The notes beneath the pieces were generated by a model. It was not told the origin of the DNA and ran no database searches. It worked only from the letters and a program-made list of their open reading frames with translations. The position numbers were made by a program, and so were the translations under genes. 64,000 nt of DNA from contig NZ_CP032405.1 of assembly GCF_016806065.1 (NCBI RefSeq), positions 1,100,501 through 1,164,500 on the forward strand. The letters are read 5' to 3'. This document shows, piece after piece, positions 1 to 64,000 of this stretch (positions are counted from its first letter, which is position 1; every line of letters starts with the position of its first letter). Origin of the DNA: Rhizobium rosettiformans (GTDB taxonomy: Bacteria; Pseudomonadota; Alphaproteobacteria; Rhizobiales; Rhizobiaceae).

Positions 1-858
1 ACCAACAGCTTCTGGACGCCCAACAACATCAGCAATTTGCTGCGTCAGGGCTCGATGACGGCAATTCTCGCCGTCGGTCAGACCTTCGTCATCATCACCG
101 CCGGCATCGATCTCTCGGTCGGCGCAGTCGTCGGTTTTGCCAGCGTCATTCTGGCCTGGCTGCTGGCCGCAGGCCTGCCGGTCTGGCTGGCGATCATCCT
201 CACCCTCCTGATGGGCGTGGCAATCGGCAGCTTCCACGCCTTCGGCATCGTACGCATGGGTCTTCCCGCCTTTATCATCACGCTCGCAACCCTCACCTCG
301 CTGCGTGGCATCGGCCTCCTGATCACTAATGGCTCGACCATCTCGATCTCGAACGAGGCTTTCACCAACTTCGCGCGCGCCGACTTCCTCGGTGTACCCA
401 GCCTCTTCTGGATGGTCATTGTGGTCGCGGTGCCGGCCTATATCTTCCTGCACCTGAGCCGCTGGGGCCGCTATCTCTTCGCGGTCGGTTCGAACAGCGA
501 AGCGGCCCGCCTCTCCGGCGTCAACGTCAACCGCACGATCTACATGGCCTATATCCTGTCCTCGACCTGTGCGGCCTTCGTCGGCATCCTGCTCGCCTCG
601 CGCATCGGGATAGGTAACGCCACCCAGGCCGAAGGCTGGGAACTGCAGGCAATCGCCTCCTCGGTCATCGGCGGCACCAGCCTCTTCGGCGCGGTCGGCT
701 CGGTCCAGGGTCCGCTGCTCGGCGCCTTCATTCTGGCGACGATCAACAACGGCGCCAACCTGATGAACGTCAACTCCTTCTGGCAGCGCATTATCACCGG
801 CGCCCTGATCATCCTGATCGTCTATTTCGACCAGCTGCGCCGCCGCGGCAGCCGCTGA
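1..858 (+). CDS. Sugar ABC transporter permease, RbsC family (5' end outside window)
   Basis: Inner-membrane permease of a ribose/xylose-type (CUT2) sugar importer. The frame is open from base 1, so the gene begins upstream of the window; a TTG at 37 is only an internal codon. The visible 285 residues hold about seven hydrophobic segments and the family's motif GIDLSVGAVVG near residue 40. The C-terminal part has the usual SSVIGGTSLFGAVGS stretch followed by GALIILIVYFDQLRRR. The partner ATPase and binding protein must lie to the left. A strong terminator follows directly, so this is probably the last gene of the transporter operon. The sugar cannot be named from sequence alone. Confidence 0.93.
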   Translation, partial: TNSFWTPNNISNLLRQGSMTAILAVGQTFVIITAGIDLSVGAVVGFASVILAWLLAAGLPVWLAIILTLLMGVAIGSFHAFGIVRMGLPAFIITLATLTSLRGIGLLITNGSTISISNEAFTNFARADFLGVPSLFWMVIVVAVPAYIFLHLSRWGRYLFAVGSNSEAARLSGVNVNRTIYMAYILSSTCAAFVGILLASRIGIGNATQAEGWELQAIASSVIGGTSLFGAVGSVQGPLLGAFILATINNGANLMNVNSFWQRIITGALIILIVYFDQLRRRGSR

Positions 859-872
859 GAATTTCCCAAGGT

Positions 873-904
873 GGGGGTGCCGCGAATGGCATCCCCTTTT
901 TTTT
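873..904 (+). terminator. Rho-independent terminator after the sugar permease
   Basis: GGGGGTGCC (873-881) pairs with GGCATCCCC (888-896) around a six-base loop, with one G-T pair, and is followed by eight T (897-904). The next gene starts 31 bases later on the same strand, so it may be partly uncoupled from the transporter. Confidence 0.85.
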
Positions 905-934
905 CTTCGAACCGGGCAGCCGAAAGGAATAAGC

Positions 935-1951
935 ATGAAGGCCGCATTGTGTGTCGAACCAGGCCGTCTTGAGATCGTCGATCGCGATCCGGCACCGAGC
1001 CCGAAATCCGGCGAGGCCCGTATCGCCATCAGCCATGTGGGCATCTGCGGTACCGACTATCATATCTTCGAAGGCAAGCACCCCTTCCTCGAATATCCGC
1101 GCGTCATGGGCCACGAGATCTCGGCAACCGTCGTGGAGGCGGGTGAGGGCGTAGACTTGGGCCTCGGCACAAAGGTCATCGTCAATCCCTATATCGCCTG
1201 CGGCACCTGCATCGCCTGCCGCAAGGACAAGCCCAACTGCTGCACGAATATTCGCGTGCTCGGCGTGCATACCGATGGGGCAATGTGCGAGGAAATCACG
1301 GTCCCCGCCGTCAACCTGTATCCCGCCGACGATCTTTCGCCAGAAGCTGCCGCCACCGTCGAATTTCTGGCCATAGGCGCCCATGCGGTCCGCCGCTCGT
1401 TGACACCTTCGGGTTCGAGGGCCCTGGTGATCGGCGCCGGCCCGATCGGGCTTGGCACGGCGATCTTCGCCCGCATTGCCGGACATGACGTGACCCTGCT
1501 CGACACCAGCAGCGAGCGCCTCTCCATGGCAGCGGACCGCCTCGGCTTCACTTCGGGTCTCATCGCGGACAATCATCTGGAAGCGGCTGTTGCCGAATTG
1601 ACCAGAGGAGACGGCTTCGATGTCGTCTTCGACGCCACCGGCTATCGCCCCTCGATGGAACGCGCCTTCCGCTTTGTCGCCCATGGCGGCAGCCTCGTCC
1701 TCGTCAGCGTCGTGAAGGAGGACATCACCTTCTCCGACCCGGAATTCCACAAGCGCGAGATGACCCTGATCGGCAGCCGCAACGCGACCCGCGTCGATTT
1801 CGATCACGTCCGCAAGTCAATCGCGGATGGCCTCGTGCCGATCGACCAGCTGATCACGCATCGGACGACCCTCACAGATCTCGCAACGGATCTACCGCGC
1901 TGGGCAAGAGAGAAATCCGGACTGATCAAGGCCCTCATCCGGATTGGTTGA
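935..1951 (+). CDS. Zinc-dependent alcohol/sugar-acid dehydrogenase (MDR family)
   Basis: NAD(P)-dependent medium-chain dehydrogenase of 338 residues. The catalytic zinc site is GICGTDYH (Cys near 38) and GHE (near 61). The structural zinc site is a cluster of four cysteines near 90-107 (CGTCIACRKDKPNCC). The Rossmann motif is GAGPIGLG near 168. The closest recognisable groups are L-idonate/L-galactonate/L-gulonate 5-dehydrogenases (LgoD, RspB and IdnD type). Lying behind a sugar ABC permease fits oxidation of an imported sugar acid or polyol, but the substrate is inferred only. A GGAAT ribosome-binding site precedes the ATG. It is separated from the permease by a terminator. Confidence 0.88.
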   Translation: MKAALCVEPGRLEIVDRDPAPSPKSGEARIAISHVGICGTDYHIFEGKHPFLEYPRVMGHEISATVVEAGEGVDLGLGTKVIVNPYIACGTCIACRKDKPNCCTNIRVLGVHTDGAMCEEITVPAVNLYPADDLSPEAAATVEFLAIGAHAVRRSLTPSGSRALVIGAGPIGLGTAIFARIAGHDVTLLDTSSERLSMAADRLGFTSGLIADNHLEAAVAELTRGDGFDVVFDATGYRPSMERAFRFVAHGGSLVLVSVVKEDITFSDPEFHKREMTLIGSRNATRVDFDHVRKSIADGLVPIDQLITHRTTLTDLATDLPRWAREKSGLIKALIRIG

Positions 1952-1961
1952 AGTCCGAAAC

Positions 1962-1996
1962 GCAAGAGGCCCGCGGTACTGCCACGGGCCTCTTGC
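1962..1996. terminator. Strong hairpin between convergent genes
   Basis: A 12-bp perfect stem (GCAAGAGGCCCG at 1962-1973 with CGGGCCTCTTGC at 1985-1996) lies between two convergent genes. There is no clear T-run on either side, so it is a probable bidirectional terminator or transcript-end structure. Confidence 0.6.
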
Positions 1997-2013
1997 ATTC
2001 GGTCTATCTGACA

Positions 2014-2622
2014 TCAGGCCTTCTGCAGGTAAGCTGCAATGGCATCGACCTCGCCCTGCGAGACCTCATGACCGCCCTGATGCAGGAATGTCTCGACCTG
2101 AGCACCTTGCGCCTCGAAATAAGCCGTCAGCCGCTCGGTCAGCGGCAGAGGGCAAATCGGATCACGCTGACCGGCAGTCACGAGCACCGCAACATCCGAA
2201 AGTCCCGGCTGTGCCGACGGATCGAACGGGATCAACGGATGCATCAGGATCACGCGGTCGAAGAGGTCGGGAGCTTCGAACAGAACTGAAGCCAGAATGT
2301 TGGCGCCATTCGAGTAACCGAGCCCGTAAATCGGCCGATCCGGGTTCGTCTCCTTGTGAGCGCGGATGAAACCCGCCATCTGGACCGTCCTCTCTGCGAG
2401 ATCGGCCATGTCATAGACACCTTCGCCGGTGCGCTTGAAGAAGCGTGCTGCTCCGTATTCCGAGACGTCACCGCGCGGCGAGACGATACCCGCCTCGGGT
2501 AGGATCCGATTCACCAACCCCGGAAACTGATGTTCGTCTCCGCCGGTCCCATGGAAGGTGAAGACCAGCGGTGCGGCACCCTGCGGTGCCTGGTAGAAGT
2601 GGATATAGCTATCGATTGCCAT
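2014..2622 (-). CDS. Alpha/beta hydrolase (MhqD-like carboxylesterase)
   Basis: Serine hydrolase of 202 residues in the phospholipase/carboxylesterase family. Visible elements are the oxyanion motif HGTGGDE near residue 25, the nucleophile elbow GYSNGA near 107, an aspartate in GQRDPICP and a histidine in QGGHEV, which together form a plausible Ser-Asp-His triad. The chosen start (MAIDSYIHF) follows a GGAAA-type ribosome-binding site; a longer frame reaches 2661. It lies 55 bases downstream of the VOC dioxygenase on the same strand. The pairing matches mhqO-mhqD of Bacillus, which resists quinones and hydroquinones. Substrate by analogy only. Confidence 0.85.
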   Translation of the reverse strand: MAIDSYIHFYQAPQGAAPLVFTFHGTGGDEHQFPGLVNRILPEAGIVSPRGDVSEYGAARFFKRTGEGVYDMADLAERTVQMAGFIRAHKETNPDRPIYGLGYSNGANILASVLFEAPDLFDRVILMHPLIPFDPSAQPGLSDVAVLVTAGQRDPICPLPLTERLTAYFEAQGAQVETFLHQGGHEVSQGEVDAIAAYLQKA

Positions 2623-2677
2623 GATGCTTTCCTCCGCAAGAGGGACGACGCTGTCAGGCATCGTCCCTTCTGTGCGA

Positions 2678-3607
2678 TTAGTCTTGGATCGGGGGCAGAT
2701 GGGCTTCGATCTGCGAGCGATACTGCTGGTAGCGGGTCGGCAGCTTCAGCGCCTCGCCGAGGTGAGCGGTGTCTTCGTCGCGGTTGAAGCCGGGTTCGTT
2801 CGTGGCGATTTCGAACAGCACACCACCCGGCGTGCGGAAGTAGATCGCCCAGAAGTAGTCACGGTCTATGACAGGCGTCACCTGATAACCCGTGTCGAGC
2901 AGCGCCTTGCGCACCTCGAGTTGGGCGGCGCGGTCTTCAACGGCGAAGGCAACATGGTGGACCGAACCTGCACCCTGCTGGGCATGCGATGCACCCGGCA
3001 GCACTTCGAGATCGATAAAGTCGGCACCATTGCCGCCGGGGACTGCGTAGCGAACGAAGTCACCCTGTTTATCGACCGGCTGATAGCCCATGAACTTCAG
3101 CAGTTCACCCGTGGCACCTTCGTCGCGAAGCCGCATGGTGACGCCCCGGAAGCCATGAATGCCTTCCGAGACCGCAACTGGGCCGGCAAACGGCACGCGA
3201 TTGTCGCCATCGACTTCGGCCAGCGCGAAACCATCCCCATCGGGACCCGCAAAACGCAGGCGGTCCTCGCCGAAGAGCGAATAGGAGCCGAGCTCCTTCA
3301 CGCCTTCCTTCTGCAGGCGTTCCTGCCAAAAGCCGAGCGTGCCCTTCGGCACGGAGAAGACGGTCTCCGAAACTTCACCGGTGCCGCGACCACCCTTGCC
3401 CATATTGGCAAAGGGAAAATAGGTCATGACCGATCCTGCATTGCCGACTTCGTCGCCGTAATAGAGGTGATAGACATCGGGAGCGTCGAAATTGACAGTC
3501 TTCTTGACGCGGCGAAGGCCAAGCGTCTTGGTGAAGAAATCGTTGTTTTCCTGGGCATCCGCAGCCATCGAGGTAACGTGATGCAGGCCTTTGATCTGGG
3601 TAAGCAT
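2678..3607 (-). CDS. Ring-cleaving VOC-family dioxygenase (MhqO-like)
   Basis: A 309-residue protein with two glyoxalase/VOC domains. Putative metal ligands are the His of GLHHVT near residue 9, the His of HHVAFAV in the second domain, and the Glu of GGVLFEIAT. Length and motifs fit the hydroquinone dioxygenases of the MhqO/LinE type. It is the first gene of a two-gene unit with the esterase, and is transcribed away from a LysR regulator across a palindrome-rich gap. The likely role is removal of quinone or hydroquinone electrophiles. The exact substrate is not shown by sequence. Confidence 0.87.
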   Translation of the reverse strand: MLTQIKGLHHVTSMAADAQENNDFFTKTLGLRRVKKTVNFDAPDVYHLYYGDEVGNAGSVMTYFPFANMGKGGRGTGEVSETVFSVPKGTLGFWQERLQKEGVKELGSYSLFGEDRLRFAGPDGDGFALAEVDGDNRVPFAGPVAVSEGIHGFRGVTMRLRDEGATGELLKFMGYQPVDKQGDFVRYAVPGGNGADFIDLEVLPGASHAQQGAGSVHHVAFAVEDRAAQLEVRKALLDTGYQVTPVIDRDYFWAIYFRTPGGVLFEIATNEPGFNRDEDTAHLGEALKLPTRYQQYRSQIEAHLPPIQD

Positions 3608-3642
3608 GGCTCTGATCCTTTCCCGGCACGTCCGCCGGTCTT

Positions 3643-3709
3643 GTTCTGTTGAACCGAATATGGGCCATGACTTTACCCAAGAGAATAGCGATAATATCGC
3701 GAATATTAT
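3643..3709. promoter_or_regulatory. Palindrome-rich operator region between dioxygenase and LysR gene
   Basis: The 123-base divergent gap holds GTTC-N4-GAAC (3643-3654), the perfect palindrome GCGATA-A-TATCGC (3688-3700) and an overlapping inverted repeat ATAATAT-N5-ATATTAT (3691-3709). The AT-rich repeats lie 22-40 bases before the LysR start, a good position for autoregulation and control of the divergent pair. None has the classic T-N11-A spacing at its centre. Confidence 0.5.
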
Positions 3710-3730
3710 TACGCTTGGAGCAATAATCTC

Positions 3731-4642
3731 ATGGGTGAACTCGAAGCCATCCGGACCTTTCTCACCGTTGCCGAACAGAGCAGCTTCAGCGCCGCCGCCC
3801 GTCGTCTCGGTATGACGCCGGCATCCGTTACGCGCACTGTGTCCGGATTGGAGGAGGAACTCGGCGTTCAGCTGCTCCTGCGGACCACGAGAAAGGTCTC
3901 CCTGACCTCGGCGGGCGCCGCCTATGCTGCACGCGTCGCACCGCTGGTTCAGGGCCTTGCTCGCGCAACGGAGGAAACCCGGGATCTGCAGAAGGTTACG
4001 GCGGGCTCGCTACGCGTCTCGGCCCCGATGTCGCTCGGCATGAAAGTCCTGCCGACCGTCCTGTCGCAATTTTCCATCATCCACCCTCGCACGAGTGTGG
4101 CGATCGAGCTGTCAGACCGTTTCGTCGACATTCTGCAGGAAAACTATGATCTCGCGATCCGCATCTCCGGCCCGCCGACGGACAAGTCGACGATCTGGCG
4201 CAAAATCCGGCCAGTCCCGAGGGTTTTGGTCGCCTCGCCCTCGTTCCTGGCCCGCAACGGCATCCCGAAGGTGCCGGAAGACCTGACGACGCTCGAATGC
4301 CTGAGCTATCACGACCAGTCGAAGACCGAGACTTGGGAACTCAGCCGGCCCGGACAGAGCCGCATCGTTGAAGCCAAAGGACGTTTTTCGATCAACAACG
4401 GCGACTTCCTCGGTCGGCTTGCCGTCGCGGGAGAGGGGATCGCCCTCCTGCCGCGGTTCATTGTCGAGGAAGATCTTGCCGCCGGCCGTCTGGTCGAGGT
4501 GCTTCCGGGCTGGAGCACGCCGGAAATCTGGCTGACGCTCTTCTATCCCCCTTACGAGCAGCTGCCGCTCAGGGTCGCGACCTTCTCGGATTTCTTCGAA
4601 GCCTTCATCAGGGAAAGCTGGGATGCCGGTGCACCAACCTGA
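3731..4642 (+). CDS. LysR-family transcriptional regulator
   Basis: A 303-residue LysR regulator with an N-terminal winged helix-turn-helix (residues 1-60; AVAEQSSFSAAARRLGMTPASVTRTVSGLEEELG is the core, here split over the recognition helix near 20-50) and a C-terminal effector domain. It is of the short AaeR/DhcR-like type with the motif LRVSAPMSLG. It is divergent from the VOC dioxygenase-esterase pair, so it most likely senses a quinone-like electrophile and controls them. The start ATG follows a GGAGC ribosome-binding site about 10 bases upstream. Confidence 0.92.
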   Translation: MGELEAIRTFLTVAEQSSFSAAARRLGMTPASVTRTVSGLEEELGVQLLLRTTRKVSLTSAGAAYAARVAPLVQGLARATEETRDLQKVTAGSLRVSAPMSLGMKVLPTVLSQFSIIHPRTSVAIELSDRFVDILQENYDLAIRISGPPTDKSTIWRKIRPVPRVLVASPSFLARNGIPKVPEDLTTLECLSYHDQSKTETWELSRPGQSRIVEAKGRFSINNGDFLGRLAVAGEGIALLPRFIVEEDLAAGRLVEVLPGWSTPEIWLTLFYPPYEQLPLRVATFSDFFEAFIRESWDAGAPT

Positions 4643-4648
4643 GACGCG

Positions 4649-5335
4649 TCAGCGATCGCGCGCCAGGAATTCGCCGATTTCTTTGGCGATCCGGTCGGTC
4701 GCGATCGGGGCCTCGACCTTCTTGACCTTCTCGAACAAGGTCTCAGGGATGGCAGCCTTGCGTGCCTCCGCCAGCCCCTCGAAGAAGCGCGGCGAAAACT
4801 CCGGATGCGGCTGGTAGGAGAGACCCCAGTCGCCGTAGCGGATGACGGCGTTCTCGCAGGTGTCGGTCTTGCCGACGACTTCAGCTCCTTCGGGCACCTT
4901 GATCACCTGATCCTGATGCCAGGCGAGCAGAACCTGCTCTTCGCCCGTATCGGAGCGCTTGTAGGTCACAGGCCCGGCAGACCAGCCACCCTTGAACTTC
5001 TCGACCTCGCCGCCGAGAGCCTTGGCCATTACCTGGTGCCCGAAGCAGATCCCGACCATCGGCACCTTCGCCGCATGCACCTGCCGAATGAAGTCCTCGA
5101 GCTTGCGGATCCACTCATGGTCCTCGTAGACGCCGAACTTGGAGCCGGTCAGCAGCCACCCGTCGACTTCCGTCGGGCTCGCCGGAAACTCGCCGTCGAC
5201 GACGAAGTAGCGCTTGAACGAGAAGTCGAAATCGCCCAGCAGCGCGGCAAACATATCGGCATAATTGCCATACTCGCTTGTGAGTTCGGCGGGCGAGTGA
5301 CCCGTGACGAGAATGCCGATGGTCTTGGCGGTCAT
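4649..5335 (-). CDS. Class I glutamine amidotransferase-like protein
   Basis: A 228-residue stand-alone GATase1 domain. The nucleophile elbow GICFGHQ (Cys near residue 96) and the His of YQPHPEFS, with a Glu two residues later, give the usual Cys-His-Glu triad. No synthetase domain is fused. Relatives are annotated as GMP-synthase-like or gamma-glutamyl-compound amidotransferases of unknown substrate. The start (MTAKTIG) has an AGGAAG site; a longer frame reaches 5416 without one. It is convergent with the LysR gene, with a gap of only six bases. It is divergent from a GntR regulator. Confidence 0.85.
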   Translation of the reverse strand: MTAKTIGILVTGHSPAELTSEYGNYADMFAALLGDFDFSFKRYFVVDGEFPASPTEVDGWLLTGSKFGVYEDHEWIRKLEDFIRQVHAAKVPMVGICFGHQVMAKALGGEVEKFKGGWSAGPVTYKRSDTGEEQVLLAWHQDQVIKVPEGAEVVGKTDTCENAVIRYGDWGLSYQPHPEFSPRFFEGLAEARKAAIPETLFEKVKKVEAPIATDRIAKEIGEFLARDR

Positions 5336-5492
5336 GTGGGCTTCCTGAAATAGGCGAAAAGAGCAACGCGGGGGCCTTGCACTCGGTCCATCTATACCAA
5401 ATGCTAGTTTGATCAAATTTCAAGAGGGCGCACGGCTATTCCGCACGCCCTGACAACGATAGCGACGAAAAGGCGGGATCTCGATCTGACCC

Positions 5493-6170
5493 ATGGCACT
5501 TGAAGAGGGCAAGGCGGAAAAATCGTTGAAGCAGCGGGTCTACCGGACCTTGCGCAATCGTGTGATGTCCGGCGCGGTGGCTCCCGGCCTGCCGATCACC
5601 ATCAACGGTGTCGCCGAAGATCTGGCCGTCAGTGCCATGCCGGTCCGCGAAGCCCTGCACCGGTTGGTCGCCGATGGTGCGCTCGAATATCTCGACAACC
5701 GCCGCGTGCGCGTACCGGAAATGACGCTCTCCAAATTCGAGGAAATCATTGCGGCCCGCATCGCGCTCGAGACACTCGCAGCGACCAGGGCCCTGCCGCA
5801 TATCGACGCCGAGCGCCTTGAACGCCTGCAGGTGATCGACACCGCGATTGACGAGGCCTATGCAGCGAATGATCTGCTGCAATCGACCGAACTCAACTTC
5901 CTTTTCCATCGTACGCTTTACGAGCCCGGAGCGAGTGGCGTCCTTCTCGATCTGATGGAGTCTGTCTGGTTGCGCCTCGGCCCGTTCATGCGCCTGGCCA
6001 CGGCCAAACTGGAAGAAAGCTATCGAATCGACCGACATGCCGAGGCCCTCGACGCGATCCGGGCCAGGGATGCAGTCGCGCTTTCGGCAGCTATCGAAGC
6101 AGACATTCAGGATGGGGTCGGTCACCTCGGGCGGCACTTCCTGAGGGAAGCAACCGTTGCCGCCCGATGA
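5493..6170 (+). CDS. GntR-family regulator, FCD (FadR-like) type
   Basis: A 225-residue regulator with an N-terminal winged helix (about 10-75, including MPVREALHRLVADGALE) and an all-helical FCD ligand domain (about 80-215) whose histidines (NFLFHRTLY, RHAEALDAI) are typical metal/ligand contacts. Such proteins sense small organic acids. No obvious target lies beside it except the divergent amidotransferase. The gap between them holds a perfect palindrome TTTGATCAAA (5408-5417), a possible but weak operator. Confidence 0.9.
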   Translation: MALEEGKAEKSLKQRVYRTLRNRVMSGAVAPGLPITINGVAEDLAVSAMPVREALHRLVADGALEYLDNRRVRVPEMTLSKFEEIIAARIALETLAATRALPHIDAERLERLQVIDTAIDEAYAANDLLQSTELNFLFHRTLYEPGASGVLLDLMESVWLRLGPFMRLATAKLEESYRIDRHAEALDAIRARDAVALSAAIEADIQDGVGHLGRHFLREATVAAR

Positions 6171-6200
6171 CTTGTGGCGCATGGTGCCTAGGGAGCTGCG

Positions 6201-8906
6201 TCAGCCCCGATTGCGGAATGCCAAACGCATCTGCTTTTCGATTTCCACGAGAGCAAAGAACACCGCACCGATCCCGACGATCAGCAATCCGTCCTGCAAG
6301 GGAACGCTCTGCGTCCCGAACAGGGATTGCATGAAGGGCAGATAGGTGACCGCAAACTGGGCAGCGGTGACTGAGATTACGCAGATCCAGACGACCTTGG
6401 TCCCGCGCACGGCCTGCCACGTGAGCGATGTGCCGTAGATGTTGCGGATGAAAAAGACATTGAAGATTTCCATGACGACCAGGGTATTCATCGCCATCGT
6501 CCGTGCGAGTTCGATCGGATAGCCCCTGTCCAACGCGTAGAGGAATATTCCGAAAACCGCAGCGGCAAAAAGCACTGAGACGAGCAGGACATTCCAGATG
6601 AGGTCGGCGGTCAGCAGCGCCTCCTCCCGGCGGCGCGGCGGTCGCCGCATGGTGCCCTCTTCCGACGGCTCGAAGGCAAGCGCCAATCCGAGCGTGATCG
6701 CCGTGACCAGGTTGACCCAGAGAATCTGGATGGCCGTGACCGGGAGCGCCAGGCCGACAAAGAGCGCGATGATGATCGTCGCCGCCTCGCCCGCGTTGGT
6801 CGGCAGAGTCCAGCTGATCACTTTCTTGATGTTGTCGTAGACGGTACGCCCCTCGCGCACGGCAGCGGCGATGGAAGCAAAGTTGTCGTCCGCCAGAACC
6901 AGGTCGGCGGCTTCCTTCGCCGCTTCGCTGCCCTTCACACCCATTGCGATCCCTGCATCGGCCCGCTTGAGGGCCGGCGCATCGTTGACACCGTCACCGG
7001 TCATCGCGACGGTCAATCCCTGGGATTGGAGTGCGGTAACCAGCCGCAACTTGTGCGCTGGCGAGGTCCGGGCAAAGATGTTGGTCTCGGCAGCGGCAAG
7101 TGATAGCGTGGCATCATCCATGCGGTCGAGATCCGCTCCGGTGAGCACCCGGTTGGTGTTCTTCAATCCGATCATTCCGGCGATCGCCCGGGCGGTCGCG
7201 GCATGGTCGCCGGTGATCATCTTCACTCGGATGCCCGCCTGATGGCAGTCGGCCACAGCGACAATCGCTTCCGGACGAGGCGGATCGATCAGGCCCACCA
7301 GGCCGATCAGCGTCAGCGTGCCGGGAAGGTCGGCCTGTACAAGATGGGCGCCGCCACTTGGCGGATCACCAACAGCAACGGCAAGCACGCGCTGCCCTTC
7401 AGCAGCAAGGACCTCGACCATGTTTTCCCAGTAGGGCGCGTCGAGTGCTGCCGACGAACCATCCGGCATGCGTTGGGTGGCGCAAAGATCGAGAACGGCC
7501 TCTGGCGCACCCTTCACATGGATATGCTTCTTGTTTTCGTCGTCGACATGAAGGACGGCCATGTAGCGATGCGCGGCATCGAAGGGGATGGCATCGATCC
7601 GCCGCCAACCTGCGGTGAAGGGATCGCTGCCGCCCCCGGTGATCTTGCCCGCCAGCGCCATCAAGGCTCCTTCCATGGGGTCGCCTTCCACCCGCCAGGC
7701 GCCATCAGCCGAATGCAGCACAGCGTCGTTGCAGAGCCCGGCTGCGCGCGCGAATTCGGAGAGAACAGCGTGGTCTTGCGGATTAACATCGGCGTCATTC
7801 CAGCGGACGGCACCTTCCGGTGCATAGCCTTCTCCATCAACGGCATAAACATGGCGCGCCGCCACGAGGCTTGCCACGACCATTTCATTGCGCGTCAGCG
7901 TACCGGTCTTGTCGGTGCAGATCACGGACACCGAACCCAGCGTCTCGATCGCTGGCAGCCGTCGAACGATCGCATTGCGTCCAGCCATCGCCTGGACACC
8001 AACGGCAAGTGTGATCGTCATGACCGCTGGGAGACCTTCCGGGATCGCTGCGACGGCGAGACCGACAATGGTCATGAACAGTTCATCGAAAGGCAGATGC
8101 CCGACAACCAGCCCGTAGGCGAGCAGCAAGCCGGATATGATGAGGATGAAGAGGGTCAGCCAGCGCGCAAAGACATCCATCTGCCGAACGAGCGGCGTCG
8201 AGAGAGACTCCACCGCCTCCAGCATCCCGCTGATCTTGCCGATTTCCGTTGCCATGCCGGTTGCAACCACCACACCCTTGCCCGTCCCCGTGGCAACCAG
8301 CGTTCCGCTGAACAGCATGGAACTGCGATCCCCGAGAACGGCATCAACCGAGACGGCTTCGTGGGTCTTGTCGACAGGCACCGATTCACCCGTCAGGGCC
8401 GCCTCCTCGACCTTCAGGCTTCGCGCTTCCAGCAGTCGCAGATCAGCGGGAACGCGATCTCCAGCCTCGACCAGCACGATGTCTCCTGGCACGAGATCGG
8501 CGGCATCAACGGAAGTCCGGCGGCCGTCGCGCAGCACCGCAGCGTGCGGCGCCAGCATGACCCTGATTGCATTCATCGCATCTTCGGCACGACCTTCCTG
8601 CAGATAGCCTACGACGGCATTGCCAAAGACGACCGCGAGGATGACGCCCGTATCAATCCAGTGCTGCATGAAGCCTGTGACCGCTGCGGAAGCCAGCAGG
8701 ACGTAAATCAACACATTGTGGAACTGCGACAGGAAGCGGACGATGGGGCTGCGCTTGGGCGCTGCAGGAAGGCGATTGGCGCCATGAACCTCAAGCCTCC
8801 TTGTGGCCTCCTCTGTCACAAGCCCCGCGACATCGGTCTCCATCGAATGGAGCACATCCTGGGGCGGCAACGCATGCGGCATCAAATCCATTGTTCTGTC
8901 GGTCAT
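6201..8906 (-). CDS. Cation-transporting P-type ATPase (P2 type)
   Basis: A 901-residue integral-membrane pump. In order: N-terminal cation ATPase domain, LTGES actuator loop (171-175), M4 motif PEGLP (289-293), phosphorylation site DKTGTLT (Asp 332), nucleotide-binding domain, hinge TGDGVNDAPAL, and a C-terminal block of about six helices. The Glu of PEGLP in M4 and the N-x-G-E of M5 match residues that bind Ca2+ in SERCA. M6 reads WVNLVTA where SERCA has WVNLVTD, so one key Ca2+ ligand is missing. The ion is therefore uncertain (K+, Na+, Mn2+ or Ca2+ all possible). The start MTDRTMD has an AGAGGA site; a longer frame reaches 8981. Confidence 0.92.
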   Translation of the reverse strand: MTDRTMDLMPHALPPQDVLHSMETDVAGLVTEEATRRLEVHGANRLPAAPKRSPIVRFLSQFHNVLIYVLLASAAVTGFMQHWIDTGVILAVVFGNAVVGYLQEGRAEDAMNAIRVMLAPHAAVLRDGRRTSVDAADLVPGDIVLVEAGDRVPADLRLLEARSLKVEEAALTGESVPVDKTHEAVSVDAVLGDRSSMLFSGTLVATGTGKGVVVATGMATEIGKISGMLEAVESLSTPLVRQMDVFARWLTLFILIISGLLLAYGLVVGHLPFDELFMTIVGLAVAAIPEGLPAVMTITLAVGVQAMAGRNAIVRRLPAIETLGSVSVICTDKTGTLTRNEMVVASLVAARHVYAVDGEGYAPEGAVRWNDADVNPQDHAVLSEFARAAGLCNDAVLHSADGAWRVEGDPMEGALMALAGKITGGGSDPFTAGWRRIDAIPFDAAHRYMAVLHVDDENKKHIHVKGAPEAVLDLCATQRMPDGSSAALDAPYWENMVEVLAAEGQRVLAVAVGDPPSGGAHLVQADLPGTLTLIGLVGLIDPPRPEAIVAVADCHQAGIRVKMITGDHAATARAIAGMIGLKNTNRVLTGADLDRMDDATLSLAAAETNIFARTSPAHKLRLVTALQSQGLTVAMTGDGVNDAPALKRADAGIAMGVKGSEAAKEAADLVLADDNFASIAAAVREGRTVYDNIKKVISWTLPTNAGEAATIIIALFVGLALPVTAIQILWVNLVTAITLGLALAFEPSEEGTMRRPPRRREEALLTADLIWNVLLVSVLFAAAVFGIFLYALDRGYPIELARTMAMNTLVVMEIFNVFFIRNIYGTSLTWQAVRGTKVVWICVISVTAAQFAVTYLPFMQSLFGTQSVPLQDGLLIVGIGAVFFALVEIEKQMRLAFRNRG

Positions 8907-9295
8907 CCCAGTCCTCTGCGCATTTCCATTTGAATCAGGCCGGCTGAAAAATGGCCTCGGCAGCCCTTGCGGGCACTGCATCGCTGCAGTCGGCGGGAGA
9001 ATGTCGCCCTGATGGGCCCGTCACCTTGATCTATGACAATTTTGGAGATGCCGGCCGCAGCTTCGTGGCTCGAATTGCCCTTCGACGAGAACCAACCGGG
9101 AGGTGTGGAAGCACAGGCTCAGGCAAGCCTTGCATCTTAAAAGCAGGTCGTCCTGCGCGATGTCTTGAAACCCGCGGGGCAAGACTTTGTGCCGGAAGGT
9201 GTTGAAAAGGTTGAGACGCATTGCCTCGATCGGCGGTATGCCAACCGGCGGAACACTTTTGAGCACATTCGTTTCAGAACAAGAGGCCGATAGCG
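8907..9295. other. Divergent intergenic region, 389 bases, no gene supported
   Basis: It separates the ATPase gene (minus) and the octad-repeat gene (plus). Short frames on both strands lack ribosome-binding sites and recognisable content. The only signals seen are a near-consensus EcfG-type promoter at 9250-9273 and the ribosome-binding site AGAGG at 9283-9287 in front of the repeat gene. Confidence 0.6.
9250..9273 (+). promoter_or_regulatory. Possible EcfG (general stress) promoter before the octad-repeat gene
   Basis: GGAAC (9250-9254), 15 bases, then CGTT (9270-9273). Both half-elements are exact, but the spacer is one base shorter than the 16-17 usual for rhizobial EcfG/RpoE2 promoters. 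The implied start site is only about 15 bases before the ATG, with the ribosome-binding site at the very 5' end. Weak on its own. Confidence 0.3.
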
Positions 9296-12200
9296 ATGAC
9301 GTCGATTTCCCTGCTCAGCCCAGCCCAGATCCGGGCGCTCCCCAACTCGACGGTTAGCTCCTGGTCAGACGACGAAATCAGCCAGCTTTCGAGCACGCAG
9401 GTCAGCGCCCTGACGTCGTCACAGATTTCGGCGCTGCAGACGGAAGCCGTCGCAGGCCTGTCGACGTCGCAATTGAGGGCAATCGCTCCCCGTTCGATCA
9501 CCGGCCTGACGCTGGACCAGATCACCGCTCTATCGACCGAAGATGTTTCAAGTCTGGTCGTCTCACAGATCGCCGCGATGTCGGCAAGCCAGCTTGGCGG
9601 CCTGTCTTCCGAGCAGTCCGAAGCCTTGACACCGGCACAGGTCGCCCGATTGACTGCAACGCAATTGAGCGCCTTCAGCGCCGAAGATCTCGCGACGTTT
9701 TCGCCGGAAGATATCGCCGCGATCAACACGGCTGCCTTGAGAGGACAATCTCCCGAAAGACTGGCGGGGCTGAGCACCACTCAGATCGCGGCCTTGAAGC
9801 CAAACCAGATCGCGACGCTCACGCCGACCCAGATTGCAGCGCTCACACCCCAACAGCTCGGTGCCTTTTCGAACCAGCAGATGGCAGCCCTGAGTGCAAC
9901 CCAGGTTGCCGCTCTGACGGCCGACCAGCTGGGCGCCCTCTCCACGACACAATTCGCGGCCATTTCGCCGCGCGCGATCGTGGGCCTCTCGACCACTCAG
10001 ATTGCAACGCTTGGCAATGAAAAGGTCGGTGCGCTCACCGCCGCGCAGATGGCAACGCTTACATCGAAGCAACTGCCGGCCTTCACCACCGAACAAGTGG
10101 CCAACTTCTCGATGAGCCAGATTGCGGCGATCAATCCGCGCGCCATGTCGGGTCTTTCGGCCGATCAGATCGCGGCTTTGTCACCGCAGCAGATGGCGAG
10201 CCTCACTGGTACGCAAATCGCGGCCCTGAGCCGCACGCAGATGGCCGCCTTCAGCGGTGACCAGTTATCGGCACTCACCACAACCCAGATCAGAGCACTG
10301 AGCGCGACGCAGATCGCGGCCATACCGCCAGCGACGGTCGCAGGCTTTGGCGCAACCCAGATCGCAGCTCTCACACCGAAGGCTGTCGCCGGACTGAATG
10401 CCGAGCAACTCGCGGCCATGAGCGTCGATCAGCTCAAGGGGCTCAGCACCTCTCAGGTCGCGGCCATGACCGCAACCCAGATCGGAAACCTGTCGGGCGA
10501 TCAGATCGCCGGCCTTTCGAACGCTCAGATCGGTGCAATGAGTGCCTCTGCCGTCACGGGCCTCACACCGTCGCAGATCTCCGCGCTCACTCCCGGTCAG
10601 ATCGGAGCGATGTCGAGCACGCAGATCTCGGCCCTGAAGACCACACAGGTCGCGGCCTTCACGGCAGACCAGATCACGGGGTTGACCCCGACACAGATCC
10701 GCGGACTGACCGGCCCACAGATCGCCGCCATGTCCGAGAACTTTGTCACGGGCTTCTCCGAGGAACAGATCGCGGCCTTGAGCGCGCGCGCCATCGCTGG
10801 CCTGACGGCCGATCAGATTGGCGCACTGTCAATGGATCAACTGGATGCATTGAGCAACACCCAGATCGGCGCGCTGAATGCCACTCAGATCGCAGCGATG
10901 CCGCAAGAGGCAATCGCAGCGATGAGCCCGGCAAAGATTGCGGCGATCAGCGCGAAGGCGATCACCGGTTTGACGTCGGAAAATCTGGCATCGCTTGCGC
11001 CGAACCAGATCGCAGCCTTGACCACCACCCAGATCAGAGGCCTCAAGGCCGACCAGATCTCCGGTCTGACGGCGTTCCAGACCGAAGCGATGACCAACAG
11101 TCAGATCAGCGCATTGTCGGCGGCGCAGCTGTCGGCTCTGTCGGTCAACGCGGTAAAGGCGTGGTCGCCCTCCCAGATCGGCGCCATCTCTTCTGCTTCG
11201 ATCAGTGGACTGACCACCGATCAGCTCACGGCTCTGAATGACAATCAGATCGACAGTCTGACTGCCGCACAGATTGCCAGGATGAACGGCGCGCAGATCG
11301 GTTCGCTGTCTGAGCAGCAGCTGGCGACCTTCCTTCCGGCCGAAATCGCGGCTATTTCGCCCAGCGCCATCTCATCCATATCGCCCGACAAGATTGATGG
11401 ACTGAGCCTCGAGCAGATCGCAAGGCTGACCACGGCGCAGATCGCGGCGATGAAGAGCGAACAGCTCGTGGCCTTCACGCCCACGCAGCTGGCCTCGTTG
11501 AGCTCCAGCCAGTTGCAGGCAGTAACCTCCGCCCAGATCGCAGCGCTCTCTCCGAGCAACATTGCATCGCTGTCACGGGAGCAGATTGCCAGCCTCTCTG
11601 CACGCAGCATCGCCTCTCTGAGCACGGAACAGATCGCCGCCATGTCCGCCGATCAGATCGATGCCATGACGGCCACCCAGATCGCGGGCCTCACGGCAAG
11701 CCAGCTCGACGCGATGCGCAAGGCTGATATTCTCGCCTTCCTGCCGGCAGAAATCGCGGCCATTAACACCAGTGCCTTGAGCAGCCTCGACGCAGAGACC
11801 ATCGCAGCACTCAACATTGACCAGATTGCAGCCATGACCCCGGCACAGCTGGGCGCCCTGAGCAGGGACCAAGTCGCGGCGCTTACGCCAACGCAGCTCG
11901 ATGCCATGAGCGCGAAACAACTGGCAGGCTTTGGTGCAACGCAGGCAACGGCGCTGACGACGGCCGCGCTGGGAGCCTTGACCCCGGAACAGATTGCCGG
12001 CCTGAGCACGGCCGCGATTGCCGCGCTCTCGACGACCCAGATTGCGGCCCTGTCGACAAACCAGATCGAAGCCCTGACCACCGCACAGATGGGCGCATTG
12101 ACGGCCGCACAAGTGGCCGCCCTGACACCGACCCAGCTGAACAACCTGCCCACGGCAAAACTGGCGGCGATCAGCCCAACCGCCATTGCCGGACTGACGA

Positions 12201-13543
12201 CCCAGCAGATCGCGGGCCTCGGTTCGGACCAGATTAGTGCCTTGACCGCTACGCAGATCGCGGCGTTGACCCCGGAACAGGTCGGCGCGATGACGCCCCA
12301 GCAGGTCACACTTCTGTCGAACACCCAGATCGGAGCCTTGGGCGCCACCCAGGTCGCCGCCTTGTCGAACGACGCCCTGGCCACACTGACAAGCGAAAGG
12401 ATCGCGGCTCTCACTGCCAAGGCGATCCCTGGCCTGACGGCGACCCAGATCGCCTCCATGTCGACAACGCAGATCGACAGTCTGAGCCAGACCCAGATTG
12501 CCGCTCTCACCTCGACGCAGATCGGAGCACTTTCGTCGGCGCAGCTGGCAACCTTCTCCAATGCCGAACTCGCCGCGATCGCTCCTGCAGCGATTCCCGG
12601 ACTGTCGGCCGGAAATATCGCTGGCCTGAGCCAGGAGCAGATCGGCGTCCTCACGGCCGCCCAAGTCGGCGCCTTGACCTTCGATCAATTGAACGCCCTG
12701 CGTCCGGATCAGCTGGGCGTGATGAACGCTACCCAGATCGGAGCTCTGACCGCGACCCAGCTTGCATCGCTGTCGGCAGGGACCATTTCCGGTCTGTCAG
12801 CGACCCAGATCGCGGCCATTTCGACCAAGGCCATCCCCGGTTTGAGCACGGCCCAGATCGCGACACTGACCCCAAGCCAGATCGATGCGATGACATCGGC
12901 CCAGTTCGGCGCCCTGAGTGCGACCCAACTGTCGGCCTTCAGCCCAGCAGCGCTGGAAACGCTCACCTCTGCCGACATTGCAGCACTCTCGCCAAGCGCT
13001 GTGGGCGGACTCTCGCCCACGGTCTTCGCCACGCTGCAGCCAGAGCAGATCGCGTCCCTGACAACAGGTCAGGTGGCAGCGCTGAGCTATCACCAGCTTC
13101 GAGCGATGACCCAGGATCAGGTCGGCGCCATGACGCCGGCACAAATCGGGGCGATGAACGCCGTGCAGCTGGCAACACTGGGAACAGACAGGGTCGGCTG
13201 GCTGAGGACGGATCAGATCGCGGCCATCGATCCCAAGGCCATTGGCGGTTTGAGCGTGACCCAGGTCAGCGGCCTCACGGCCGCCCAGGCGGAAGCCCTG
13301 ACGCCGTCTCAGGTCGCAGGTCTCAGTTCGGCGCAGCTGACGGCGCTTGGCGCAAACAACCTGCGGACCTTCTCGACCGAGGATCTGGCAGCCATCAGTC
13401 AGCAGGCGATCCCCGGGCTGACAGTCAGCCAGATTTCCAACATGACGTCGGCGCAGCTTCAGGCGATCACGGCGACTCAGTCCAACTACCTGAGCCCGGA
13501 CCAGATTGCCGCCGTCCTCGCGGCCTACCAGTCGGCTGGATGA
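9296..13543 (+). CDS. Giant octapeptide-repeat protein, 1415 aa, function unknown
   Basis: The protein has six lead residues, 175 consecutive octapeptides without a single insertion or deletion, and a nine-residue tail. The consensus octad is [L/M/F/I]-[S/T]-x-x-Q-[I/V/L]-x-[A/G]; by hand count 122 of 175 have Gln at position 5. Octads that lack it cluster with a 17-octad period (see the repeat entry). There is no signal peptide, no membrane helix, no Cys, one His, and no RTX, autotransporter or enzymatic domain. S/T-(P/A)-x-Q at octad positions 2-5 resembles a helix N-capping box, so a solenoid of short helices is possible. A TxT-bearing beta-solenoid is the alternative. The start has AGAGG nine bases upstream. 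Similar low-complexity repeat proteins exist in alphaproteobacteria without assigned function. No secretion system lies next to it. Confidence 0.9.
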   Translation: MTSISLLSPAQIRALPNSTVSSWSDDEISQLSSTQVSALTSSQISALQTEAVAGLSTSQLRAIAPRSITGLTLDQITALSTEDVSSLVVSQIAAMSASQLGGLSSEQSEALTPAQVARLTATQLSAFSAEDLATFSPEDIAAINTAALRGQSPERLAGLSTTQIAALKPNQIATLTPTQIAALTPQQLGAFSNQQMAALSATQVAALTADQLGALSTTQFAAISPRAIVGLSTTQIATLGNEKVGALTAAQMATLTSKQLPAFTTEQVANFSMSQIAAINPRAMSGLSADQIAALSPQQMASLTGTQIAALSRTQMAAFSGDQLSALTTTQIRALSATQIAAIPPATVAGFGATQIAALTPKAVAGLNAEQLAAMSVDQLKGLSTSQVAAMTATQIGNLSGDQIAGLSNAQIGAMSASAVTGLTPSQISALTPGQIGAMSSTQISALKTTQVAAFTADQITGLTPTQIRGLTGPQIAAMSENFVTGFSEEQIAALSARAIAGLTADQIGALSMDQLDALSNTQIGALNATQIAAMPQEAIAAMSPAKIAAISAKAITGLTSENLASLAPNQIAALTTTQIRGLKADQISGLTAFQTEAMTNSQISALSAAQLSALSVNAVKAWSPSQIGAISSASISGLTTDQLTALNDNQIDSLTAAQIARMNGAQIGSLSEQQLATFLPAEIAAISPSAISSISPDKIDGLSLEQIARLTTAQIAAMKSEQLVAFTPTQLASLSSSQLQAVTSAQIAALSPSNIASLSREQIASLSARSIASLSTEQIAAMSADQIDAMTATQIAGLTASQLDAMRKADILAFLPAEIAAINTSALSSLDAETIAALNIDQIAAMTPAQLGALSRDQVAALTPTQLDAMSAKQLAGFGATQATALTTAALGALTPEQIAGLSTAAIAALSTTQIAALSTNQIEALTTAQMGALTAAQVAALTPTQLNNLPTAKLAAISPTAIAGLTTQQIAGLGSDQISALTATQIAALTPEQVGAMTPQQVTLLSNTQIGALGATQVAALSNDALATLTSERIAALTAKAIPGLTATQIASMSTTQIDSLSQTQIAALTSTQIGALSSAQLATFSNAELAAIAPAAIPGLSAGNIAGLSQEQIGVLTAAQVGALTFDQLNALRPDQLGVMNATQIGALTATQLASLSAGTISGLSATQIAAISTKAIPGLSTAQIATLTPSQIDAMTSAQFGALSATQLSAFSPAALETLTSADIAALSPSAVGGLSPTVFATLQPEQIASLTTGQVAALSYHQLRAMTQDQVGAMTPAQIGAMNAVQLATLGTDRVGWLRTDQIAAIDPKAIGGLSVTQVSGLTAAQAEALTPSQVAGLSSAQLTALGANNLRTFSTEDLAAISQQAIPGLTVSQISNMTSAQLQAITATQSNYLSPDQIAAVLAAYQSAG
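9314..13513 (+). repeat. 175 tandem 24-bp/8-aa repeats with a 408-bp (17-octad) super-repeat
   Basis: Octad 1 starts at 9314 and octad 175 ends at 13513. From octad 18 the sequence falls into nine 17-octad units starting at 9722, 10130, 10538, 10946, 11354, 11762, 12170, 12578 and 12986, plus five octads of a tenth (13394-13513). Position 1 of each unit has the form I-x-x-x-A-I-x-G, as does position 11; position 9 also loses Gln in all units but the first. Octads 16-17 often begin with Phe and carry Asp/Glu/Lys at position 5. From octad 16 on, 47 of 48 non-Gln octads lie at unit positions 9-11 or 16-2. The first 17 octads (9314-9721) carry a shifted version. At the DNA level units differ at many synonymous sites. 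Confidence 0.93.
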
Positions 13544-13556
13544 TGAAAGTCTGGAT

Positions 13557-13579
13557 GAGGTCGGCCAGCGGTCGGCCTC
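13557..13579. terminator. Possible bidirectional hairpin between repeat gene and phnF
   Basis: Ten-base arms (GAGGTCGGCC and GGTCGGCCTC) pair with two G-T pairs around a three-base loop, in the 39-base gap between convergent genes. There is no T-run, so the function is uncertain. Confidence 0.35.
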
Positions 13580-13582
13580 AGC

Positions 13583-14302
13583 TCAGTTTCGAATCGTGAA
13601 CTGCACACGATCTGCCGGGAAACGGGTTACCGCATACTGGATCGGACGGGCTGCCGGATCGGTATTCAGCGCCCGGGTCACCAGCACGATGGCACCCGGC
13701 GTCAATTCGAGATGAACGACGTCATCAGGCTCTGCGTGGACGGCTGAGATCTCGGTGACCTCACGGACGTAGTCGTCAACTCCACAGCGCGTAAGCGCGC
13801 GGGTAATCGAACCCGTTTCGGCAAATGCCGTGTCGATGCCAGCAAACCGCTCTGCCGGAAACCACATGGTTGAGCGTGAGACGGCACGACCATCGGCCTT
13901 TCTGATGCCATCGAGCCTCAGGACCTCTTCGCCTGGATTGAGTTTCAGGCGCTTGGCGAGATCGGCGGAGGCAATTTCGCGAGCGGACGACAGCAAGATC
14001 CCCTTGAGATCCCGCGCCTGCTCGCCAATGCCTTCGCTGAAGCGGGTACGCCTCCCGATCGGAAAGTCGAACTTGTCGCGCTGGGTAATCATCGTGCCGC
14101 GCCCCTGGGCCGCCCGCACGATGCCCTCCTGAGCAAGCGCCGCAAGCGCGGCACGCACGGTATGCCGGTTCACCCCGAACTCTTCGGCCAGCGCCGTCTC
14201 CGCCGGAACCATGCCCGTCTTGTCATAGAGACCTGCAAGAATATTGGCGCGGATCCGATCGGAAATCTGGCGCCAGAGGGCGACCCCCTTCTGTCTCTGC
14301 AT
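13583..14302 (-). CDS. phnF: PhnF, GntR/UTRA regulator of phosphonate genes
   Basis: A regulator of 239 residues with an N-terminal winged helix (about 8-75; ALAEEFGVNRHTVRAALAAL is the HTH) and a C-terminal UTRA ligand domain (about 95-235). It is divergent from phnGHIJKL, the standard place of phnF. Two adjacent perfect palindromes lie in the shared gap and are likely its operators. It probably represses the carbon-phosphorus lyase genes and is relieved by a phosphonate or a pathway intermediate. The ATG at 14302 is used; a GTG one codon upstream is an equally good start, with GGGAG a little further up. Confidence 0.9.
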   Translation of the reverse strand: MQRQKGVALWRQISDRIRANILAGLYDKTGMVPAETALAEEFGVNRHTVRAALAALAQEGIVRAAQGRGTMITQRDKFDFPIGRRTRFSEGIGEQARDLKGILLSSAREIASADLAKRLKLNPGEEVLRLDGIRKADGRAVSRSTMWFPAERFAGIDTAFAETGSITRALTRCGVDDYVREVTEISAVHAEPDDVVHLELTPGAIVLVTRALNTDPAARPIQYAVTRFPADRVQFTIRN

Positions 14303-14320
14303 CACGGAAATACCGGCTCC

Positions 14321-14338
14321 CTGTCACAAGCTTGTCAC
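14321..14338 (+). promoter_or_regulatory. Pho box upstream of phnG
   Basis: CTGTCAC-AAGC-TTGTCAC matches the PhoB site CTGTCAT-N4-CTGTCAT at 11 of 14 half-site bases, with correct spacing and in the phnG direction, 67 bases before the phnG start. PhoB~P would activate the operon under phosphate starvation. Confidence 0.75.
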
Positions 14339-14352
14339 GACCGCAGGTTACT

Positions 14353-14390
14353 CATACAGTAACTTGTATGGTTGTCTATATTACTAGACA
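14353..14390. promoter_or_regulatory. Two tandem palindromes, likely PhnF operators
   Basis: CATACA-N6-TGTATG (14353-14370) and TGTCTA-N6-TAGACA (14373-14390) are both perfect 18-base inverted repeats with 6-base spacers. Their centres are 20 bases apart, two helical turns. They lie between the Pho box and phnG, where a bound GntR dimer pair would block transcription. Confidence 0.7.
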
Positions 14391-14405
14391 TTTCGAGGAC
14401 TGACA

Positions 14406-14876
14406 ATGGAAAAAGCCACGCAAATCAATCCCGGCGCTCAGACCGACAGAAAGCGGATCGTCGATCTGCTTGCGCGGGCCACGCCTGCCGAACTCGAAGA
14501 CGCCATGTCCGCCTTCGACCCGGTTCCGGCCTACACCGCCCTTCGCGGTCCGGAGACCGGTCTCGTCATGGTCAAGGGCCGCATCGGCGGCGGCGGTGCA
14601 CCCTTCAATCTCGGTGAAGCGACCGTCAGTCGCGCAAGCATCCGTCTCTCGGACGGCCGCATCGGCCATGGCTACAGGCTCGGAACGGACCGCAAGTCCG
14701 CAAAGCTTTCTGCCGTTCTCGATGCTGTGGCGCAGGATGAAGCAGCCGGCGCATTGCTCGAAACACGCCTCCTGACACCGCTCGAAGCACGCCTCGCGGC
14801 GGAAGCTAAGAAGCTCGAGACCGAAACGGCCGCCACGAAGGTCGATTTCTTCACCATGGTTCGCGGAGAAGACTGA
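14406..14876 (+). CDS. phnG: Carbon-phosphorus lyase core subunit PhnG
   Basis: A 156-residue PhnG subunit of the soluble PhnGHIJ C-P lyase core complex, which forms ribose 1-methylphosphonate triphosphate from ATP and a phosphonate and then cleaves the C-P bond. Recognisable stretches are LLARATPAELE near residue 20 and GRIGGGGAPFNLGEATVSRASI near 60-80. It is the first gene of the operon. The ATG follows GAGGA and lies 15 bases after the second operator palindrome. Its stop overlaps the phnH start (TGATG). Confidence 0.96.
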   Translation: MEKATQINPGAQTDRKRIVDLLARATPAELEDAMSAFDPVPAYTALRGPETGLVMVKGRIGGGGAPFNLGEATVSRASIRLSDGRIGHGYRLGTDRKSAKLSAVLDAVAQDEAAGALLETRLLTPLEARLAAEAKKLETETAATKVDFFTMVRGED

Positions 14877-15484
14877 TGCTCGAAGTGACTGAAAGCCTCG
14901 ACGGCGGTTTCCCGGATGCCGTTACCCATGCCCAGACTGTCTTCCGCAGCGTGATGGACGCCATGGCCCGCCCCGGCAGCATCGGCCTCGTCGATGTGCC
15001 CGTCGCACCACCCGCACCGCTTGGCATCGCGGCAGGCGCCCTGCTGCTGACACTCTGCGACCACGACACGCCGATCTGGGTCACGCCTGTTCTCGCCAAA
15101 TCCGCCCTTTCAGGCTGGATCGGCTTCCACACCGGCGCCAGCCTGACGTCGACAAAGACCGATGCCAAATTCGCCTTCGTTGAAGCAGGCGCGCCGGTCC
15201 CATCGCTGACACAATTTGCGCTGGGAACCCAGGAATACCCTGATCGTTCGACGACGCTGGTCGTCGAGGTCGCGTCGCTCGAAGGCGGCCAGCCTCTGCA
15301 ACTGTCAGGCCCCGGAATTCGCGACACCGCCATCATCGCTCCGAAAGGTCTGCCCGCAACCTTGCTGCGCCAATGGGCCGATAATCGCGCCCTGTTCCCG
15401 CGCGGCATCGACCTGGTGCTGACGGCAGGTCGACGCTTCATCGCGCTGCCGCGCACGACCAAGATCCGCGAGATGGAGGCCTGA
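14876..15484 (+). CDS. phnH: Carbon-phosphorus lyase core subunit PhnH
   Basis: A 202-residue PhnH protein, structural subunit of the PhnGHIJ core. The N-terminal motif FRSVMDAMARPGSI (near 24-37) and the C-terminal NRALFPRGIDLVL stretch with PRTT are typical. Length is normal for the family. It is coupled translationally to phnG by a one-base overlap and followed after three bases by phnI. Confidence 0.96.
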   Translation: MLEVTESLDGGFPDAVTHAQTVFRSVMDAMARPGSIGLVDVPVAPPAPLGIAAGALLLTLCDHDTPIWVTPVLAKSALSGWIGFHTGASLTSTKTDAKFAFVEAGAPVPSLTQFALGTQEYPDRSTTLVVEVASLEGGQPLQLSGPGIRDTAIIAPKGLPATLLRQWADNRALFPRGIDLVLTAGRRFIALPRTTKIREMEA

Positions 15485-15487
15485 GCC

Positions 15488-16594
15488 ATGTATGTAGCCG
15501 TCAAGGGTGGCGAAAAGGCCATCGCCAACGCCCACAAGCTGCTTGCCGACCGCCGCCGTGGTGACAGGTCGCTGCCGTCGGTGACGATCGATCAGATCGT
15601 GGCCCAGCTCGGTCTCGCCGTCGACCGTGTCATGGCCGAGGCCTCGCTCTACGATTGCACGCTCGCAGCCCTCGCCCTCAAGCAATCGCGCGGCGATATG
15701 ATCGAAGCGATCTTCCTGCTGCGCGCCTACCGCACCACATTGCCACGCTTCGGCACGTCCCGTCCGATCGAAACGGGCCGGATGCGCGTCGAGCGTCGCG
15801 TCTCCGCCACCTATAAGGATCTGCCCGGCGGACAGCTGCTCGGCCCCACCTTCGACTATACCCATCGTCTCCTCGATCCCTCGCTGCTCGATGACGAGAC
15901 GGTGGATATGGGCGAGCAGCGCGAGGAAGGCCTGGAGCATGTCATGCGGGTCTCGGACATTCTCGACGGTGAAGGCCTGATCGAGCCGGATGGCGAAATG
16001 CCCGAGGATCACATCGCCGGCGACATCACCCGCGAGCCGATGGAATTTCCGATGGCCCGCGACCTTCGGCTGCAGGCACTGGCCCGCGGCGACGAGGGCT
16101 TTCTGCTGGCCCTCGGCTATTCGACCCAGCGCGGTTATGGCCGCTCTCATCCCTTCGTCGGCGAAATCCGCATGGGCCTCGTGGAGATCGAATTCGACGT
16201 GCCGGAACTCGGCTTCGCCGTCTCGCTCGGCGAAATCCGCGTCACCGAATGCCAGATGGTCAACCAGTTCAAGGGCTCGGCCAAGGCCCCGCCGCAGTTC
16301 ACCCGCGGCTATGGCCTCGTCTTCGGTCAGAGCGAACGCAAGGCCATGTCCATGTCGCTTGTCGACCGGGCACTGCGCACGCAGGAATTCGGCGAGGATG
16401 TCGTGGCACCTGCCCAGGACGAGGAATTCGTAATCTCCCATTGCGACAACGTCCAGGCGACCGGTTTCGTCGAACATCTGAAGCTGCCGCACTACGTCGA
16501 TTTCCAGGCCGAACTGGATCTCGTCCGCCGCATGCGGGCAAAGCACGACGCCAACAAGACAGATCCGACCGACCTGAAGGAGGCCGCAGAATGA
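15488..16594 (+). CDS. phnI: Carbon-phosphorus lyase core subunit PhnI
   Basis: PhnI, 368 residues, the nucleosidase-like subunit. With PhnG, PhnH and PhnL it exchanges adenine of ATP for the phosphonate. Starts MYVAVKGGEKAI as in other PhnI proteins; the histidine-rich block near 110-130 (LGPTFDYTHRLLDPSLL) and QRGYGRSHPFVGEIR near 215 are well conserved. Ends by a four-base overlap (ATGA) with phnJ. Confidence 0.97.
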   Translation: MYVAVKGGEKAIANAHKLLADRRRGDRSLPSVTIDQIVAQLGLAVDRVMAEASLYDCTLAALALKQSRGDMIEAIFLLRAYRTTLPRFGTSRPIETGRMRVERRVSATYKDLPGGQLLGPTFDYTHRLLDPSLLDDETVDMGEQREEGLEHVMRVSDILDGEGLIEPDGEMPEDHIAGDITREPMEFPMARDLRLQALARGDEGFLLALGYSTQRGYGRSHPFVGEIRMGLVEIEFDVPELGFAVSLGEIRVTECQMVNQFKGSAKAPPQFTRGYGLVFGQSERKAMSMSLVDRALRTQEFGEDVVAPAQDEEFVISHCDNVQATGFVEHLKLPHYVDFQAELDLVRRMRAKHDANKTDPTDLKEAAE

Positions 16595-17484
16595 GCGCGC
16601 CGGCAACCGAACTCGCCACCTACAATTTCGCCTATCTGGACGAACAGACCAAGCGCATGATCCGCCGCGCGATCCTGAAGGCAATCGCCATCCCCGGCTA
16701 TCAGGTCCCCTTCGCCTCGCGCGAAATGCCGATGCCCTATGGCTGGGGCACGGGCGGCGTGCAGGTCACCGCCTCGATCATCGGTCATGACGACACGCTG
16801 AAGGTCATCGACCAGGGCGCCGACGACACGACCAATGCCGTGTCTATCCGCGCCTTCTTCCAGAAGGTCGCAAACGTAGCCGTCACCACCAAGACCAGCG
16901 AAGCGACGATCATCCAGACCCGCCACCGCATTCCGGAAGAGATGCTGAGGGAAGGCCAGGTTTTGGTTTACCAGGTGCCGATCCCGGAACCGCTGCGTTT
17001 CCTGGAGCCGCGCGAGACCGAGACGCGCAAGATGCATGCACTCGAAGAATACGGCCTTATGCATGTGAAGCTCTACGAAGACATCGCCAGGCACGGCCGC
17101 ATCGCCACGACCTATGCCTATCCGGTGAAGGTCGAGGGCCGCTACGTGATGGACCCCTCGCCGACGCCAAAATTCGACAATCCGAAGATGCACATGTCGG
17201 AGGCGCTTCAGCTCTTCGGCGCCGGCCGCGAGAAACGGATCTATGCGGTCCCGCCCTTCACTGAAGTCGTCAGCCTCGACTTCGAGGACCACCCCTTCGA
17301 GATCCAGACCTTCGACAAGCCCTGCGCGCTCTGCGGCGCCCACAACGTCTATCTCGACGAGGTCGTGCTCGACGACAAGGGCGGCCGGATGTTCGTCTGC
17401 TCCGATACCGATCACTGCGAGACGCGCCAGGCCGATGGCCATGTCGGCGAAATGCTCGCCCAGCAAAAGGAGGCCGCCGAATGA
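16591..17484 (+). CDS. phnJ: PhnJ, radical-SAM C-P lyase
   Basis: Catalytic subunit that cleaves the carbon-phosphorus bond of ribose 1-methylphosphonate 5-phosphate, releasing methane or another hydrocarbon. It has 297 residues. The iron-sulfur cysteines keep the E. coli spacing C-x2-C-x21-C, with a further Cys five residues on (the C272 equivalent); they lie near residues 244-273. The start chosen (MSAPATELATYNFAYLDEQ) overlaps the phnI stop; the open frame extending back to 16249 is out-of-frame phnI sequence. The stop overlaps phnK (ATGA). Confidence 0.97.
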   Translation: MSAPATELATYNFAYLDEQTKRMIRRAILKAIAIPGYQVPFASREMPMPYGWGTGGVQVTASIIGHDDTLKVIDQGADDTTNAVSIRAFFQKVANVAVTTKTSEATIIQTRHRIPEEMLREGQVLVYQVPIPEPLRFLEPRETETRKMHALEEYGLMHVKLYEDIARHGRIATTYAYPVKVEGRYVMDPSPTPKFDNPKMHMSEALQLFGAGREKRIYAVPPFTEVVSLDFEDHPFEIQTFDKPCALCGAHNVYLDEVVLDDKGGRMFVCSDTDHCETRQADGHVGEMLAQQKEAAE

Positions 17485-18257
17485 GCGACCAGCCGCTTCT
17501 GAAAGTTCGCAACCTCTCCAAGTTCTACGGCAGCCGGATCGGCTGCTCCAACGTCTCCTTCGACCTCTGGCCGGGTGAAGTGCTCGCCATCGTCGGCGAA
17601 AGCGGCTCGGGCAAAACGACGCTTCTGAACTGCCTCTCGACCCGGCTGATGCCGACGACCGGCAGCGTCGACTACCACATGCGCGATGGCCAGTACCGCG
17701 AGCTCTACCATATGGGCGAGGCCGAGCGCCGCTTCCTGATGCGCACCGACTGGGGTTTCGTGCACCAGAACCCGGCTGACGGCCTGCGCATGACGGTCTC
17801 TGCCGGCGCCAATGTCGGTGAACGTCTGATGGCCGTCGGCGATCGCCACTATGGCCGCATCCGCCAGACGGCGAGCGAATGGCTGGAGCGCGTCGAGATC
17901 TCGACCGATCGTATCGACGACCAGCCGCGCGCCTTCTCCGGCGGCATGCGCCAGCGTCTGCAGATTGCGCGCAATCTCGTCACCGGCCCGCGTCTGGTCT
18001 TTATGGACGAACCGACCGGCGGCCTCGACGTCTCGGTCCAGGCCCGCCTCCTCGATCTTGTCCGCGGCCTCGTCAACGACCTCGGCCTCTCGGCCATCGT
18101 CGTCACCCACGACCTTGCAGTCGCCCGCCTACTCTCGCACCGAATGATGGTGATGAAGGACGGCCATGTCATCGAGCAAGGCCTGACCGACCGCGTCCTC
18201 GACGATCCGCGCGAACCCTATACCCAGCTGCTCGTATCCTCGATCCTTCAGGTCTGA
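17481..18257 (+). CDS. phnK: PhnK, ATP-binding protein of the C-P lyase complex
   Basis: ABC-type ATPase of 258 residues, resembling oligopeptide transporter ATPases but known to bind the PhnGHIJ core rather than a permease. Walker A GESGSGKT (near 36), signature FSGGMRQRLQIARNL (near 152), Walker B LVFMDEPTGGLDV (near 173) and the switch histidine in VTHDL are intact. It is coupled to phnJ and precedes phnL by 24 bases. Confidence 0.96.
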   Translation: MSDQPLLKVRNLSKFYGSRIGCSNVSFDLWPGEVLAIVGESGSGKTTLLNCLSTRLMPTTGSVDYHMRDGQYRELYHMGEAERRFLMRTDWGFVHQNPADGLRMTVSAGANVGERLMAVGDRHYGRIRQTASEWLERVEISTDRIDDQPRAFSGGMRQRLQIARNLVTGPRLVFMDEPTGGLDVSVQARLLDLVRGLVNDLGLSAIVVTHDLAVARLLSHRMMVMKDGHVIEQGLTDRVLDDPREPYTQLLVSSILQV

Positions 18258-18281
18258 CGGACGTCGCGAAAGGAAAACACC

Positions 18282-18989
18282 ATGCCGACCCCGCTCATCG
18301 TTTCGGAAGTCGCGAAAAGCTTCACCATGCATTTGCGCGGTGGCCTCGTCCTGCCCGTCGTGGCCAATGTCTCTTTCTCCGTCGCAGCAGGGGAATGCGT
18401 CGTGCTCGGCGGCCCCTCGGGCATCGGCAAGAGCTCGATCCTGAAGATGCTCTACGGCAATTACGCCGTCGACCAGGGCCAGATCCTCGTCAACCACGGC
18501 GGCCGCATCGTCGACATCGCCTCGGCCGATCCCCGCACGGTGCTTGAAGTCCGCCGCGGCACGCTGGGTTATGTTAGCCAGTTCCTGCGCACCGTCCCGC
18601 GCGTCTCGACACTCGACGTAGTCGCCGAACCGCTCGTCGCACGCGGTGTGCAGGCAGACGAAGCACGCGAACGGGCGAGTGAACTCTTAAGCCGGCTAAA
18701 CTTGCCGCGCGATCTCTGGCAACTGCCGCCCTCCACCTTCTCGGGTGGCGAGCAGCAGCGCGTCAACATCGCCCGTGGCTTCATCACCGACCACGCCGTG
18801 CTGTTGCTCGATGAGCCGACCGCCTCGCTCGACGCAGCCAACCGCGCAGTCGTGGTCTCGATGATCCGCGCCAAGAAGGAAGCCGGTGTAGCCCTGCTCG
18901 GCATCTTCCATGACGAGGAAGTGCGCGAAGCCGTCGCAGACCGCATTCTCGACGTCATGCAGTTTTCGCCGCGAAAGGTCGCGGCATGA
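18282..18989 (+). CDS. phnL: PhnL, ATP-binding protein of the C-P lyase pathway
   Basis: ABC-type ATPase of 235 residues, required with PhnGHI for the ATP-phosphonate coupling step. Walker [10 protein letters not shown], signature [15 protein letters not shown] and Walker [13 protein letters not shown] are intact; the switch position is HDEE. A GAAAGGAAA ribosome-binding site precedes the start. The stop overlaps the acetyltransferase start (ATGA). Confidence 0.95.
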
Positions 18990-19600
18990 CAAAAAAACTC
19001 GGTACTACGCCTCTGGTCCACGAGACGGCGCGGGTCGTCAATTCGACACTCGGACGCTACACGGAAGTCGCCGATCGATGCCGCCTCGATGAAGTCGAGC
19101 TGGGTGATTATTCCTACATCATGCAGGATGGCTCTGTCTGGTGCGCGACGATCGGCAAATTTGCCAACATCGCAGCCGCCGTCCGCATCAACGCCACCAA
19201 TCACCCGACCTGGCGCCCGACACTGCACCACTTCACCTATCGCGCGGCGGACTACTTTGACGGCGCCGACAACGACCACGACTTCTTTGCCTGGCGTCGC
19301 GACAATCGCGTCGTGATCGGCAACGATGTCTGGATCGGCCACGGCGCGACAGTGCTGCCGGGGGTGACCGTCGGTGACGGTGCGGTGATTGGCGCCGGCG
19401 CCGTGGTCTCCCGCAACGTCGAGCCCTACACTATCGTCGGCGGTGTGCCGGCCAAACTCATTCGCGAGCGATTTCCACGTCCGGTGGCAGAACGCATGCA
19501 GGCGCTCGCCTGGTGGGACTGGGATCACGACCGGCTCTTCGCAGCACTCGACGATTTTCGTCACCTGGAGGCAGAAGAATTCGTCCAGAAGTACGCCTAA
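18986..19600 (+). CDS. Hexapeptide-repeat acetyltransferase of the phosphonate operon
   Basis: A 204-residue left-handed beta-helix transferase of the phosphonate-associated xenobiotic/chloramphenicol acetyltransferase type. The hexapeptide region includes [19 protein letters not shown] and ends with [11 protein letters not shown]. The active-site His would be in ATNHPTW near 73. The fixed position after phnL in many rhizobia suggests it acetylates an aminoalkylphosphonate, as PhnO does, but that is inferred. It is translationally coupled to phnL and is the last gene before a new promoter region. Confidence 0.9.
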
Positions 19601-19648
19601 GCCAAATAACTTCAATGGCTTGGATGATTTAACAAATCCGACACAAAA

Positions 19649-19666
19649 CTGACATTGGCGCTTCAC
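19649..19666 (+). promoter_or_regulatory. Possible Pho box upstream of phnC
   Basis: CTGACAT-TGGC-GCTTCAC has a good first half (6 of 7) and a poor second half (TCA kept). TAATGC (19677-19682) lies 10 bases further on as a possible -10. A start there would put transcription after the ATG at 19683 and so supports the phnC start at 19722. Confidence 0.4.
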
Positions 19667-19721
19667 GGGTCCCCGCTAATGCATGTCCAGCACCGCAATC
19701 AATGACGGCGAAGGAAAGACG

Positions 19722-20579
19722 ATGCGCTTCAGGCTGGACAACCTCACTCGCCAGTTCGGGACCAACAAGGCCGTGGATTCCGTGACCCTGGAAATCCCCG
19801 CAGGCCAGATGGTCGGCGTCATCGGTCGCTCAGGCGCCGGCAAGTCGACGCTTCTGCGCATGATCAACCGCCTCGTCGATCCGACCTCCGGCAGCATCCG
19901 CTTCGGCGATCTCGAGATCTCCAATCTGCATGGCACGGCGCTGCGCAACTGGCAGCGCGACTGCGCCATGATCTTCCAGCAGTTCAACCTGGTCCCACGC
20001 CTCGACGTACTGACCAACGTTCTGCTTGGCCGGCTGAACCATCGCTCGACAGCCCTTTCGATCCTCAACGTCTTCTCTCGCGAAGAGCGCCTGATGGCGA
20101 TCGCAGCCCTCGAGCGGCTCGGCATCGAGCAGACCGCCCTCCAGGCCGCTGGCACGCTTTCGGGTGGCCAGCAGCAGCGCGTGGCGATTGCCCGTGCGCT
20201 CATGCAGTCGCCTAAGATGATCCTTGCCGACGAGCCGATCGCCTCGCTCGATCCCCTGAACGCCAAGATCGTCATGGACGCGCTGCGCGACATTAACGAG
20301 CGCGAAGGCATCACCGTCATGACCAACCTGCACACGCTCGATACGGCCCGCAATTACTGCGAGCGCATCATCGGCATGGCACGTGGCCGTGTGGTCTTCG
20401 ACGGCACACCGGCCGAACTGACGGCGGAAGCCGTGCACGAGATCTACGGCGCCGACCAGTATGGCGCCGGCATCGATGAAACGATGACCTCGACGAGCAT
20501 CACCATCGCGCATCAGGACAACGAACAGCGCAAGATTCCATCCGCTGGCCTGCGCCCTCTCGCCGTTGCCGAGGCCTGA
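19722..20579 (+). CDS. phnC: PhnC, phosphonate ABC transporter ATPase
   Basis: ATPase of the PhnCDE phosphonate importer, 285 residues from MRFRLDNLT. Walker [10 protein letters not shown], signature [15 protein letters not shown], Walker [13 protein letters not shown] and the switch histidine in NLHTLD are intact. The start at 19722 has AAGGAAAG before it; an in-frame ATG at 19683 has none. In Sinorhizobium the orthologous system (phoCDET) also carries phosphate. The C-terminal 40 residues after IYG are a family-variable tail. Confidence 0.94.
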
Positions 20580-20657
20580 GCCACGAAGATCGCTGGCCCT
20601 GCGACAAGGGCGACACGTCAAGACATATCCTCATCCTACGAAACAGGAGATGAACTC

Positions 20658-21563
20658 ATGTTGAAGAAGACCCTGCTCGCCACGGCGGCTCTCGTTGCCC
20701 TTGCTTCCGGCGTCCATGCCGAAGACCTCAAGGAATTCCGCATCGGCATCCTCGGCGGCGAAAACGAAGCCGACCGCCTGCGCAATTTCCAGTGCATGAC
20801 CGAAAAGCTGCCGGCCGCTCTCGGCGTCGAAAAGGTCTCGCTCTTCCCGGCCGCCGATTATGACGGCGTTGTTCAGGGCCTTCTCGGCGGCACGCTCGAT
20901 TACGCCGAACTCGGCGCTTCCGCCTACGCCAAGGTCTATCTTGCCAAGGCTGACGCCGTTGAGCCGATCCTGACCACCGTCCAGACCGACGGCTCCAGCG
21001 GCTACTATTCGATCATGGTTGCTCGCAAGGATTCGGGCATCTCCAAGATCGAAGACGTCAAGGGCAAGAAGCTCGGCTACGCCGATCCGGACTCGACCTC
21101 GGGCTACCTCGTTCCCCTCGTCACCCTGCCGGAAGCCCTCGGCGCTCCGGTTGATCAGGTTGTCGCCTCCACCGGTTTCGGCGGCGGCCACGAGAACCTC
21201 GTTCTCGAAGTCGTCAAGGGCACCTTCGACGTCGGCACCACCTGGGGTTCGGGCGTCGGTGATTTCAAGGATGGCTACACCTCCGGTAACCTGCGCAAGA
21301 TGGTCGACAAGGGCGTCCTGAACATGGACGACCTCGTCGAAGTCTGGAAGTCCCCGCTGATCCCGAACGGACCGATCGTCGTCCGCACCTCGATGAACGA
21401 GGACATGAAGACGAAGTTCAAGCAGTTCATGGTCGATCTTCCGAAATCTGATCCGGACTGCTTCTCGGCGGTCCAGGGTGGCGATTTCTCGGGCTACACC
21501 GAAGTCAACGTCGACTTCTACAAGCCGATCATCGACGCCCGCAAGGCGACCATCGGCGGCTGA
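20658..21563 (+). CDS. phnD: PhnD, phosphonate-binding periplasmic protein
   Basis: Substrate-binding protein of 301 residues with a signal peptide (MLKKTLLATAALVALASGVHA, cleavage before EDLKEF). The mature part has the PhnD features: binding-site Tyr in PAADYDGVVQGLLGG and the SSGYYS, SGYLVP and GGGHENL stretches. It is encoded just before the two permeases. A hairpin follows it and may let phnD be expressed above the permeases. A strong AACAGGAG site precedes the ATG. Confidence 0.96.
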   Translation: MLKKTLLATAALVALASGVHAEDLKEFRIGILGGENEADRLRNFQCMTEKLPAALGVEKVSLFPAADYDGVVQGLLGGTLDYAELGASAYAKVYLAKADAVEPILTTVQTDGSSGYYSIMVARKDSGISKIEDVKGKKLGYADPDSTSGYLVPLVTLPEALGAPVDQVVASTGFGGGHENLVLEVVKGTFDVGTTWGSGVGDFKDGYTSGNLRKMVDKGVLNMDDLVEVWKSPLIPNGPIVVRTSMNEDMKTKFKQFMVDLPKSDPDCFSAVQGGDFSGYTEVNVDFYKPIIDARKATIGG

Positions 21564-21582
21564 TCGCTGACGGTACAAATGG

Positions 21583-21611
21583 GACCGCCGGTCGGGACAC
21601 CGCCGGCGGTC
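21583..21611 (+). terminator. Intra-operon hairpin between phnD and phnE1
   Basis: GACCGCCGG (21583-21591) pairs perfectly with CCGGCGGTC (21603-21611), followed by TTTCCTT. It fits a partial terminator or 3'-end stabiliser, which commonly raises binding-protein levels above permease levels. Confidence 0.55.
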
Positions 21612-21645
21612 TTTCCTTGAAGTCTTTTCCAGAGGATTTGCAGTG

Positions 21646-22608
21646 ATGGCCATGACGGCGACACAGCCCACACTGAGCGAGCGCGGCGCAGTCGTCGAGC
21701 GCCATTGGCAGGAACTGGCGGCGAAAAGGCGCATCTATACCGGCCTTGGCGCCGTGATCCTGCTCCTCGCCGTGACCGGTTCACTCTGGTTCGCCAACGA
21801 GACCAATGCCGGCAAGTTCTTCGACCGGCTGCCCTACCTTTTTGACTTCGTGGGCGAACTCGTTCCCCGCGACGGTTGGGAGATCTGGCGGGCCCTGTTT
21901 GACCTGCCCTCCCCCTATGACGACGGCAGCTTGAAATACAATTATCCGGAGGGTCGGTTCTACATCACCGACAGCCTCTACATCCCCGAATACTTCCACA
22001 AGATGCTGGAGACGGTGAACATCGCGCTCCTGTCCACCGTGATCGCGATGATCTTCGGCTATGCGCTCGCCTTCCTTGCAGCCAAGAACACCATGCCGAG
22101 CGCCTGGATCCGCTGGCCGGTGCGCCGTTACATGGAGATCCTGCGCGCCTTTCCGGAAGTGGTCATCGCTGGCTTCTTCCTCGCAATCCTGTCGCTTGGT
22201 CCCATCCCCGCCATCATCGCGGTGACGATCCACACCATCGGCGCACTCGGCAAGATGTTCTTCGAAGTCATCGAGAATGCCGACATGCGACCGGATGAGG
22301 GCCTGCGGGCTGTCGGAGCCAACTGGTTCGAGCGCGTCTGGTTTGCCATCACGCCCCAGGTGATGCCGAATTTCATGAGCTACTTCCTGCTGCGTCTGGA
22401 GATCAACGTGCGCGCCTCCACGATCATCGGCGCCGTCGGCGGCGGCGGGATCGGCGAAGCCCTGCGCCTGTCGATCGGTCAGGGCCACGAAGCCAAGACG
22501 CTCGCCATCATCCTTCTGCTTTTGTCGACAGTCATCGCCGTCGACCAGTTCTCCGCATGGCTGCGCCGCAAGCTTGTCGGCGAGCAGTCTTTCCAGTCGG
22601 TCACGTGA
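21646..22608 (+). CDS. phnE: PhnE1, phosphonate ABC transporter permease
   Basis: Inner-membrane permease of 320 residues. One hydrophobic segment (near 33-52), a periplasmic stretch of about 70 residues, then the binding-protein-dependent transport domain with the EAA-like loop ENADMRPDEGLRAVGANWFERVWFAITPQVMP near 205. Together with PhnE2 it should form a heterodimeric channel. AGAGGA precedes a GTG-ATG pair; the ATG is used here. Followed by phnE2 after seven bases. Confidence 0.94.
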   Translation: MAMTATQPTLSERGAVVERHWQELAAKRRIYTGLGAVILLLAVTGSLWFANETNAGKFFDRLPYLFDFVGELVPRDGWEIWRALFDLPSPYDDGSLKYNYPEGRFYITDSLYIPEYFHKMLETVNIALLSTVIAMIFGYALAFLAAKNTMPSAWIRWPVRRYMEILRAFPEVVIAGFFLAILSLGPIPAIIAVTIHTIGALGKMFFEVIENADMRPDEGLRAVGANWFERVWFAITPQVMPNFMSYFLLRLEINVRASTIIGAVGGGGIGEALRLSIGQGHEAKTLAIILLLLSTVIAVDQFSAWLRRKLVGEQSFQSVT

Positions 22609-22615
22609 GGTTTCG

Positions 22616-24142
22616 ATGTCGATGATGAACGCTGCCGAACTGAACCGTCTGGCCGAACGCTATCCGCAGGTGCTGGAGCGCAGCCTCTGGCAACGCTATC
22701 GGATCCCGTTTTCGATCTGCACGCTTGCGCTTTATTTCCTGTTCTGCTGGTGGTTCTTTGCCATCGGCAAGACGATGTCGGAGGCAAACTGGGGCATCGC
22801 CGGCAACTATCTTGCCGATTGGGTCTCCTATGAGATTCGCCCGGAATTCGACATCGACCGCGACGGGGCGTTGACGATCAGTTATCCGCGCTTCGATCCC
22901 ATCGGGCCGAACCCAAACCCGGACTGGATCGAGACGAAACGCGAAACGATCACCCGGTCCGAGCCGCAGACCCCCGTGGCTGCAGCGCCGGCACCAACGG
23001 CCCCCACGCCGAACTCGACCTTCAGCTTCATGGCGTCCCCGAATCCGCAGGCATCAACTGCGACCTCGGGCACAGAGACCAATGTCGCCGCAGCCCAAGT
23101 GACGTCCGAGGAAGTGATCACCGAAGCACAGGTGGCACTCTCCGGCACGGCCCGTATCGACATTGCCGGTGATCGCGTCACGCTTGTACGCGGCGAAGAA
23201 ACGGTGACCCTGTTGCTCGATCCTGCCAAGGACACCGTGACGGTCGAAGGCGCACGTCCCGACTGGGTCGAGCAGCGCCTCGAAGGCGGCCGTGTCATCG
23301 CCTATTTCGGCTCCGCAGGCTGGATCGACGTGTCCTCTGATCGCGTCCGCGTCCGCAAGCGCTTCTTCGGCTGGGAGAGCTTCGTCTTTGACACCAACTC
23401 GCCCTTCTTCGGCCTCTCGTCCGGTGAAGTCTGGCAGACAATCACCTCCGGCGAACGCATCGACCCAAAGATGAGCAATCTGGCGCTGGCCTGGAACAAC
23501 ATCCTCTACAATGCGTCTTGGCAGCATCTCGACGTCTGGACCAAGCTCTTGCAGACCATCGTCATGGCCTTCATGGGTACGTTGCTTGCCATGCTGGTCG
23601 CCTTCCCGCTGTCCTTCGTCGCCGCGCGCAACATCACCCGCAACCGCCCGGTCAACCAGCTGACCAAGCGCTTCTTCGACTTCGTCCGCTCCGTCGACAT
23701 GCTGATCTGGGCGCTGTTCTTCACCCGGGCCTTCGGCCCAGGTCCGCTCGCCGGCATCTCTGCGATCTTCGTGACCGACTCGGGCACGCTCGGAAAGCTC
23801 TATGCCGAAGCGCTCGAAAACATCGACGACAAGCAGCGCGAGGGCGTCAAATCGGTCGGCGCGCCTTCGGCGGCGGTGCAGCGCTTCGGTGTCCTGCCGC
23901 AGGTCATGCCGGTCTTTGCCTCCCAGGCGCTCTATTTCTGGGAATCGAACACGCGATCGGCAACCATCATCGGTGCCGTCGGCGCCGGCGGCATCGGCCT
24001 CAAGCTCTGGGAAGCCATGCGCACCAATTCCGACTGGGAAAATGTCGCCTACATGGTGCTCCTGATCCTGATCGTGGTGTTCCTATTCGACGGCATCTCC
24101 AATAGCCTGCGCTCCCGCCTGATGGGCAAGAGCCGCCACTGA
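22616..24142 (+). CDS. phnE: PhnE2, long phosphonate ABC permease with extra periplasmic region
   Basis: A second permease of 508 residues, nearly twice the usual PhnE length. Segment one spans about 30-50. Residues 51-300 form an inserted, probably periplasmic region with an Ala/Pro/Thr linker (about 118-165) and a beta-rich part (about 170-285). The transport domain begins near WTKLLQTIVMAFMG and contains the EAA loop EALENIDDKQREGVKSVG. Rhizobial PhoT/PhnE2 proteins are known to be long; the role of the insert is not known. The start at 22616 follows GAGG; a longer frame overlaps phnE1. Confidence 0.93.
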   Translation: MSMMNAAELNRLAERYPQVLERSLWQRYRIPFSICTLALYFLFCWWFFAIGKTMSEANWGIAGNYLADWVSYEIRPEFDIDRDGALTISYPRFDPIGPNPNPDWIETKRETITRSEPQTPVAAAPAPTAPTPNSTFSFMASPNPQASTATSGTETNVAAAQVTSEEVITEAQVALSGTARIDIAGDRVTLVRGEETVTLLLDPAKDTVTVEGARPDWVEQRLEGGRVIAYFGSAGWIDVSSDRVRVRKRFFGWESFVFDTNSPFFGLSSGEVWQTITSGERIDPKMSNLALAWNNILYNASWQHLDVWTKLLQTIVMAFMGTLLAMLVAFPLSFVAARNITRNRPVNQLTKRFFDFVRSVDMLIWALFFTRAFGPGPLAGISAIFVTDSGTLGKLYAEALENIDDKQREGVKSVGAPSAAVQRFGVLPQVMPVFASQALYFWESNTRSATIIGAVGAGGIGLKLWEAMRTNSDWENVAYMVLLILIVVFLFDGISNSLRSRLMGKSRH

Positions 24143-24192
24143 TTCTGAGAGCGGGGTCCATTCCCGCGCCACCACACACGAAAGACATAGCC

Positions 24193-24894
24193 TTGCGTTA
24201 CGCCTTTTACTTCGCACCCTGCGCCGACGCACCGCTGAGCCAGACGGCGGCGGCTTGGCTGGGACGCGATGCCTTCACCGGGATTGAACATCCAAGAACG
24301 GCCGAAACGGATTTTCCGGCGGAAGAACTGGATGCTCTGACGGCCGATCCCCGGCGATACGGCTTTCACGCGACGCTCAAGGCGCCCTTTCACCTGGCCG
24401 AAGGCATGAGCGAAGCCGATTTGCTTGCCGAATTTGCCGCGTTCGCCGCGAAAACGGCGGCCTTCGAAGTCCCCTCGATTATCGTCGGCCAGCTTGGGCC
24501 GTTCTTCGCTCTGCTTCCCGAGACACTTCATCGGCCGCTGCAGCAATTCGCAGCCGATGTCGTAGAAACCTTCGAGCCCTTCCGCGCCCCGCTCTCCGAA
24601 GCGGATGTCGCAAGGCGCAAGGCGGACACACTGCCGCCGAGTCAGCGCCAAAATCTGCTGAACTGGGGCTACCCTTACGTCTTCGATGAGTTCCGCTTCC
24701 ACATGACGTTGACCGGGCCTGTATCGGACGCCCAGTCGCCTGCCATGGCCAATGTGCTCAACCTCCGCTTCGCCGATTTCATCGGCCGCCCTCTCCGGAT
24801 CGACGGCCTCGCGCTCTTCGTTGAGCCCGAGCGCGGCGCACCTTTCCTCGTCCATTCATGGCTGCCCTTAAAGGCCGCCCAACAAAACGGCTGA
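24193..24894 (+). CDS. DUF1045 phosphonate-operon protein, 2H phosphoesterase-like
   Basis: A 233-residue protein of the DUF1045 family found in phn operons. The start is TTG (MRYAFYFAPCADAPL), the position at which relatives begin; no ATG is nearby. Two HxT motifs are present, His59-Ala-Thr61 (YGFHATL) and His170-Met-Thr172 (FHMTLTG), the signature of 2H phosphoesterases, which open cyclic phosphodiesters. No phnP (phosphoribosyl 1,2-cyclic phosphate hydrolase) is present in the window, so this protein may take that step. That role is inferred. Followed by phnM after four bases. Confidence 0.9.
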   Translation: MRYAFYFAPCADAPLSQTAAAWLGRDAFTGIEHPRTAETDFPAEELDALTADPRRYGFHATLKAPFHLAEGMSEADLLAEFAAFAAKTAAFEVPSIIVGQLGPFFALLPETLHRPLQQFAADVVETFEPFRAPLSEADVARRKADTLPPSQRQNLLNWGYPYVFDEFRFHMTLTGPVSDAQSPAMANVLNLRFADFIGRPLRIDGLALFVEPERGAPFLVHSWLPLKAAQQNG

Positions 24895-24898
24895 CCCC

Positions 24899-26035
24899 AT
24901 GTCCGAACAGATCTTTTCCAATGCCCGCATCGTTCTCGAAGACCGGATCGTCGACGGCACAGTCGTGGTCCGTGATGGCCTGATCGCCGAAATCGAGGAG
25001 GGCCCGAGCCGCACCGGCGAGGACTTCGGCGGCGACTACCTGATCCCGGGCCTCGTCGAACTGCACACCGACCACCTGGAATCGCACTACTCCCCGCGTC
25101 CCGGCGTCCGCTGGCACATGACTTCGGCCATCCAGGCCCATGATGCGCAGATCGTCACCTCGGGCATCACCACGGTCTTCGACTGCCTGCGCATGGGCTC
25201 AGACGAGGACGGCGGCTTCGACAAGGGCGAGATGCGCGACATGGCGGATGCCATCCAGGCCGCGGAACGGGACGACAGGCTGCGGGCCGAGCACCTGATC
25301 CACCTGCGCTGCGAAGTTGCCTCAGACAACGTGCTGGAGCATTTCTCTGACTTTGAGAACGATCCGCATGTGCGTCTCGTCTCGCTGATGGACCATTCCC
25401 CGGGCCAGCGTCAGTTTCAGACGATGGAACAGTACACACTCTACTACAAGACCAAACGCGGCCTGACCGACGAGCAGTTCGCCCGCTTCGTCGAAAGCCG
25501 CCTCTCGCTGTCGGAGCGCTTTTCGACGGTGCATCGCGACACTCTCGCGAGGTCCTGCGCCGAGCGCGGGATCACGGTCGCCAGCCATGACGACGCAACG
25601 CTGGCCCATGTCGAGGAAGCCAAGGGGCACGGCGTCAAGCTCGCCGAATTCCCGACCAGCATCGAAGCCGCGGAAGCCTCGCACCAATCGGGCATGAGCG
25701 TGCTGATGGGCGCCCCCAACGTGGTCCGCGGCAAGTCGCATTCCGGCAACATCGCCGCCCGTGATCTCGCCAAGCGCGGTGTGCTCGACGTGCTTTCTTC
25801 CGACTATGTGCCGCTCAGCCTCCTGCATGCGAGCTTCGTGCTGGCCGACGAGATCGACGGCATTTCGCTGCCCCAGGCGATCGCCATGGTGACGGCGACG
25901 CCGGCGCGAACGGTAAGCCTTGACGACCGCGGCCGGATAGAAACCGGCCTTCGCGCAGATCTCGTGCGCGTCCGCCGCGACGCAGGCGTGCCGGTGATCC
26001 GTGCCGTCTGGCGGGAAGGGCGCCGGGTGGCCTGA
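24899..26035 (+). CDS. phnM: PhnM, ribose 1-methylphosphonate 5-triphosphate diphosphatase
   Basis: Amidohydrolase-family enzyme of 378 residues that removes pyrophosphate from alpha-D-ribose 1-methylphosphonate 5-triphosphate before PhnJ acts. Metal ligands are HTDH (near 45-48), a His in AHDAQIV and the later HDDATLAH motif with the catalytic Asp in LSSDYVP. Length and motifs are complete. It overlaps phnN by one base. Confidence 0.95.
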   Translation: MSEQIFSNARIVLEDRIVDGTVVVRDGLIAEIEEGPSRTGEDFGGDYLIPGLVELHTDHLESHYSPRPGVRWHMTSAIQAHDAQIVTSGITTVFDCLRMGSDEDGGFDKGEMRDMADAIQAAERDDRLRAEHLIHLRCEVASDNVLEHFSDFENDPHVRLVSLMDHSPGQRQFQTMEQYTLYYKTKRGLTDEQFARFVESRLSLSERFSTVHRDTLARSCAERGITVASHDDATLAHVEEAKGHGVKLAEFPTSIEAAEASHQSGMSVLMGAPNVVRGKSHSGNIAARDLAKRGVLDVLSSDYVPLSLLHASFVLADEIDGISLPQAIAMVTATPARTVSLDDRGRIETGLRADLVRVRRDAGVPVIRAVWREGRRVA

Positions 26036-26634
26036 TGATGCATGCAGCGACAGGCATGGCACTAGAACGGGATGCGTCACGCGGCACGGTCATTGCCGTT
26101 GTCGGCCCGAGCGGCGTCGGCAAGGACAGCCTCATGGATTTCGCACGCCGGCACTTTTCCGGCACAGAAGACATTCTTTTCGTCCGCCGCATGATCACCC
26201 GCCCGAAGGACTCCATCGGCGAGGATCATGAACCCGTCACTGCTGAGACCTTCGAGGCCTTGGTGCGGTCACGCGCCTTTGCCGTGTACTGGAAGGCCCA
26301 CGGCCTCGGCTACGGCATTCCGGCCGATGTCCACGACGATCTCGCTGCCGGTCGCGTCGTCATCGTCAACGGTTCCCGCTCCGCCCTCGAGGGGTTTCGG
26401 GCCGCATTTCCGCAGCTGCTGGTCGTGAACGTCACTGCCCGTCCGGACGTGTTGGCCAAGCGTCTCGCCGCCCGCGGACGCGAAACGGCAGCCGATATCG
26501 AGGCAAGACTCGCCCGTGCAACGGACCCCTTGCCCGAGGATGTAAAGGTCGTAACGATCGACAACAGCGGGGATCTGGCCGTAGCAGGCAGGCGACTGGT
26601 GGACCTGATTGAAGGTTTGCGGAGCGAAGTCTGA
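26035..26634 (+). CDS. phnN: PhnN, ribose 1,5-bisphosphokinase
   Basis: Guanylate-kinase-like enzyme of 199 residues that phosphorylates ribose 1,5-bisphosphate to PRPP, the last step of phosphonate use. P-loop GPSGVGKDS near residue 25, then RRMITRP (acceptor site) and VNGSRSAL. It is the last gene of the phosphonate block; the start overlaps the phnM stop (TGATG). A weak terminator follows. Confidence 0.94.
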   Translation: MMHAATGMALERDASRGTVIAVVGPSGVGKDSLMDFARRHFSGTEDILFVRRMITRPKDSIGEDHEPVTAETFEALVRSRAFAVYWKAHGLGYGIPADVHDDLAAGRVVIVNGSRSALEGFRAAFPQLLVVNVTARPDVLAKRLAARGRETAADIEARLARATDPLPEDVKVVTIDNSGDLAVAGRRLVDLIEGLRSEV

Positions 26635-26682
26635 GCGCAATTGCGCGCGAAAATCGATCATGGTGCCACACGGCACGGCCTA

Positions 26683-26705
26683 AGCGCTGCGCGCGCTGGC
26701 TTTTT
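26683..26705 (+). terminator. Probable terminator of the phosphonate operon
   Basis: AGCGC (26683-26687) and GCGCT (26693-26697) form a short GC stem, followed by GGC and five T (26701-26705). Modest, but placed between phnN and the ribosomal-protein promoter. Confidence 0.45.
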
Positions 26706-26717
26706 GCCGCTTTCTCC

Positions 26718-26746
26718 TTGACACTCCGCCCACCCTCACGTATGCG
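26718..26746 (+). promoter_or_regulatory. Sigma-70 promoter of rplU-rpmA
   Basis: TTGACA (26718-26723), 17 bases, TATGCG (26741-26746). An exact -35 and a partial -10. It gives a leader of about 145 bases before rplU with no frame in it; a regulatory leader structure is possible but was not identified. Confidence 0.6.
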
Positions 26747-26896
26747 ACGCTCGACTTAAAGCGTAGGCGAACTGCGCCTTCTGTTCTTCGCCTCCGGCGA
26801 TGCTCAACCGGCAGGATCAAAAATCCTGCTCCTCCGACTGACAAAAAGACGGCCCCTCGCAAGGGGAGAGCCGGAACGAACATGAAAGGATAAAAA

Positions 26897-27211
26897 ATGT
26901 TCGCAGTCATCAAGACCGGCGGTAAGCAGTACCGCGTAAACGCCAACGACGTGCTGACCATCGAAAAGCTGGAAGCCGAAGCTGGCGCAACCATCGAATT
27001 CACCGAGATTCTCGTGGTCGGCGAAGGCGAAACCGCAACCATCGGCGCGCCCTTCGTGGCTGGTGCCAAGGTTACGGCCGAAGTGGTCGAACAGACCCGC
27101 GGCAAGAAGGTCATCGCCTTCAAGAAGCGTCGTCGTCAGAACTCCAAGCGTTCGCGCGGCCATCGTCAGCACCACACTGTGGTGCGCATCACCGACATCG
27201 TCGCAGCCTGA
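26897..27211 (+). CDS. rplU: 50S ribosomal protein L21
   Basis: Ribosomal protein L21, 104 residues, starting [25 protein letters not shown]. The C-terminal basic part ([20 protein letters not shown]) and the HHTVVRI motif contact 23S rRNA. AAAGGAT precedes the ATG. It is followed 33 bases later by rpmA, the usual pair upstream of obgE. Confidence 0.98.
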
Positions 27212-27244
27212 AACGCGGATAACAAGGTTTAAAGGAGCAATCCA

Positions 27245-27514
27245 ATGGCACACAAAAAAGCTGGCGGTTCCTCGCGCAACGGTCGCGATTCCAATTCCAA
27301 GCGCCTCGGCGTGAAGAAGTTCGGCGGCGAAGCCGTCATTCCGGGCAACATCATCGTGCGTCAGCGCGGTACGCAGTGGCATCCCGACGCCAATGTCGGC
27401 ATGGGCAAGGATCACACCGTATTTGCGCTCATCGAAGGCAATGTCGCGTACCGTACCAAGGCCAACGGCAAGGTATACGTGTCCGTAATGCCGAAAGCCG
27501 AAGCAGCAGAATAA
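27245..27514 (+). CDS. rpmA: 50S ribosomal protein L27
   Basis: Ribosomal protein L27, 89 residues, starting [20 protein letters not shown], with the conserved GVKKFGGE and VRQRGT motifs. The N-terminal tail reaches the peptidyl-transferase centre; it starts directly with AHKK, so no processed extension of the Firmicutes type. AAAGGAG precedes the start. A very strong terminator follows. Confidence 0.98.
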
Positions 27515-27577
27515 AGCCGGTAGCGTTTAACAGCCGGCGTCTCATCGACCCGGCTGACCGCACCAGGTTCAGTCTAG

Positions 27578-27613
27578 AAAAAAGGGGAGATGGGGCGCCA
27601 TCTCCCCTTTTTT
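27578..27613 (+). terminator. Terminator of rplU-rpmA
   Basis: A 16-base perfect stem (27578-27593 with 27598-27613, core GGGGAGATGG/CCATCTCCCC) with a GGCG loop, flanked by A6 and T6, so it can act on both strands. Confidence 0.95.
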
Positions 27614-27638
27614 CTTGTCCAACGAAGGAGACTGAACC

Positions 27639-28277
27639 ATGGAAAGTCTGATGTTGAGGGATGACCAATCACGGTCGCCCGAAGAACGGCCAAGGCCCGA
27701 TCGGCCGAGGAGCGATTGCCCTGTCTTACTGTCGCAAAGGCTCGTCCTGCGCGCTCCCCACATCGAAGACATCGACGCCCTTGCCCATCTCGCCAACAAC
27801 GCCGCAATTGCCACCATGGTGGCGCGCATGCCGCATCCCTACACGGCAAAAGACGCGGCCGACTTCGTGCGACGCACGAATATCGGCGAGATCGGCAAGT
27901 GCGTCTATGCCATCACGAAAGCGGACAATGGCGAATTCCTTGGTTGCTGCGCGCTGGAGCCCAATCCGGCTGACGATACCACCCTGGAAATGGGTTACTG
28001 GCTGGGGGAACCCTACTGGAACAAGGGTTACGCTACGGAAGCGGCCCATGCACTGATCGACATGGCCTTCCGCACCCGTGAATGGGTGAGCCGCATCGAT
28101 GCGCGCTGCCGGGTGACCAACATCGCCTCACGCCGCGTCATCCAGAAGTGCGGCTTCCAGTTCCAGGGCACCGGCATGGTCGGCAACCTGGCCATGGGCG
28201 GAACAGTCCCCGTCGAATGGTACCGGCTGGATCGCAAGACCTGGCTGTCCCTGAAGAGCTGGGGGGAAATGCGATGA
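27639..28277 (+). CDS. GNAT N-acetyltransferase (RimJ/RimL type), first of a pair
   Basis: Acetyl-CoA-dependent acetyltransferase of 212 residues. After about 25 variable residues come RLVLRAP, the beta strands YWLGEPYWNKGYATEAAHALI (acetyl-CoA loop Q/R-x-x-G-x-G/A replaced by N-K-G-Y-A) and NIASRRVIQKCGFQ. It is of the ribosomal-protein-alanine acetyltransferase type, but its substrate is unknown. A second GNAT gene overlaps its end. The position between rpmA and obgE is conserved in Rhizobiaceae. Confidence 0.9.
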   Translation: MESLMLRDDQSRSPEERPRPDRPRSDCPVLLSQRLVLRAPHIEDIDALAHLANNAAIATMVARMPHPYTAKDAADFVRRTNIGEIGKCVYAITKADNGEFLGCCALEPNPADDTTLEMGYWLGEPYWNKGYATEAAHALIDMAFRTREWVSRIDARCRVTNIASRRVIQKCGFQFQGTGMVGNLAMGGTVPVEWYRLDRKTWLSLKSWGEMR

Positions 28278-28861
28278 GCGCGCTTGTTGCAGAAAGAGCG
28301 GTGCTCGCAACGCCCATGCCGGGACCCTGCCCGGTCATCGAAACGGCACGCCTCACCCTGCGTCCACATCGGATGCAGGATGCCGATGCGATTGCCGGGT
28401 CGCTCGGCGACTTCGAAGTCGCTCGCATGCTGACGCGTGTGCCTGTTCCCTATGATCGGGAGGACGGTCGCGATTGGTTGAACATGGTGACATCGGGCCT
28501 GAAGTCCGACTGGCATTTTGCAATCACCCTGGATGGGGTGCATGTCGGCGTCGTCTCTCTGGAGGTCCGCCATGGTCTTTGGCACGTCGGCTACTGGCTG
28601 AACCGCTTCTATTGGGGCAAGGGCATCATGTCCGAAGCGCTCGAGGCAGCGCTCGAGCGCTTCTTCCGACGCATGCCGGGGGTCGAGATCGCAAGCGGCG
28701 CCTTTGCCGATAATCTGGCCTCGCGCCGGGTGCTGGAAGGGCGCGGATTCCGGATCGTCGGGGTGCGCGACGTCTATTCGAAGTCGCGCGCGCAGATGGT
28801 GTCGCTGGTCGAAATGCGGCTCGGCCAGACGGATTTTGCCAGCCGCAGTCACAAAGCATAG
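28274..28861 (+). CDS. GNAT N-acetyltransferase (RimJ/RimL type), second of a pair
   Basis: A 195-residue GNAT protein starting MSALVAERAV at the ATG that overlaps the previous stop (ATGA). TARLTLRP, GYWLNRFYWGKGIMSEAL and NLASRRVLEGRGF are the family blocks. It is similar in plan to the upstream gene, so the two may be an old tandem duplication or may act as a heterodimer. A longer open frame from 28082 is out-of-frame sequence of the first gene. Confidence 0.9.
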   Translation: MSALVAERAVLATPMPGPCPVIETARLTLRPHRMQDADAIAGSLGDFEVARMLTRVPVPYDREDGRDWLNMVTSGLKSDWHFAITLDGVHVGVVSLEVRHGLWHVGYWLNRFYWGKGIMSEALEAALERFFRRMPGVEIASGAFADNLASRRVLEGRGFRIVGVRDVYSKSRAQMVSLVEMRLGQTDFASRSHKA

Positions 28862-28896
28862 CCGACTTTCCTCCGGGCGCTCCGCGCCCGGAGTCA

Positions 28897-29757
28897 CTAC
28901 TCCCCGAGCTCGACCCAGACCGGGAAATGGTCGGATCCGACGGCCGACCGATCCACATGGCAGTTCCTCAGTCGACCAACGAGACCGCCACTGACGAAGC
29001 AGTAATCGAGATGCATGCGCCGCGAACCATCCTCGCTGACCCAGCTATAGCCGTCCGCAGGCCGCGAATTCAGATGCGCTTCGGCATCGACGGGAAAGCT
29101 CGCTCTCGGCGCCCGCCCGTAATAGGCATCCTTGCGACCGACCATAGCAGTGTATTCGGGGCTTTCCGGCTCCATGTTGAAGTCCCCCATAATAAGGAAG
29201 TCCTCCGGCAGCGGCGGATCGGTAACGGCGAATTCGATCGCACCCGTCAGCGCTCCGCCCTCGGAGAGATAACCGAAGACACGCTCCTTGAGATAGGCGA
29301 TCTGGGCGATGCGCTCGTCCGGCGAGACATGATCGAGATGGACGGAATAGACGCGCAGCGCTCCGTCAGGAGCATCGATGACGGTCTCCAGCGCGCCGCG
29401 CTGCAGGTTCAGCTTGTCGAATGTGCGGTTGCGCGGCAGAAGCAGGTTGCGGCTCGATCGGATCGGATAACGCGACAGGACCATGTTGCCGAACTGGAAG
29501 CGCCGCTCACGGAGGCGACCGTCAATCGTGGTATTATCCACCAGCACGTCGCAGGCCGGACCGAAGGCCGCAAAGTAGTCCGGAAACAATGCGGAAAAGG
29601 TCTCGACCAGATCGGCGTAACCGTTCCGGCTATAGCCACGGGTCACCTCCTGCAGAGCGATCACGTCCGCATCGCGGATGCTGTCGGCGATCCGATCAGG
29701 GTCAAAACGCCCGTCCTGGCCGACGCCATACTGGATGTTGTAGCTTACGAACTTCAC
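28897..29757 (-). CDS. Endonuclease/exonuclease/phosphatase family protein
   Basis: A 286-residue EEP-fold hydrolase. Motifs in order: KFVSYNIQYG (Asn, metal), LQEV (Glu), YSVHLDH, MGDFNMEPESPEY (catalytic Asp and Asn) and GSDHFPVWVEL (His). It acts on phosphodiesters of nucleic acid or lipid; the substrate is unknown. The start is GTG at 29757 with AAAGAG or GGAGG upstream. The frame stays open to 30570, but that part is antisense to obgE and is not believed. It is divergent from obgE. Confidence 0.9.
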   Translation of the reverse strand: MKFVSYNIQYGVGQDGRFDPDRIADSIRDADVIALQEVTRGYSRNGYADLVETFSALFPDYFAAFGPACDVLVDNTTIDGRLRERRFQFGNMVLSRYPIRSSRNLLLPRNRTFDKLNLQRGALETVIDAPDGALRVYSVHLDHVSPDERIAQIAYLKERVFGYLSEGGALTGAIEFAVTDPPLPEDFLIMGDFNMEPESPEYTAMVGRKDAYYGRAPRASFPVDAEAHLNSRPADGYSWVSEDGSRRMHLDYCFVSGGLVGRLRNCHVDRSAVGSDHFPVWVELGE

Positions 29758-29769
29758 GATACTCTTTGA

Positions 29770-30935
<1,166 letters not shown>

Positions 30936-30936
<1 letters not shown>

Positions 30937-32103
30937 TGTCCACCCGGCTCCGCTCGCTTTCCCGCGTCAAGCGGGTCGTCATCAAGATCGGGTCCGCCCT
31001 TCTGGTCGATCGAGGGTCCGGGATCCGCAAGCAATGGCTCGATGCGATCTGTGACGATATCGCAGCCCTGAAAGCCCGTGGGACCGACGTTCTCGTCGTG
31101 TCCTCAGGTGCGATTGCGCTCGGTCGAACCGTGCTCGACATGCCCTCCGGTGCCCTCAAGCTCGAGGAGAGCCAGGCCTGCGCTGCTGTCGGCCAGATCG
31201 CATTGGCCCGCCACTGGTCGGAAAGCCTTTCGCGACACCAGATTGTTGCCGGCCAGATCCTGCTGACGCTCGGCGACACCGAGGAACGCCGGCGTTACCT
31301 GAACGCCCGCGCCACCCTCAGCCAGCTCTTGAAGATCGGCGCCATCCCGATCATCAACGAGAACGACACGGTCGCGACCACTGAAATCCGTTATGGCGAC
31401 AATGACCGGCTTGCCGCTCGCGTGGCCACCATGGCCGGCGCCGACCTGCTTGTGCTGCTCTCCGATATCGACGGCCTCTATACCGCCCCGCCGCACCTCG
31501 ATCCTGAGGCGCAGTTTCTCGATACGATCGAGGAAATCACGCCCGCCATCGAAGCCATGGCTGGAGGGGCTGCCTCCGAGCTCTCCCGTGGAGGCATGCG
31601 CACCAAGATCGATGCCGGCAAGATCGCAACCAGCGCCGGCTGCGCCATGATCATCGCTTCCGGCAAGACGATGAACCCGCTGTCATCGATCGAAAACGGA
31701 GCACGCCATTCCTGGTTTGCAGCCTCCAAGTCGCCCGTCACGGCACGCAAGACCTGGATCGCTGGTCAGCTACAGCCGGCAGGCACGCTTCAGGTCGACA
31801 ACGGCGCCGAAGGCGCGCTGCGCTCGGGCAAGAGCCTGTTACCGGCCGGTGTGCGCTCCGTCTCCGGCGCCTTCCATCGCGGCGATACCGTATCGATCGT
31901 CACGATCGAAGGACGCGAGATCGCCCGTGGACTGGCGGGTTACGACGCCGACGAGGCGCGCCGCATCTGCGGCCGCAAATCCAACGAAATCGAGCAGATC
32001 CTCGGTTATGCAGGTCGCGCTGCGATGATTCATCGCGACGACCTCGTCATGACCGAACTCGGCCAGCGCGAAAGCGCAGCCGGTGACCGGAAGGATGCCG
32101 CCC

Positions 32104-32111
<8 letters not shown>
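30936..32111 (+). CDS. proB: Glutamate 5-kinase
   Basis: First enzyme of proline synthesis, 391 residues. Amino-acid kinase domain ([11 protein letters not shown] near 15, [21 protein letters not shown] near 150, LLSDIDGLY near 172) and a C-terminal PUA domain (about 285-375). The ATG overlaps the obgE stop (TGATG); a TTG one codon upstream is less likely. It overlaps proA, the next enzyme. Confidence 0.97.
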
Positions 32112-33387
<1,276 letters not shown>

Positions 33388-33388
33388 C

Positions 33389-34021
33389 GTGGCGGAAGAG
33401 GCGGTCGCCCATCGTCATCTGGTGATGCCGCATGTCGAGCGCGGCATGGTGATCGGCCTCTTCGGCGGTTCCTTTAACCCGCCGCATGCGGGGCACCTTC
33501 TGGTCGCCGAGATCGCTTTGCGTCGCCTTGGTCTTGACCAGCTCTGGTGGCTGGTGACACCGGGCAACCCGTTGAAGAGCCGAACGGAGCTGATGCCTCT
33601 CGCAGAGCGTCTGAACGCCTGCGAGCAATTGGCCACGGATCCGCGCATCAAGGTCACCGCCTTCGAGAAAACGCTCGGAACGAGTTACACCGCACGCACG
33701 CTCGAGTTCATTCGTACTCGCAATCCGCATGCCCATTTCATCTGGATCATGGGGGCCGACAATCTCGCCGGTTTCCATCGCTGGCAGCGCTGGCAGAAGA
33801 TCGCCACCACCTTCCCGATCGCCGTGATCGACCGACCTGGCTCGACGCTCGCCTATCTCTCCTCGAAGATGGCCCGCACCTTCGACTATGCACGTGTCGA
33901 TGAGGAGGATGCAGGCGTACTCTGGCAGAAGCGGGCGCCGGCCTGGACCTTCATTCACGGACCCCGCTCGACGCTGAGTTCGTCGGCGATCCGAGCGGCC
34001 GCAGGCACCGTGCGACAATGA
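33389..34021 (+). CDS. nadD: Nicotinate-nucleotide adenylyltransferase
   Basis: NAD synthesis enzyme of 210 residues converting nicotinate mononucleotide to deamido-NAD. GLFGGSFNPPHAGH near 23 is the nucleotidyl-transferase H-x-G-H motif, and SSSAIR at the end is the ISSTxIR motif. The start is GTG one base after proA; shorter starts inside the first 20 residues are possible. NadD-RsfS-RlmH is a standard bacterial order. Confidence 0.95.
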   Translation: MAEEAVAHRHLVMPHVERGMVIGLFGGSFNPPHAGHLLVAEIALRRLGLDQLWWLVTPGNPLKSRTELMPLAERLNACEQLATDPRIKVTAFEKTLGTSYTARTLEFIRTRNPHAHFIWIMGADNLAGFHRWQRWQKIATTFPIAVIDRPGSTLAYLSSKMARTFDYARVDEEDAGVLWQKRAPAWTFIHGPRSTLSSSAIRAAAGTVRQ

Positions 34022-34149
34022 CGACGCAAAGCCCCCGCATCTGCGACCATGCCTTGAAAGTTTAATGGATCGATGCCACCTTTTGTCGGTGATCTCAGTT
34101 ATGAGAATCGCAGACGTGCTGTTCTGTTTTGCCAAGGAAAGGACGAACT

Positions 34150-34560
34150 CTGACAACAGTACACACCAAGGGACGCGCCTCCCGCGCTATCCCGAAGAGC
34201 ATGGAACGTGGCGCCGATGCTGCAGCCCGTGCGCTTGAGCTGGTCCTCGCAAGCCTCGAGGACTCGAAAGCAGAAGACATCGTCTCCATCGACATTGCCG
34301 GCAAATCGGCGCTGGGCGACTACATGGTGGTCGTATCCGGACGCTCGAACCGTCATGTCTCGGCGATCAGCGAACACCTCATCTCCGACTTGAAGGACGA
34401 AGGCCTGGGTTCCGCCCGCGTCGAAGGCCTGGAGACCGGCGATTGGGTTCTGATCGACACGGGAGACATCATCGTGCATGTGTTCCGACCTGAAATCCGC
34501 GAATTCTACAACCTGGAAAGGATGTGGGCAGCGCCGGATATCGAGGATCGCCTGCACTGA
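34150..34560 (+). CDS. rsfS: Ribosomal silencing factor RsfS
   Basis: RsfS/Iojap protein of about 136 residues that binds L14 and blocks subunit joining in starvation. Core motifs DIVSIDIAGKSALGDYMVVVSGRSNRH (in the N-terminal half) and GDWVLIDTGDIIVHVF, REFYNLERMW are complete. The start is unclear. A CTG at 34150 has an ideal AAGGAAAGGA site and gives the usual TTVHTKGRA N-terminus. A TTG at 34129 and an ATG at 34201 are the alternatives. Confidence 0.93.
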   Translation: MTTVHTKGRASRAIPKSMERGADAAARALELVLASLEDSKAEDIVSIDIAGKSALGDYMVVVSGRSNRHVSAISEHLISDLKDEGLGSARVEGLETGDWVLIDTGDIIVHVFRPEIREFYNLERMWAAPDIEDRLH

Positions 34561-34663
34561 AAACGGCCGGCCGTCCGTCGGACGGTCCCGAAGCCGGATT
34601 GACACGGCAGTGCTCTTGCTGCCGATAGAGATGGTTTTGTGACCTGAACCTGGGACTGCCCGC

Positions 34664-35146
34664 ATGAAAATTGGCATCTACGCCGTGGGCCGGCTGAAAG
34701 CCGGTCCGGAGAAGGAACTCGCGTCCCGCTATCTGGACCGCTTCGCCAAGGCTGGACCGCAATGCGGCCTGGAATTCACGCGCTCCGTGGAGCTGAATGA
34801 AAGCCGCGCCGGCAATGCCGACACGAGAAAGCGCGAGGAAGCCCAGGAGCTTTCCCGCCAGATCCCTGACGGCGCGCTGATTGTCGTCCTCGACGAGCGC
34901 GGCAAGGCCTTTGACAGTACCGAATTTGCGAAATTCGTCGGCGATGCTGCCGATAACGGCCAGCGCGACATGGCCTTCGTCATCGGCGGCGCCGATGGTA
35001 TCGACCCCGACCTGCGAGATCGTGCCCGGCTCGTCCTCAATCTTGGCAAGCTGACCTGGCCGCACCAGCTCGTGCGCATCCTGATTGCCGAGCAGCTTTA
35101 CCGGGCCGTGACCATCCTGACAGGACATCCCTATCACCGTGTTTGA
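34664..35146 (+). CDS. rlmH: 23S rRNA pseudouridine-1915 N3-methyltransferase
   Basis: SPOUT-fold methyltransferase of 160 residues that modifies pseudouridine 1915 in helix 69. VVLDERGKAFDS, the knot motif FVIGGADGID near 105 and LTWPHQLVRILIAEQLYRAV at the end are conserved. It forms a dimer in relatives. Length is normal. It follows rsfS after about 100 bases, with no terminator visible. Confidence 0.96.
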   Translation: MKIGIYAVGRLKAGPEKELASRYLDRFAKAGPQCGLEFTRSVELNESRAGNADTRKREEAQELSRQIPDGALIVVLDERGKAFDSTEFAKFVGDAADNGQRDMAFVIGGADGIDPDLRDRARLVLNLGKLTWPHQLVRILIAEQLYRAVTILTGHPYHRV

Positions 35147-35217
35147 GGCGCTGATCACGATCGGCACGGCATACCTTTGCCTTGGTCGCAAATCAGCGTA
35201 TTTTCCCGCCGAACCGG

Positions 35218-36729
35218 ATGAAGCCTTTGCCCACTGCAGCCAATGACAATGCACGTCTGATCGACGGCAGCCGCCGCAAGGCTGGCCTGACGGCGGCCTG
35301 CGTTCTGGCAGCACTGGTGGCATCGGCATCACCGCTTTCGACCCGTGCACAACAGCCCTCACCTCCGAGTGAGGCGATTGAAACCCCTGCCGATGCTGAG
35401 ACCACCACCGGTGCCCTGCCGCCGGGCCCCGCGACGACGGGTGATCGCGTCGTATTAGGTCCAGCGCCTGATCCAGCCCTCGAACTGCGCGCCAAGCGGG
35501 ATCAGGTGAGCTCGGAATTGCAGGAAATCGCCGCCAGCATGAAGCTGTCGGAAGAAAAGGCGACCGAACTCGAGAACAGCATCGCAGAGCTGGAGAAGAC
35601 CTCCGAGAGCCTGAAGACCGCACTGATCGAATCCGCCAAACGCCGCAAGGACATCGAAAAGCAGATCAGCGAGGGCGAAAAACGGCTGGCCGATATCGGT
35701 CTGCGTGAGGATGAGATCCGCGCGTCCTTCCGCGAGCGCCGGTCGATGCTCGCCGAAGTCCTCGCTGCTCTCCAGCGGATGGGCCGCAATCCGCCGCCGG
35801 CCCTTCTGGTCAGTCCCGAGGACGCACTCGGCTCCGTCCGCACAGCGATCCTTCTGGGTGCTGTCGTCCCCGGCATTCGCCACGAGACGGACAAGCTGGC
35901 CGCCGATCTCGAAGAGTTGATCGCGCTCAGGAATGCGGGGAAGCAGGAGATGGACGGCCTCGTCGCGGCCATCGCCAACCGCCAGGAGGAAGAGCGGCGG
36001 ATGGATCTTCTCGTCGTCGAAAACGATCGGCTCGCCCGCACGAATTCGCTGCAGCTGCAGGCAGAACGCAAGCAATCGGAGGCACTTGCCGAGCGTGCCT
36101 CAACGATGGAGGCCCTGATCCAGTCGCTCGAAAGCGAGATCACCTCGGTGCGTCAGGCGGCAGAACTTGCCCGCGCCGAGGAGGCACGACGCAGCCAGAT
36201 GAGCGAGGAGCAGAGAGCCCGCGCGCTGGAGCTTGCGCAGTCCGGACTGCCCGATAAAAACCGCATTGCGCCAGCATATCCGTTCTCTGAGCTGAAGCAG
36301 AAACTGGACTTGCCGGTTGCCGGCGAAACCCTGCGACAGTTCGGCGATCCGGACGGGACAGGCCACCAGGCGCAGGGCATCGTCATTGCCTCACAGCCCG
36401 GTTCGCTGGTCACTGCACCGGCCGATGCATGGGTAGTGTTTGCTGGAAATTTTCGAAGCTACGGCCAGATGATCATTCTGAATACGGGCGACGGCTATCA
36501 TATGGTGCTGTCCGGCATGGACCGGATCAGCACGAGCCAAGGCAAGTTCGTCCTCTCTGGGGAGCCTCTGGCGACCATGGGTGAGAAAAGAGTGGCAAGC
36601 GCGACGGTATTGGCGCTGGAAACCGATCGGCCGACGCTTTACATTGAACTTCGGAAAGACGGTAAACCGGTTGATTCCCGTCCCTGGTGGGCCGGAGGCG
36701 ATTCTGGAAAGGCACAGAATGATACGTAG
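35218..36729 (+). CDS. EnvC-like murein hydrolase activator with degenerate LytM domain
   Basis: An exported protein of 503 residues. Signal-type segment near 22-45, a Pro/Thr-rich stretch, a long coiled coil (about 95-205 and 240-345), then a C-terminal M23/LytM domain (about 355-490). The M23 zinc motifs H-x3-D and H-x-H are not present (GHQAQG and YHMVLSG stand in their places), so it should activate amidases rather than cut peptidoglycan, as EnvC does at the septum. It overlaps ctpA by 11 bases; the EnvC-CtpA-DUF610 order is conserved. The start is uncertain; no good ribosome-binding site was seen. Confidence 0.9.
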   Translation: MKPLPTAANDNARLIDGSRRKAGLTAACVLAALVASASPLSTRAQQPSPPSEAIETPADAETTTGALPPGPATTGDRVVLGPAPDPALELRAKRDQVSSELQEIAASMKLSEEKATELENSIAELEKTSESLKTALIESAKRRKDIEKQISEGEKRLADIGLREDEIRASFRERRSMLAEVLAALQRMGRNPPPALLVSPEDALGSVRTAILLGAVVPGIRHETDKLAADLEELIALRNAGKQEMDGLVAAIANRQEEERRMDLLVVENDRLARTNSLQLQAERKQSEALAERASTMEALIQSLESEITSVRQAAELARAEEARRSQMSEEQRARALELAQSGLPDKNRIAPAYPFSELKQKLDLPVAGETLRQFGDPDGTGHQAQGIVIASQPGSLVTAPADAWVVFAGNFRSYGQMIILNTGDGYHMVLSGMDRISTSQGKFVLSGEPLATMGEKRVASATVLALETDRPTLYIELRKDGKPVDSRPWWAGGDSGKAQNDT

Positions 36730-38038
36730 GGTCTCTCTTCTCCTCGTCGGCGCATTGATGGGCGCAACCGCGATGAGCGTCATTTATTCGGCGGGTGTTC
36801 CGGCGCAGGCTGCGGGCAATTCCACCTATCGTGAACTGTCGATCTTCGGCGATGTCTTTGAGCGCATTCGCGCCCAATACGTGACACCGCCGGACGAGAA
36901 CAAGCTGGTTGAAAGTGCCATCAACGGCATGCTGACCTCGCTGGATCCGCACTCCGTCTACATGAACGCCAAGGATGCGGCCGACATGCAGACACAGACG
37001 CGCGGTGAATTCGGCGGCATCGGCATCGAAGTCACGATGGAGGAAGAGCTCGTCAAGGTCATCACGCCGATCGACGACACGCCCGGCGCCAAGGCCGGCA
37101 TTCTCGCCGGCGACTTCATCTCCGAAATCAACGGCGAAAGCGTGCGCGGCCTCAAGCTCGAGGAAGCTGTCGAAAAGATGCGTGGGGCGGTCAACACGCC
37201 GATCAAGCTGACCATCCTGCGCGAGGGTGCCGACAAGCCGTTGGACATCACCGTGACCCGCGAGATCATTGCGATCCGCGCCGTCAAGTCGCGCGTCGAG
37301 GGCGATGTCGGTTATCTGCGCGTCATCTCGTTTACCGAGAAGACCTATGACGATCTGGAAGCGGCGATCGAGAAGATCAAGAAGGAAGTCCCGGAAGACA
37401 AGCTGAAGGGCTATGTCCTTGACCTGCGTCTCAACCCGGGTGGCCTGCTCGATCAGGCGATCTATGTCTCCGACGCCTTCCTGGAGCGTGGCGAAGTGGT
37501 TTCGACCCGTTCGCGCGATCCGCAGGATACCCGCCGCTTCAACGCCACCGCAGGCGATCTGACCGACGGCAAGCCGGTGGTCGTCCTGATCAATGGCGGT
37601 TCGGCATCGGCATCGGAAATCGTGGCCGGCGCGCTGCAGGATCTGAAGCGTGCGACCGTGCTCGGCACCCGCTCCTTCGGCAAGGGTTCCGTGCAGACCA
37701 TCATCCCGATGGGCGACAAGGGCGCATTGCGCCTGACGACGGCACTCTATTACACGCCCTCCGGCAGTTCGATCCAGGGAACCGGCATCGAGCCCGACAT
37801 CAAGGTCGAGCAGCCGCTTCCGGAAGATCTCCAGGGCAAGGTGCGGACCGAAGGCGAATCCTCTCTTCCTGGCCACATCAAGGGCCAGAACGAGAACGAG
37901 GAAGGCTCCGGCTCGGTTGCCTATGTGCCGCCGGAAGCCAAGGACGACGTCCAGCTCAACTATGCACTCGACCTGCTGCGTGGCGTGAAGACCGATCCGG
38001 CCTTCCCCGCCGATCCGCAGAAGGCCGCTCTGCAGTAA
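36719..38038 (+). CDS. ctpA: Carboxy-terminal processing protease CtpA
   Basis: S41 periplasmic protease of 439 residues with an N-terminal signal/anchor (MIRRVSLLLVGALMGATAM), a PDZ domain (about 85-165) and the catalytic domain. The nucleophile Ser is in GGSASASEIVAGAL and the Lys in RSFGKGSVQT, the Ser-Lys dyad of the family. It probably trims peptidoglycan enzymes or other envelope proteins. The start lies inside the end of the envC-like gene. A strong terminator follows. Confidence 0.96.
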   Translation: MIRRVSLLLVGALMGATAMSVIYSAGVPAQAAGNSTYRELSIFGDVFERIRAQYVTPPDENKLVESAINGMLTSLDPHSVYMNAKDAADMQTQTRGEFGGIGIEVTMEEELVKVITPIDDTPGAKAGILAGDFISEINGESVRGLKLEEAVEKMRGAVNTPIKLTILREGADKPLDITVTREIIAIRAVKSRVEGDVGYLRVISFTEKTYDDLEAAIEKIKKEVPEDKLKGYVLDLRLNPGGLLDQAIYVSDAFLERGEVVSTRSRDPQDTRRFNATAGDLTDGKPVVVLINGGSASASEIVAGALQDLKRATVLGTRSFGKGSVQTIIPMGDKGALRLTTALYYTPSGSSIQGTGIEPDIKVEQPLPEDLQGKVRTEGESSLPGHIKGQNENEEGSGSVAYVPPEAKDDVQLNYALDLLRGVKTDPAFPADPQKAALQ

Positions 38039-38049
38039 GCATCTGATCT

Positions 38050-38086
38050 GACCGCCCGCGTATCCCTGATGCGCGGGCGGTCTTTC
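38050..38086 (+). terminator. Terminator after ctpA
   Basis: An 11-base perfect stem, GACCGCCCGCG (38050-38060) with CGCGGGCGGTC (38072-38082), then TTTCTG. The T-run is short. The next gene on the same strand starts 36 bases later. Confidence 0.7.
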
Positions 38087-38121
38087 TGTATCCGGACTGC
38101 CGACATCACTGGAAGTATCGC

Positions 38122-39303
38122 ATGGATCTTCATGCACCGCTCGGTCAGGAGCGCAAGGACAAGAAGCCAGGCAAAGGCAGCTCTGCTTTGTCCAGTCTTG
38201 CGGCTGCCCTTGCCGTCGTCTCCCTTGCAGGCTTTTCCGCATGGACGGCCCTGTCACCGGCAAACCTGCGCGCGGTCCCGCCGATCAATCTCACCCCTGC
38301 ACCACCGGAAACCGCCGAGGCGCCAGACACGCCGGCAAGCCGCGAACCGCAGCAGGAGGCAGCCGGCATCGTCAGGAGCGGCCCGAACGACGGAGCCGTG
38401 CTCCGCCGCACCACCACTCCGGACGGGAATGTCGTAACGACCTTCAGCCCGACGGGTCGACAGGGGCCTGTCATCATCGGCACCGCCTCGACCCAGGATC
38501 CGCGTCTGGCAGGCCAGCCGAATGAAGACTTGATCGAACTCACCGATGCGGGCGGACTGCCTGCCGTGTCGGCCTCCGGCCTCCGCCCCGTCGATTTCTA
38601 TGCAAGACCCTGGTCCGGCGCACGCGGCACACGGATCGCGATCGTCATTGGCGGCATCGGTCTCAGCCAGACCGGCAGCCAGAAGGCGATCCGCGAACTG
38701 CCCGAGGACATCACCCTCGCTTTCGCCGCAACGGGCAACAGCCTGCAGCGCTGGATGCAGGAGGCGCGCCGCAAGGGACACGAGATCGTTCTTCAGGTGC
38801 CGATGGAGCCCTTCGATTATCCGGCAAACGATCCGGGACGAGGCGCTCTGCTGGCCGAGAAGACGGCTGCGACCAACGTCGCCAACCTGCACCAGGCCAT
38901 GGCGCGGATCACCAACTACACCGGCATCATGAACTATATGGGCGCCCGCTTCCTCGCCGACGACAAGGCCATGGACCCAGTCATGCGCGACATTGGCAAA
39001 CGCGGGCTGATGTTCCTCGACGACGGATCCACCGCGCGCTCGCTGTCGGGTGATTTCGCCAAGGCGATCGGCTTTCCGCATGCCTATGCGGACGTGATGA
39101 TCGACGCGCAGTTGGACCGCCAGGCAATCCTGGCAAAGCTCGATGAATTGGAGCGGATTGCGCGACGCAACGGCCAGGCGATCGGCGTCGGTGCGGCCTT
39201 CGACGAGACCATCGCAGCGGTCGCCGAATGGCGTAATGAAGCAGTCGCCCGCGGTATCGAATTCGTCGGCGTCTCAGCGCTCGCCAACGACAACAGCCCC
39301 TGA
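38122..39303 (+). CDS. Divergent polysaccharide deacetylase family protein (DUF610/YibQ)
   Basis: A protein of 393 residues with one transmembrane/signal segment (about 25-50), a Pro-rich linker (about 55-150) and a YibQ-type domain (about 165-390). [27 protein letters not shown] and [11 protein letters not shown] are the family blocks; the deacetylase metal residues are only partly kept. It is genetically tied to EnvC/CtpA and cell-wall remodelling, but the reaction is not established. Confidence 0.9.
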
Positions 39304-39310
39304 GGATATC

Positions 39311-39844
39311 ATGACCGAGCTCCAATCGACCAAGCCTCAGGTGAAGGCCGAAGATCTGCCCTATCGCCCCTGCGTCGGCATCATGGTGCTGAACCGCGAG
39401 GGTCTCGTCTGGGCGGGACGCCGCCTTTCCGAAGGCAATTCGGAATATGACGGTTCGCCCCAGCTCTGGCAGATGCCGCAGGGTGGGATCGATCCGGGCG
39501 AAGATCCGCTACCGGCCGCCATGCGCGAGCTTTATGAGGAGACCGGCATGAAATCCGTATCCCTGCTCGCCGAAGCCGGCCGTTGGATCAATTACGACCT
39601 GCCGGCCCATCTGATCGGCATTGGCCTGCGCGGCAAGTTCCGCGGCCAGACCCAGCGCTGGTTCGCCTTCCGCTTCGAAGGCGACGAGAGCGAAATCGCC
39701 ATCAACCCACCGCCGGGCGGCCATCAGGCAGAATTCGACGCCTGGGACTGGAAACCGATGCAGGACCTGCCTGGTCTCATCGTGCCCTTCAAGCGCCGGG
39801 TTTACGAAGAGGTCGTCGCCGAGTTCGCCCATCTGGCAGGATGA
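39311..39844 (+). CDS. rppH: RNA pyrophosphohydrolase
   Basis: Nudix enzyme of 177 residues that removes pyrophosphate from 5'-triphosphate mRNA ends and so starts decay. The Nudix box is complete (G-x5-E-x7-REUxEEx[22 protein letters not shown], followed by TGM). [13 protein letters not shown] and [10 protein letters not shown] are RppH-specific. The start MTELQSTK was chosen because GAGGA lies just upstream; it begins seven bases after the DUF610 stop, so the two are probably co-transcribed. Confidence 0.94.
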
Positions 39845-39862
39845 GCGAACCTGTGGCCAGGA

Positions 39863-40261
39863 TCAGGCCCCGCTTTCGATCTCGAAACCTTCATCCGCCC
39901 AGCCGGTCATCCCGCCGATCATCACCTTGACCCGACGCCCGAGCCGAGCAAGCCTGAGCGCCGCCCGATCCGTGCCGTTGCAATGCGGCCCGGCGCAATA
40001 GACGACGAACAGCGTGTCCTCGGGCCATTCCGCCATCTTTCGCTCGGTCATCTTGCCATGCGGCAGGTTGATGGCGCCGGGCACATGCCCCCTTTCGTAA
40101 AGCTTCGGTCCGCGCACGTCGAGAAGCACGAAGTCCGCCTCGCCACGGCTCATCACCTCATGCACATCCCAGCAGTCGGTCTCGAAGGTGAGCCGCGCCT
40201 GATAATACTGAGCGACAAGGGCCGGATCGGCGGCGGGAATTTCACTGACGAGACTTGGCAT
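39863..40261 (-). CDS. Rhodanese-like domain protein
   Basis: A single rhodanese domain of 132 residues. VLLDVRGPKLYERGHVPGAINLPHG is the domain core (residues about 44-68) and the catalytic Cys is in VVYCAGPHCNGT near 88, with a second Cys six residues on. It is a sulfur-transfer or sensor protein with no assigned substrate. It is divergent from a GlxA-type regulator, which may control it. Confidence 0.9.
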   Translation of the reverse strand: MPSLVSEIPAADPALVAQYYQARLTFETDCWDVHEVMSRGEADFVLLDVRGPKLYERGHVPGAINLPHGKMTERKMAEWPEDTLFVVYCAGPHCNGTDRAALRLARLGRRVKVMIGGMTGWADEGFEIESGA

Positions 40262-40330
40262 GGCAGGCTCCTGTTCGGTCGTTGATATCTAGACCTTGCC
40301 TTTACCCGGGAATTCGGAAAACTGGCGTAA

Positions 40331-41362
40331 ATGACAACATGCGTAAAGATCACGCCAATGACGCCGGCATCGCCTTGTCCATCCTCGCTGCTCACAGGAC
40401 CACGTGTGGTGACGCTCGCCTATGACGGCCTCTGCACCTTCGAATTCGGGGTTGCCGTGGAAGTCTTCGGCCTTGCGCGACCGGAAATGGGAAAGGGCTG
40501 GTATCGTCATGCAACGGCGGCGATCGAGCCCGGCCCTCTGAGTGCTGCCGGCGGTCTGACGGTCAGCGCTTCAGGTGGGCTGGAACTCCTCAAGGAGGCG
40601 GATCTGATCGTCGTGCCCGGCTGGCGCGGGATCGACGAGCCTGTTCCGGTGTCCTTGATCGAGGCGCTGCGGGCGGCCCATGCCCGGGGTGCGCGTCTGA
40701 TGTCGCTATGTTCAGGCGTAGCGGTGCTGGCCGCAACCGGCCTGCTCGACGGCCGGAAAGCCACGACCCACTGGCGCTATGCCGACACAATTTCGCAAAG
40801 ACATCCCGAAATCCATCTCGATCCCGATGTGCTCTATGTCGACGAGGGTCTGATCCTGACGGCCGCAGGCAGTGCTGCCGGCATCGATCTCTGTCTGCAT
40901 GTCGTCCGCCGCGATTTCGGTGCGGATGCCGCCAACAGCGTGGCACGCCGCCTTGTGGTCCCGCCACATCGGGAAGGCGGGCAGGCGCAATTCATCGTAA
41001 GGCCGGTGCCCCAGGAACGCGAAGGACAGCGGATGGGGCCGCTGATCGACTGGATCGAGGCCAATCTGCAGCGCGAGGTGACACTCGCCGAGATGGCAGC
41101 GCGGGCCGGGATGAGCAGCCGGACCTTCCAGCGCCGCTTCCGCGACCTGACAGGTCACAGCCCCGGCGAGTTCTTGCTGACCCGGCGGCTGCGCCATGCC
41201 TGCGATCTTCTGGAGCGCCAGGCTGCCCTGTCGCTCGACGACATCGCTACCGCCTCAGGCTTCGGCACCCCGGCAACGCTGCGCCATCATTTCCGCACAC
41301 GGCTTTCGACGAGCCCGGCCGCCTATCGGGCCAGGTTCGGGCATACAGGCAAGAATGGATAG
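40331..41362 (+). CDS. GlxA-type AraC regulator with DJ-1/PfpI domain
   Basis: A 343-residue regulator with an N-terminal amidase-like DJ-1/PfpI domain (about 20-195; the Cys in LMSLCSGVAVLAATGLLDGR is at the elbow) and a C-terminal AraC double helix-turn-helix (about 230-335; MAARAGMSSRTFQRRFRDLTG and DIATASGFGTPATLRHHF). It is related to FtrA and GlxA. An internal ATG at 40358 is an alternative start. Being divergent from the rhodanese gene suggests that gene as target. Confidence 0.92.
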   Translation: MTTCVKITPMTPASPCPSSLLTGPRVVTLAYDGLCTFEFGVAVEVFGLARPEMGKGWYRHATAAIEPGPLSAAGGLTVSASGGLELLKEADLIVVPGWRGIDEPVPVSLIEALRAAHARGARLMSLCSGVAVLAATGLLDGRKATTHWRYADTISQRHPEIHLDPDVLYVDEGLILTAAGSAAGIDLCLHVVRRDFGADAANSVARRLVVPPHREGGQAQFIVRPVPQEREGQRMGPLIDWIEANLQREVTLAEMAARAGMSSRTFQRRFRDLTGHSPGEFLLTRRLRHACDLLERQAALSLDDIATASGFGTPATLRHHFRTRLSTSPAAYRARFGHTGKNG

Positions 41363-41368
41363 CCGGAC

Positions 41369-41812
41369 CTACCGGTCGGCAGCGGCGGCCTCTTCGGCAC
41401 TTTCCTCGATGCGCTCCATGTCGTCATCGGAAAGGCCGAAATGATGGCCGATCTCGTGGATCAACACATGGGTGATGATATCACCCAGCGTTTCCTCGTT
41501 TTCAGCCCAGTAGTCGAGGATGGGGCGGCGATAGAGGATGATGCGGTTCGGCATCATGCCCGTTTCCATCGAGAAGCGTTCAGAAATCCCGCGCCCCTCG
41601 AACAGACCGAGCAGGTCGAAGGGCGTTTCAAGCGCCATGTCTTCGAAGACTTCGTCCGTGGGGAAATCGGCAATCTCGATGATGAGATCGCGGCTGAGAT
41701 CGCGGAACTCCTGCGGCAGGTGCCCATAAGCCTCGATCGCCAGCGACTCGAATGTGCTGATCGTCGGGGCGTGTCGTTCGCGCCAATCCTCGCTCTGGTC
41801 TATGCGGGCCAT
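41369..41812 (-). CDS. Zincin-like metallopeptidase family protein
   Basis: A small acidic protein of 147 residues with the zinc-protease motif HEIGHHFGLSDDD (H-E-x-x-H with a third His at +6, near residue 115). It belongs to the minimal zincin family (PF06262 type) of unknown function. The N-terminal part is helical and acidic. It is convergent with the GlxA-type gene and divergent from imuA. Confidence 0.88.
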   Translation of the reverse strand: MARIDQSEDWRERHAPTISTFESLAIEAYGHLPQEFRDLSRDLIIEIADFPTDEVFEDMALETPFDLLGLFEGRGISERFSMETGMMPNRIILYRRPILDYWAENEETLGDIITHVLIHEIGHHFGLSDDDMERIEESAEEAAAADR

Positions 41813-41935
41813 GAATACTCCTTACTGCCCGGAGATATAGGATGTTTGCGACGGTATTTCGAGAGTGAATTCAACCGAGGAATAAATTCTCATTTGAATC
41901 CGGTTGACTCTTCCGCGAAGCTCTGGAATCCATAG

Positions 41936-41950
41936 GAACAAATAGAGAAC
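41936..41950. promoter_or_regulatory. LexA box upstream of imuA
   Basis: GAAC (41936-41939), seven bases, GAAC (41947-41950): the direct-repeat SOS box of rhizobia (GTTC-N7-GTTC read on the other strand). It ends 21 bases before the imuA start, where LexA would cover the promoter. Confidence 0.88.
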
Positions 41951-41971
41951 AATTCATCAGGAGACATCGTC

Positions 41972-42901
41972 ATGGGCGAGAGCCCTCAGGCGCGCGAGAC
42001 GCTTTTTGCCTTGCGAGAAGCAATAGCCCGGATCGAGGGAAAGCCCGACCATGCCGCACGCCTGACGGTCCAGCCTACCGGCGCGGCCTCGAAACAAAGG
42101 GCCATGAATGAAAGGCTCGAGCAACGCGATCTCTTGGACAGCATTGTGGGTGAAAGCCTGGCCCGGGGGACGTTGATCGAAGTGAGGGGACAGAGGCTGC
42201 AACAGGCGGGAACCGTGACCGGTTTCGGGCTCGCCCTTGCTCTGATGGCCGCGGAGAACAATCAGACGCAGAGGCAGCGCCTCCTCTTCATCGCCGATCC
42301 CCAGGTCGTCCGGGAAGCGGGTCTCGCCTATGGTCCTGGCCTCCTCGATTTCGGCCTGTCGTCGACCGCATTGGTGCATGCCCTGCCTCGCCGGATCGAG
42401 GACGCGCTCTGGCTGGCTGAGGCAGCGCTTGCCTCCCGTGCCTTTTCCACCGTGCTCCTGGAAGTACAGGGCAATCCGAAGAAATTCGGCCTCACCGAGA
42501 GCCGGCGCCTGAGCCTCAAGGCACGCGCCACCGGTGGCAGGCTGTTGATCCTCCGTCAGGCAGGCGAGGAAGAGGCGTCGAGCGCTCTTCTTCGCCTGTT
42601 TGTCGAACCCGCGCCGGCGGCGGCGCGATCCCTCGCCGACGGGTCCCCGCTGGGCGGCAGCATCGGGTCGTCAGTCTTTCGCATCACACCTGAGAAATCC
42701 CGCATTCCGGGCTCACCCGAACTCATTCTGGAGTGGAATTCCGATGACCGCCGCCTTCAACTTTTCGAGCAGCCCGAACCCGCAAGCCTTGGATCGCCGC
42801 ATTCTTTCGCTGTTTTTCCCAAGGCTCCCGACCGACCGCATCGCCCGACGGCGCTGGGGTCTATCGTGGCGTTTGCACCAAGGCTCGACCGAGCATCCTG
42901 A
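41972..42901 (+). CDS. imuA: ImuA, SOS mutagenesis accessory protein
   Basis: RecA/SulA-like protein of 309 residues, first gene of the imuA-imuB-dnaE2 cassette for translesion mutagenesis. LIEVRGQRLQQAGTVTGFGLALALMA and LLFIADPQVVREAGLAYGPGLLDFGL are the ImuA core; there is no proper Walker A. GGAGA precedes the start. The C-terminal 70 residues overlap the imuB gene in another frame by about 158 bases. Confidence 0.92.
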   Translation: MGESPQARETLFALREAIARIEGKPDHAARLTVQPTGAASKQRAMNERLEQRDLLDSIVGESLARGTLIEVRGQRLQQAGTVTGFGLALALMAAENNQTQRQRLLFIADPQVVREAGLAYGPGLLDFGLSSTALVHALPRRIEDALWLAEAALASRAFSTVLLEVQGNPKKFGLTESRRLSLKARATGGRLLILRQAGEEEASSALLRLFVEPAPAAARSLADGSPLGGSIGSSVFRITPEKSRIPGSPELILEWNSDDRRLQLFEQPEPASLGSPHSFAVFPKAPDRPHRPTALGSIVAFAPRLDRAS

Positions 42902-44369
42902 CCGGGCGCCACTGGCCTGCGCCGGCCGTTCCGCCAATGCCATGCGGATCACCGCACTGGATGATATGGCGGAAGGCTTCGGCCTGCGGATCGGACAGGG
43001 GCTGGCGGAAGCCCGTGCCATTTGTGCGGATCTCGACGTGATCGAAGCGGATCCGGCCGCCGACCGCGCGCTTCTCGATGCCATCGCCGACTGGTGTGAC
43101 CGCTACACGCCGCTGGTGGCTCTCGACGGCGATGACGGACTGATGCTCGATATCACCGGCTGCGCCCATCTCTTCGGCGGCGAGGAAAGGCTGATCGAGG
43201 ACGTTGAGCGCCGCATGACCGCCTTCGGCCTTGCGGTCAAGATCGCGGTCGGCCCGACCCCTGGTCTCGCCCGTGCCTGCAGCCGTTTTGACGGCCCCCG
43301 GCGCGTCGCCCCATCCGAGGCCGCAGCCGCACTCGCTCCCCTGCCGATCGCGGCCCTCCGGCTCGAACCGCAGATCGTCATGAATCTCGCCCGTGTCGGC
43401 TTGAAGACATCAGGGGATCTTCTCGCAGCCCCGCGTGCGCCGATCACCCGCCGCTTCGGTGCGGGTCCGATCCTTCGCCTCGATCAGGCGCTGGGACACG
43501 AGGGAGAACCCATTTCGCCGCGACGCCACCTGCCTCTGCTTTCGGCCGAACGGCGTCTCGCAGAACCGATCATGACCGAAGATCAGGTCCTCGATCTCGC
43601 CGGCCGCCTGGCTGCCGGCTTGAAAACCTCGCTTGAAGCCCGCGGCGAAGGGGGCCGTCTGTTCGAACTTCTGGTCTTCCGTGTCGATGGCAAGGTCTTT
43701 CGGATCGAGGTCGGAGCCTCCGCCCCCTTGCGCGATCCAGGCCGCATCCGGGTCCTGTTCGAGGAGCGCCTTTCCGTCATCCATGACGAGCTCGATGCCG
43801 GCTTCGGCTTCGAACTCGTGCGCCTCAATGTCCTCCTGAGCGAGGCCTTTGAAGTGCGCCAGTCCGCCCTTGCCGACGAGGAGGACGGCAGCGAGGATCT
43901 CACGCGCTTCCTCGATCAGGTGGCCGCCCGCCTGGGAGAACGGGCGCTTCGCCTGCCCGTGCCGCTGGCCAGCCACTGGCCGGAGAGAGCGTCGACACAT
44001 GCCCCCGCCGCCGATGCGCTCAAGACGGCAGATCTCTCTTTGCCTCGATCCCAGAGGTCTGCGAGACAGGCGCGTGCCTTGCGTCCCTTGCGCCTCCTCC
44101 ACCGGCCTGAAGAGGTCGAGGTCATGTCCGTGGTCCCGGATGGTCCACCGGCCAGCTTCCGCTGGCGCCGTGTGCAACGACGTATCCTGAGAGCCGAAGG
44201 TCCGGAGCGCCTAACGCCGGAATGGTGGTCTGATGGCGAGGATGCCCCGCCACGCGATTATTTCCGCATCGAGGATACCGATGGCCAGCGCTTCTGGCTG
44301 TATCGCGAGGGTCTTTATGAGCGGCGGACCGTGACGCCGAGCTGGTTCCTTCAGGGCTTCTTTGCGTGA
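42744..44369 (+). CDS. imuB: ImuB, inactive Y-family polymerase-like mutasome hub
   Basis: A Y-family polymerase homologue of 541 residues. Palm and finger segments are present ([49 protein letters not shown]), but the catalytic acidic pair of true Pol IV/V is not recognisable, as in all ImuB. ImuB links DnaE2 to the beta clamp. The start MTAAFNF has GGAGTGGA upstream and lies inside imuA; a longer frame reaches 42600. It overlaps the dnaE2 region at its end. Confidence 0.92.
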
Positions 44370-44385
44370 AGCAGGATCCGTGACG

Positions 44386-47300
44386 ATGCAGAGGTTTTAC
44401 GAAATCGGATTGCGCAGCAATTTCTCCTTCCTCGACGGCGCATCCCATGCCGAGGAACTGGTGGAACGCGCGCTGCTTCTCGGCCTTTCGGGCCTTGGCC
44501 TCGCCGATCGCAACACGGTCGCCGGTGTTGTCCGCCTGCATGCCGCGGCCAAATTGAATGGTCTCGAATTCCGCCCCGGCGCCCGCCTCGTCTTCGACGA
44601 CGACACGCCTGAACTTCTTGCCTATCCCTTGAACCGCAAGGGATGGGGCAATCTCTGTCGTTTGCTGAGCGAGGGAAACCTGCGCTCGAAAAAGGGCGTT
44701 TGTACGCTCTGGGAAAAGGATCTTCTGGCATGGTGCGAGGATCTTCTGTTCATCGCCATGCCACCCCCGCTGGCAAGCCATGCCGATGTCGAAACCTTTG
44801 AAAGCCGGCTCGCCTCTCTCCGCCCTCGCCTGGCGGATCGTCTGTATCTCGCCCTCGTTCCCCGTCACGATGGCGCAGACCAGAGAAACTTCGCGGAGCT
44901 TGACGGAATTTCGAAACGGCTCGGCCTTCCCCTGATCGCCACCAACGACGCCCTTTACCACGCTCCGGATCGCAAGCCGGTTGCCGATGTGGTCATCGCA
45001 ATCCGCGAGCATGTGACGATTGCCGAAGCCGGACTTCGCCTGCACGCCCATGCCGAACGACACCTGAAAAGCCCAGAGGAAATGGCCCGGCTGCTGAGAG
45101 CCTGGCCGGAGGCCCTGGACAACAACATCAATTTCTTTAGCCGGCTTCGGTTTTCTCTCGATGAGTTGTCGCACCAGTACCCCGATGAGATCTTCGACGG
45201 AGAATCTCCGTCTCTGGCCCTCCGACGGCTGACCTATGAAGGCGCGCGCAACCGCTATCCGGAGGGTATTCCACAAAAGGTCCTCGGTCTCCTCGACTAC
45301 GAACTGAAGCTCATCGCGGAGAAGCGCTACGAACCCTACTTCCTGACCGTCTACCGGATCGTCTGCCACGCCAGGGAGGCAGGCATTCTCTGCCAGGGCC
45401 GTGGCTCGGCCGCCAATTCCGCCGTCTGTTTCTGCCTTGGCATCACGGAAGTCGACCCGCAGAAGACGACGCTGCTGTTCGACCGCTTCATCTCGACGGA
45501 ACGCGACGAGCCGCCGGATATCGATGTCGATTTCGAGCATGAGAAGCGGGAGGATGTGATCCGCTTCATCTACGAAACCTATGGTCGCCAGCATGCTGCC
45601 CTGACAGCGGCCGTCATCAGCTATCGCGCCCGGTCTGCCGGCCGCGAGGTGGCAAAGGCCTTCGGCATGTCGGAAGATGTGCAGTCCGCGCTTGCCGGTT
45701 CGATCTGGGGCTGGTGGACCAGCGATTTCACCGAGGAACAGGCAAAGGCTGCCGGCCTCGACCTCAAGGATGCCACCACCCGGCGCGTGCTTGATTACGC
45801 CCAGGCCTTGCAGGGCTTTCCCCGCCATCTCTCCCAGCATGTCGGCGGCTTCGTCATCACCCGCGACCGCCTCGACGAGGTCGTTCCGATCATGAACACG
45901 GCCGATGGCCGCTACATGGTCGAATGGGACAAGGACGATCTCGACACGTTGAAGATCCTGAAGATCGACGTTCTTGCGCTTGGCATGCTCACCTGCCTCG
46001 CCAAGGCCTTCAAGCTGCTGGCACTTCATTACGATCGTCACGAGACGCTGGCCTCGGTCAATCAGGACCAGTGCCCTGAGGTCTATGACATGATATGCCG
46101 CGCCGACACGATCGGCGTCTTCCAGATCGAAAGCCGTGCCCAGATGAGCATGCTGCCGCGGCTGAAGCCCCGCAAGTTCTATGATCTGGTGATCGAGGTG
46201 GCGATCGTCCGGCCAGGCCCCATCCAGGGCAACATGGTCCATCCTTACCTGAAGCGGCGCGAAGACCTGCTGGCCGGCCGGCCGATCGGCTATCCGAGCG
46301 ATGAACTGCGCACCGTGCTGGAGCGCACGCTGGGTGTGCCCCTTTTCCAGGAACAGGCCATGCAGATCGCCATCACGGCTGCCGGTTTCACCCCGGGAGA
46401 AGCTGACAAGCTGCGCCGTGCCATGGCCACCTTTCGCCGCACCGGCCAGGTCTCCAGCTTCCAGAAACGCATGATCGAGGGCATGGTGGCCAATGGCTAC
46501 GATCCGGATTTCGCCGCCCGCTGCTTCAGCCAGATCGAAGGCTTCGGCGAATACGGCTTCCCGGAAAGCCATGCCGCCTCCTTCGCCCTGCTCGTCTATG
46601 TCTCCTGCTGGTTCAAGGCCTTCTATCCGGATGTCTTCTGTGCCGCGATCCTGAATTCACAGCCCATGGGCTTTTACGCCCCCGCCCAGCTCGTGCGCGA
46701 TGCCCGCGATCACGGCGTCGATATCCGCCCGGTCGATATCAACCACTCGACCTGGGACTGCCTTCTCGAAGGGGAAGAGGCGGGCGATTTCGATCCGGCC
46801 CGCATCGCCAGCCGTCATCGGTCCATGGCCGGCGTGATCAGGTCGAAAAAGGCCGTTCGCATCGGATTTCGCCAGATCAAGGGCATACCGAAGGAGGCCA
46901 TGGATATCCTCGTTTCGCAACGCGGTAAGGGTTATGATTCCGTTCGCGACCTGTGGCTGCGCACGCGGCTTGCCCGCCCCGTCATCGAGAAACTCGCCGA
47001 TGCCGACTGCTTTTCCTCTCTTGGCTTATCGCGTCGCGAGGCACTTTGGGCGGCTCAGGCCCTCGATGGAGAGGCGGCCGTCGAAGTCCTGCCGCTCTTC
47101 GAGGCAGCCCCCCAGGAAGATCTGCAGCGCGAGGCGGAAATGATCCTCCCCCGCATGTTGCCGGGCGAAGAGGTCTTGAGCGATTACCGCAGTCTGACCT
47201 TCTCCCTGAAGGCACATCCCGTTTCATTCCTTCGCCAGGCCATGCAGCGGGCCGGCCTCAAATCGGCAACCGATCTCGAAAATCTTTCCCATGGCGCCAA

Positions 47301-47736
47301 GGTGGAGATTGCAGGCCTGGTCCTTGTCCGCCAACGACCGGGTTCGGCCAAGGGGGTCATCTTCATGACGCTGGAGGACGAGACGGGCACAGCCAATGTC
47401 ATTGTCTGGCCGAAGGTGTTCGAACGTTACCGCCCGGTCGTCATGGGCGCGCGGCTGGTCGCCCTGCGCGGGCGCCTGCAGAAGGCGCATGGCGTCATCC
47501 ATGTGGTTGCAGACCATCTGGTCGACGCAAGCGCCCGGCTCGGTCTGCTGCTCGAAGAGCTCAAGACCTTCGACACGCTCGCCCATGCGGATGAGGTTCG
47601 TCGCCCGGGTGTCGATCAGCGCCAGGCAAAGCGGGAAAAGGTCCCACGTCTCCCCCCACCGGCCGCCCCTCCGCCCGGCCATCCTCGCCGCAGCGCCATG
47701 GCGGACCTGATGCCGAAAGGACGCAACTTCCATTGA
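44386..47736 (+). CDS. dnaE2: Error-prone DNA polymerase DnaE2 (ImuC)
   Basis: C-family polymerase of 1116 residues that performs damage-induced translesion synthesis. PHP domain at the N terminus ([16 protein letters not shown]), the catalytic Asp motif [10 protein letters not shown] near 386, [25 protein letters not shown] near 727, and a C-terminal OB fold ([29 protein letters not shown], given here in two parts). Starts at GTG 44380 or TTG 44362 are alternatives. LexA-controlled through the shared imuA promoter. Confidence 0.96.
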
Positions 47737-47856
47737 CGGTGCGACACCTCGAGGGGCGATCACATCTGCAGCCCTATCCGCGATTTTTCTTGACAAAGGC
47801 CATCTGGTTTACGAGAAAGGCGAGAGTGAATGTCATGTTTGACGAGTGCCCCGTCC

Positions 47857-48180
47857 ATGCTGGTCTGCAGCTGCAATTACATCACCGACAAAGACATCAA
47901 GTCAGTCATCAATGAGATGCTGGATGAAGACTGTTGGCAGTTGATTGTTCCGGGTAAGGTCTACCATGCCATGAACAAGCGCGGCCGCTGCTGCGGCTGT
48001 TTTCCGAATGTTGTCGACCTGATCATTCGCACCACCGAAGAATATCACGCCCTCCGTCAGACCGAAGAAACCAAGGTCATCAACTTCATGGAACGCCTCA
48101 AGCAGTTCCACGAGGAGCAGAAGGCAGCGCTGGCCGAACGGCGCCAGGCCATGCTGACAGCCAAGCGCGCGGCCGGCTGA
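47857..48180 (+). CDS. bfd: Bfd-like (2Fe-2S) bacterioferritin-associated ferredoxin
   Basis: A 107-residue protein with the Bfd cluster ligands C4-x-C6 and C45-x2-C48 (MLVCSCNYIT and GRCCGCFP). The C-terminal 35 residues form a charged helix not present in short Bfd. Known Bfd reduces the bacterioferritin core to release iron; bfr lies 224 bases downstream on the same strand. An upstream ATG (47830) has a better ribosome-binding site and would add nine residues; homology favours the shorter form. Confidence 0.9.
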   Translation: MLVCSCNYITDKDIKSVINEMLDEDCWQLIVPGKVYHAMNKRGRCCGCFPNVVDLIIRTTEEYHALRQTEETKVINFMERLKQFHEEQKAALAERRQAMLTAKRAAG

Positions 48181-48319
48181 GACGCCTGCATCTGCATCAG
48201 CCGCTCACCTAGGCCGCCAGATCCATTTCCCTAACCGTCACGCACCAGTTCTCAGACGCTACGCAGATTGAACCTGCCCTGTCGATCTGGCCACTGAAAC
48301 CTGCTTGCCACTCCCAAGA

Positions 48320-48336
48320 ATTAGAATACTTCTAAA
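48320..48336. promoter_or_regulatory. ICE box (Irr-binding iron control element) upstream of bfr
   Basis: TTAGAA-TAC-TTCTAA (48321-48335) is a perfect inverted repeat, extended by A on both sides. It matches the rhizobial Irr box TTTAGAA-N3-TTCTAAA at 16 of 17 positions or better. It lies 69 bases before bfr, so Irr should repress bfr when iron is scarce. Confidence 0.85.
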
Positions 48337-48404
48337 AAGGGCTCGACAGGCGACAGCGCTGGCGCTAGAGTTGCACCATTCAATTCATACAAGGGACGAA
48401 TATT

Positions 48405-48890
48405 ATGAAGGGTGATCCGAAGGTCATTGAACGGCTCAACGAAGCGCTGTTCCTCGAACTCGGCGCGGTCAATCAGTACTGGCTGCACTACCGCCTGCTC
48501 AACGATTGGGGCTACACGAAGCTCGCCAAGAAGGAGCGGGCCGAGTCGATCGAGGAAATGCAGCACGCCGACAAGATCATCGATCGGATCATCTTCCTCG
48601 AAGGCCATCCGAACCTCCAGACCGTTGCACCGCTGCGCATCGGCCAGAACGTCAAGGAAGTGCTCGAAGCCGACCTTGCCGGCGAATACGACGCCCGCAC
48701 CTCTTACAAGGCCTCGCGCGACATCTGTTACCAGGCCGGCGACTATGTCTCGATGAAGATCTTCGAACAGCTGTTGATCGACGAGGAAGGCCATATCGAC
48801 TTCCTGGAGACCCAGCTCGAGCTTCTCTCCAAGATCGGCGAAGAAAAATACGGTCAGCTCAACGCGGACTCCGCCGACGCTGCCGAGTAA
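48405..48890 (+). CDS. bfr: Bacterioferritin
   Basis: Iron-storage 24-mer subunit of 161 residues. Ferroxidase ligands are Glu18 ([13 protein letters not shown]), Glu51 with His54 ([12 protein letters not shown]), Glu94 (EYDARTSYK), Glu127 and His130 ([10 protein letters not shown]). The haem-ligand Met52 is present in EEMQHA. The Irr box upstream and the bfd-like gene before it give a small iron-storage unit. GGGACG precedes the ATG. A terminator follows. Confidence 0.97.
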
Positions 48891-48912
48891 ACCGCCCTCC
48901 ACTCTTCCAGAA

Positions 48913-48936
48913 AGCTCCGCTTGCGGGGCTTTTTTC
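48913..48936 (+). terminator. Terminator of bfr
   Basis: AGCTCCGC (48913-48920) and GCGGGGCT (48923-48930) pair with one G-T pair, and a run of six T follows (48930-48935). Confidence 0.85.
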
Positions 48937-48991
48937 GTTTTGTGCGATTAAACCCTACCGCGGCTCTTAGCGTCTCCGCGCAGGTGCGAAC

Positions 48992-49831
48992 TCAGCGATC
49001 GCGGCGCGCCATGAAGGCGAGGCGCTCGAACAGATGCACATCCTGCTCGTTCTTCAGAAGCGCGCCATGCAGCTTCGGCAGCGCATTCTTCGCCTCGCCG
49101 CGCAGATCGGCGGGATCGACGTCTTCGGCCACGAGCAAGCGGATCCAGTCGAGCGCCTCCGAGGTGGACGGCTTCTTCTTCAGCCCGGGCGTCTCGCGGA
49201 TCTCGTAAAACTGCGTCAGCGCGTTGCGCAGCAGCGTCTTCTTGATCCCGGGATAATGAACCTCAACGATCCGCTCCAGCGTTTCTGCATCGGGAAAGCG
49301 GATGTAGTGGAAGAAGCAGCGCCGCAAAAAAGCATCCGGCAGCTCCTTCTCGTTGTTCGAGGTGATAATGACGATCGGGCGGATCTTTGCGCTGACCGTC
49401 TCCCCGGTCTCGTAGACGTGGAACTCCATCCGATCGAGTTCCTGCAGCAGATCGTTGGGAAACTCGATATCCGCCTTGTCGATCTCGTCGATCAAAAGCA
49501 CGCATTTCATTTCCGTGGCAAAGGCCTGCCAGAGCTTGCCCTTGCGGATATAGTTCTTCACGTCATTGACGCGCTCGTCGCCGAGCTGGCTGTCACGCAG
49601 GCGCGAAACGGCATCATACTCATAAAGCCCCTGCTGCGCCTTGGTGGTCGATTTGACATTCCACTCCAGGATATCGAGCCCGAGCGCAGCTGCCACCTGC
49701 CGGGCAAGCTCGGTCTTGCCGGTTCCCGGTTCTCCCTTGACGAGCAAAGGCCGCTCCAGCCGGATCGCAGCATTGACCGCAATCATCAGATCCTTGTCTG
49801 CCACATAGTCTGCGGTACCCTGAAACTGCAT
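48992..49831 (-). CDS. MoxR-family AAA+ ATPase
   Basis: AAA+ chaperone-like ATPase of 279 residues. Walker A GEPGTGKTEL near 38, Walker B LLIDEIDKAD near 110, sensor 1 IITSNNEKELPDAFLRRC. MoxR proteins usually insert metal cofactors or assemble complexes together with a VWA-domain partner. No VWA gene lies on either side in this window, so the partner must be elsewhere. It is convergent with bfr. Confidence 0.92.
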   Translation of the reverse strand: MQFQGTADYVADKDLMIAVNAAIRLERPLLVKGEPGTGKTELARQVAAALGLDILEWNVKSTTKAQQGLYEYDAVSRLRDSQLGDERVNDVKNYIRKGKLWQAFATEMKCVLLIDEIDKADIEFPNDLLQELDRMEFHVYETGETVSAKIRPIVIITSNNEKELPDAFLRRCFFHYIRFPDAETLERIVEVHYPGIKKTLLRNALTQFYEIRETPGLKKKPSTSEALDWIRLLVAEDVDPADLRGEAKNALPKLHGALLKNEQDVHLFERLAFMARRDR

Positions 49832-50196
49832 CGTGCCTGAGCCTCATTCATCTTCGGCCACAACCTAATGACGCATCCGACAGGGTGCAAGCAAAGGCAC
49901 GGCTTTCGCCCGCTTACCAGAAAAAGCTTGTATTTTCCCGGCAATCTGACAGGCTGCATTCCATGAACGCTGATGCTTGTCCGTCTGCAAGTGCCCCATC
50001 CGCAAGGACGGAATTTCGGGCTCCGGACATCACCGACCTTCTCCTAGACCCCACATCCGCAGTCTGGACCAATTGGTCCGGCCGCAATGCCTCGTAGAAC
50101 GGCAGGCTCCTATAGACCGGCGGGACGTTTCGTCCGAACCGCAGGTCACAAAGGATGTCTGTCCCGACCGCAGCCTCCCAGCTGCAGGAGATCCCC
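49832..50196. other. Intergenic region, 365 bases, no convincing gene; two hairpins
   Basis: A 70-codon frame (49885-50097) has no ribosome-binding site and no recognisable content. Two hairpin-forming stretches precede the next gene: the 14-base palindrome GGACCAATTGGTCC (50066-50079) and GGACG-TTT-CGTCC (50123-50135). It may be a long structured 5' leader of the downstream small genes. Confidence 0.5.
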
Positions 50197-50487
50197 ATGA
50201 CCAGACACCTGTATTCCATCGGCGACACAGTGACGCTGAAAGACGGCCCTGTCCGCCTCGCCCGCAGCAATGGCGCCTGCAAAGTGCTGGCGACGCTCCC
50301 CGAGACCGGCGGAAGCCGCCAGTACCGCGTCCGCTTCGAAAGCGAGAGCTTCGATCGCTGCATCGCCGAAACCGATATTGATCCCAGCCGCAGCAACGCG
50401 TCCGCCCGGACGGCGGCTCCCGCAAGCACCCCGAAAAAGGAAAGCACATCATGGCTAAAGGCCAACAGCGTTCGAACCGCGAAGTAA
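50197..50487 (+). CDS. Small conserved rhizobial protein, unknown function
   Basis: A 96-residue protein starting MTRHLYSIGDTVTLKD after an AGGAGA site. Residues 5-65 look like a small SH3/KOW-like beta barrel (YSIGDTVTLKD, RQYRVRFESESFDR); the last 30 residues are Ser/Ala/Lys-rich and disordered. No signal peptide or membrane segment. I recognise the type only as a conserved hypothetical. Its end overlaps the start of the next small gene, so the two are probably translated together. Confidence 0.75.
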   Translation: MTRHLYSIGDTVTLKDGPVRLARSNGACKVLATLPETGGSRQYRVRFESESFDRCIAETDIDPSRSNASARTAAPASTPKKESTSWLKANSVRTAK

Positions 50488-50588
50488 GAAAGCCGAAGCA
50501 GGACAAGGCCAAGCCGGCGGCGACCCCGGTTTCGACCTTCACCACCCAGATCAAGAGTGCAGAAGCCGCTTCTCCCAAGAAGCGCTGA
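50451..50588 (+). CDS. 45-residue basic small protein (MAKGQQRSN family)
   Basis: A very small Lys/Arg-rich protein beginning MAKGQQRSNREVRKPK and ending SPKKR, with AAGGAAAG seven bases before the ATG. It overlaps the preceding gene by 37 bases in another frame. Short proteins with the MAKGQ-RSN-K-KKPK opening occur widely in alphaproteobacteria and have no known role; the charge suggests nucleic-acid or ribosome contact. It falls below common gene-finder length limits. Confidence 0.75.
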   Translation: MAKGQQRSNREVRKPKQDKAKPAATPVSTFTTQIKSAEAASPKKR

Positions 50589-50711
50589 AATCGCTCGACC
50601 CGGACTGTGCCCGAAACGGCTGGTCCGGGGAGCCGTTCGACAAGCAGCCAAGCACAGTCTGCGACGCATTCGCCTTTCCCTTTTTGGCGAAGATGCGCTA
50701 AGGGCAGGCGC

Positions 50712-51365
50712 ATGACCACGACCTCTTTCACCCTTCTTCTCGGCGGAAGCCTCGCCGTTACCGACCGCCTGCGGGCGCTGACCGGAGGAAGCCGCGTGAT
50801 TGCGGCCGATGGCGGCATGCGCCATGCAGAAAGCCTCGGCGTGACCCCGGAGCTCTGGGTCGGAGACTTCGACAGCAGCGACACCGGATTGATCGCCCGT
50901 TTTCCGACTGTGGAACGCCGCAGCTATCCGGCAGCAAAGGCCGTCACCGACGGGGAAATCGCGGTTGCGGAAGCAATCGCGCGCGGCGCCACCCGGTTGA
51001 TCTGCGTCGGCGCCCTCGGCGGCGAACGCTCCGATCACGCGCTGCAACATTATCTGAACGCCCTCGGCCTCGTCGAAGACGGTTATGAGGTGGTCCTGAC
51101 CTCCGGCGAGGAAGAAGCCTATCCTTTCGCCGCGGACAGCGAACTGGCACTCGAAATGCCCAGAGGCGCGCTTTTCTCGGTGCTCGGCTTCACCACGCTC
51201 GAAGGACTGACGATCCGCAACGCACGCTATCCTCTGCAGGACTTCAGTCTGCCCTTCGGCTCATCGCGCACGATATCCAACATCGCCGAAGGACCGATCT
51301 CGGTCTCGCTGTCCCGTGGCAGAGCAATTCTGCTCGCCCGCCCCTACGATCTTTCCGGAGCCTGA
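50712..51365 (+). CDS. thiN: Thiamine pyrophosphokinase
   Basis: Makes thiamine diphosphate from thiamine and ATP, 217 residues. N-terminal catalytic motifs ADGGMRHA near 34 and WVGDFDSS near 50, then KAVTDGEIAV (DxE) and the C-terminal beta domain with ISNIAEGPISVSLSRG. The start MTTTSF follows AAGGGCAGG. Placed 2.1 kb before the TPP-riboswitch-controlled thiBPQ importer, with an ABC-F gene between. It is not itself behind the riboswitch. Confidence 0.93.
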   Translation: MTTTSFTLLLGGSLAVTDRLRALTGGSRVIAADGGMRHAESLGVTPELWVGDFDSSDTGLIARFPTVERRSYPAAKAVTDGEIAVAEAIARGATRLICVGALGGERSDHALQHYLNALGLVEDGYEVVLTSGEEEAYPFAADSELALEMPRGALFSVLGFTTLEGLTIRNARYPLQDFSLPFGSSRTISNIAEGPISVSLSRGRAILLARPYDLSGA

Positions 51366-51369
51366 TCCC

Positions 51370-53199
51370 TTGGCACCTCCCATTCTGAAACTCGACGATA
51401 TCCAACTCTCCTTCGGCGGAACGCCTTTGCTCGCCGGTGCCGGCCTGCAGGTGGAGCCTGGCGACCGCATCTGCCTGGTCGGCCGCAACGGTTCGGGCAA
51501 ATCAACGCTGATGAAGATCGCCGCCGGCCTCGTCGAAGCGCAGTCCGGCGAGGTGTTCCGCCATCCGTCCTCGACCATCCGCTACCTGGAACAGGCACCG
51601 GATTTTGCCGGTTATGCCACGGTCCAGGCCTATGCCGAGGCGGGATTGGGACCGGGCGACGATCCCTACCGCGTCACCTATCTGCTCGAGCATCTCGGCC
51701 TGACCGGCCAGGAAGATCCGACCCGTCTCTCCGGTGGGGAAGCCCGCCGCGCAGCCCTTGCCCGGGTGCTGGCGCCCGAGCCTGATATCCTGATGCTCGA
51801 CGAGCCGACCAACCATCTCGACCTGCCCACCATCGAATGGCTGGAAGGCGAATTGTCCAAGAGCCGCAGCGCGCTTGTCCTGATTTCACACGACAGACGT
51901 TTCCTCGAAAAGATCTCGACCGCCACGGTCTGGCTCGATCGCGGCCAGTCGCGACGACTGAACCGTGGCTTTGCCCATTTCGAGGAATGGCGTGACCAGG
52001 TGCTGGAAGAGGAAGAGATCGAACAGCACAAGCTCGGTCGCCAGATCGAGCGCGAAGAGCACTGGCTGCGCTATGGTGTGACCGCACGCCGCAAGCGCAA
52101 CATGCGCCGCCTCGGCAACCTCCAGGCTCTGCGCGCCAATTACCGTGGACACAAGGGTCCGCAGGGCACGATCCAGGCCACGGCCACCGAAGGCAAGGAA
52201 AGCGGCAAGCTCGTCATCGAGGCGGATAAGATCACCAAGACTTATGGCGATCGGATCATCGTCGCGCCCTTCTCGATCCGCGTTCATCGCGGTGATTGCA
52301 TCGGCCTGATCGGCCCAAACGGTGCCGGCAAGACGACGTTGCTCAAGATGCTGACGGGCCAGCTCTCGCCGGACGAAGGTGTGGTCAAGCTAGGCACCAA
52401 TCTCGAAATCGCCGTTCTCGACCAGAAGCGCGAGGACCTGAATCCTGATGACACGCTCGCCCATTACCTGACAGACGGACGCGGTGAAAACCTACTCGTC
52501 AACGGTGAACAGAAGCATGTCACCGGCTACATGAAGGACTTCCTCTTCCAGCCGGAACAAGCCCGCACCCCGATCCGCAACCTCTCCGGCGGCGAGCGCG
52601 CGCGCCTGATGCTGGCGCGCATCATGGCAAAGCCCTCGAACCTGCTCATCCTCGACGAACCGACCAACGACCTCGACATCGAGACCCTCGATCTGCTGCA
52701 GGAAATCGTCGCGGGCTATTCCGGCACCGTGATCCTGGTCAGCCACGACCGCGACTTCCTCGACCGCACCGTGACCTCGACCATCGCACCGGCCAACCCC
52801 GACGCACCCGATGGTCGCTGGATCGAATATGCCGGCGGCTATTCCGACATGCTCGCCCAGCGCAAGGGCGTCGAGGACGAACGTAAGCGGGTCGAAAAGG
52901 CCGAGAAGGCCAAGGCCCAGGAAGCCTCGGGCGGCAAGCCTGCCGGCAGCGCAAACAGCAAGGGCAAGCTTTCCTTCAAGCAGAAATTCGCGCTCGAAAA
53001 TCTGCCGAAGGAAATGGAAAAGGCCGAAAAGGAAATCGCGACCCGCGAAGCCAGGATGGCCGATCCCAACCTCTTCACCAAGGATCCGGCGACGTTCAAC
53101 AAGCTCGCCGCCGAAATGGAAAAGCTGCGTGCCGACATCACGCGCATGGAAGAGGAATGGCTGGAGCTCGAAATGCTGCGCGAGGAGCTTGAGGGCTGA
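51370..53199 (+). CDS. ABC-F family ATPase (Uup/EttA type)
   Basis: A soluble protein of 609 residues with two ABC domains and no membrane part. First Walker A GRNGSGKST and signature LSGGEARRAAL, second Walker A GPNGAGKTT and signature LSGGERARLML. The linker between them is rich in Arg/Lys, and a C-terminal coiled coil spans about 520-605. Such proteins act on the ribosome or in DNA repair (Uup). The start is TTG four bases after the thiN stop, with CCGGAG upstream; the frame extends back inside thiN. Confidence 0.92.
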   Translation: MAPPILKLDDIQLSFGGTPLLAGAGLQVEPGDRICLVGRNGSGKSTLMKIAAGLVEAQSGEVFRHPSSTIRYLEQAPDFAGYATVQAYAEAGLGPGDDPYRVTYLLEHLGLTGQEDPTRLSGGEARRAALARVLAPEPDILMLDEPTNHLDLPTIEWLEGELSKSRSALVLISHDRRFLEKISTATVWLDRGQSRRLNRGFAHFEEWRDQVLEEEEIEQHKLGRQIEREEHWLRYGVTARRKRNMRRLGNLQALRANYRGHKGPQGTIQATATEGKESGKLVIEADKITKTYGDRIIVAPFSIRVHRGDCIGLIGPNGAGKTTLLKMLTGQLSPDEGVVKLGTNLEIAVLDQKREDLNPDDTLAHYLTDGRGENLLVNGEQKHVTGYMKDFLFQPEQARTPIRNLSGGERARLMLARIMAKPSNLLILDEPTNDLDIETLDLLQEIVAGYSGTVILVSHDRDFLDRTVTSTIAPANPDAPDGRWIEYAGGYSDMLAQRKGVEDERKRVEKAEKAKAQEASGGKPAGSANSKGKLSFKQKFALENLPKEMEKAEKEIATREARMADPNLFTKDPATFNKLAAEMEKLRADITRMEEEWLELEMLREELEG

Positions 53200-53337
53200 G
53201 GCTCTCCAGCGTCTCTCATCAGGCCCTGATCTCCCCACTTCTCCAACTGCCCGGTTCCGGCGAGCGCGCCTGAAGCCGACTGCGCATGCATTGCCCACCT
53301 TGCGCTCGCCGGTGACGCGCGCTATCTCCACAGTGCT

Positions 53338-53434
53338 CTAACGGGGTGCCTTTCGATCCTTCGGGACCGAAATGCTGAGAGGCGTCAGCCAACCCGCGGA
53401 ACCTGATCCGGTTAACACCGGCGGAGGGATTAGA
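53338..53434 (+). ncRNA. TPP riboswitch (THI element)
   Basis: Conserved blocks in order: ACGGGGTGCC at 53341, the variable P3 hairpin CGATCCTTCGGGACCG, CTGAGAGG near 53375, then GGAACCTGATCCGGTTAACA (53398-53417) and CCGGCGGAGGGATTA. All THI-box elements are in the right order and spacing, 58 bases before thiB. Thiamine diphosphate binding should switch off thiBPQ, probably at translation because no terminator is visible. Confidence 0.97.
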
Positions 53435-53491
53435 CGCGTCGATCGCAAACGCCCTATCCCGACAGCAATGATGATGAAGGAGGAGGGCGCC

Positions 53492-54511
53492 ATGCGACCC
53501 ACGACTGTTTCCATGTTTATCGGCGGCGTTGCAGCCGCCATGATCGGCTTCGTCTCCCCGACGCTCGCTGCCGACAAGACGCTGACCGTCTACACCTATG
53601 AGAGCTTTGTTTCCGAATGGGGTCCCGGTCCCAAGGTCAAGGAAGCCTTCGAACAGACCTGCGACTGCACCGTCAATTTGGTCGGCGTCGCCGATGGCGT
53701 GGCGTTGCTCACACGCCTGAAGCTGGAAGGCGAGACCTCGAAGGCCGATGTCGTGCTCGGCCTCGACACCAATCTTGTCGAGGAAGCCAAAGAGACCGGC
53801 CTCTTCGAAGCCCATGGCGTTGATGCCGCCAATGTCCAGGTGCCCGGCGGTTTCAGCGACGATACCTTCCTGCCTTACGACTACGGCCATTTCGCCGTGA
53901 TCTACGACACCGAGACGATCCAGAACCCGCCGACGAGCCTAAAGGACCTGGTCGAGGGCGACCCGGCCCAGAAGATCGTCATCCAGGATCCGCGCACCTC
54001 GACGCCGGGTCTCGGCCTCCTGCTCTGGGTCAAGTCAGTCTATGGCGACCAAGCGCCGGAAGCCTGGGCCAAGCTCAAGGATCGCGTCCTGACCGTGACA
54101 CCCGGCTGGTCGGAAGCCTATGGCCTGTTCACCAAGGGCGAGGCACCGATGGTGCTCTCCTACACGACCTCGCCTGCCTATCACATGGTCGCCGAAGAGA
54201 CCGACCGCTATCAGGCAGCCGAATTCTCCGAAGGGCACTACATCCAGATCGAGGTCGCAGGCCTTCTGAAGAATGCGCCGGAAAAGGAGCTCGCTCGCCA
54301 GTTCCTAACCTTCATGCTTGAGCCCGGCTTCCAGGACACCATCCCCACCAACAACTGGATGATGCCGGTCGCCGCAACCTCCGAGCCCCTGCCGGAGGCC
54401 TTCGGCAAGCTCGTTCAGCCAAAGACCACCTTCCTGATGGACCCGGCCGAAGTGGCGGCAAACCGTCAGGCCTGGATCGACGAGTGGCTGACGGCAATGA
54501 CGCTGAAATAA
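53492..54511 (+). CDS. thiB: ThiB, thiamine-binding periplasmic protein
   Basis: Binding protein of the thiamine/TPP importer, 339 residues, with a signal peptide ending near [24 protein letters not shown] is the typical mature start; LGLDTNL and [10 protein letters not shown] line the binding site in relatives. The start at 53492 has AAGGAGGAGG upstream and lies just behind the TPP riboswitch. First gene of thiBPQ. Confidence 0.96.
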
Positions 54512-54517
54512 GGCAAG

Positions 54518-56173
54518 ATGCTCCGACCGCTTCACCAGTCGAGACGTCAGAGGCTGCCCGCATTCGCGGGCGGCCTTTTGGTTTTGCTGGCCGTGGCGGC
54601 TTTCGTCGGTATCGCCCTGTCCGCATTGCTCGCCGGGAGAATGACCGGTGGCATTCTGCAGGCCTTCGGCGATCCCGTCGTTCGTTCGGTGCTGTCATTC
54701 ACCCTATGGCAGGCGTTTCTCTCGACGCTCCTCTCCGTCGGTCTTGCCCTGCCCGTGGTCAGCGCGCTTGCCCGTCAGCCGGCTTTTCCCGGACGTATCT
54801 GGCTGATCCGCCTGATGGCCGTTCCCATGGGTCTGCCGGTTCTGATCGGTGCTCTGGGTCTGATCGGGATTTTCGGCCGCAACGGCATCGTCAACGATGC
54901 CTTGAGCAGCCTCGGTCTCTCGCAGCCCATCTCCGTCTACGGCCTGACCGGAATTCTGATTGCCCATGTCTTTTTCAACCTGCCGCTTGCCACGCGACTG
55001 ATGCTGTCTGCCCTGGAGCGCGTGCCGGCTGAATATTGGCGAATGTCGGCGAGCCTCGGCCTGTCACCGATCGCCACCTTCCGCTTCATCGAGTGGCCCG
55101 TTTTGGCGCGCGTCATCCCTGGGGCCGCGGGGCTGATCTTCATGCTCTGCGTGACGAGCTTCACGCTGGTGCTGATCTTCGGTGGCGGCCCTGCCGCAAC
55201 AACGATCGAAGTCGCCATCTACCAGGCTCTCCGCTTCGACTTCAATCCGGAGCGCGCCGTATCGCTGGCGCTGCTGCAGATCACGGTCACCGGCGTCATC
55301 CTCATCGGCCTCAGCCTGTTGCCGGCAGCCTCCGACACCGGTGTCACCAGCGGGCGACGCTTCCCCCGTTTCGATGGCCGACGCCCGATCGTCCGCTTGG
55401 TCGACGCGCTGCTGCTTTCGCTGGCCGGCCTCTTCCTCGTCCTGCCACTTGGCCAGGTCGTCGTCTCGGGGCTACAGGCAGACCTCGCTCGGCTGATATC
55501 GCAAGCGGCCTTCCAGCAGGCGGCCCTGACCAGCCTACTCGTGGCACTCGTATCAGGCACTACGGCGACACTGCTTGCCTTTGGCGCGGTCGCAGCAAGG
55601 ACCGAAATCGACACGCAGCGAAACCGGAATGCCGGCAATCGCCTCATGTCGATCGCACTTGCCTCGTTGTCGTCGCTGGTTCTGCTTATCCCGACGAGCG
55701 TACTTGCCACCGGCTGGTTTCTGGCGCTCCGGTCGAGCGGTGAGGTCGCACGCTTTGCCCCCCTGATCGTCGCTGGCATCAACGCGCTGATGGCCCTGCC
55801 TTTTGCCGTACGCGTGCTGGAGCCGGCCTATCGCGAGCACCGCGCACGCACGGGGCGCCTTGCCGAAAGCCTGGGTCTCTCCGTTGCTCAGCGTCTGCGC
55901 CGCGTCGACTGGCCGGAGCTGAAGCGCCCATTTCTCACCGCGCTCGCCTTTTCCATGGCACTCTCCCTCGGAGATCTCGGAGCGGTCGCCCTGTTCGGCT
56001 CGGAAAACATCATGACTCTACCCGCCCTCATCTATGCGTCCATGGGAAGCTACCGCAGCACGGATGCCGATGGACTTGCCCTGCTGCTCGGAATGGTCTG
56101 CCTCCTCCTCGCGCTCCTCGGGGCGCCGGGAACCCGTCAGGCAAGTAAGCGGGAGGCCCCCGATGCGCGATGA
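54518..56173 (+). CDS. thiP: ThiP, thiamine ABC transporter permease
   Basis: Fused double permease of 551 residues, about 12 membrane segments, with two transport domains (about 60-265 and 335-535). The EAA loops are [22 protein letters not shown] in the first half and [22 protein letters not shown] in the second. It starts seven bases after thiB and overlaps thiQ by 11 bases. Confidence 0.95.
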
Positions 56174-56906
56174 GACTTCGACGGCGATCCACCTCGATGC
56201 GGTGCGACTGACACTCGGCCAGCGCGACTTTCATTTCGACTTCGGTTTCAATGCCCGCAAGATCACCGCGATTGTCGGCCCGTCCGGATCGGGCAAGTCC
56301 ACCCTGCTCAACCTCGTCTCCGGCTTCGAGCAACCCGACACGGGTCGGATCGAAATCGCGGGACAAGATGTGACGGATCTGGCGCCGGCGGAGCGGCCGG
56401 TCTCGCTGGTCTTCCAGGACAACAACCTCTTTGCCCATCTCGATCTTTTCACCAATATCGGCCTTGGAGTTCATCCGGGCCTGCGCCTGGCGCCGGCCGA
56501 CCGCAAGGCGATCTCCGCCGCTCTGGTGCGCGTCGGCCTTGCAGGCTACGAGCGGCGGCTGCCGGGTTCGCTCTCGGGCGGAGAGCGGCAGCGGGCAGCC
56601 TTCGCTCGCGCTTTAGTCCGCAGCCGCCCGATCCTGCTCCTCGACGAGCCCTTCGCCGCACTCGATCCGGGTTTGCGGAGCGCGATGGTTGACCTGCTTG
56701 TAGAACTTCATGCCGAAACGGCGGCCACCATCCTGCTCGTCACCCACGATCCTCGCGACATCATGCGTTTGGCGGACCATGTCGTCTTCCTCGAAAACGG
56801 TCATGTGCTGGTGAATGCATCGAAGAGTGATTTTCTCACGAGAACCGATGTCACAGCCGTACGCGACTTCCTCAGCGTGGCACCGATTGCATCCGAATCG
56901 CCTTAA
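56163..56906 (+). CDS. thiQ: ThiQ, thiamine ABC transporter ATPase
   Basis: ATPase of 247 residues. Walker [10 protein letters not shown], signature [15 protein letters not shown], Walker [13 protein letters not shown] and VTHDPRD are intact. The start lies inside the thiP end; the longer frame from 56034 is out-of-frame thiP sequence. Last gene of the riboswitch-controlled importer. No clear terminator was seen in the 221 bases that follow, which hold no gene. Confidence 0.95.
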
Positions 56907-57127
56907 TTTGGTCGCCCGCGCCTGCCATGCGCGTTTGGAATGGTTGTTCCTTCAGCAAGAGCATTGGTCATTTGCTTCGGCGTGACTATCTTCTGGAGCG
57001 AGCGGTGGTTTCGCACTATGTGAAATGCTGCCGGATCAGCACAATGCGGTTTGGCGCAAGGCAATTGGATGCTGCACCCGGATGTCACCGGCTTGGTGGT
57101 CGTTCGGGAACAGGGTGAAGGGGCAGG

Positions 57128-58654
57128 ATGCAGTTTTTGAGCCGGAACAGCGCGATAGCTGCCGAAATGGATCGGCGGCGCCGGCCCTTCAGGCTTGCGT
57201 CGAGTGTTGCCGTGCTCGTCTCGGCCGGTCTCGTGCTCTCGTCCTGCCAGTCAGTGTTCGAACAGGCCTACGAGCCGTCCGTTGCGCCCTCCAGCAATCC
57301 GCAGATCGTCGACGAAGTCCAGAAGGGCGACCCACGCGCTCAGATGGGTGCCCGTGAACACCCGCGCATCGTCGCATCCTATGGCGGCGAATATTCCGAC
57401 GCCAAGACCGAACGCCTGGTGGCGCGCATCGCCGGGGCCCTGACGGCGGTCTCGGAAAACCCGAATCAGTCCTATCGCATCACCATCCTGAACTCGCCGG
57501 CGATCAACGCCTTCGCCTTGCCGGGCGGCTATCTCTACGTGACACGCGGTCTCCTGGCGCTCGCCAACGACGCGTCGGAAGTGGCAGCCGTACTCAGCCA
57601 CGAAATGGCGCACGTCACGGCTAATCACGGCATCGAACGGCAGCGACGCGAAGAGGCGGAAGTGATTGCGAGCCGCGTCGTTGCTGAAGTGCTCTCCAGC
57701 GACCTCGCCGGCAAGCAGGCGCTGGCGCGCGGCAAGCTGCGCCTCGCCGCCTTCTCGCGCCAGCAGGAGCTGCAGGCTGACGTCATCGGCGTACGCACAC
57801 TCGGCGAAGCCGGTTACGACCCCTATGCTGCCGCGCGCTTTCTCGATTCCATGGCCCGTTACAGCCAGTTCAGCTCTGTCGATCCCGATGCCGACCAGAG
57901 CCTCGACTTCTTGTCGAGCCATCCGAACGCCCCGCAGCGTGTGGAGCTGGCAAAACGCCATGCCCGCGCCTTCGGTCCGGAGGGCAGCCATGGCGAAACC
58001 GGCCGCGACTATTACCTGAACGGCATTGATGGCCTGCTCTATGGCGACAGCCCCCAGGAGGGTTTCGTTCGTGGCCAGACCTTCCTGCATGGGCAACTCG
58101 GAATTCGCTTTGACGTGCCCCAGGGCTTCCAGATCGACAACAAGGTCGAGGCCGTCCTCGCCACCGGACCTGGCGATGTCGCCATCCGTTTCGACGGCGT
58201 GGCCGACAGTCAGAAGATCAGCCTGCCGAACTATATCTCGAGCGGCTGGGTAACCGGTCTCCTGCCGGATACGATCCGCACCATCAGCGTCAACGGACTG
58301 GAAGCGGCGACCGCCCGTGCCTCGGCCGATCGCTGGGATTTCGATATCACCGTGATCCGGATCGGGCCGCAGATCTTCCGCTTCCTGACAGCAGTGCCCA
58401 AGGGCAGCCCGGCCCTCGAAACAACGGCAGCCCAGCTGCGCGCCTCTTTCCGCCGGATCACGCCGCAGGAAGCAGCCTCGCTGAAGCCGCTCCGCGTCCG
58501 CGTGGTGACGGTCGGTTCCAACGACTCGGTCGGAACCTTGTCGGCACGCATGATGGGCACCGATCGCAAGCTTGAACTCTTCCGGCTGATCAACGCGCTC
58601 GGCCCGACCTCGACGGTCACCCCAGGCATGCGCGTCAAGATCATCTCGGAGTGA
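57128..58654 (+). CDS. M48-family metalloprotease lipoprotein with C-terminal LysM-like region
   Basis: Exported zinc protease of 508 residues, BepA/LoiP type. Signal peptide with lipobox L-S-S-C near 38-41, zinc motif HEMAHVTANH near 158-167, and third ligand region QQELQADVIG. After the protease domain (to about 285) come a domain of about 130 residues and a C-terminal LysM-like stretch (VTVGSNDSVGTLSARM ... MRVKII). Probably acts on outer-membrane protein assembly or quality control. AGGGGCAGG precedes the ATG. Confidence 0.92.
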   Translation: MQFLSRNSAIAAEMDRRRRPFRLASSVAVLVSAGLVLSSCQSVFEQAYEPSVAPSSNPQIVDEVQKGDPRAQMGAREHPRIVASYGGEYSDAKTERLVARIAGALTAVSENPNQSYRITILNSPAINAFALPGGYLYVTRGLLALANDASEVAAVLSHEMAHVTANHGIERQRREEAEVIASRVVAEVLSSDLAGKQALARGKLRLAAFSRQQELQADVIGVRTLGEAGYDPYAAARFLDSMARYSQFSSVDPDADQSLDFLSSHPNAPQRVELAKRHARAFGPEGSHGETGRDYYLNGIDGLLYGDSPQEGFVRGQTFLHGQLGIRFDVPQGFQIDNKVEAVLATGPGDVAIRFDGVADSQKISLPNYISSGWVTGLLPDTIRTISVNGLEAATARASADRWDFDITVIRIGPQIFRFLTAVPKGSPALETTAAQLRASFRRITPQEAASLKPLRVRVVTVGSNDSVGTLSARMMGTDRKLELFRLINALGPTSTVTPGMRVKIISE

Positions 58655-58793
58655 CAAAGTCGCGCCCTGGCCCTCCCAGACGAATCCACGGGAAGACTGC
58701 AGATATCTGAAGCCGGCGACTGCCGTATCCTCCGTTGGTGAAAGCCTGCGTGCGGGAACAAGACTGCCTATCAGTTTGACGGCCCTCGGAATT

Positions 58794-58828
58794 GACAACA
58801 TAAATGTCATTATGACATCATAGTTGTC
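58794..58828. promoter_or_regulatory. Nested palindromic operator before marR gene
   Basis: GACAAC (58794-58799) mirrors GTTGTC (58823-58828), and inside it ATGTCAT-T-ATGACAT (58804-58818) is a perfect palindrome with the same centre (58811). TTGACA (58793-58798) could be the -35. The outer arm ends one base before the MarR start codon, so autoregulation is very likely. Confidence 0.8.
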
Positions 58829-59281
58829 ATGAAAAAATATGAACAGCTTTATCGCCTCATATGGTTGTCGCGTCCGCTCATGCAGGCCGCAGAGGCGCGT
58901 GTCGAGAGAGGGTTGGACGGCACCGGGCTGACCGTTCGCATGCGGGCAGTTCTCGAAATTCTTCACGCCCATGGGAGCGCCAGCGTACCCGAAATCGCGA
59001 TGAAGCTTGAGATCAAACGACAGTATGTGCAGCTGATGGTCAACGAAACGCTTGCGGAAGGCCTCACAGTCGGCCGCACCAACCCGCGTCACAAGCGATC
59101 CACGATGATTGCGCTTACCCCCAAAGGCCAGAGCCTGATCGAAGAGGTCGTGATGCGTGAAAAACGGCTGGTGGAACAGCTCGGTGCGGAGATTGATGCG
59201 AGCGATATCGAGACAGCACTTCAGGTGGTGAGGATTCTACTTGAGAAACTGAAGGTCGAGGGGGAGGAGCAAGCGAAGTGA
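58829..59281 (+). CDS. MarR-family regulator
   Basis: Winged-helix regulator of 150 residues. The core helix-turn-helix is SVPEIAMKLEIKRQYVQLMVNETLAEG split at residues about 52-78, followed by the wing NPRHKRSTMIALTPKG. The start codon lies directly after a nested palindrome with no ribosome-binding site, so the mRNA may be leaderless or nearly so. The stop overlaps the start of a cysteine hydrolase gene (GTGA), which is probably its main co-regulated partner. Confidence 0.9.
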   Translation: MKKYEQLYRLIWLSRPLMQAAEARVERGLDGTGLTVRMRAVLEILHAHGSASVPEIAMKLEIKRQYVQLMVNETLAEGLTVGRTNPRHKRSTMIALTPKGQSLIEEVVMREKRLVEQLGAEIDASDIETALQVVRILLEKLKVEGEEQAK

Positions 59282-59901
59282 TAGGCCAGATTCTCACCAT
59301 AGCCGCCCTTTCCGGGCTTGTTTGGCTTGCGAACGGCGTCAGAAAGATCGGTGCCGTCAGTCCCGGCATGCCTATTGGCAGCCGTCCCGGGACAGCACTG
59401 CTCCTGATCGATCTGCAATCCGTGTTCTGGGACGAAGGTCCCTATGAGGACGTAGCAAAGGCGGATGCGATGTCAGCCATCCTCGCCGAAGTGGCGAAGG
59501 CGAAGGCCGAAAATCTGCCGATCATCGCGGTGCGCCAAGAGTGGTCCATCCTATCGACAAAGATCATCGCGCGCCTGACAATGAGAGGCCAAGCAATTGA
59601 GGGAACGCCCGGAACCCAGATCGCGAAGCCCTTTGCAGGGCTTGCCGAACACGTCCTTGTCAAGAGAGTTCAGGACGCATTCGAGACGGGCGAGCTGGAC
59701 GAGCTTCTGGAAAGGCTCGACGTGGGTAAGCTCCGAATTGTGGGGCTGGATTTCCGATATTGTGTCGCAAAGACCGCCCTTGCCGCCCGCCAGAGGGGGT
59801 ATGCAGTCGAAGTCGTCACCCGGGCAACCTTGTGCGTCAATCAAACTGCTGGCGATCAAACCCGCGGGATACTCTCCTCAAATGCTGTCATTCTGAGATA
59901 G
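59278..59901 (+). CDS. Isochorismatase-like cysteine hydrolase with N-terminal hydrophobic segment
   Basis: A 207-residue cysteine hydrolase. The triad is Asp in LLLIDLQ near 43, Lys in VKRVQDAF near 129 and Cys in DFRYCVAKTAL near 161. Residues 4-20 (QILTIAALSGLVWLANG) form a hydrophobic helix that could anchor the enzyme in the membrane, unusual for the family. The start is GTG overlapping the marR stop. The substrate (an amide such as a nicotinamide- or isochorismate-like compound) is unknown. Confidence 0.87.
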   Translation: MIGQILTIAALSGLVWLANGVRKIGAVSPGMPIGSRPGTALLLIDLQSVFWDEGPYEDVAKADAMSAILAEVAKAKAENLPIIAVRQEWSILSTKIIARLTMRGQAIEGTPGTQIAKPFAGLAEHVLVKRVQDAFETGELDELLERLDVGKLRIVGLDFRYCVAKTALAARQRGYAVEVVTRATLCVNQTAGDQTRGILSSNAVILR

Positions 59902-59956
59902 GGGGCGCCCAGAGCCTCTTCCTTGATAAGGCCCGTCAGGCATTGAAGTTCGCATG

Positions 59957-59984
59957 AAAAAGCCGGCATCTCCGCCGGCTTTTT
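59957..59984. terminator. Bidirectional terminator
   Basis: AAAAAGCCGGC (59957-59967) and GCCGGCTTTTT (59974-59984) form a perfect 11-base stem with a six-base loop. It serves the cysteine hydrolase gene and, on the other strand, rpoH2. Confidence 0.92.
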
Positions 59985-60006
59985 CATTGTGATCTGTGAT
60001 TGCCGC

Positions 60007-60879
60007 TCACATTGCCATTTCAAGGCGAGCTGCAGTCGGCGCCTTATCCGTGAGGGCGACTTTCAGTTTTTCCAAGGCCCGGGTTTCGATCTGGCGGACA
60101 CGTTCCTTGGAAATCCCGAGCTCGGCGCCGAGTTCTTCCAGCGTTGCGCCATCTTCCGTGAGGCGCCGCGCCTTGATGATCCGGCTTTCACGCTCGTTGA
60201 GGCGGTTCATCGCATCCTTCAGCCAGCCATTCCAGCGCTCGCCATCGATGATGGACGTGACCTGCTCGTCCGGCAGCGCCTCGTTGCTCTCCAACATCTC
60301 GAGCTGTTCGGTACCTTCGCCATTGCGACCAGCTACAGGGGTCTGAAGCGAGGCGTCGTTGCCGGAGAGGCGTGCATCCATCGACTGAACGTCGGCGAGA
60401 CTGACGCCGAGCGCCGAGGCAATTTCCTGATGGATCGCCTGATCGGACAGGCGATTGTCGCCCTGAGCGAGCTTGGCGCGCAGGCGACGCAGGTTGAAGA
60501 ACAGCGCCTTCTGACTGGAGCTGGTGCCACCGCGGACGATCGACCAGTTGCGCAGGATATAGTCCTGCATCGAGGCCCGGATCCACCAGCCGGCATAGGT
60601 CGAGAAGCGCACTTCGCGACCAGGGTCGAAGCGGGCAGCCGCTTCAAGAAGGCCGATATAGCCTTCCTGGATCAGATCGTTGAGCGGCAGACCAAAACCA
60701 CGGAACTTGGAGGCCATGGCAATGACCAGACGCATATGCGCCTGGGCGATGCGGTTTCGCGCACCCTGATCGTCATTTTCCTTCCAGCGGATCGCAAGGT
60801 CGAGCTCTTCCTCGCGCTCCAAATAGGGCTGTGACATGGCATACTTTATGATGTGTCTGTCAGCGGATGTGGCTTTCAT
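60007..60879 (-). CDS. rpoH2: RNA polymerase sigma-32 factor, RpoH2-like
   Basis: Heat-shock-family sigma factor of 290 residues. Region 2 (LNDLIQEGYIGLLEAAARFDP and FSTYAGWWIRASMQDYILRN), the RpoH box QKALFFNLRR near 122, and the region 4 helix-turn-helix LEELGAELGISKERVRQIE are complete. Rhizobia usually carry two or more RpoH; the EcfG-type promoter in front argues for RpoH2, which in Sinorhizobium is under RpoE2 control. The start MKATSADRH has GGAG upstream. Confidence 0.93.
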   Translation of the reverse strand: MKATSADRHIIKYAMSQPYLEREEELDLAIRWKENDDQGARNRIAQAHMRLVIAMASKFRGFGLPLNDLIQEGYIGLLEAAARFDPGREVRFSTYAGWWIRASMQDYILRNWSIVRGGTSSSQKALFFNLRRLRAKLAQGDNRLSDQAIHQEIASALGVSLADVQSMDARLSGNDASLQTPVAGRNGEGTEQLEMLESNEALPDEQVTSIIDGERWNGWLKDAMNRLNERESRIIKARRLTEDGATLEELGAELGISKERVRQIETRALEKLKVALTDKAPTAARLEMAM

Positions 60880-60946
60880 CGAACATCTCCATGGTCTCTC
60901 GGGACCGCTGGCCTCTCGCAGGCCTATTTGCCGGCATTGTTTGCTG

Positions 60947-60971
60947 AACGGTTTAGTCTCGGTCAGGTTCC
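60947..60971 (-). promoter_or_regulatory. EcfG/RpoE2-type general stress promoter of rpoH2
   Basis: On the minus strand: GGAAC (60971-60967), 16 bases, CGTT (60950-60947). This is an exact match to the rhizobial EcfG consensus, with a leader of about 60 bases to the rpoH2 start. Confidence 0.85.
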
Positions 60972-61151
60972 AACAATGTCGAACAGGGCGGTGGTTGCAT
61001 CACTCTCATCTGCTTGTCTGACCACCATTACGCCACGCATGACCCATCGGATTGCCGCGTGGGGTGCGACCTTCTGTCGAACAGGGGTGATCACGGTGAA
61101 GTGAGAGAAAGGGTGAGGCCAAAGCTGGTCGCGACGACGCCGAAACGCAAA

Positions 61152-61175
61152 ACGGCGCGGGTTGCCCCGCGCCGT
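61152..61175 (-). terminator. Terminator of leuB
   Basis: ACGGCGCGGG and CCCGCGCCGT form a perfect 10-base stem with a four-base loop. On the minus strand it is followed by TTTTGCGTTT. Confidence 0.85.
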
Positions 61176-61199
61176 CAAATCAGACCTCAGATGGTTGGA

Positions 61200-62312
61200 T
61201 CAGGCCGAAAGAGCCTTGAACTCTTCGAGGATCGCATCGCCCATTTCGACCGTGCCGACCTGGCGGCAACCGTCAGCCATGATGTCGCCGGTGCGGATAC
61301 CCTTGTCGAGCACGTTGGCAATCGCCTTTTCGAGACGGTCGGCTTCCGTGACCATGTTGAACGAATAGCGCAGGCACATGGCGAAGGAGGCGATCATCGC
61401 GATCGGGTTGGCAATCCCCTTGCCGGCGATGTCGGGTGCCGAACCGTGCACCGGCTCGTAAAGCGCCTTGCGCTTGCCGCTCTTCGCATCCGGGGCGCCG
61501 AGCGAGGCCGACGGCAGCATGCCGAGCGAACCGGTCAGCATGGCGGCAACGTCGGAGAGCATGTCGCCGAAGAGGTTGTCGGTGACGATGACGTCGAACT
61601 GCTTCGGGGCGCGCACCAGCTGCATGCCGCCGGCATCGGCCAGCATGTGGTCGAGCTTGACGTCGGAGAACTTCTCCTTGTGGGTCGCGGTAACCACCTG
61701 GTTCCACAAGACGCCCGACTTCATGACGTTGCGCTTTTCCATCGAGCAGACGGCATTGTTGCGGGTGCGAGCCAGTTCGAAGGCGACGGCGGCGATGCGC
61801 TCGATTTCGTAGGTGTCGTAGACCTGCGTATCGACGGCGCGCTTCTGGCCATTGCCGAGATCGGTGATGGTCTTCGGCTCACCGAAATAGACGCCACCGG
61901 TCAGCTCGCGGACGATGAGGATATCGAGACCCTCGACCAGTTCCGGCTTCAGCGAGGAAGCGTTGGCGAGCGCCGGATAGCAGATGGCGGGCCGCAGATT
62001 GGCGAAGAGCTCGAGATCCTTGCGCAGACGAAGCAGGCCGGCCTCCGGGCGAACCTCGTAAGGGACGTCGTCCCACTTCGGGCCGCCAACGGCACCGAAG
62101 AGAACGGCGTCGGCAGCAAGCGCCTTAGCCATGTCTTCTTCGGAAATTGCCGCGCCATGGGCATCATACGCGGAACCGCCGACGAGACCTTCGTCGGTGA
62201 CGAAGCCAGCGCCCTGCGCCTCGTTCATGTAGCCGATGATCTTGCGAACTTCGGCCATGGCCTCGGGGCCGATGCCGTCACCGGGCAAAAGGAGAAGATT
62301 GCGAGCTGTCAT
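61200..62312 (-). CDS. leuB: 3-isopropylmalate dehydrogenase
   Basis: Leucine synthesis enzyme of 370 residues, NAD-dependent oxidative decarboxylation of 3-isopropylmalate. [13 protein letters not shown] at the start, [13 protein letters not shown] near 135, the substrate residues in [12 protein letters not shown] and the catalytic [18 protein letters not shown] near 275-295 are complete. leuD lies 1.2 kb away on the same strand with a PLP-enzyme gene between on the other strand, so the leu genes are close but not one operon here. Confidence 0.97.
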
Positions 62313-62488
62313 GGAAACCCTCCACTCGAAAAGAAGTTGCGGTGTCTTACGCGCGGGTCAGGGTCATTTCAAGCGAGATAGGCCCGAAACGGTACGGTTC
62401 CGGCCATTCCAAGCAGGGGCTTCCCGGTTGACCCGGCTGTTTCCGAGGTCCAAAAGATCTGCATCCCTCCAGCATTCCCGAGTGCCCC

Positions 62489-63421
62489 ATGCCCCTTTCT
62501 CCCCTTCATATCGAAACGCCACTCCTGCGCACTTCCGCCGACTACAGCAAAAGCGGCCTGCCTCTCTGGCTGAAGCTCGATGCCTTGCAGCCTTCCGGCA
62601 GCTTCAAGCTGCGCGGGGTGGGACTGCTCTGCCAACACGAGGTGGCCAAGGGCGCGAAGGAGATCTACTGCGCCTCTGGTGGCAATGCCGGCATTGCCGC
62701 GGCCGTTGCTGGCAAGGCGCTTGGCGTACCAGTCAGCATCGTCGTACCGCAAACAACGTCCGCCGAGGTCCGCACGAGGATTGCCGCAACGGGCGCAAAT
62801 GTCCTGGTGCACGGGTCAGTCTTCGACGAGGCCAATGCCCATGCGGTGGCACTCGCGGCGGAACGCAAGGCCGCCTACGTCCATCCTTATGATCATCCGC
62901 TGTTATGGGAAGGTCACGCAACGCTTATCGACGAGGTGGTCAAATCAGGTGCCGAGTTCGATTGCGTGGTGACGAGCGTCGGCGGCGGTGGGCTGCTCGC
63001 TGGCATCGTCGAAGGATTGCGCCGAAACGAGCTTAGCGATGTGCCCGTCATCGCAGTCGAGACGGAAGGCGCCGCTTCCCTGAACGCTGCCGTTCTCGCA
63101 AAGGAACGGGTGACGCTGCCGGCCATCACCTCGATTGCCAATTCGCTCGGCGCGCGCCAGGTCGCGCAACATGTCTTTGATCTTCTTAAAACCCACCCGA
63201 TCGAAAGCGTCACGGTGACCGACGCCGAGGCTGTGGCAGCTTCACTGAAATTCGCCGATGCCCAGCGCATCCTCGTCGAGCCCGCCTGCGGTGCGGCACT
63301 TGCGGTGGCGGACGTCCATTCCGATCTGCTGTCGCGCTTCAAGGCACCGCTCATCGAAGTCTGCGGCGGGATCGGCGTATCGCTCGCCGCACTTGAAGCC
63401 TGGCGCGCCCGTTTCCTCTGA
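62489..63421 (+). CDS. PLP-dependent serine/threonine dehydratase-like enzyme
   Basis: Fold-type II PLP enzyme of 310 residues. The Schiff-base Lys is in SGSFKLRG near 40, the phosphate loop is GGGGLLAG near 170 and the substrate loop is SGGNAGIA near 65. Closest to L-serine dehydratases of the eukaryotic SDH type (catabolic, no ACT domain). It lies alone between leuB and leuD on the opposite strand. No ribosome-binding site stands out before the ATG. Confidence 0.9.
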   Translation: MPLSPLHIETPLLRTSADYSKSGLPLWLKLDALQPSGSFKLRGVGLLCQHEVAKGAKEIYCASGGNAGIAAAVAGKALGVPVSIVVPQTTSAEVRTRIAATGANVLVHGSVFDEANAHAVALAAERKAAYVHPYDHPLLWEGHATLIDEVVKSGAEFDCVVTSVGGGGLLAGIVEGLRRNELSDVPVIAVETEGAASLNAAVLAKERVTLPAITSIANSLGARQVAQHVFDLLKTHPIESVTVTDAEAVAASLKFADAQRILVEPACGAALAVADVHSDLLSRFKAPLIEVCGGIGVSLAALEAWRARFL

Positions 63422-63432
63422 GGCCAAAGAAA

Positions 63433-63454
63433 AAGCCGGGCGCGAGCCCGGCTT
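63433..63454 (-). terminator. Terminator of leuD
   Basis: AAGCCGGGC and GCCCGGCTT form a 9-base stem around GCGA. On the minus strand the run TTTTTCTTT follows, so it mainly serves leuD; on the plus strand it may also end the dehydratase transcript. Confidence 0.85.
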
Positions 63455-63479
63455 CATCAATTCAGCACTTGAGACCGGC

Positions 63480-64000
63480 TCAGGCCCAGGGACGCTGGGC
63501 GGCGTTGGACTGCTCGAAGGTCGAGATACTCGTCGCCTTCTCGAGTGTCAGGCCGATATCGTCGAGGCCGTTCAGCAGGCAATGGCGCTTGAAGGCATCG
63601 ATTTCGAAGGAGATCTTGCCTCCGTCAGGACCGGTGATTTCCTGAGCTTCCAGATCGACGGTCAGCACGGCGTTCGAACCGCGCGACGCATCGTCCATCA
63701 GCTTGTCCAGGTCTTCCTGGCTGACGACGATCGGCAGAATGCCGTTCTTGAAACAGTTGTTGTAGAAGATGTCGGCAAACGACGTGGAGATCACGCAGCG
63801 GATGCCGAAGTCGAGAAGCGCCCACGGGGCATGCTCGCGCGAGGAACCGCACCCGAAATTGTCGCCGGCAACGAGGATCTGCGCATTGCGATAGGCCGGC
63901 TTGTTAAGAACGAAATCCGCGTTCTCCGAACCGTCTTCCTTGTAGCGAGCCTCGGCGAACAAGCCGGTGCCGAGACCGGTGCGCTTGATCGTCTTCAGGT
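63480..64000 (-). CDS. leuD: 3-isopropylmalate dehydratase small subunit (5' end outside window)
   Basis: Small subunit of isopropylmalate isomerase. The frame is open to the window edge and begins inside [19 protein letters not shown], so the first 25-30 residues are missing. [17 protein letters not shown] (substrate loop) and [11 protein letters not shown] are complete. It works with LeuC, not in this window, to convert 2- to 3-isopropylmalate, the step before LeuB. Confidence 0.96.

Follow-up and report, generated by a model that had tools for sequence, protein, structure and literature searches.

An octad-repeat protein of Rhizobium rosettiformans with marked octads spaced as if by whole turns of a predicted alpha-solenoid

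Repeat proteins in which short helices follow one another as a solenoid, two or three to a circle, include mesothelin and the ARM/HEAT alpha-solenoids, and these are the best fold matches of the protein described here. One ARM turn takes about 42 residues. In coiled coils, the 3-4 spacing of the heptads approximates a non-integer helical repeat by whole numbers. Among soluble glycosyltransferases, the HMW1C-type NGT modifies an adhesin in the cytoplasm before export. Crystallized mesothelin forms a right-handed solenoid built from short helices, with 27-37 residues per repeat (PMC10035497). FlmG, a soluble glycosyltransferase of Caulobacter whose N-terminal part binds the substrate, glycosylates flagellin in the cytoplasm, ahead of its export (PMC7591256). 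Octad repeats themselves, taken in a sequence-only reading of this locus as merely unnamed proteins, do have a Pfam family, PF20080 (ALTTAQ repeat), and one relative with a solved structure, HeliScrew4 (PDB 9zem, 120 aa), known here by its deposited molecule name. Literature searches with the family name and octad-repeat terms, and likewise for HeliScrew4, returned no paper in the collection covered.

In this study, we analyzed a stretch of 64,000 nucleotides of R. rosettiformans DNA (the window), in which positions 9296..13543 of the plus strand encode an octad-repeat protein of 1415 aa. It is a member of PF20080, matching as a tandem array in 57 stretches with 643.3 bits at a curated cut-off of 26.4 (E 9e-199); the Pfam model spans 38 positions, unlike the octads with their 8 residues. 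HeliScrew4 gave a gapless alignment covering 104 residues of a 107-aa piece (E 2.5e-22), and differs from the window protein in having at most 15 octads. It was absent from VIA-align and from the Foldseek top 50, and 9zem is possibly missing from the structure library. Pfam matches to CAAP1, SAM_3, Phage_TAC_7, DUF4351 and others, none with a single significant stretch, were set aside, as were leucine-rich-repeat matches in PDB sequences, which were attributed to repeat or composition effects. Three PHROGs families without an assigned function (best E 5e-14) were read likewise, and phage records gave one match covering 9% of the query, with no sign of a phage gene. The NCBIfam search yielded one stray match far under its cut-off. 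In the window protein, calcium-binding nonapeptides of the RTX/T1SS type (PF00353) gave no match up to E 1, and the FhaB-like two-partner secretion domain PF05860, present in some distant relatives, was absent.

The 175 octads form an array in a single perfect register, as a recount confirmed (residues 7-1406; 9314..13513, plus strand). Their consensus is a hydrophobic residue at position 1, Ser/Thr at 2, free choice at 3 and 4, Gln at 5, Ile/Leu/Val at 6 and small residues at 7 and 8. We take this pattern to be a helix N-cap with capping box and hydrophobic staple, and each octad would therefore form one mini-helix. Gln is missing from position 5 in 53 of the 175 octads, 48 of which lie from octad 16 on. 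The proposal that 47 of these 48 fall at positions 9-11 or 16-2 of a 17-octad unit was borne out, octad 30 being the outlier, while random placements (n = 5000, best of 17 rotations) had a mean of 24.6 octads in phase and a maximum of 32. The octad listing likewise agreed with the described series of non-Gln octads, which alternates in steps of 7 and 10 from octad 28 to octad 171 (9962..13417, plus strand). Ala or Ser at position 5 together with Gly or Ser at position 8 mark octads 6, 8, 18, 28, 35, 45, 52, 62, 69, 79, 86, 96, 103, 120, 130, 137, 147, 154, 164 and 171; octad 113 belongs to the alternating series too, but its Ala at position 8 puts it outside this definition. Residue identity of octads 17 apart was 0.417, as against a maximum of 0.374 in 2000 octad shuffles at any lag of 1-59. 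Autocorrelation had been suggested as a check, with peaks predicted at 8 and 136 residues. The latter is present and recurs at 272, 408 and 544; at lag 8 the value is indeed high (0.318), but there is no distinct peak, every multiple of 8 being high.

Among 46 Rhizobiaceae octad ORFs, the top lag was 17 octads in 36 and 17 or 34 in 39; six ORFs had a top lag of 10 or 27, and peaks at 44 also occurred. The turn rule was derived from 20 of the 46, picked by eye for showing no regular 7/10 alternation. In these, pairs of marked octads at spacings of 3, 7, 10, 14, 17, 20, 24 and 27 reached 1.4-4.3 times the shuffled expectation, spacings of 4 and 5 were depleted to 0.02-0.10 and spacings of 8 and 9 to 0.36-0.38 of expectation, and the best period of the marked octads was 3.40. 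For a period test per residue, three near-duplicates were removed. In the resulting 17 ORFs, Gly8, Phe1, Asp/Glu4, Asp/Glu7, Leu6, Gly7, Ser/Thr8 and aromatics peaked at 3.38-3.40 octads, exceeding all shuffles; Gln5, Asp/Glu5, Thr2, Val6 and Ala3 had their best period at 8.7-8.8 octads. Since the marked octads of the relatives lie 3, 7, 10, 14, 17 and so on apart with a period of 3.4, we read 17 octads as five solenoid turns. Judged by the sequence, they would consist of a 2-turn module of 7 octads (for example octads 28-34; 9962..10129, plus strand) and a 3-turn module of 10 (octads 35-44; 10130..10369, plus strand), and the whole array would make about 51 turns at 3.4 octads per turn. The idea of a structural unit of 17 octads is thus kept as to structural order and given up as to 17 being the basic unit: relatives use other orders, and the turn rule of about 3.4 octads is common to them. 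What is new here is this whole-turn spacing in relatives without a regular 17-period. As in coiled-coil heptads, a whole-number approximation of a non-integer repeat would set special positions on one face; the octad rod differs in its unit, a mini-helix with 3.4 per turn and 7-10 spacing.

The spectrum of the non-Gln indicator looked different. In the window protein its strongest line corresponds to 8.5 octads (2/17) instead of 17, and a line at 3.4 octads, which had been expected, was not seen (power 0.3 at 5/17 versus 29.7 at 2/17). A non-Gln line above shuffles (p 0.01 or better) was present in 41 of the 46 ORFs and missing in L037, L068, L072, L076 and one L057 piece. The 3.4 rule is visible in marked-octad spacings and other features, not in the non-Gln spectrum.

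Structure prediction, also suggested as a check, was performed with AlphaFold2 for a stretch of 51 octads (octads 28-78, 408 aa; 9962..11185, plus strand) and for a 192-aa model (9962-10537). Both predicted models are regular alpha-solenoids of mini-helices with one helix of 4-6 residues in nearly every octad (pLDDT 96-97; 96.1 and pTM 0.84 for the long model, 96.8 and pTM 0.88 for the short one). Foldseek placed mesothelin at ranks 1-8 for the short model and in 7 of the top 10 places for the long one, its sequence similarity being weak (phmmer, E 0.08-0.7). Mesothelin and ARM/HEAT proteins differ from the octad array in their irregular units of at least 27 residues without a strict 8-residue repeat. 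An ARM/HEAT unit comprises about 30-50 residues and two or three helices, whereas an octad has 8 residues and one helix. In the fold alignments with importin-alpha, 24 octads span 275-297 residues, which at the length of an ARM turn corresponds to 3.4-3.7 octads per turn.

The 17-octad order might also be no more than what a 408-bp block, duplicated again and again, has left behind, with no structural meaning. Codon identity at lag 17 is indeed above that at other lags in several relatives, where 408-bp units look duplicated (L043, 0.52 vs 0.31; L048 (+), 0.59 vs 0.40; L056, 0.64 vs 0.41). In the window gene, however, codon identity at identical residues is 0.374 at lag 136 and 0.363 ± 0.025 at other lags, in agreement with the earlier statement that slippage does not explain the order in this gene. 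Furthermore, the nine orthologues (window gene included) have no internal indels, and relatives without the regular 17 order still follow the spacings of 3 to 27 octads, so that we consider a duplication trace very unlikely. The nine orthologues are under purifying selection (dN/dS = 0.06-0.11). A wide superhelix of about 8.5 octads per turn, with two turns per 17 octads, would suit the strongest non-Gln line and the residues with best periods of 8.7-8.8, but it conflicts with spacings of 8 and 9 being rare and 7 and 10 common, and with the fold matches, which imply about 3.5 octads per turn; it appears highly improbable.

At the N-terminus, residues 1-40 (9296..9415, plus strand) resemble the starts of other Rhizobiaceae octad proteins and are read as a cap; mean column identity among the nine orthologues is 0.91 in the first 126 residues versus 0.85 overall. 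The conserved C-terminal motif LSPDQIAAVLAAYQSAG (13490..13540, plus strand) is a candidate export signal or C-cap, and its pattern occurs in 39 of the 46 Rhizobiaceae octad ORFs and in 0 of 120 distant homologues. The convergent neighbour, a GntR/UTRA regulator that is phnF-like by position (13583..14305, minus strand), is kept in all 8 orthologous loci, and the divergent neighbour, a P-type cation ATPase-like gene named by reading (6201..8981, minus strand), in 5 of 8; neither gene belongs to the rod. Control by phosphate was considered and set aside: scanning for Pho boxes returned 2 matches, with 3.6 expected by chance. Other octad genes have an OGT-type GT41 gene within 3 kb at 26 of 58 loci (24 of 55 distinct ones), and the GT41-linked octad proteins have a high share of Ser/Thr at position 3 of the octad. 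The linked GT41 is closest to Xanthomonas XcOGT (E 5e-75), with weak similarity to NGT/HMW1C-like entries (E about 1e-6). This linkage to sister octad genes is reminiscent of FlmG and HMW1C-type systems; in contrast to these, the window gene has no adjoining GT41, and modification of the octad proteins is a prediction. This cytoplasmic OGT-like GT41 probably O-glycosylates the sister proteins at octad position 3, and the window protein is apparently a version without sugar coat.

Two further readings concern the location and the coat of the window protein. It could be an unexported cytoplasmic scaffold, the adhesin domains of distant homologues reflecting reuse of a stable rod; no N-terminal signal peptide is apparent on reading the protein, and no secretion genes are among the neighbours scanned or read. 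Yet PF20080 relatives, among the matches listed, carry haemagglutinin TPS, RTX, Ig-like and Calx-beta domains (one has an autotransporter label), and in L037, L068 and L076 the C-terminal motif is kept behind a non-octad stretch, which makes the scaffold rather unlikely. That the window protein itself is glycosylated by the GT41 encoded beside its paralogue is conceivable, as the same genome encodes this GT41 at a distance of 459 bp from the paralogue and, likewise next to it, one UDP-galactopyranose mutase, and a cytoplasmic enzyme can act in trans. Position 3 is Ser/Thr, however, in 27% of its octads (28-35% in the 8 orthologues) versus 92% in the paralogue, and the DNA covered around the 9 orthologous loci (the window, and about 10 kb for the other 8) contains no GT41 gene; we judge this distinctly unlikely.

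In the model that we consider probable as a whole, octads would stack as a stiff alpha-solenoid with about 3.4 octads (27 residues) per turn, such that 7 octads make 2 turns, 10 make 3 and 17 exactly 5. Seam octads, marked by Ala for Gln at position 5, Gly at 8 and often Lys/Arg at 4 in phase 11, would be confined to one edge of the rod, and as they must share this edge, they would stand only whole turns apart. The window protein would repeat 2-turn and 3-turn modules, and relatives other whole-turn mixtures. Assuming a rise of about 1 nm per turn, the rod would be about 50 nm long, exported without classical signal peptide and possibly serving as a surface or matrix spacer, with glycosylated sister proteins and an uncoated window protein. 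More tentatively, and rather as a possibility, the Rhizobiaceae may have an undescribed rod system: solenoids written in whole turns (17/5; 27/8 and 44/13 in relatives) that start with a fixed N-cap and end in an export signal. In the glycosylated forms, a dedicated OGT-like GT41, supplied by UDP-galactopyranose mutase or other sugar genes, would coat position 3, which is exposed, in almost all octads while the protein is still in the cytoplasm. The window gene would then be the conserved form without coat, its length fixed at 175 octads.

If true, an entire family of repeat proteins would have a superhelical pitch readable from sequence alone, like the heptads of coiled coils, and a simple rule for designing or recognizing mini-helix rods would be available. 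What is now a family of hypothetical proteins would also become a system in which export and glycosylation can be tested, the enzyme being named and the site, octad position 3, predicted, and the same genome would offer a natural uncoated control.

The octad-repeat ORF (9296-13543, + strand, 1415 aa) was analyzed as an array of eight-residue octads, each read as one mini-helix. Residues 7-1406 form 175 octads in a single register, the octad number that the sequence-only reading had claimed; 53 of them lack Gln at position 5 (non-Gln octads), 48 of these from octad 16 on. The proposed phases within a 17-octad unit hold for 47 of the 48, octad 30 being the sole outlier, while 5000 random placements with free rotation allowed reached at most 32. 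The super-period also emerged by autocorrelation: identity at 17-octad spacing was 41.7% vs. a shuffle maximum of 37.4% (lags 1-59, 2000 shuffles), with further peaks at 34, 51, and 68 octads. Long antisense ORFs within the gene (9274-9780, 9563-10096, and 11245-12688, - strand) probably result from its codon composition.

Slippage had been rejected as an explanation of this order, and the codons agree: at identical residues, codon identity at lag 136 was 0.374 vs. 0.363 ± 0.025 elsewhere in the window gene. At the 17-octad lag it was clearly raised in the octad genes of the Rhizobiaceae loci L043, L046, L048 (+), and L056. Judged by codon identity, whole 408-bp units thus appear to have been duplicated in relatives, with no recent such duplication in the window gene. 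The full-length orthologues nearest to the window protein, eight in number and 73-97% identical to it, come from Agrobacterium albertimagni AOL15, Rhizobium rhizophilum, Peteryoungia aggregata, and other Rhizobiales records, which suggests that the window stems from the same neighbourhood and from the Rhizobiaceae. Counting the window protein, all nine are 1414-1416 residues long, the only length differences being a single residue at position 4 and one or two final residues. Relative to the window gene, dN/dS was 0.062-0.114. Octad position 5 varies least and positions 3-4 most; across orthologous cells Gln5 was conserved at 99.6%, and Gln never occurred at a non-Gln position. Since so long a repeat array neither grows nor shrinks, this argues that its length and order may well matter.

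The spacing of marked octads (Ala/Ser at position 5 and Gly/Ser at position 8) was analyzed in 46 octad ORFs (42 loci, counting the window), L048 (+) and L069 being one gene. Successive gaps were 7 (234 times), 10 (233), 17 (116), and 3 (68), more rarely 1 (38), 14 (29), 9 (19), and 20 (14), with any other value occurring at most 12 times. Because many of the 46 are regular arrays of 17-octad units, the test that counts comprises 20 ORFs picked by eye for absence of regular 7/10 alternation. In these, marked pairs were enriched at distances of 3 (1.78), 7 (2.19), 10 (3.56), 14 (1.43), 17 (4.29), 20 (2.30), 24 (2.41), and 27 octads (3.64), i.e., at multiples of 3.4 after rounding; 13 was neutral (0.90), 30 slightly raised (1.30), and all other distances up to 29 were depleted (0.02-0.53). 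The best period was 3.40 octads, or 3.38 on a finer grid with three near-duplicate ORFs removed. On that grid, 8 of 18 further features showed the same period above all shuffles (Gly8, Phe1, Asp/Glu4, Asp/Glu7, Leu6, Ser/Thr8, and aromatics at 3.38, Gly7 at 3.40). Gln5, Asp/Glu5, Thr2, Val6, and Ala3 had a period of 8.7-8.8 octads, Ile1 and Lys/Arg4 peaked at 2.44-2.46 and were high at 3.40 too, and no period of Met1, Pro3, or Lys/Arg2 exceeded the highest shuffle. Orders of 27 and 44 octads were seen among relatives lacking the regular 17-octad order. The dominant pattern in distant homologues (P0001-P0120) is a two-octad alternation; the best period there was 3.40-3.45 octads for the combined mark and Gly8, and 5.1 for Ala5 alone and non-Gln/Glu5. 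The even/odd parity of Ala5 there marks a two-octad (16-residue) unit, on which the 3.4-octad modulation of the combined mark is superposed.

Near-complete alignments to importin-alpha placed 24 octads over 275-297 residues. With an ARM turn of about 42 residues, these lengths correspond by analogy to 3.4-3.7 octads per turn. Mesothelin repeats, according to an excerpt of PMC10035497, each form a full circle of 27-37 residues. From the 3.4-octad period and both repeat sizes, 3.4 octads (27 residues) are read as one solenoid turn. Whole turns would then be completed after 7 (two turns), 10 (three), and 17 octads (five), and the orders of 27 and 44 octads would span 8 and 13 turns, respectively. 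The other rhythm, of ~8.5-8.8 octads, would mean one seam (marked octad) per ~2.5 turns, which the whole-turn rule would round to 7 or 10. The nearest PDB matches of the fold predicted for 9962-11185 were human mesothelin, a cell-surface protein; this likeness of a model may reflect either homology or convergence.

PF20080 (ALTTAQ repeat) matched the window protein with 643 bits in 57 stretches, and HeliScrew4 (PDB 9zem) aligned over 104 residues (E 2.5e-22). PF20080 was detected in 54 of 297 sampled genomes of the window's bacterial family, with more than 6 matches in 45 of the 54, and in 58 plasmid records (Rhizobium 17, Shinella 13, Cereibacter 11, Sinorhizobium 2, the remainder scattered and including Pseudomonas). 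At locus L057 (G011:C190), the array is divided among three ORFs in different reading frames (1190, 704, and 846 aa), a broken gene or an assembly error. No paper on HeliScrew, ALTTAQ, PF20080, or 9ZEM, or on octad- or octapeptide-repeat proteins of this kind, was found in the literature searched, which is weak evidence of novelty because it omits most subscription-journal papers. Among the best 120 of 353 protein-database homologues, many have, besides PF20080, domains found in secreted proteins (PF05860 haemagglutinin TPS, PF00353 RTX, Ig-like, Calx-beta, calpain-type protease). No N-terminal signal peptide was recognized by reading the window protein. Of 46 Rhizobiaceae octad ORFs, 39 terminate in a C-terminal motif of approximately QIAAVIAAYQ-x-(I/F), some of the other seven being truncated at contig ends or by frame breaks; the motif was absent from all 120 distant homologues. 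In L037, L068, and L076 the octads are followed by a non-octad low-complexity stretch and then a variant of the motif. The motif is a possible export signal and equally possibly a C-cap.

In all eight orthologous loci, the octad gene adjoins a GntR/UTRA regulator and genes read as a phn operon; an ATPase neighbour is absent from three, and no OGT-type glycosyltransferase (GT41) gene was found in the window or within about 10 kb of the octad gene in these loci. A Pho-box-like sequence was noted at 14321-14338, in the gap separating the GntR regulator from the next gene, but the overall number of matches in that scan did not exceed chance. Across 58 octad loci, a TPR + Glyco_transf_41 protein of ~650-750 aa was encoded within 3 kb in 26, or 24 of 55 without repeated loci (L048/L069, L072/L079, and L068/L082 overlap on one record each); all eight candidates scanned matched PF13844. 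The window's genome carries a second octad protein (1724 aa; L006:10486-15657, C1:4313-4319 kb, - strand) with GT41 adjoining and UDP-galactopyranose mutase (GLF) further on; the genome's sole GLF and, among the matches listed, its one GT41 place both lie beside this paralogue. Octad-linked GT41s share 59-70% identity with the paralogue-side enzyme, whose best PDB match was the Xanthomonas GT41 XcOGT (E 5e-75), the alignment retaining the His and Lys known as H218 and K388. GLF (PF03275) is another frequent neighbour, the one tested scoring barely above the TIGR00031 cut-off. Of the 45 strong-octad genomes, 32 had both GT41 and GLF and 13 lacked one or both; among the remaining 252 genomes, 7 had both (Fisher p 9e-26, kinship ignored).

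Modification of octads by GT41 would predict abundant Ser/Thr at an exposed position in proteins linked to the enzyme. With linkage scored per locus, so that both octad genes counted where a locus had two, the Ser/Thr fraction at position 3 was 0.79 in 28 linked vs. 0.50 in 30 other proteins (Mann-Whitney p 1.8e-6, kinship ignored), a difference noticed in a comparison of all eight positions, position 3 alone not having been predicted. Position 2 was uninformative (0.77 in both groups), positions 4, 5, 7, and 8 did not differ at p 0.05 in the same proteins, and at positions 1 and 6 Ser/Thr was near absent with differences of at most 0.01 despite p 0.02-0.03. In a stricter set with the window's nine orthologues pooled and duplicates and fragments removed, 25 linked proteins (mean 0.79) differed from 8 of GT41-free genomes (0.49; p 1e-4) and from all 21 non-linked ones (p 4e-4; kinship ignored in both). 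The linked gene was higher in 5 of 5 fetched genomes having both kinds, and the paralogue reached 0.92 vs. 0.27 in the window protein. However, the values of four linked proteins lay within the GT41-free group's range, and high values (0.74-0.95) occurred in six unlinked genes, of which two lie at contig ends with a neighbour possibly missing. FlmG, in an excerpt of PMC7591256, offers a precedent, being an O-glycosyltransferase of the cytoplasm whose N-terminal part binds the substrate. The Ser/Thr enrichment at position 3 is a pattern that would fit modification of the octads by GT41.
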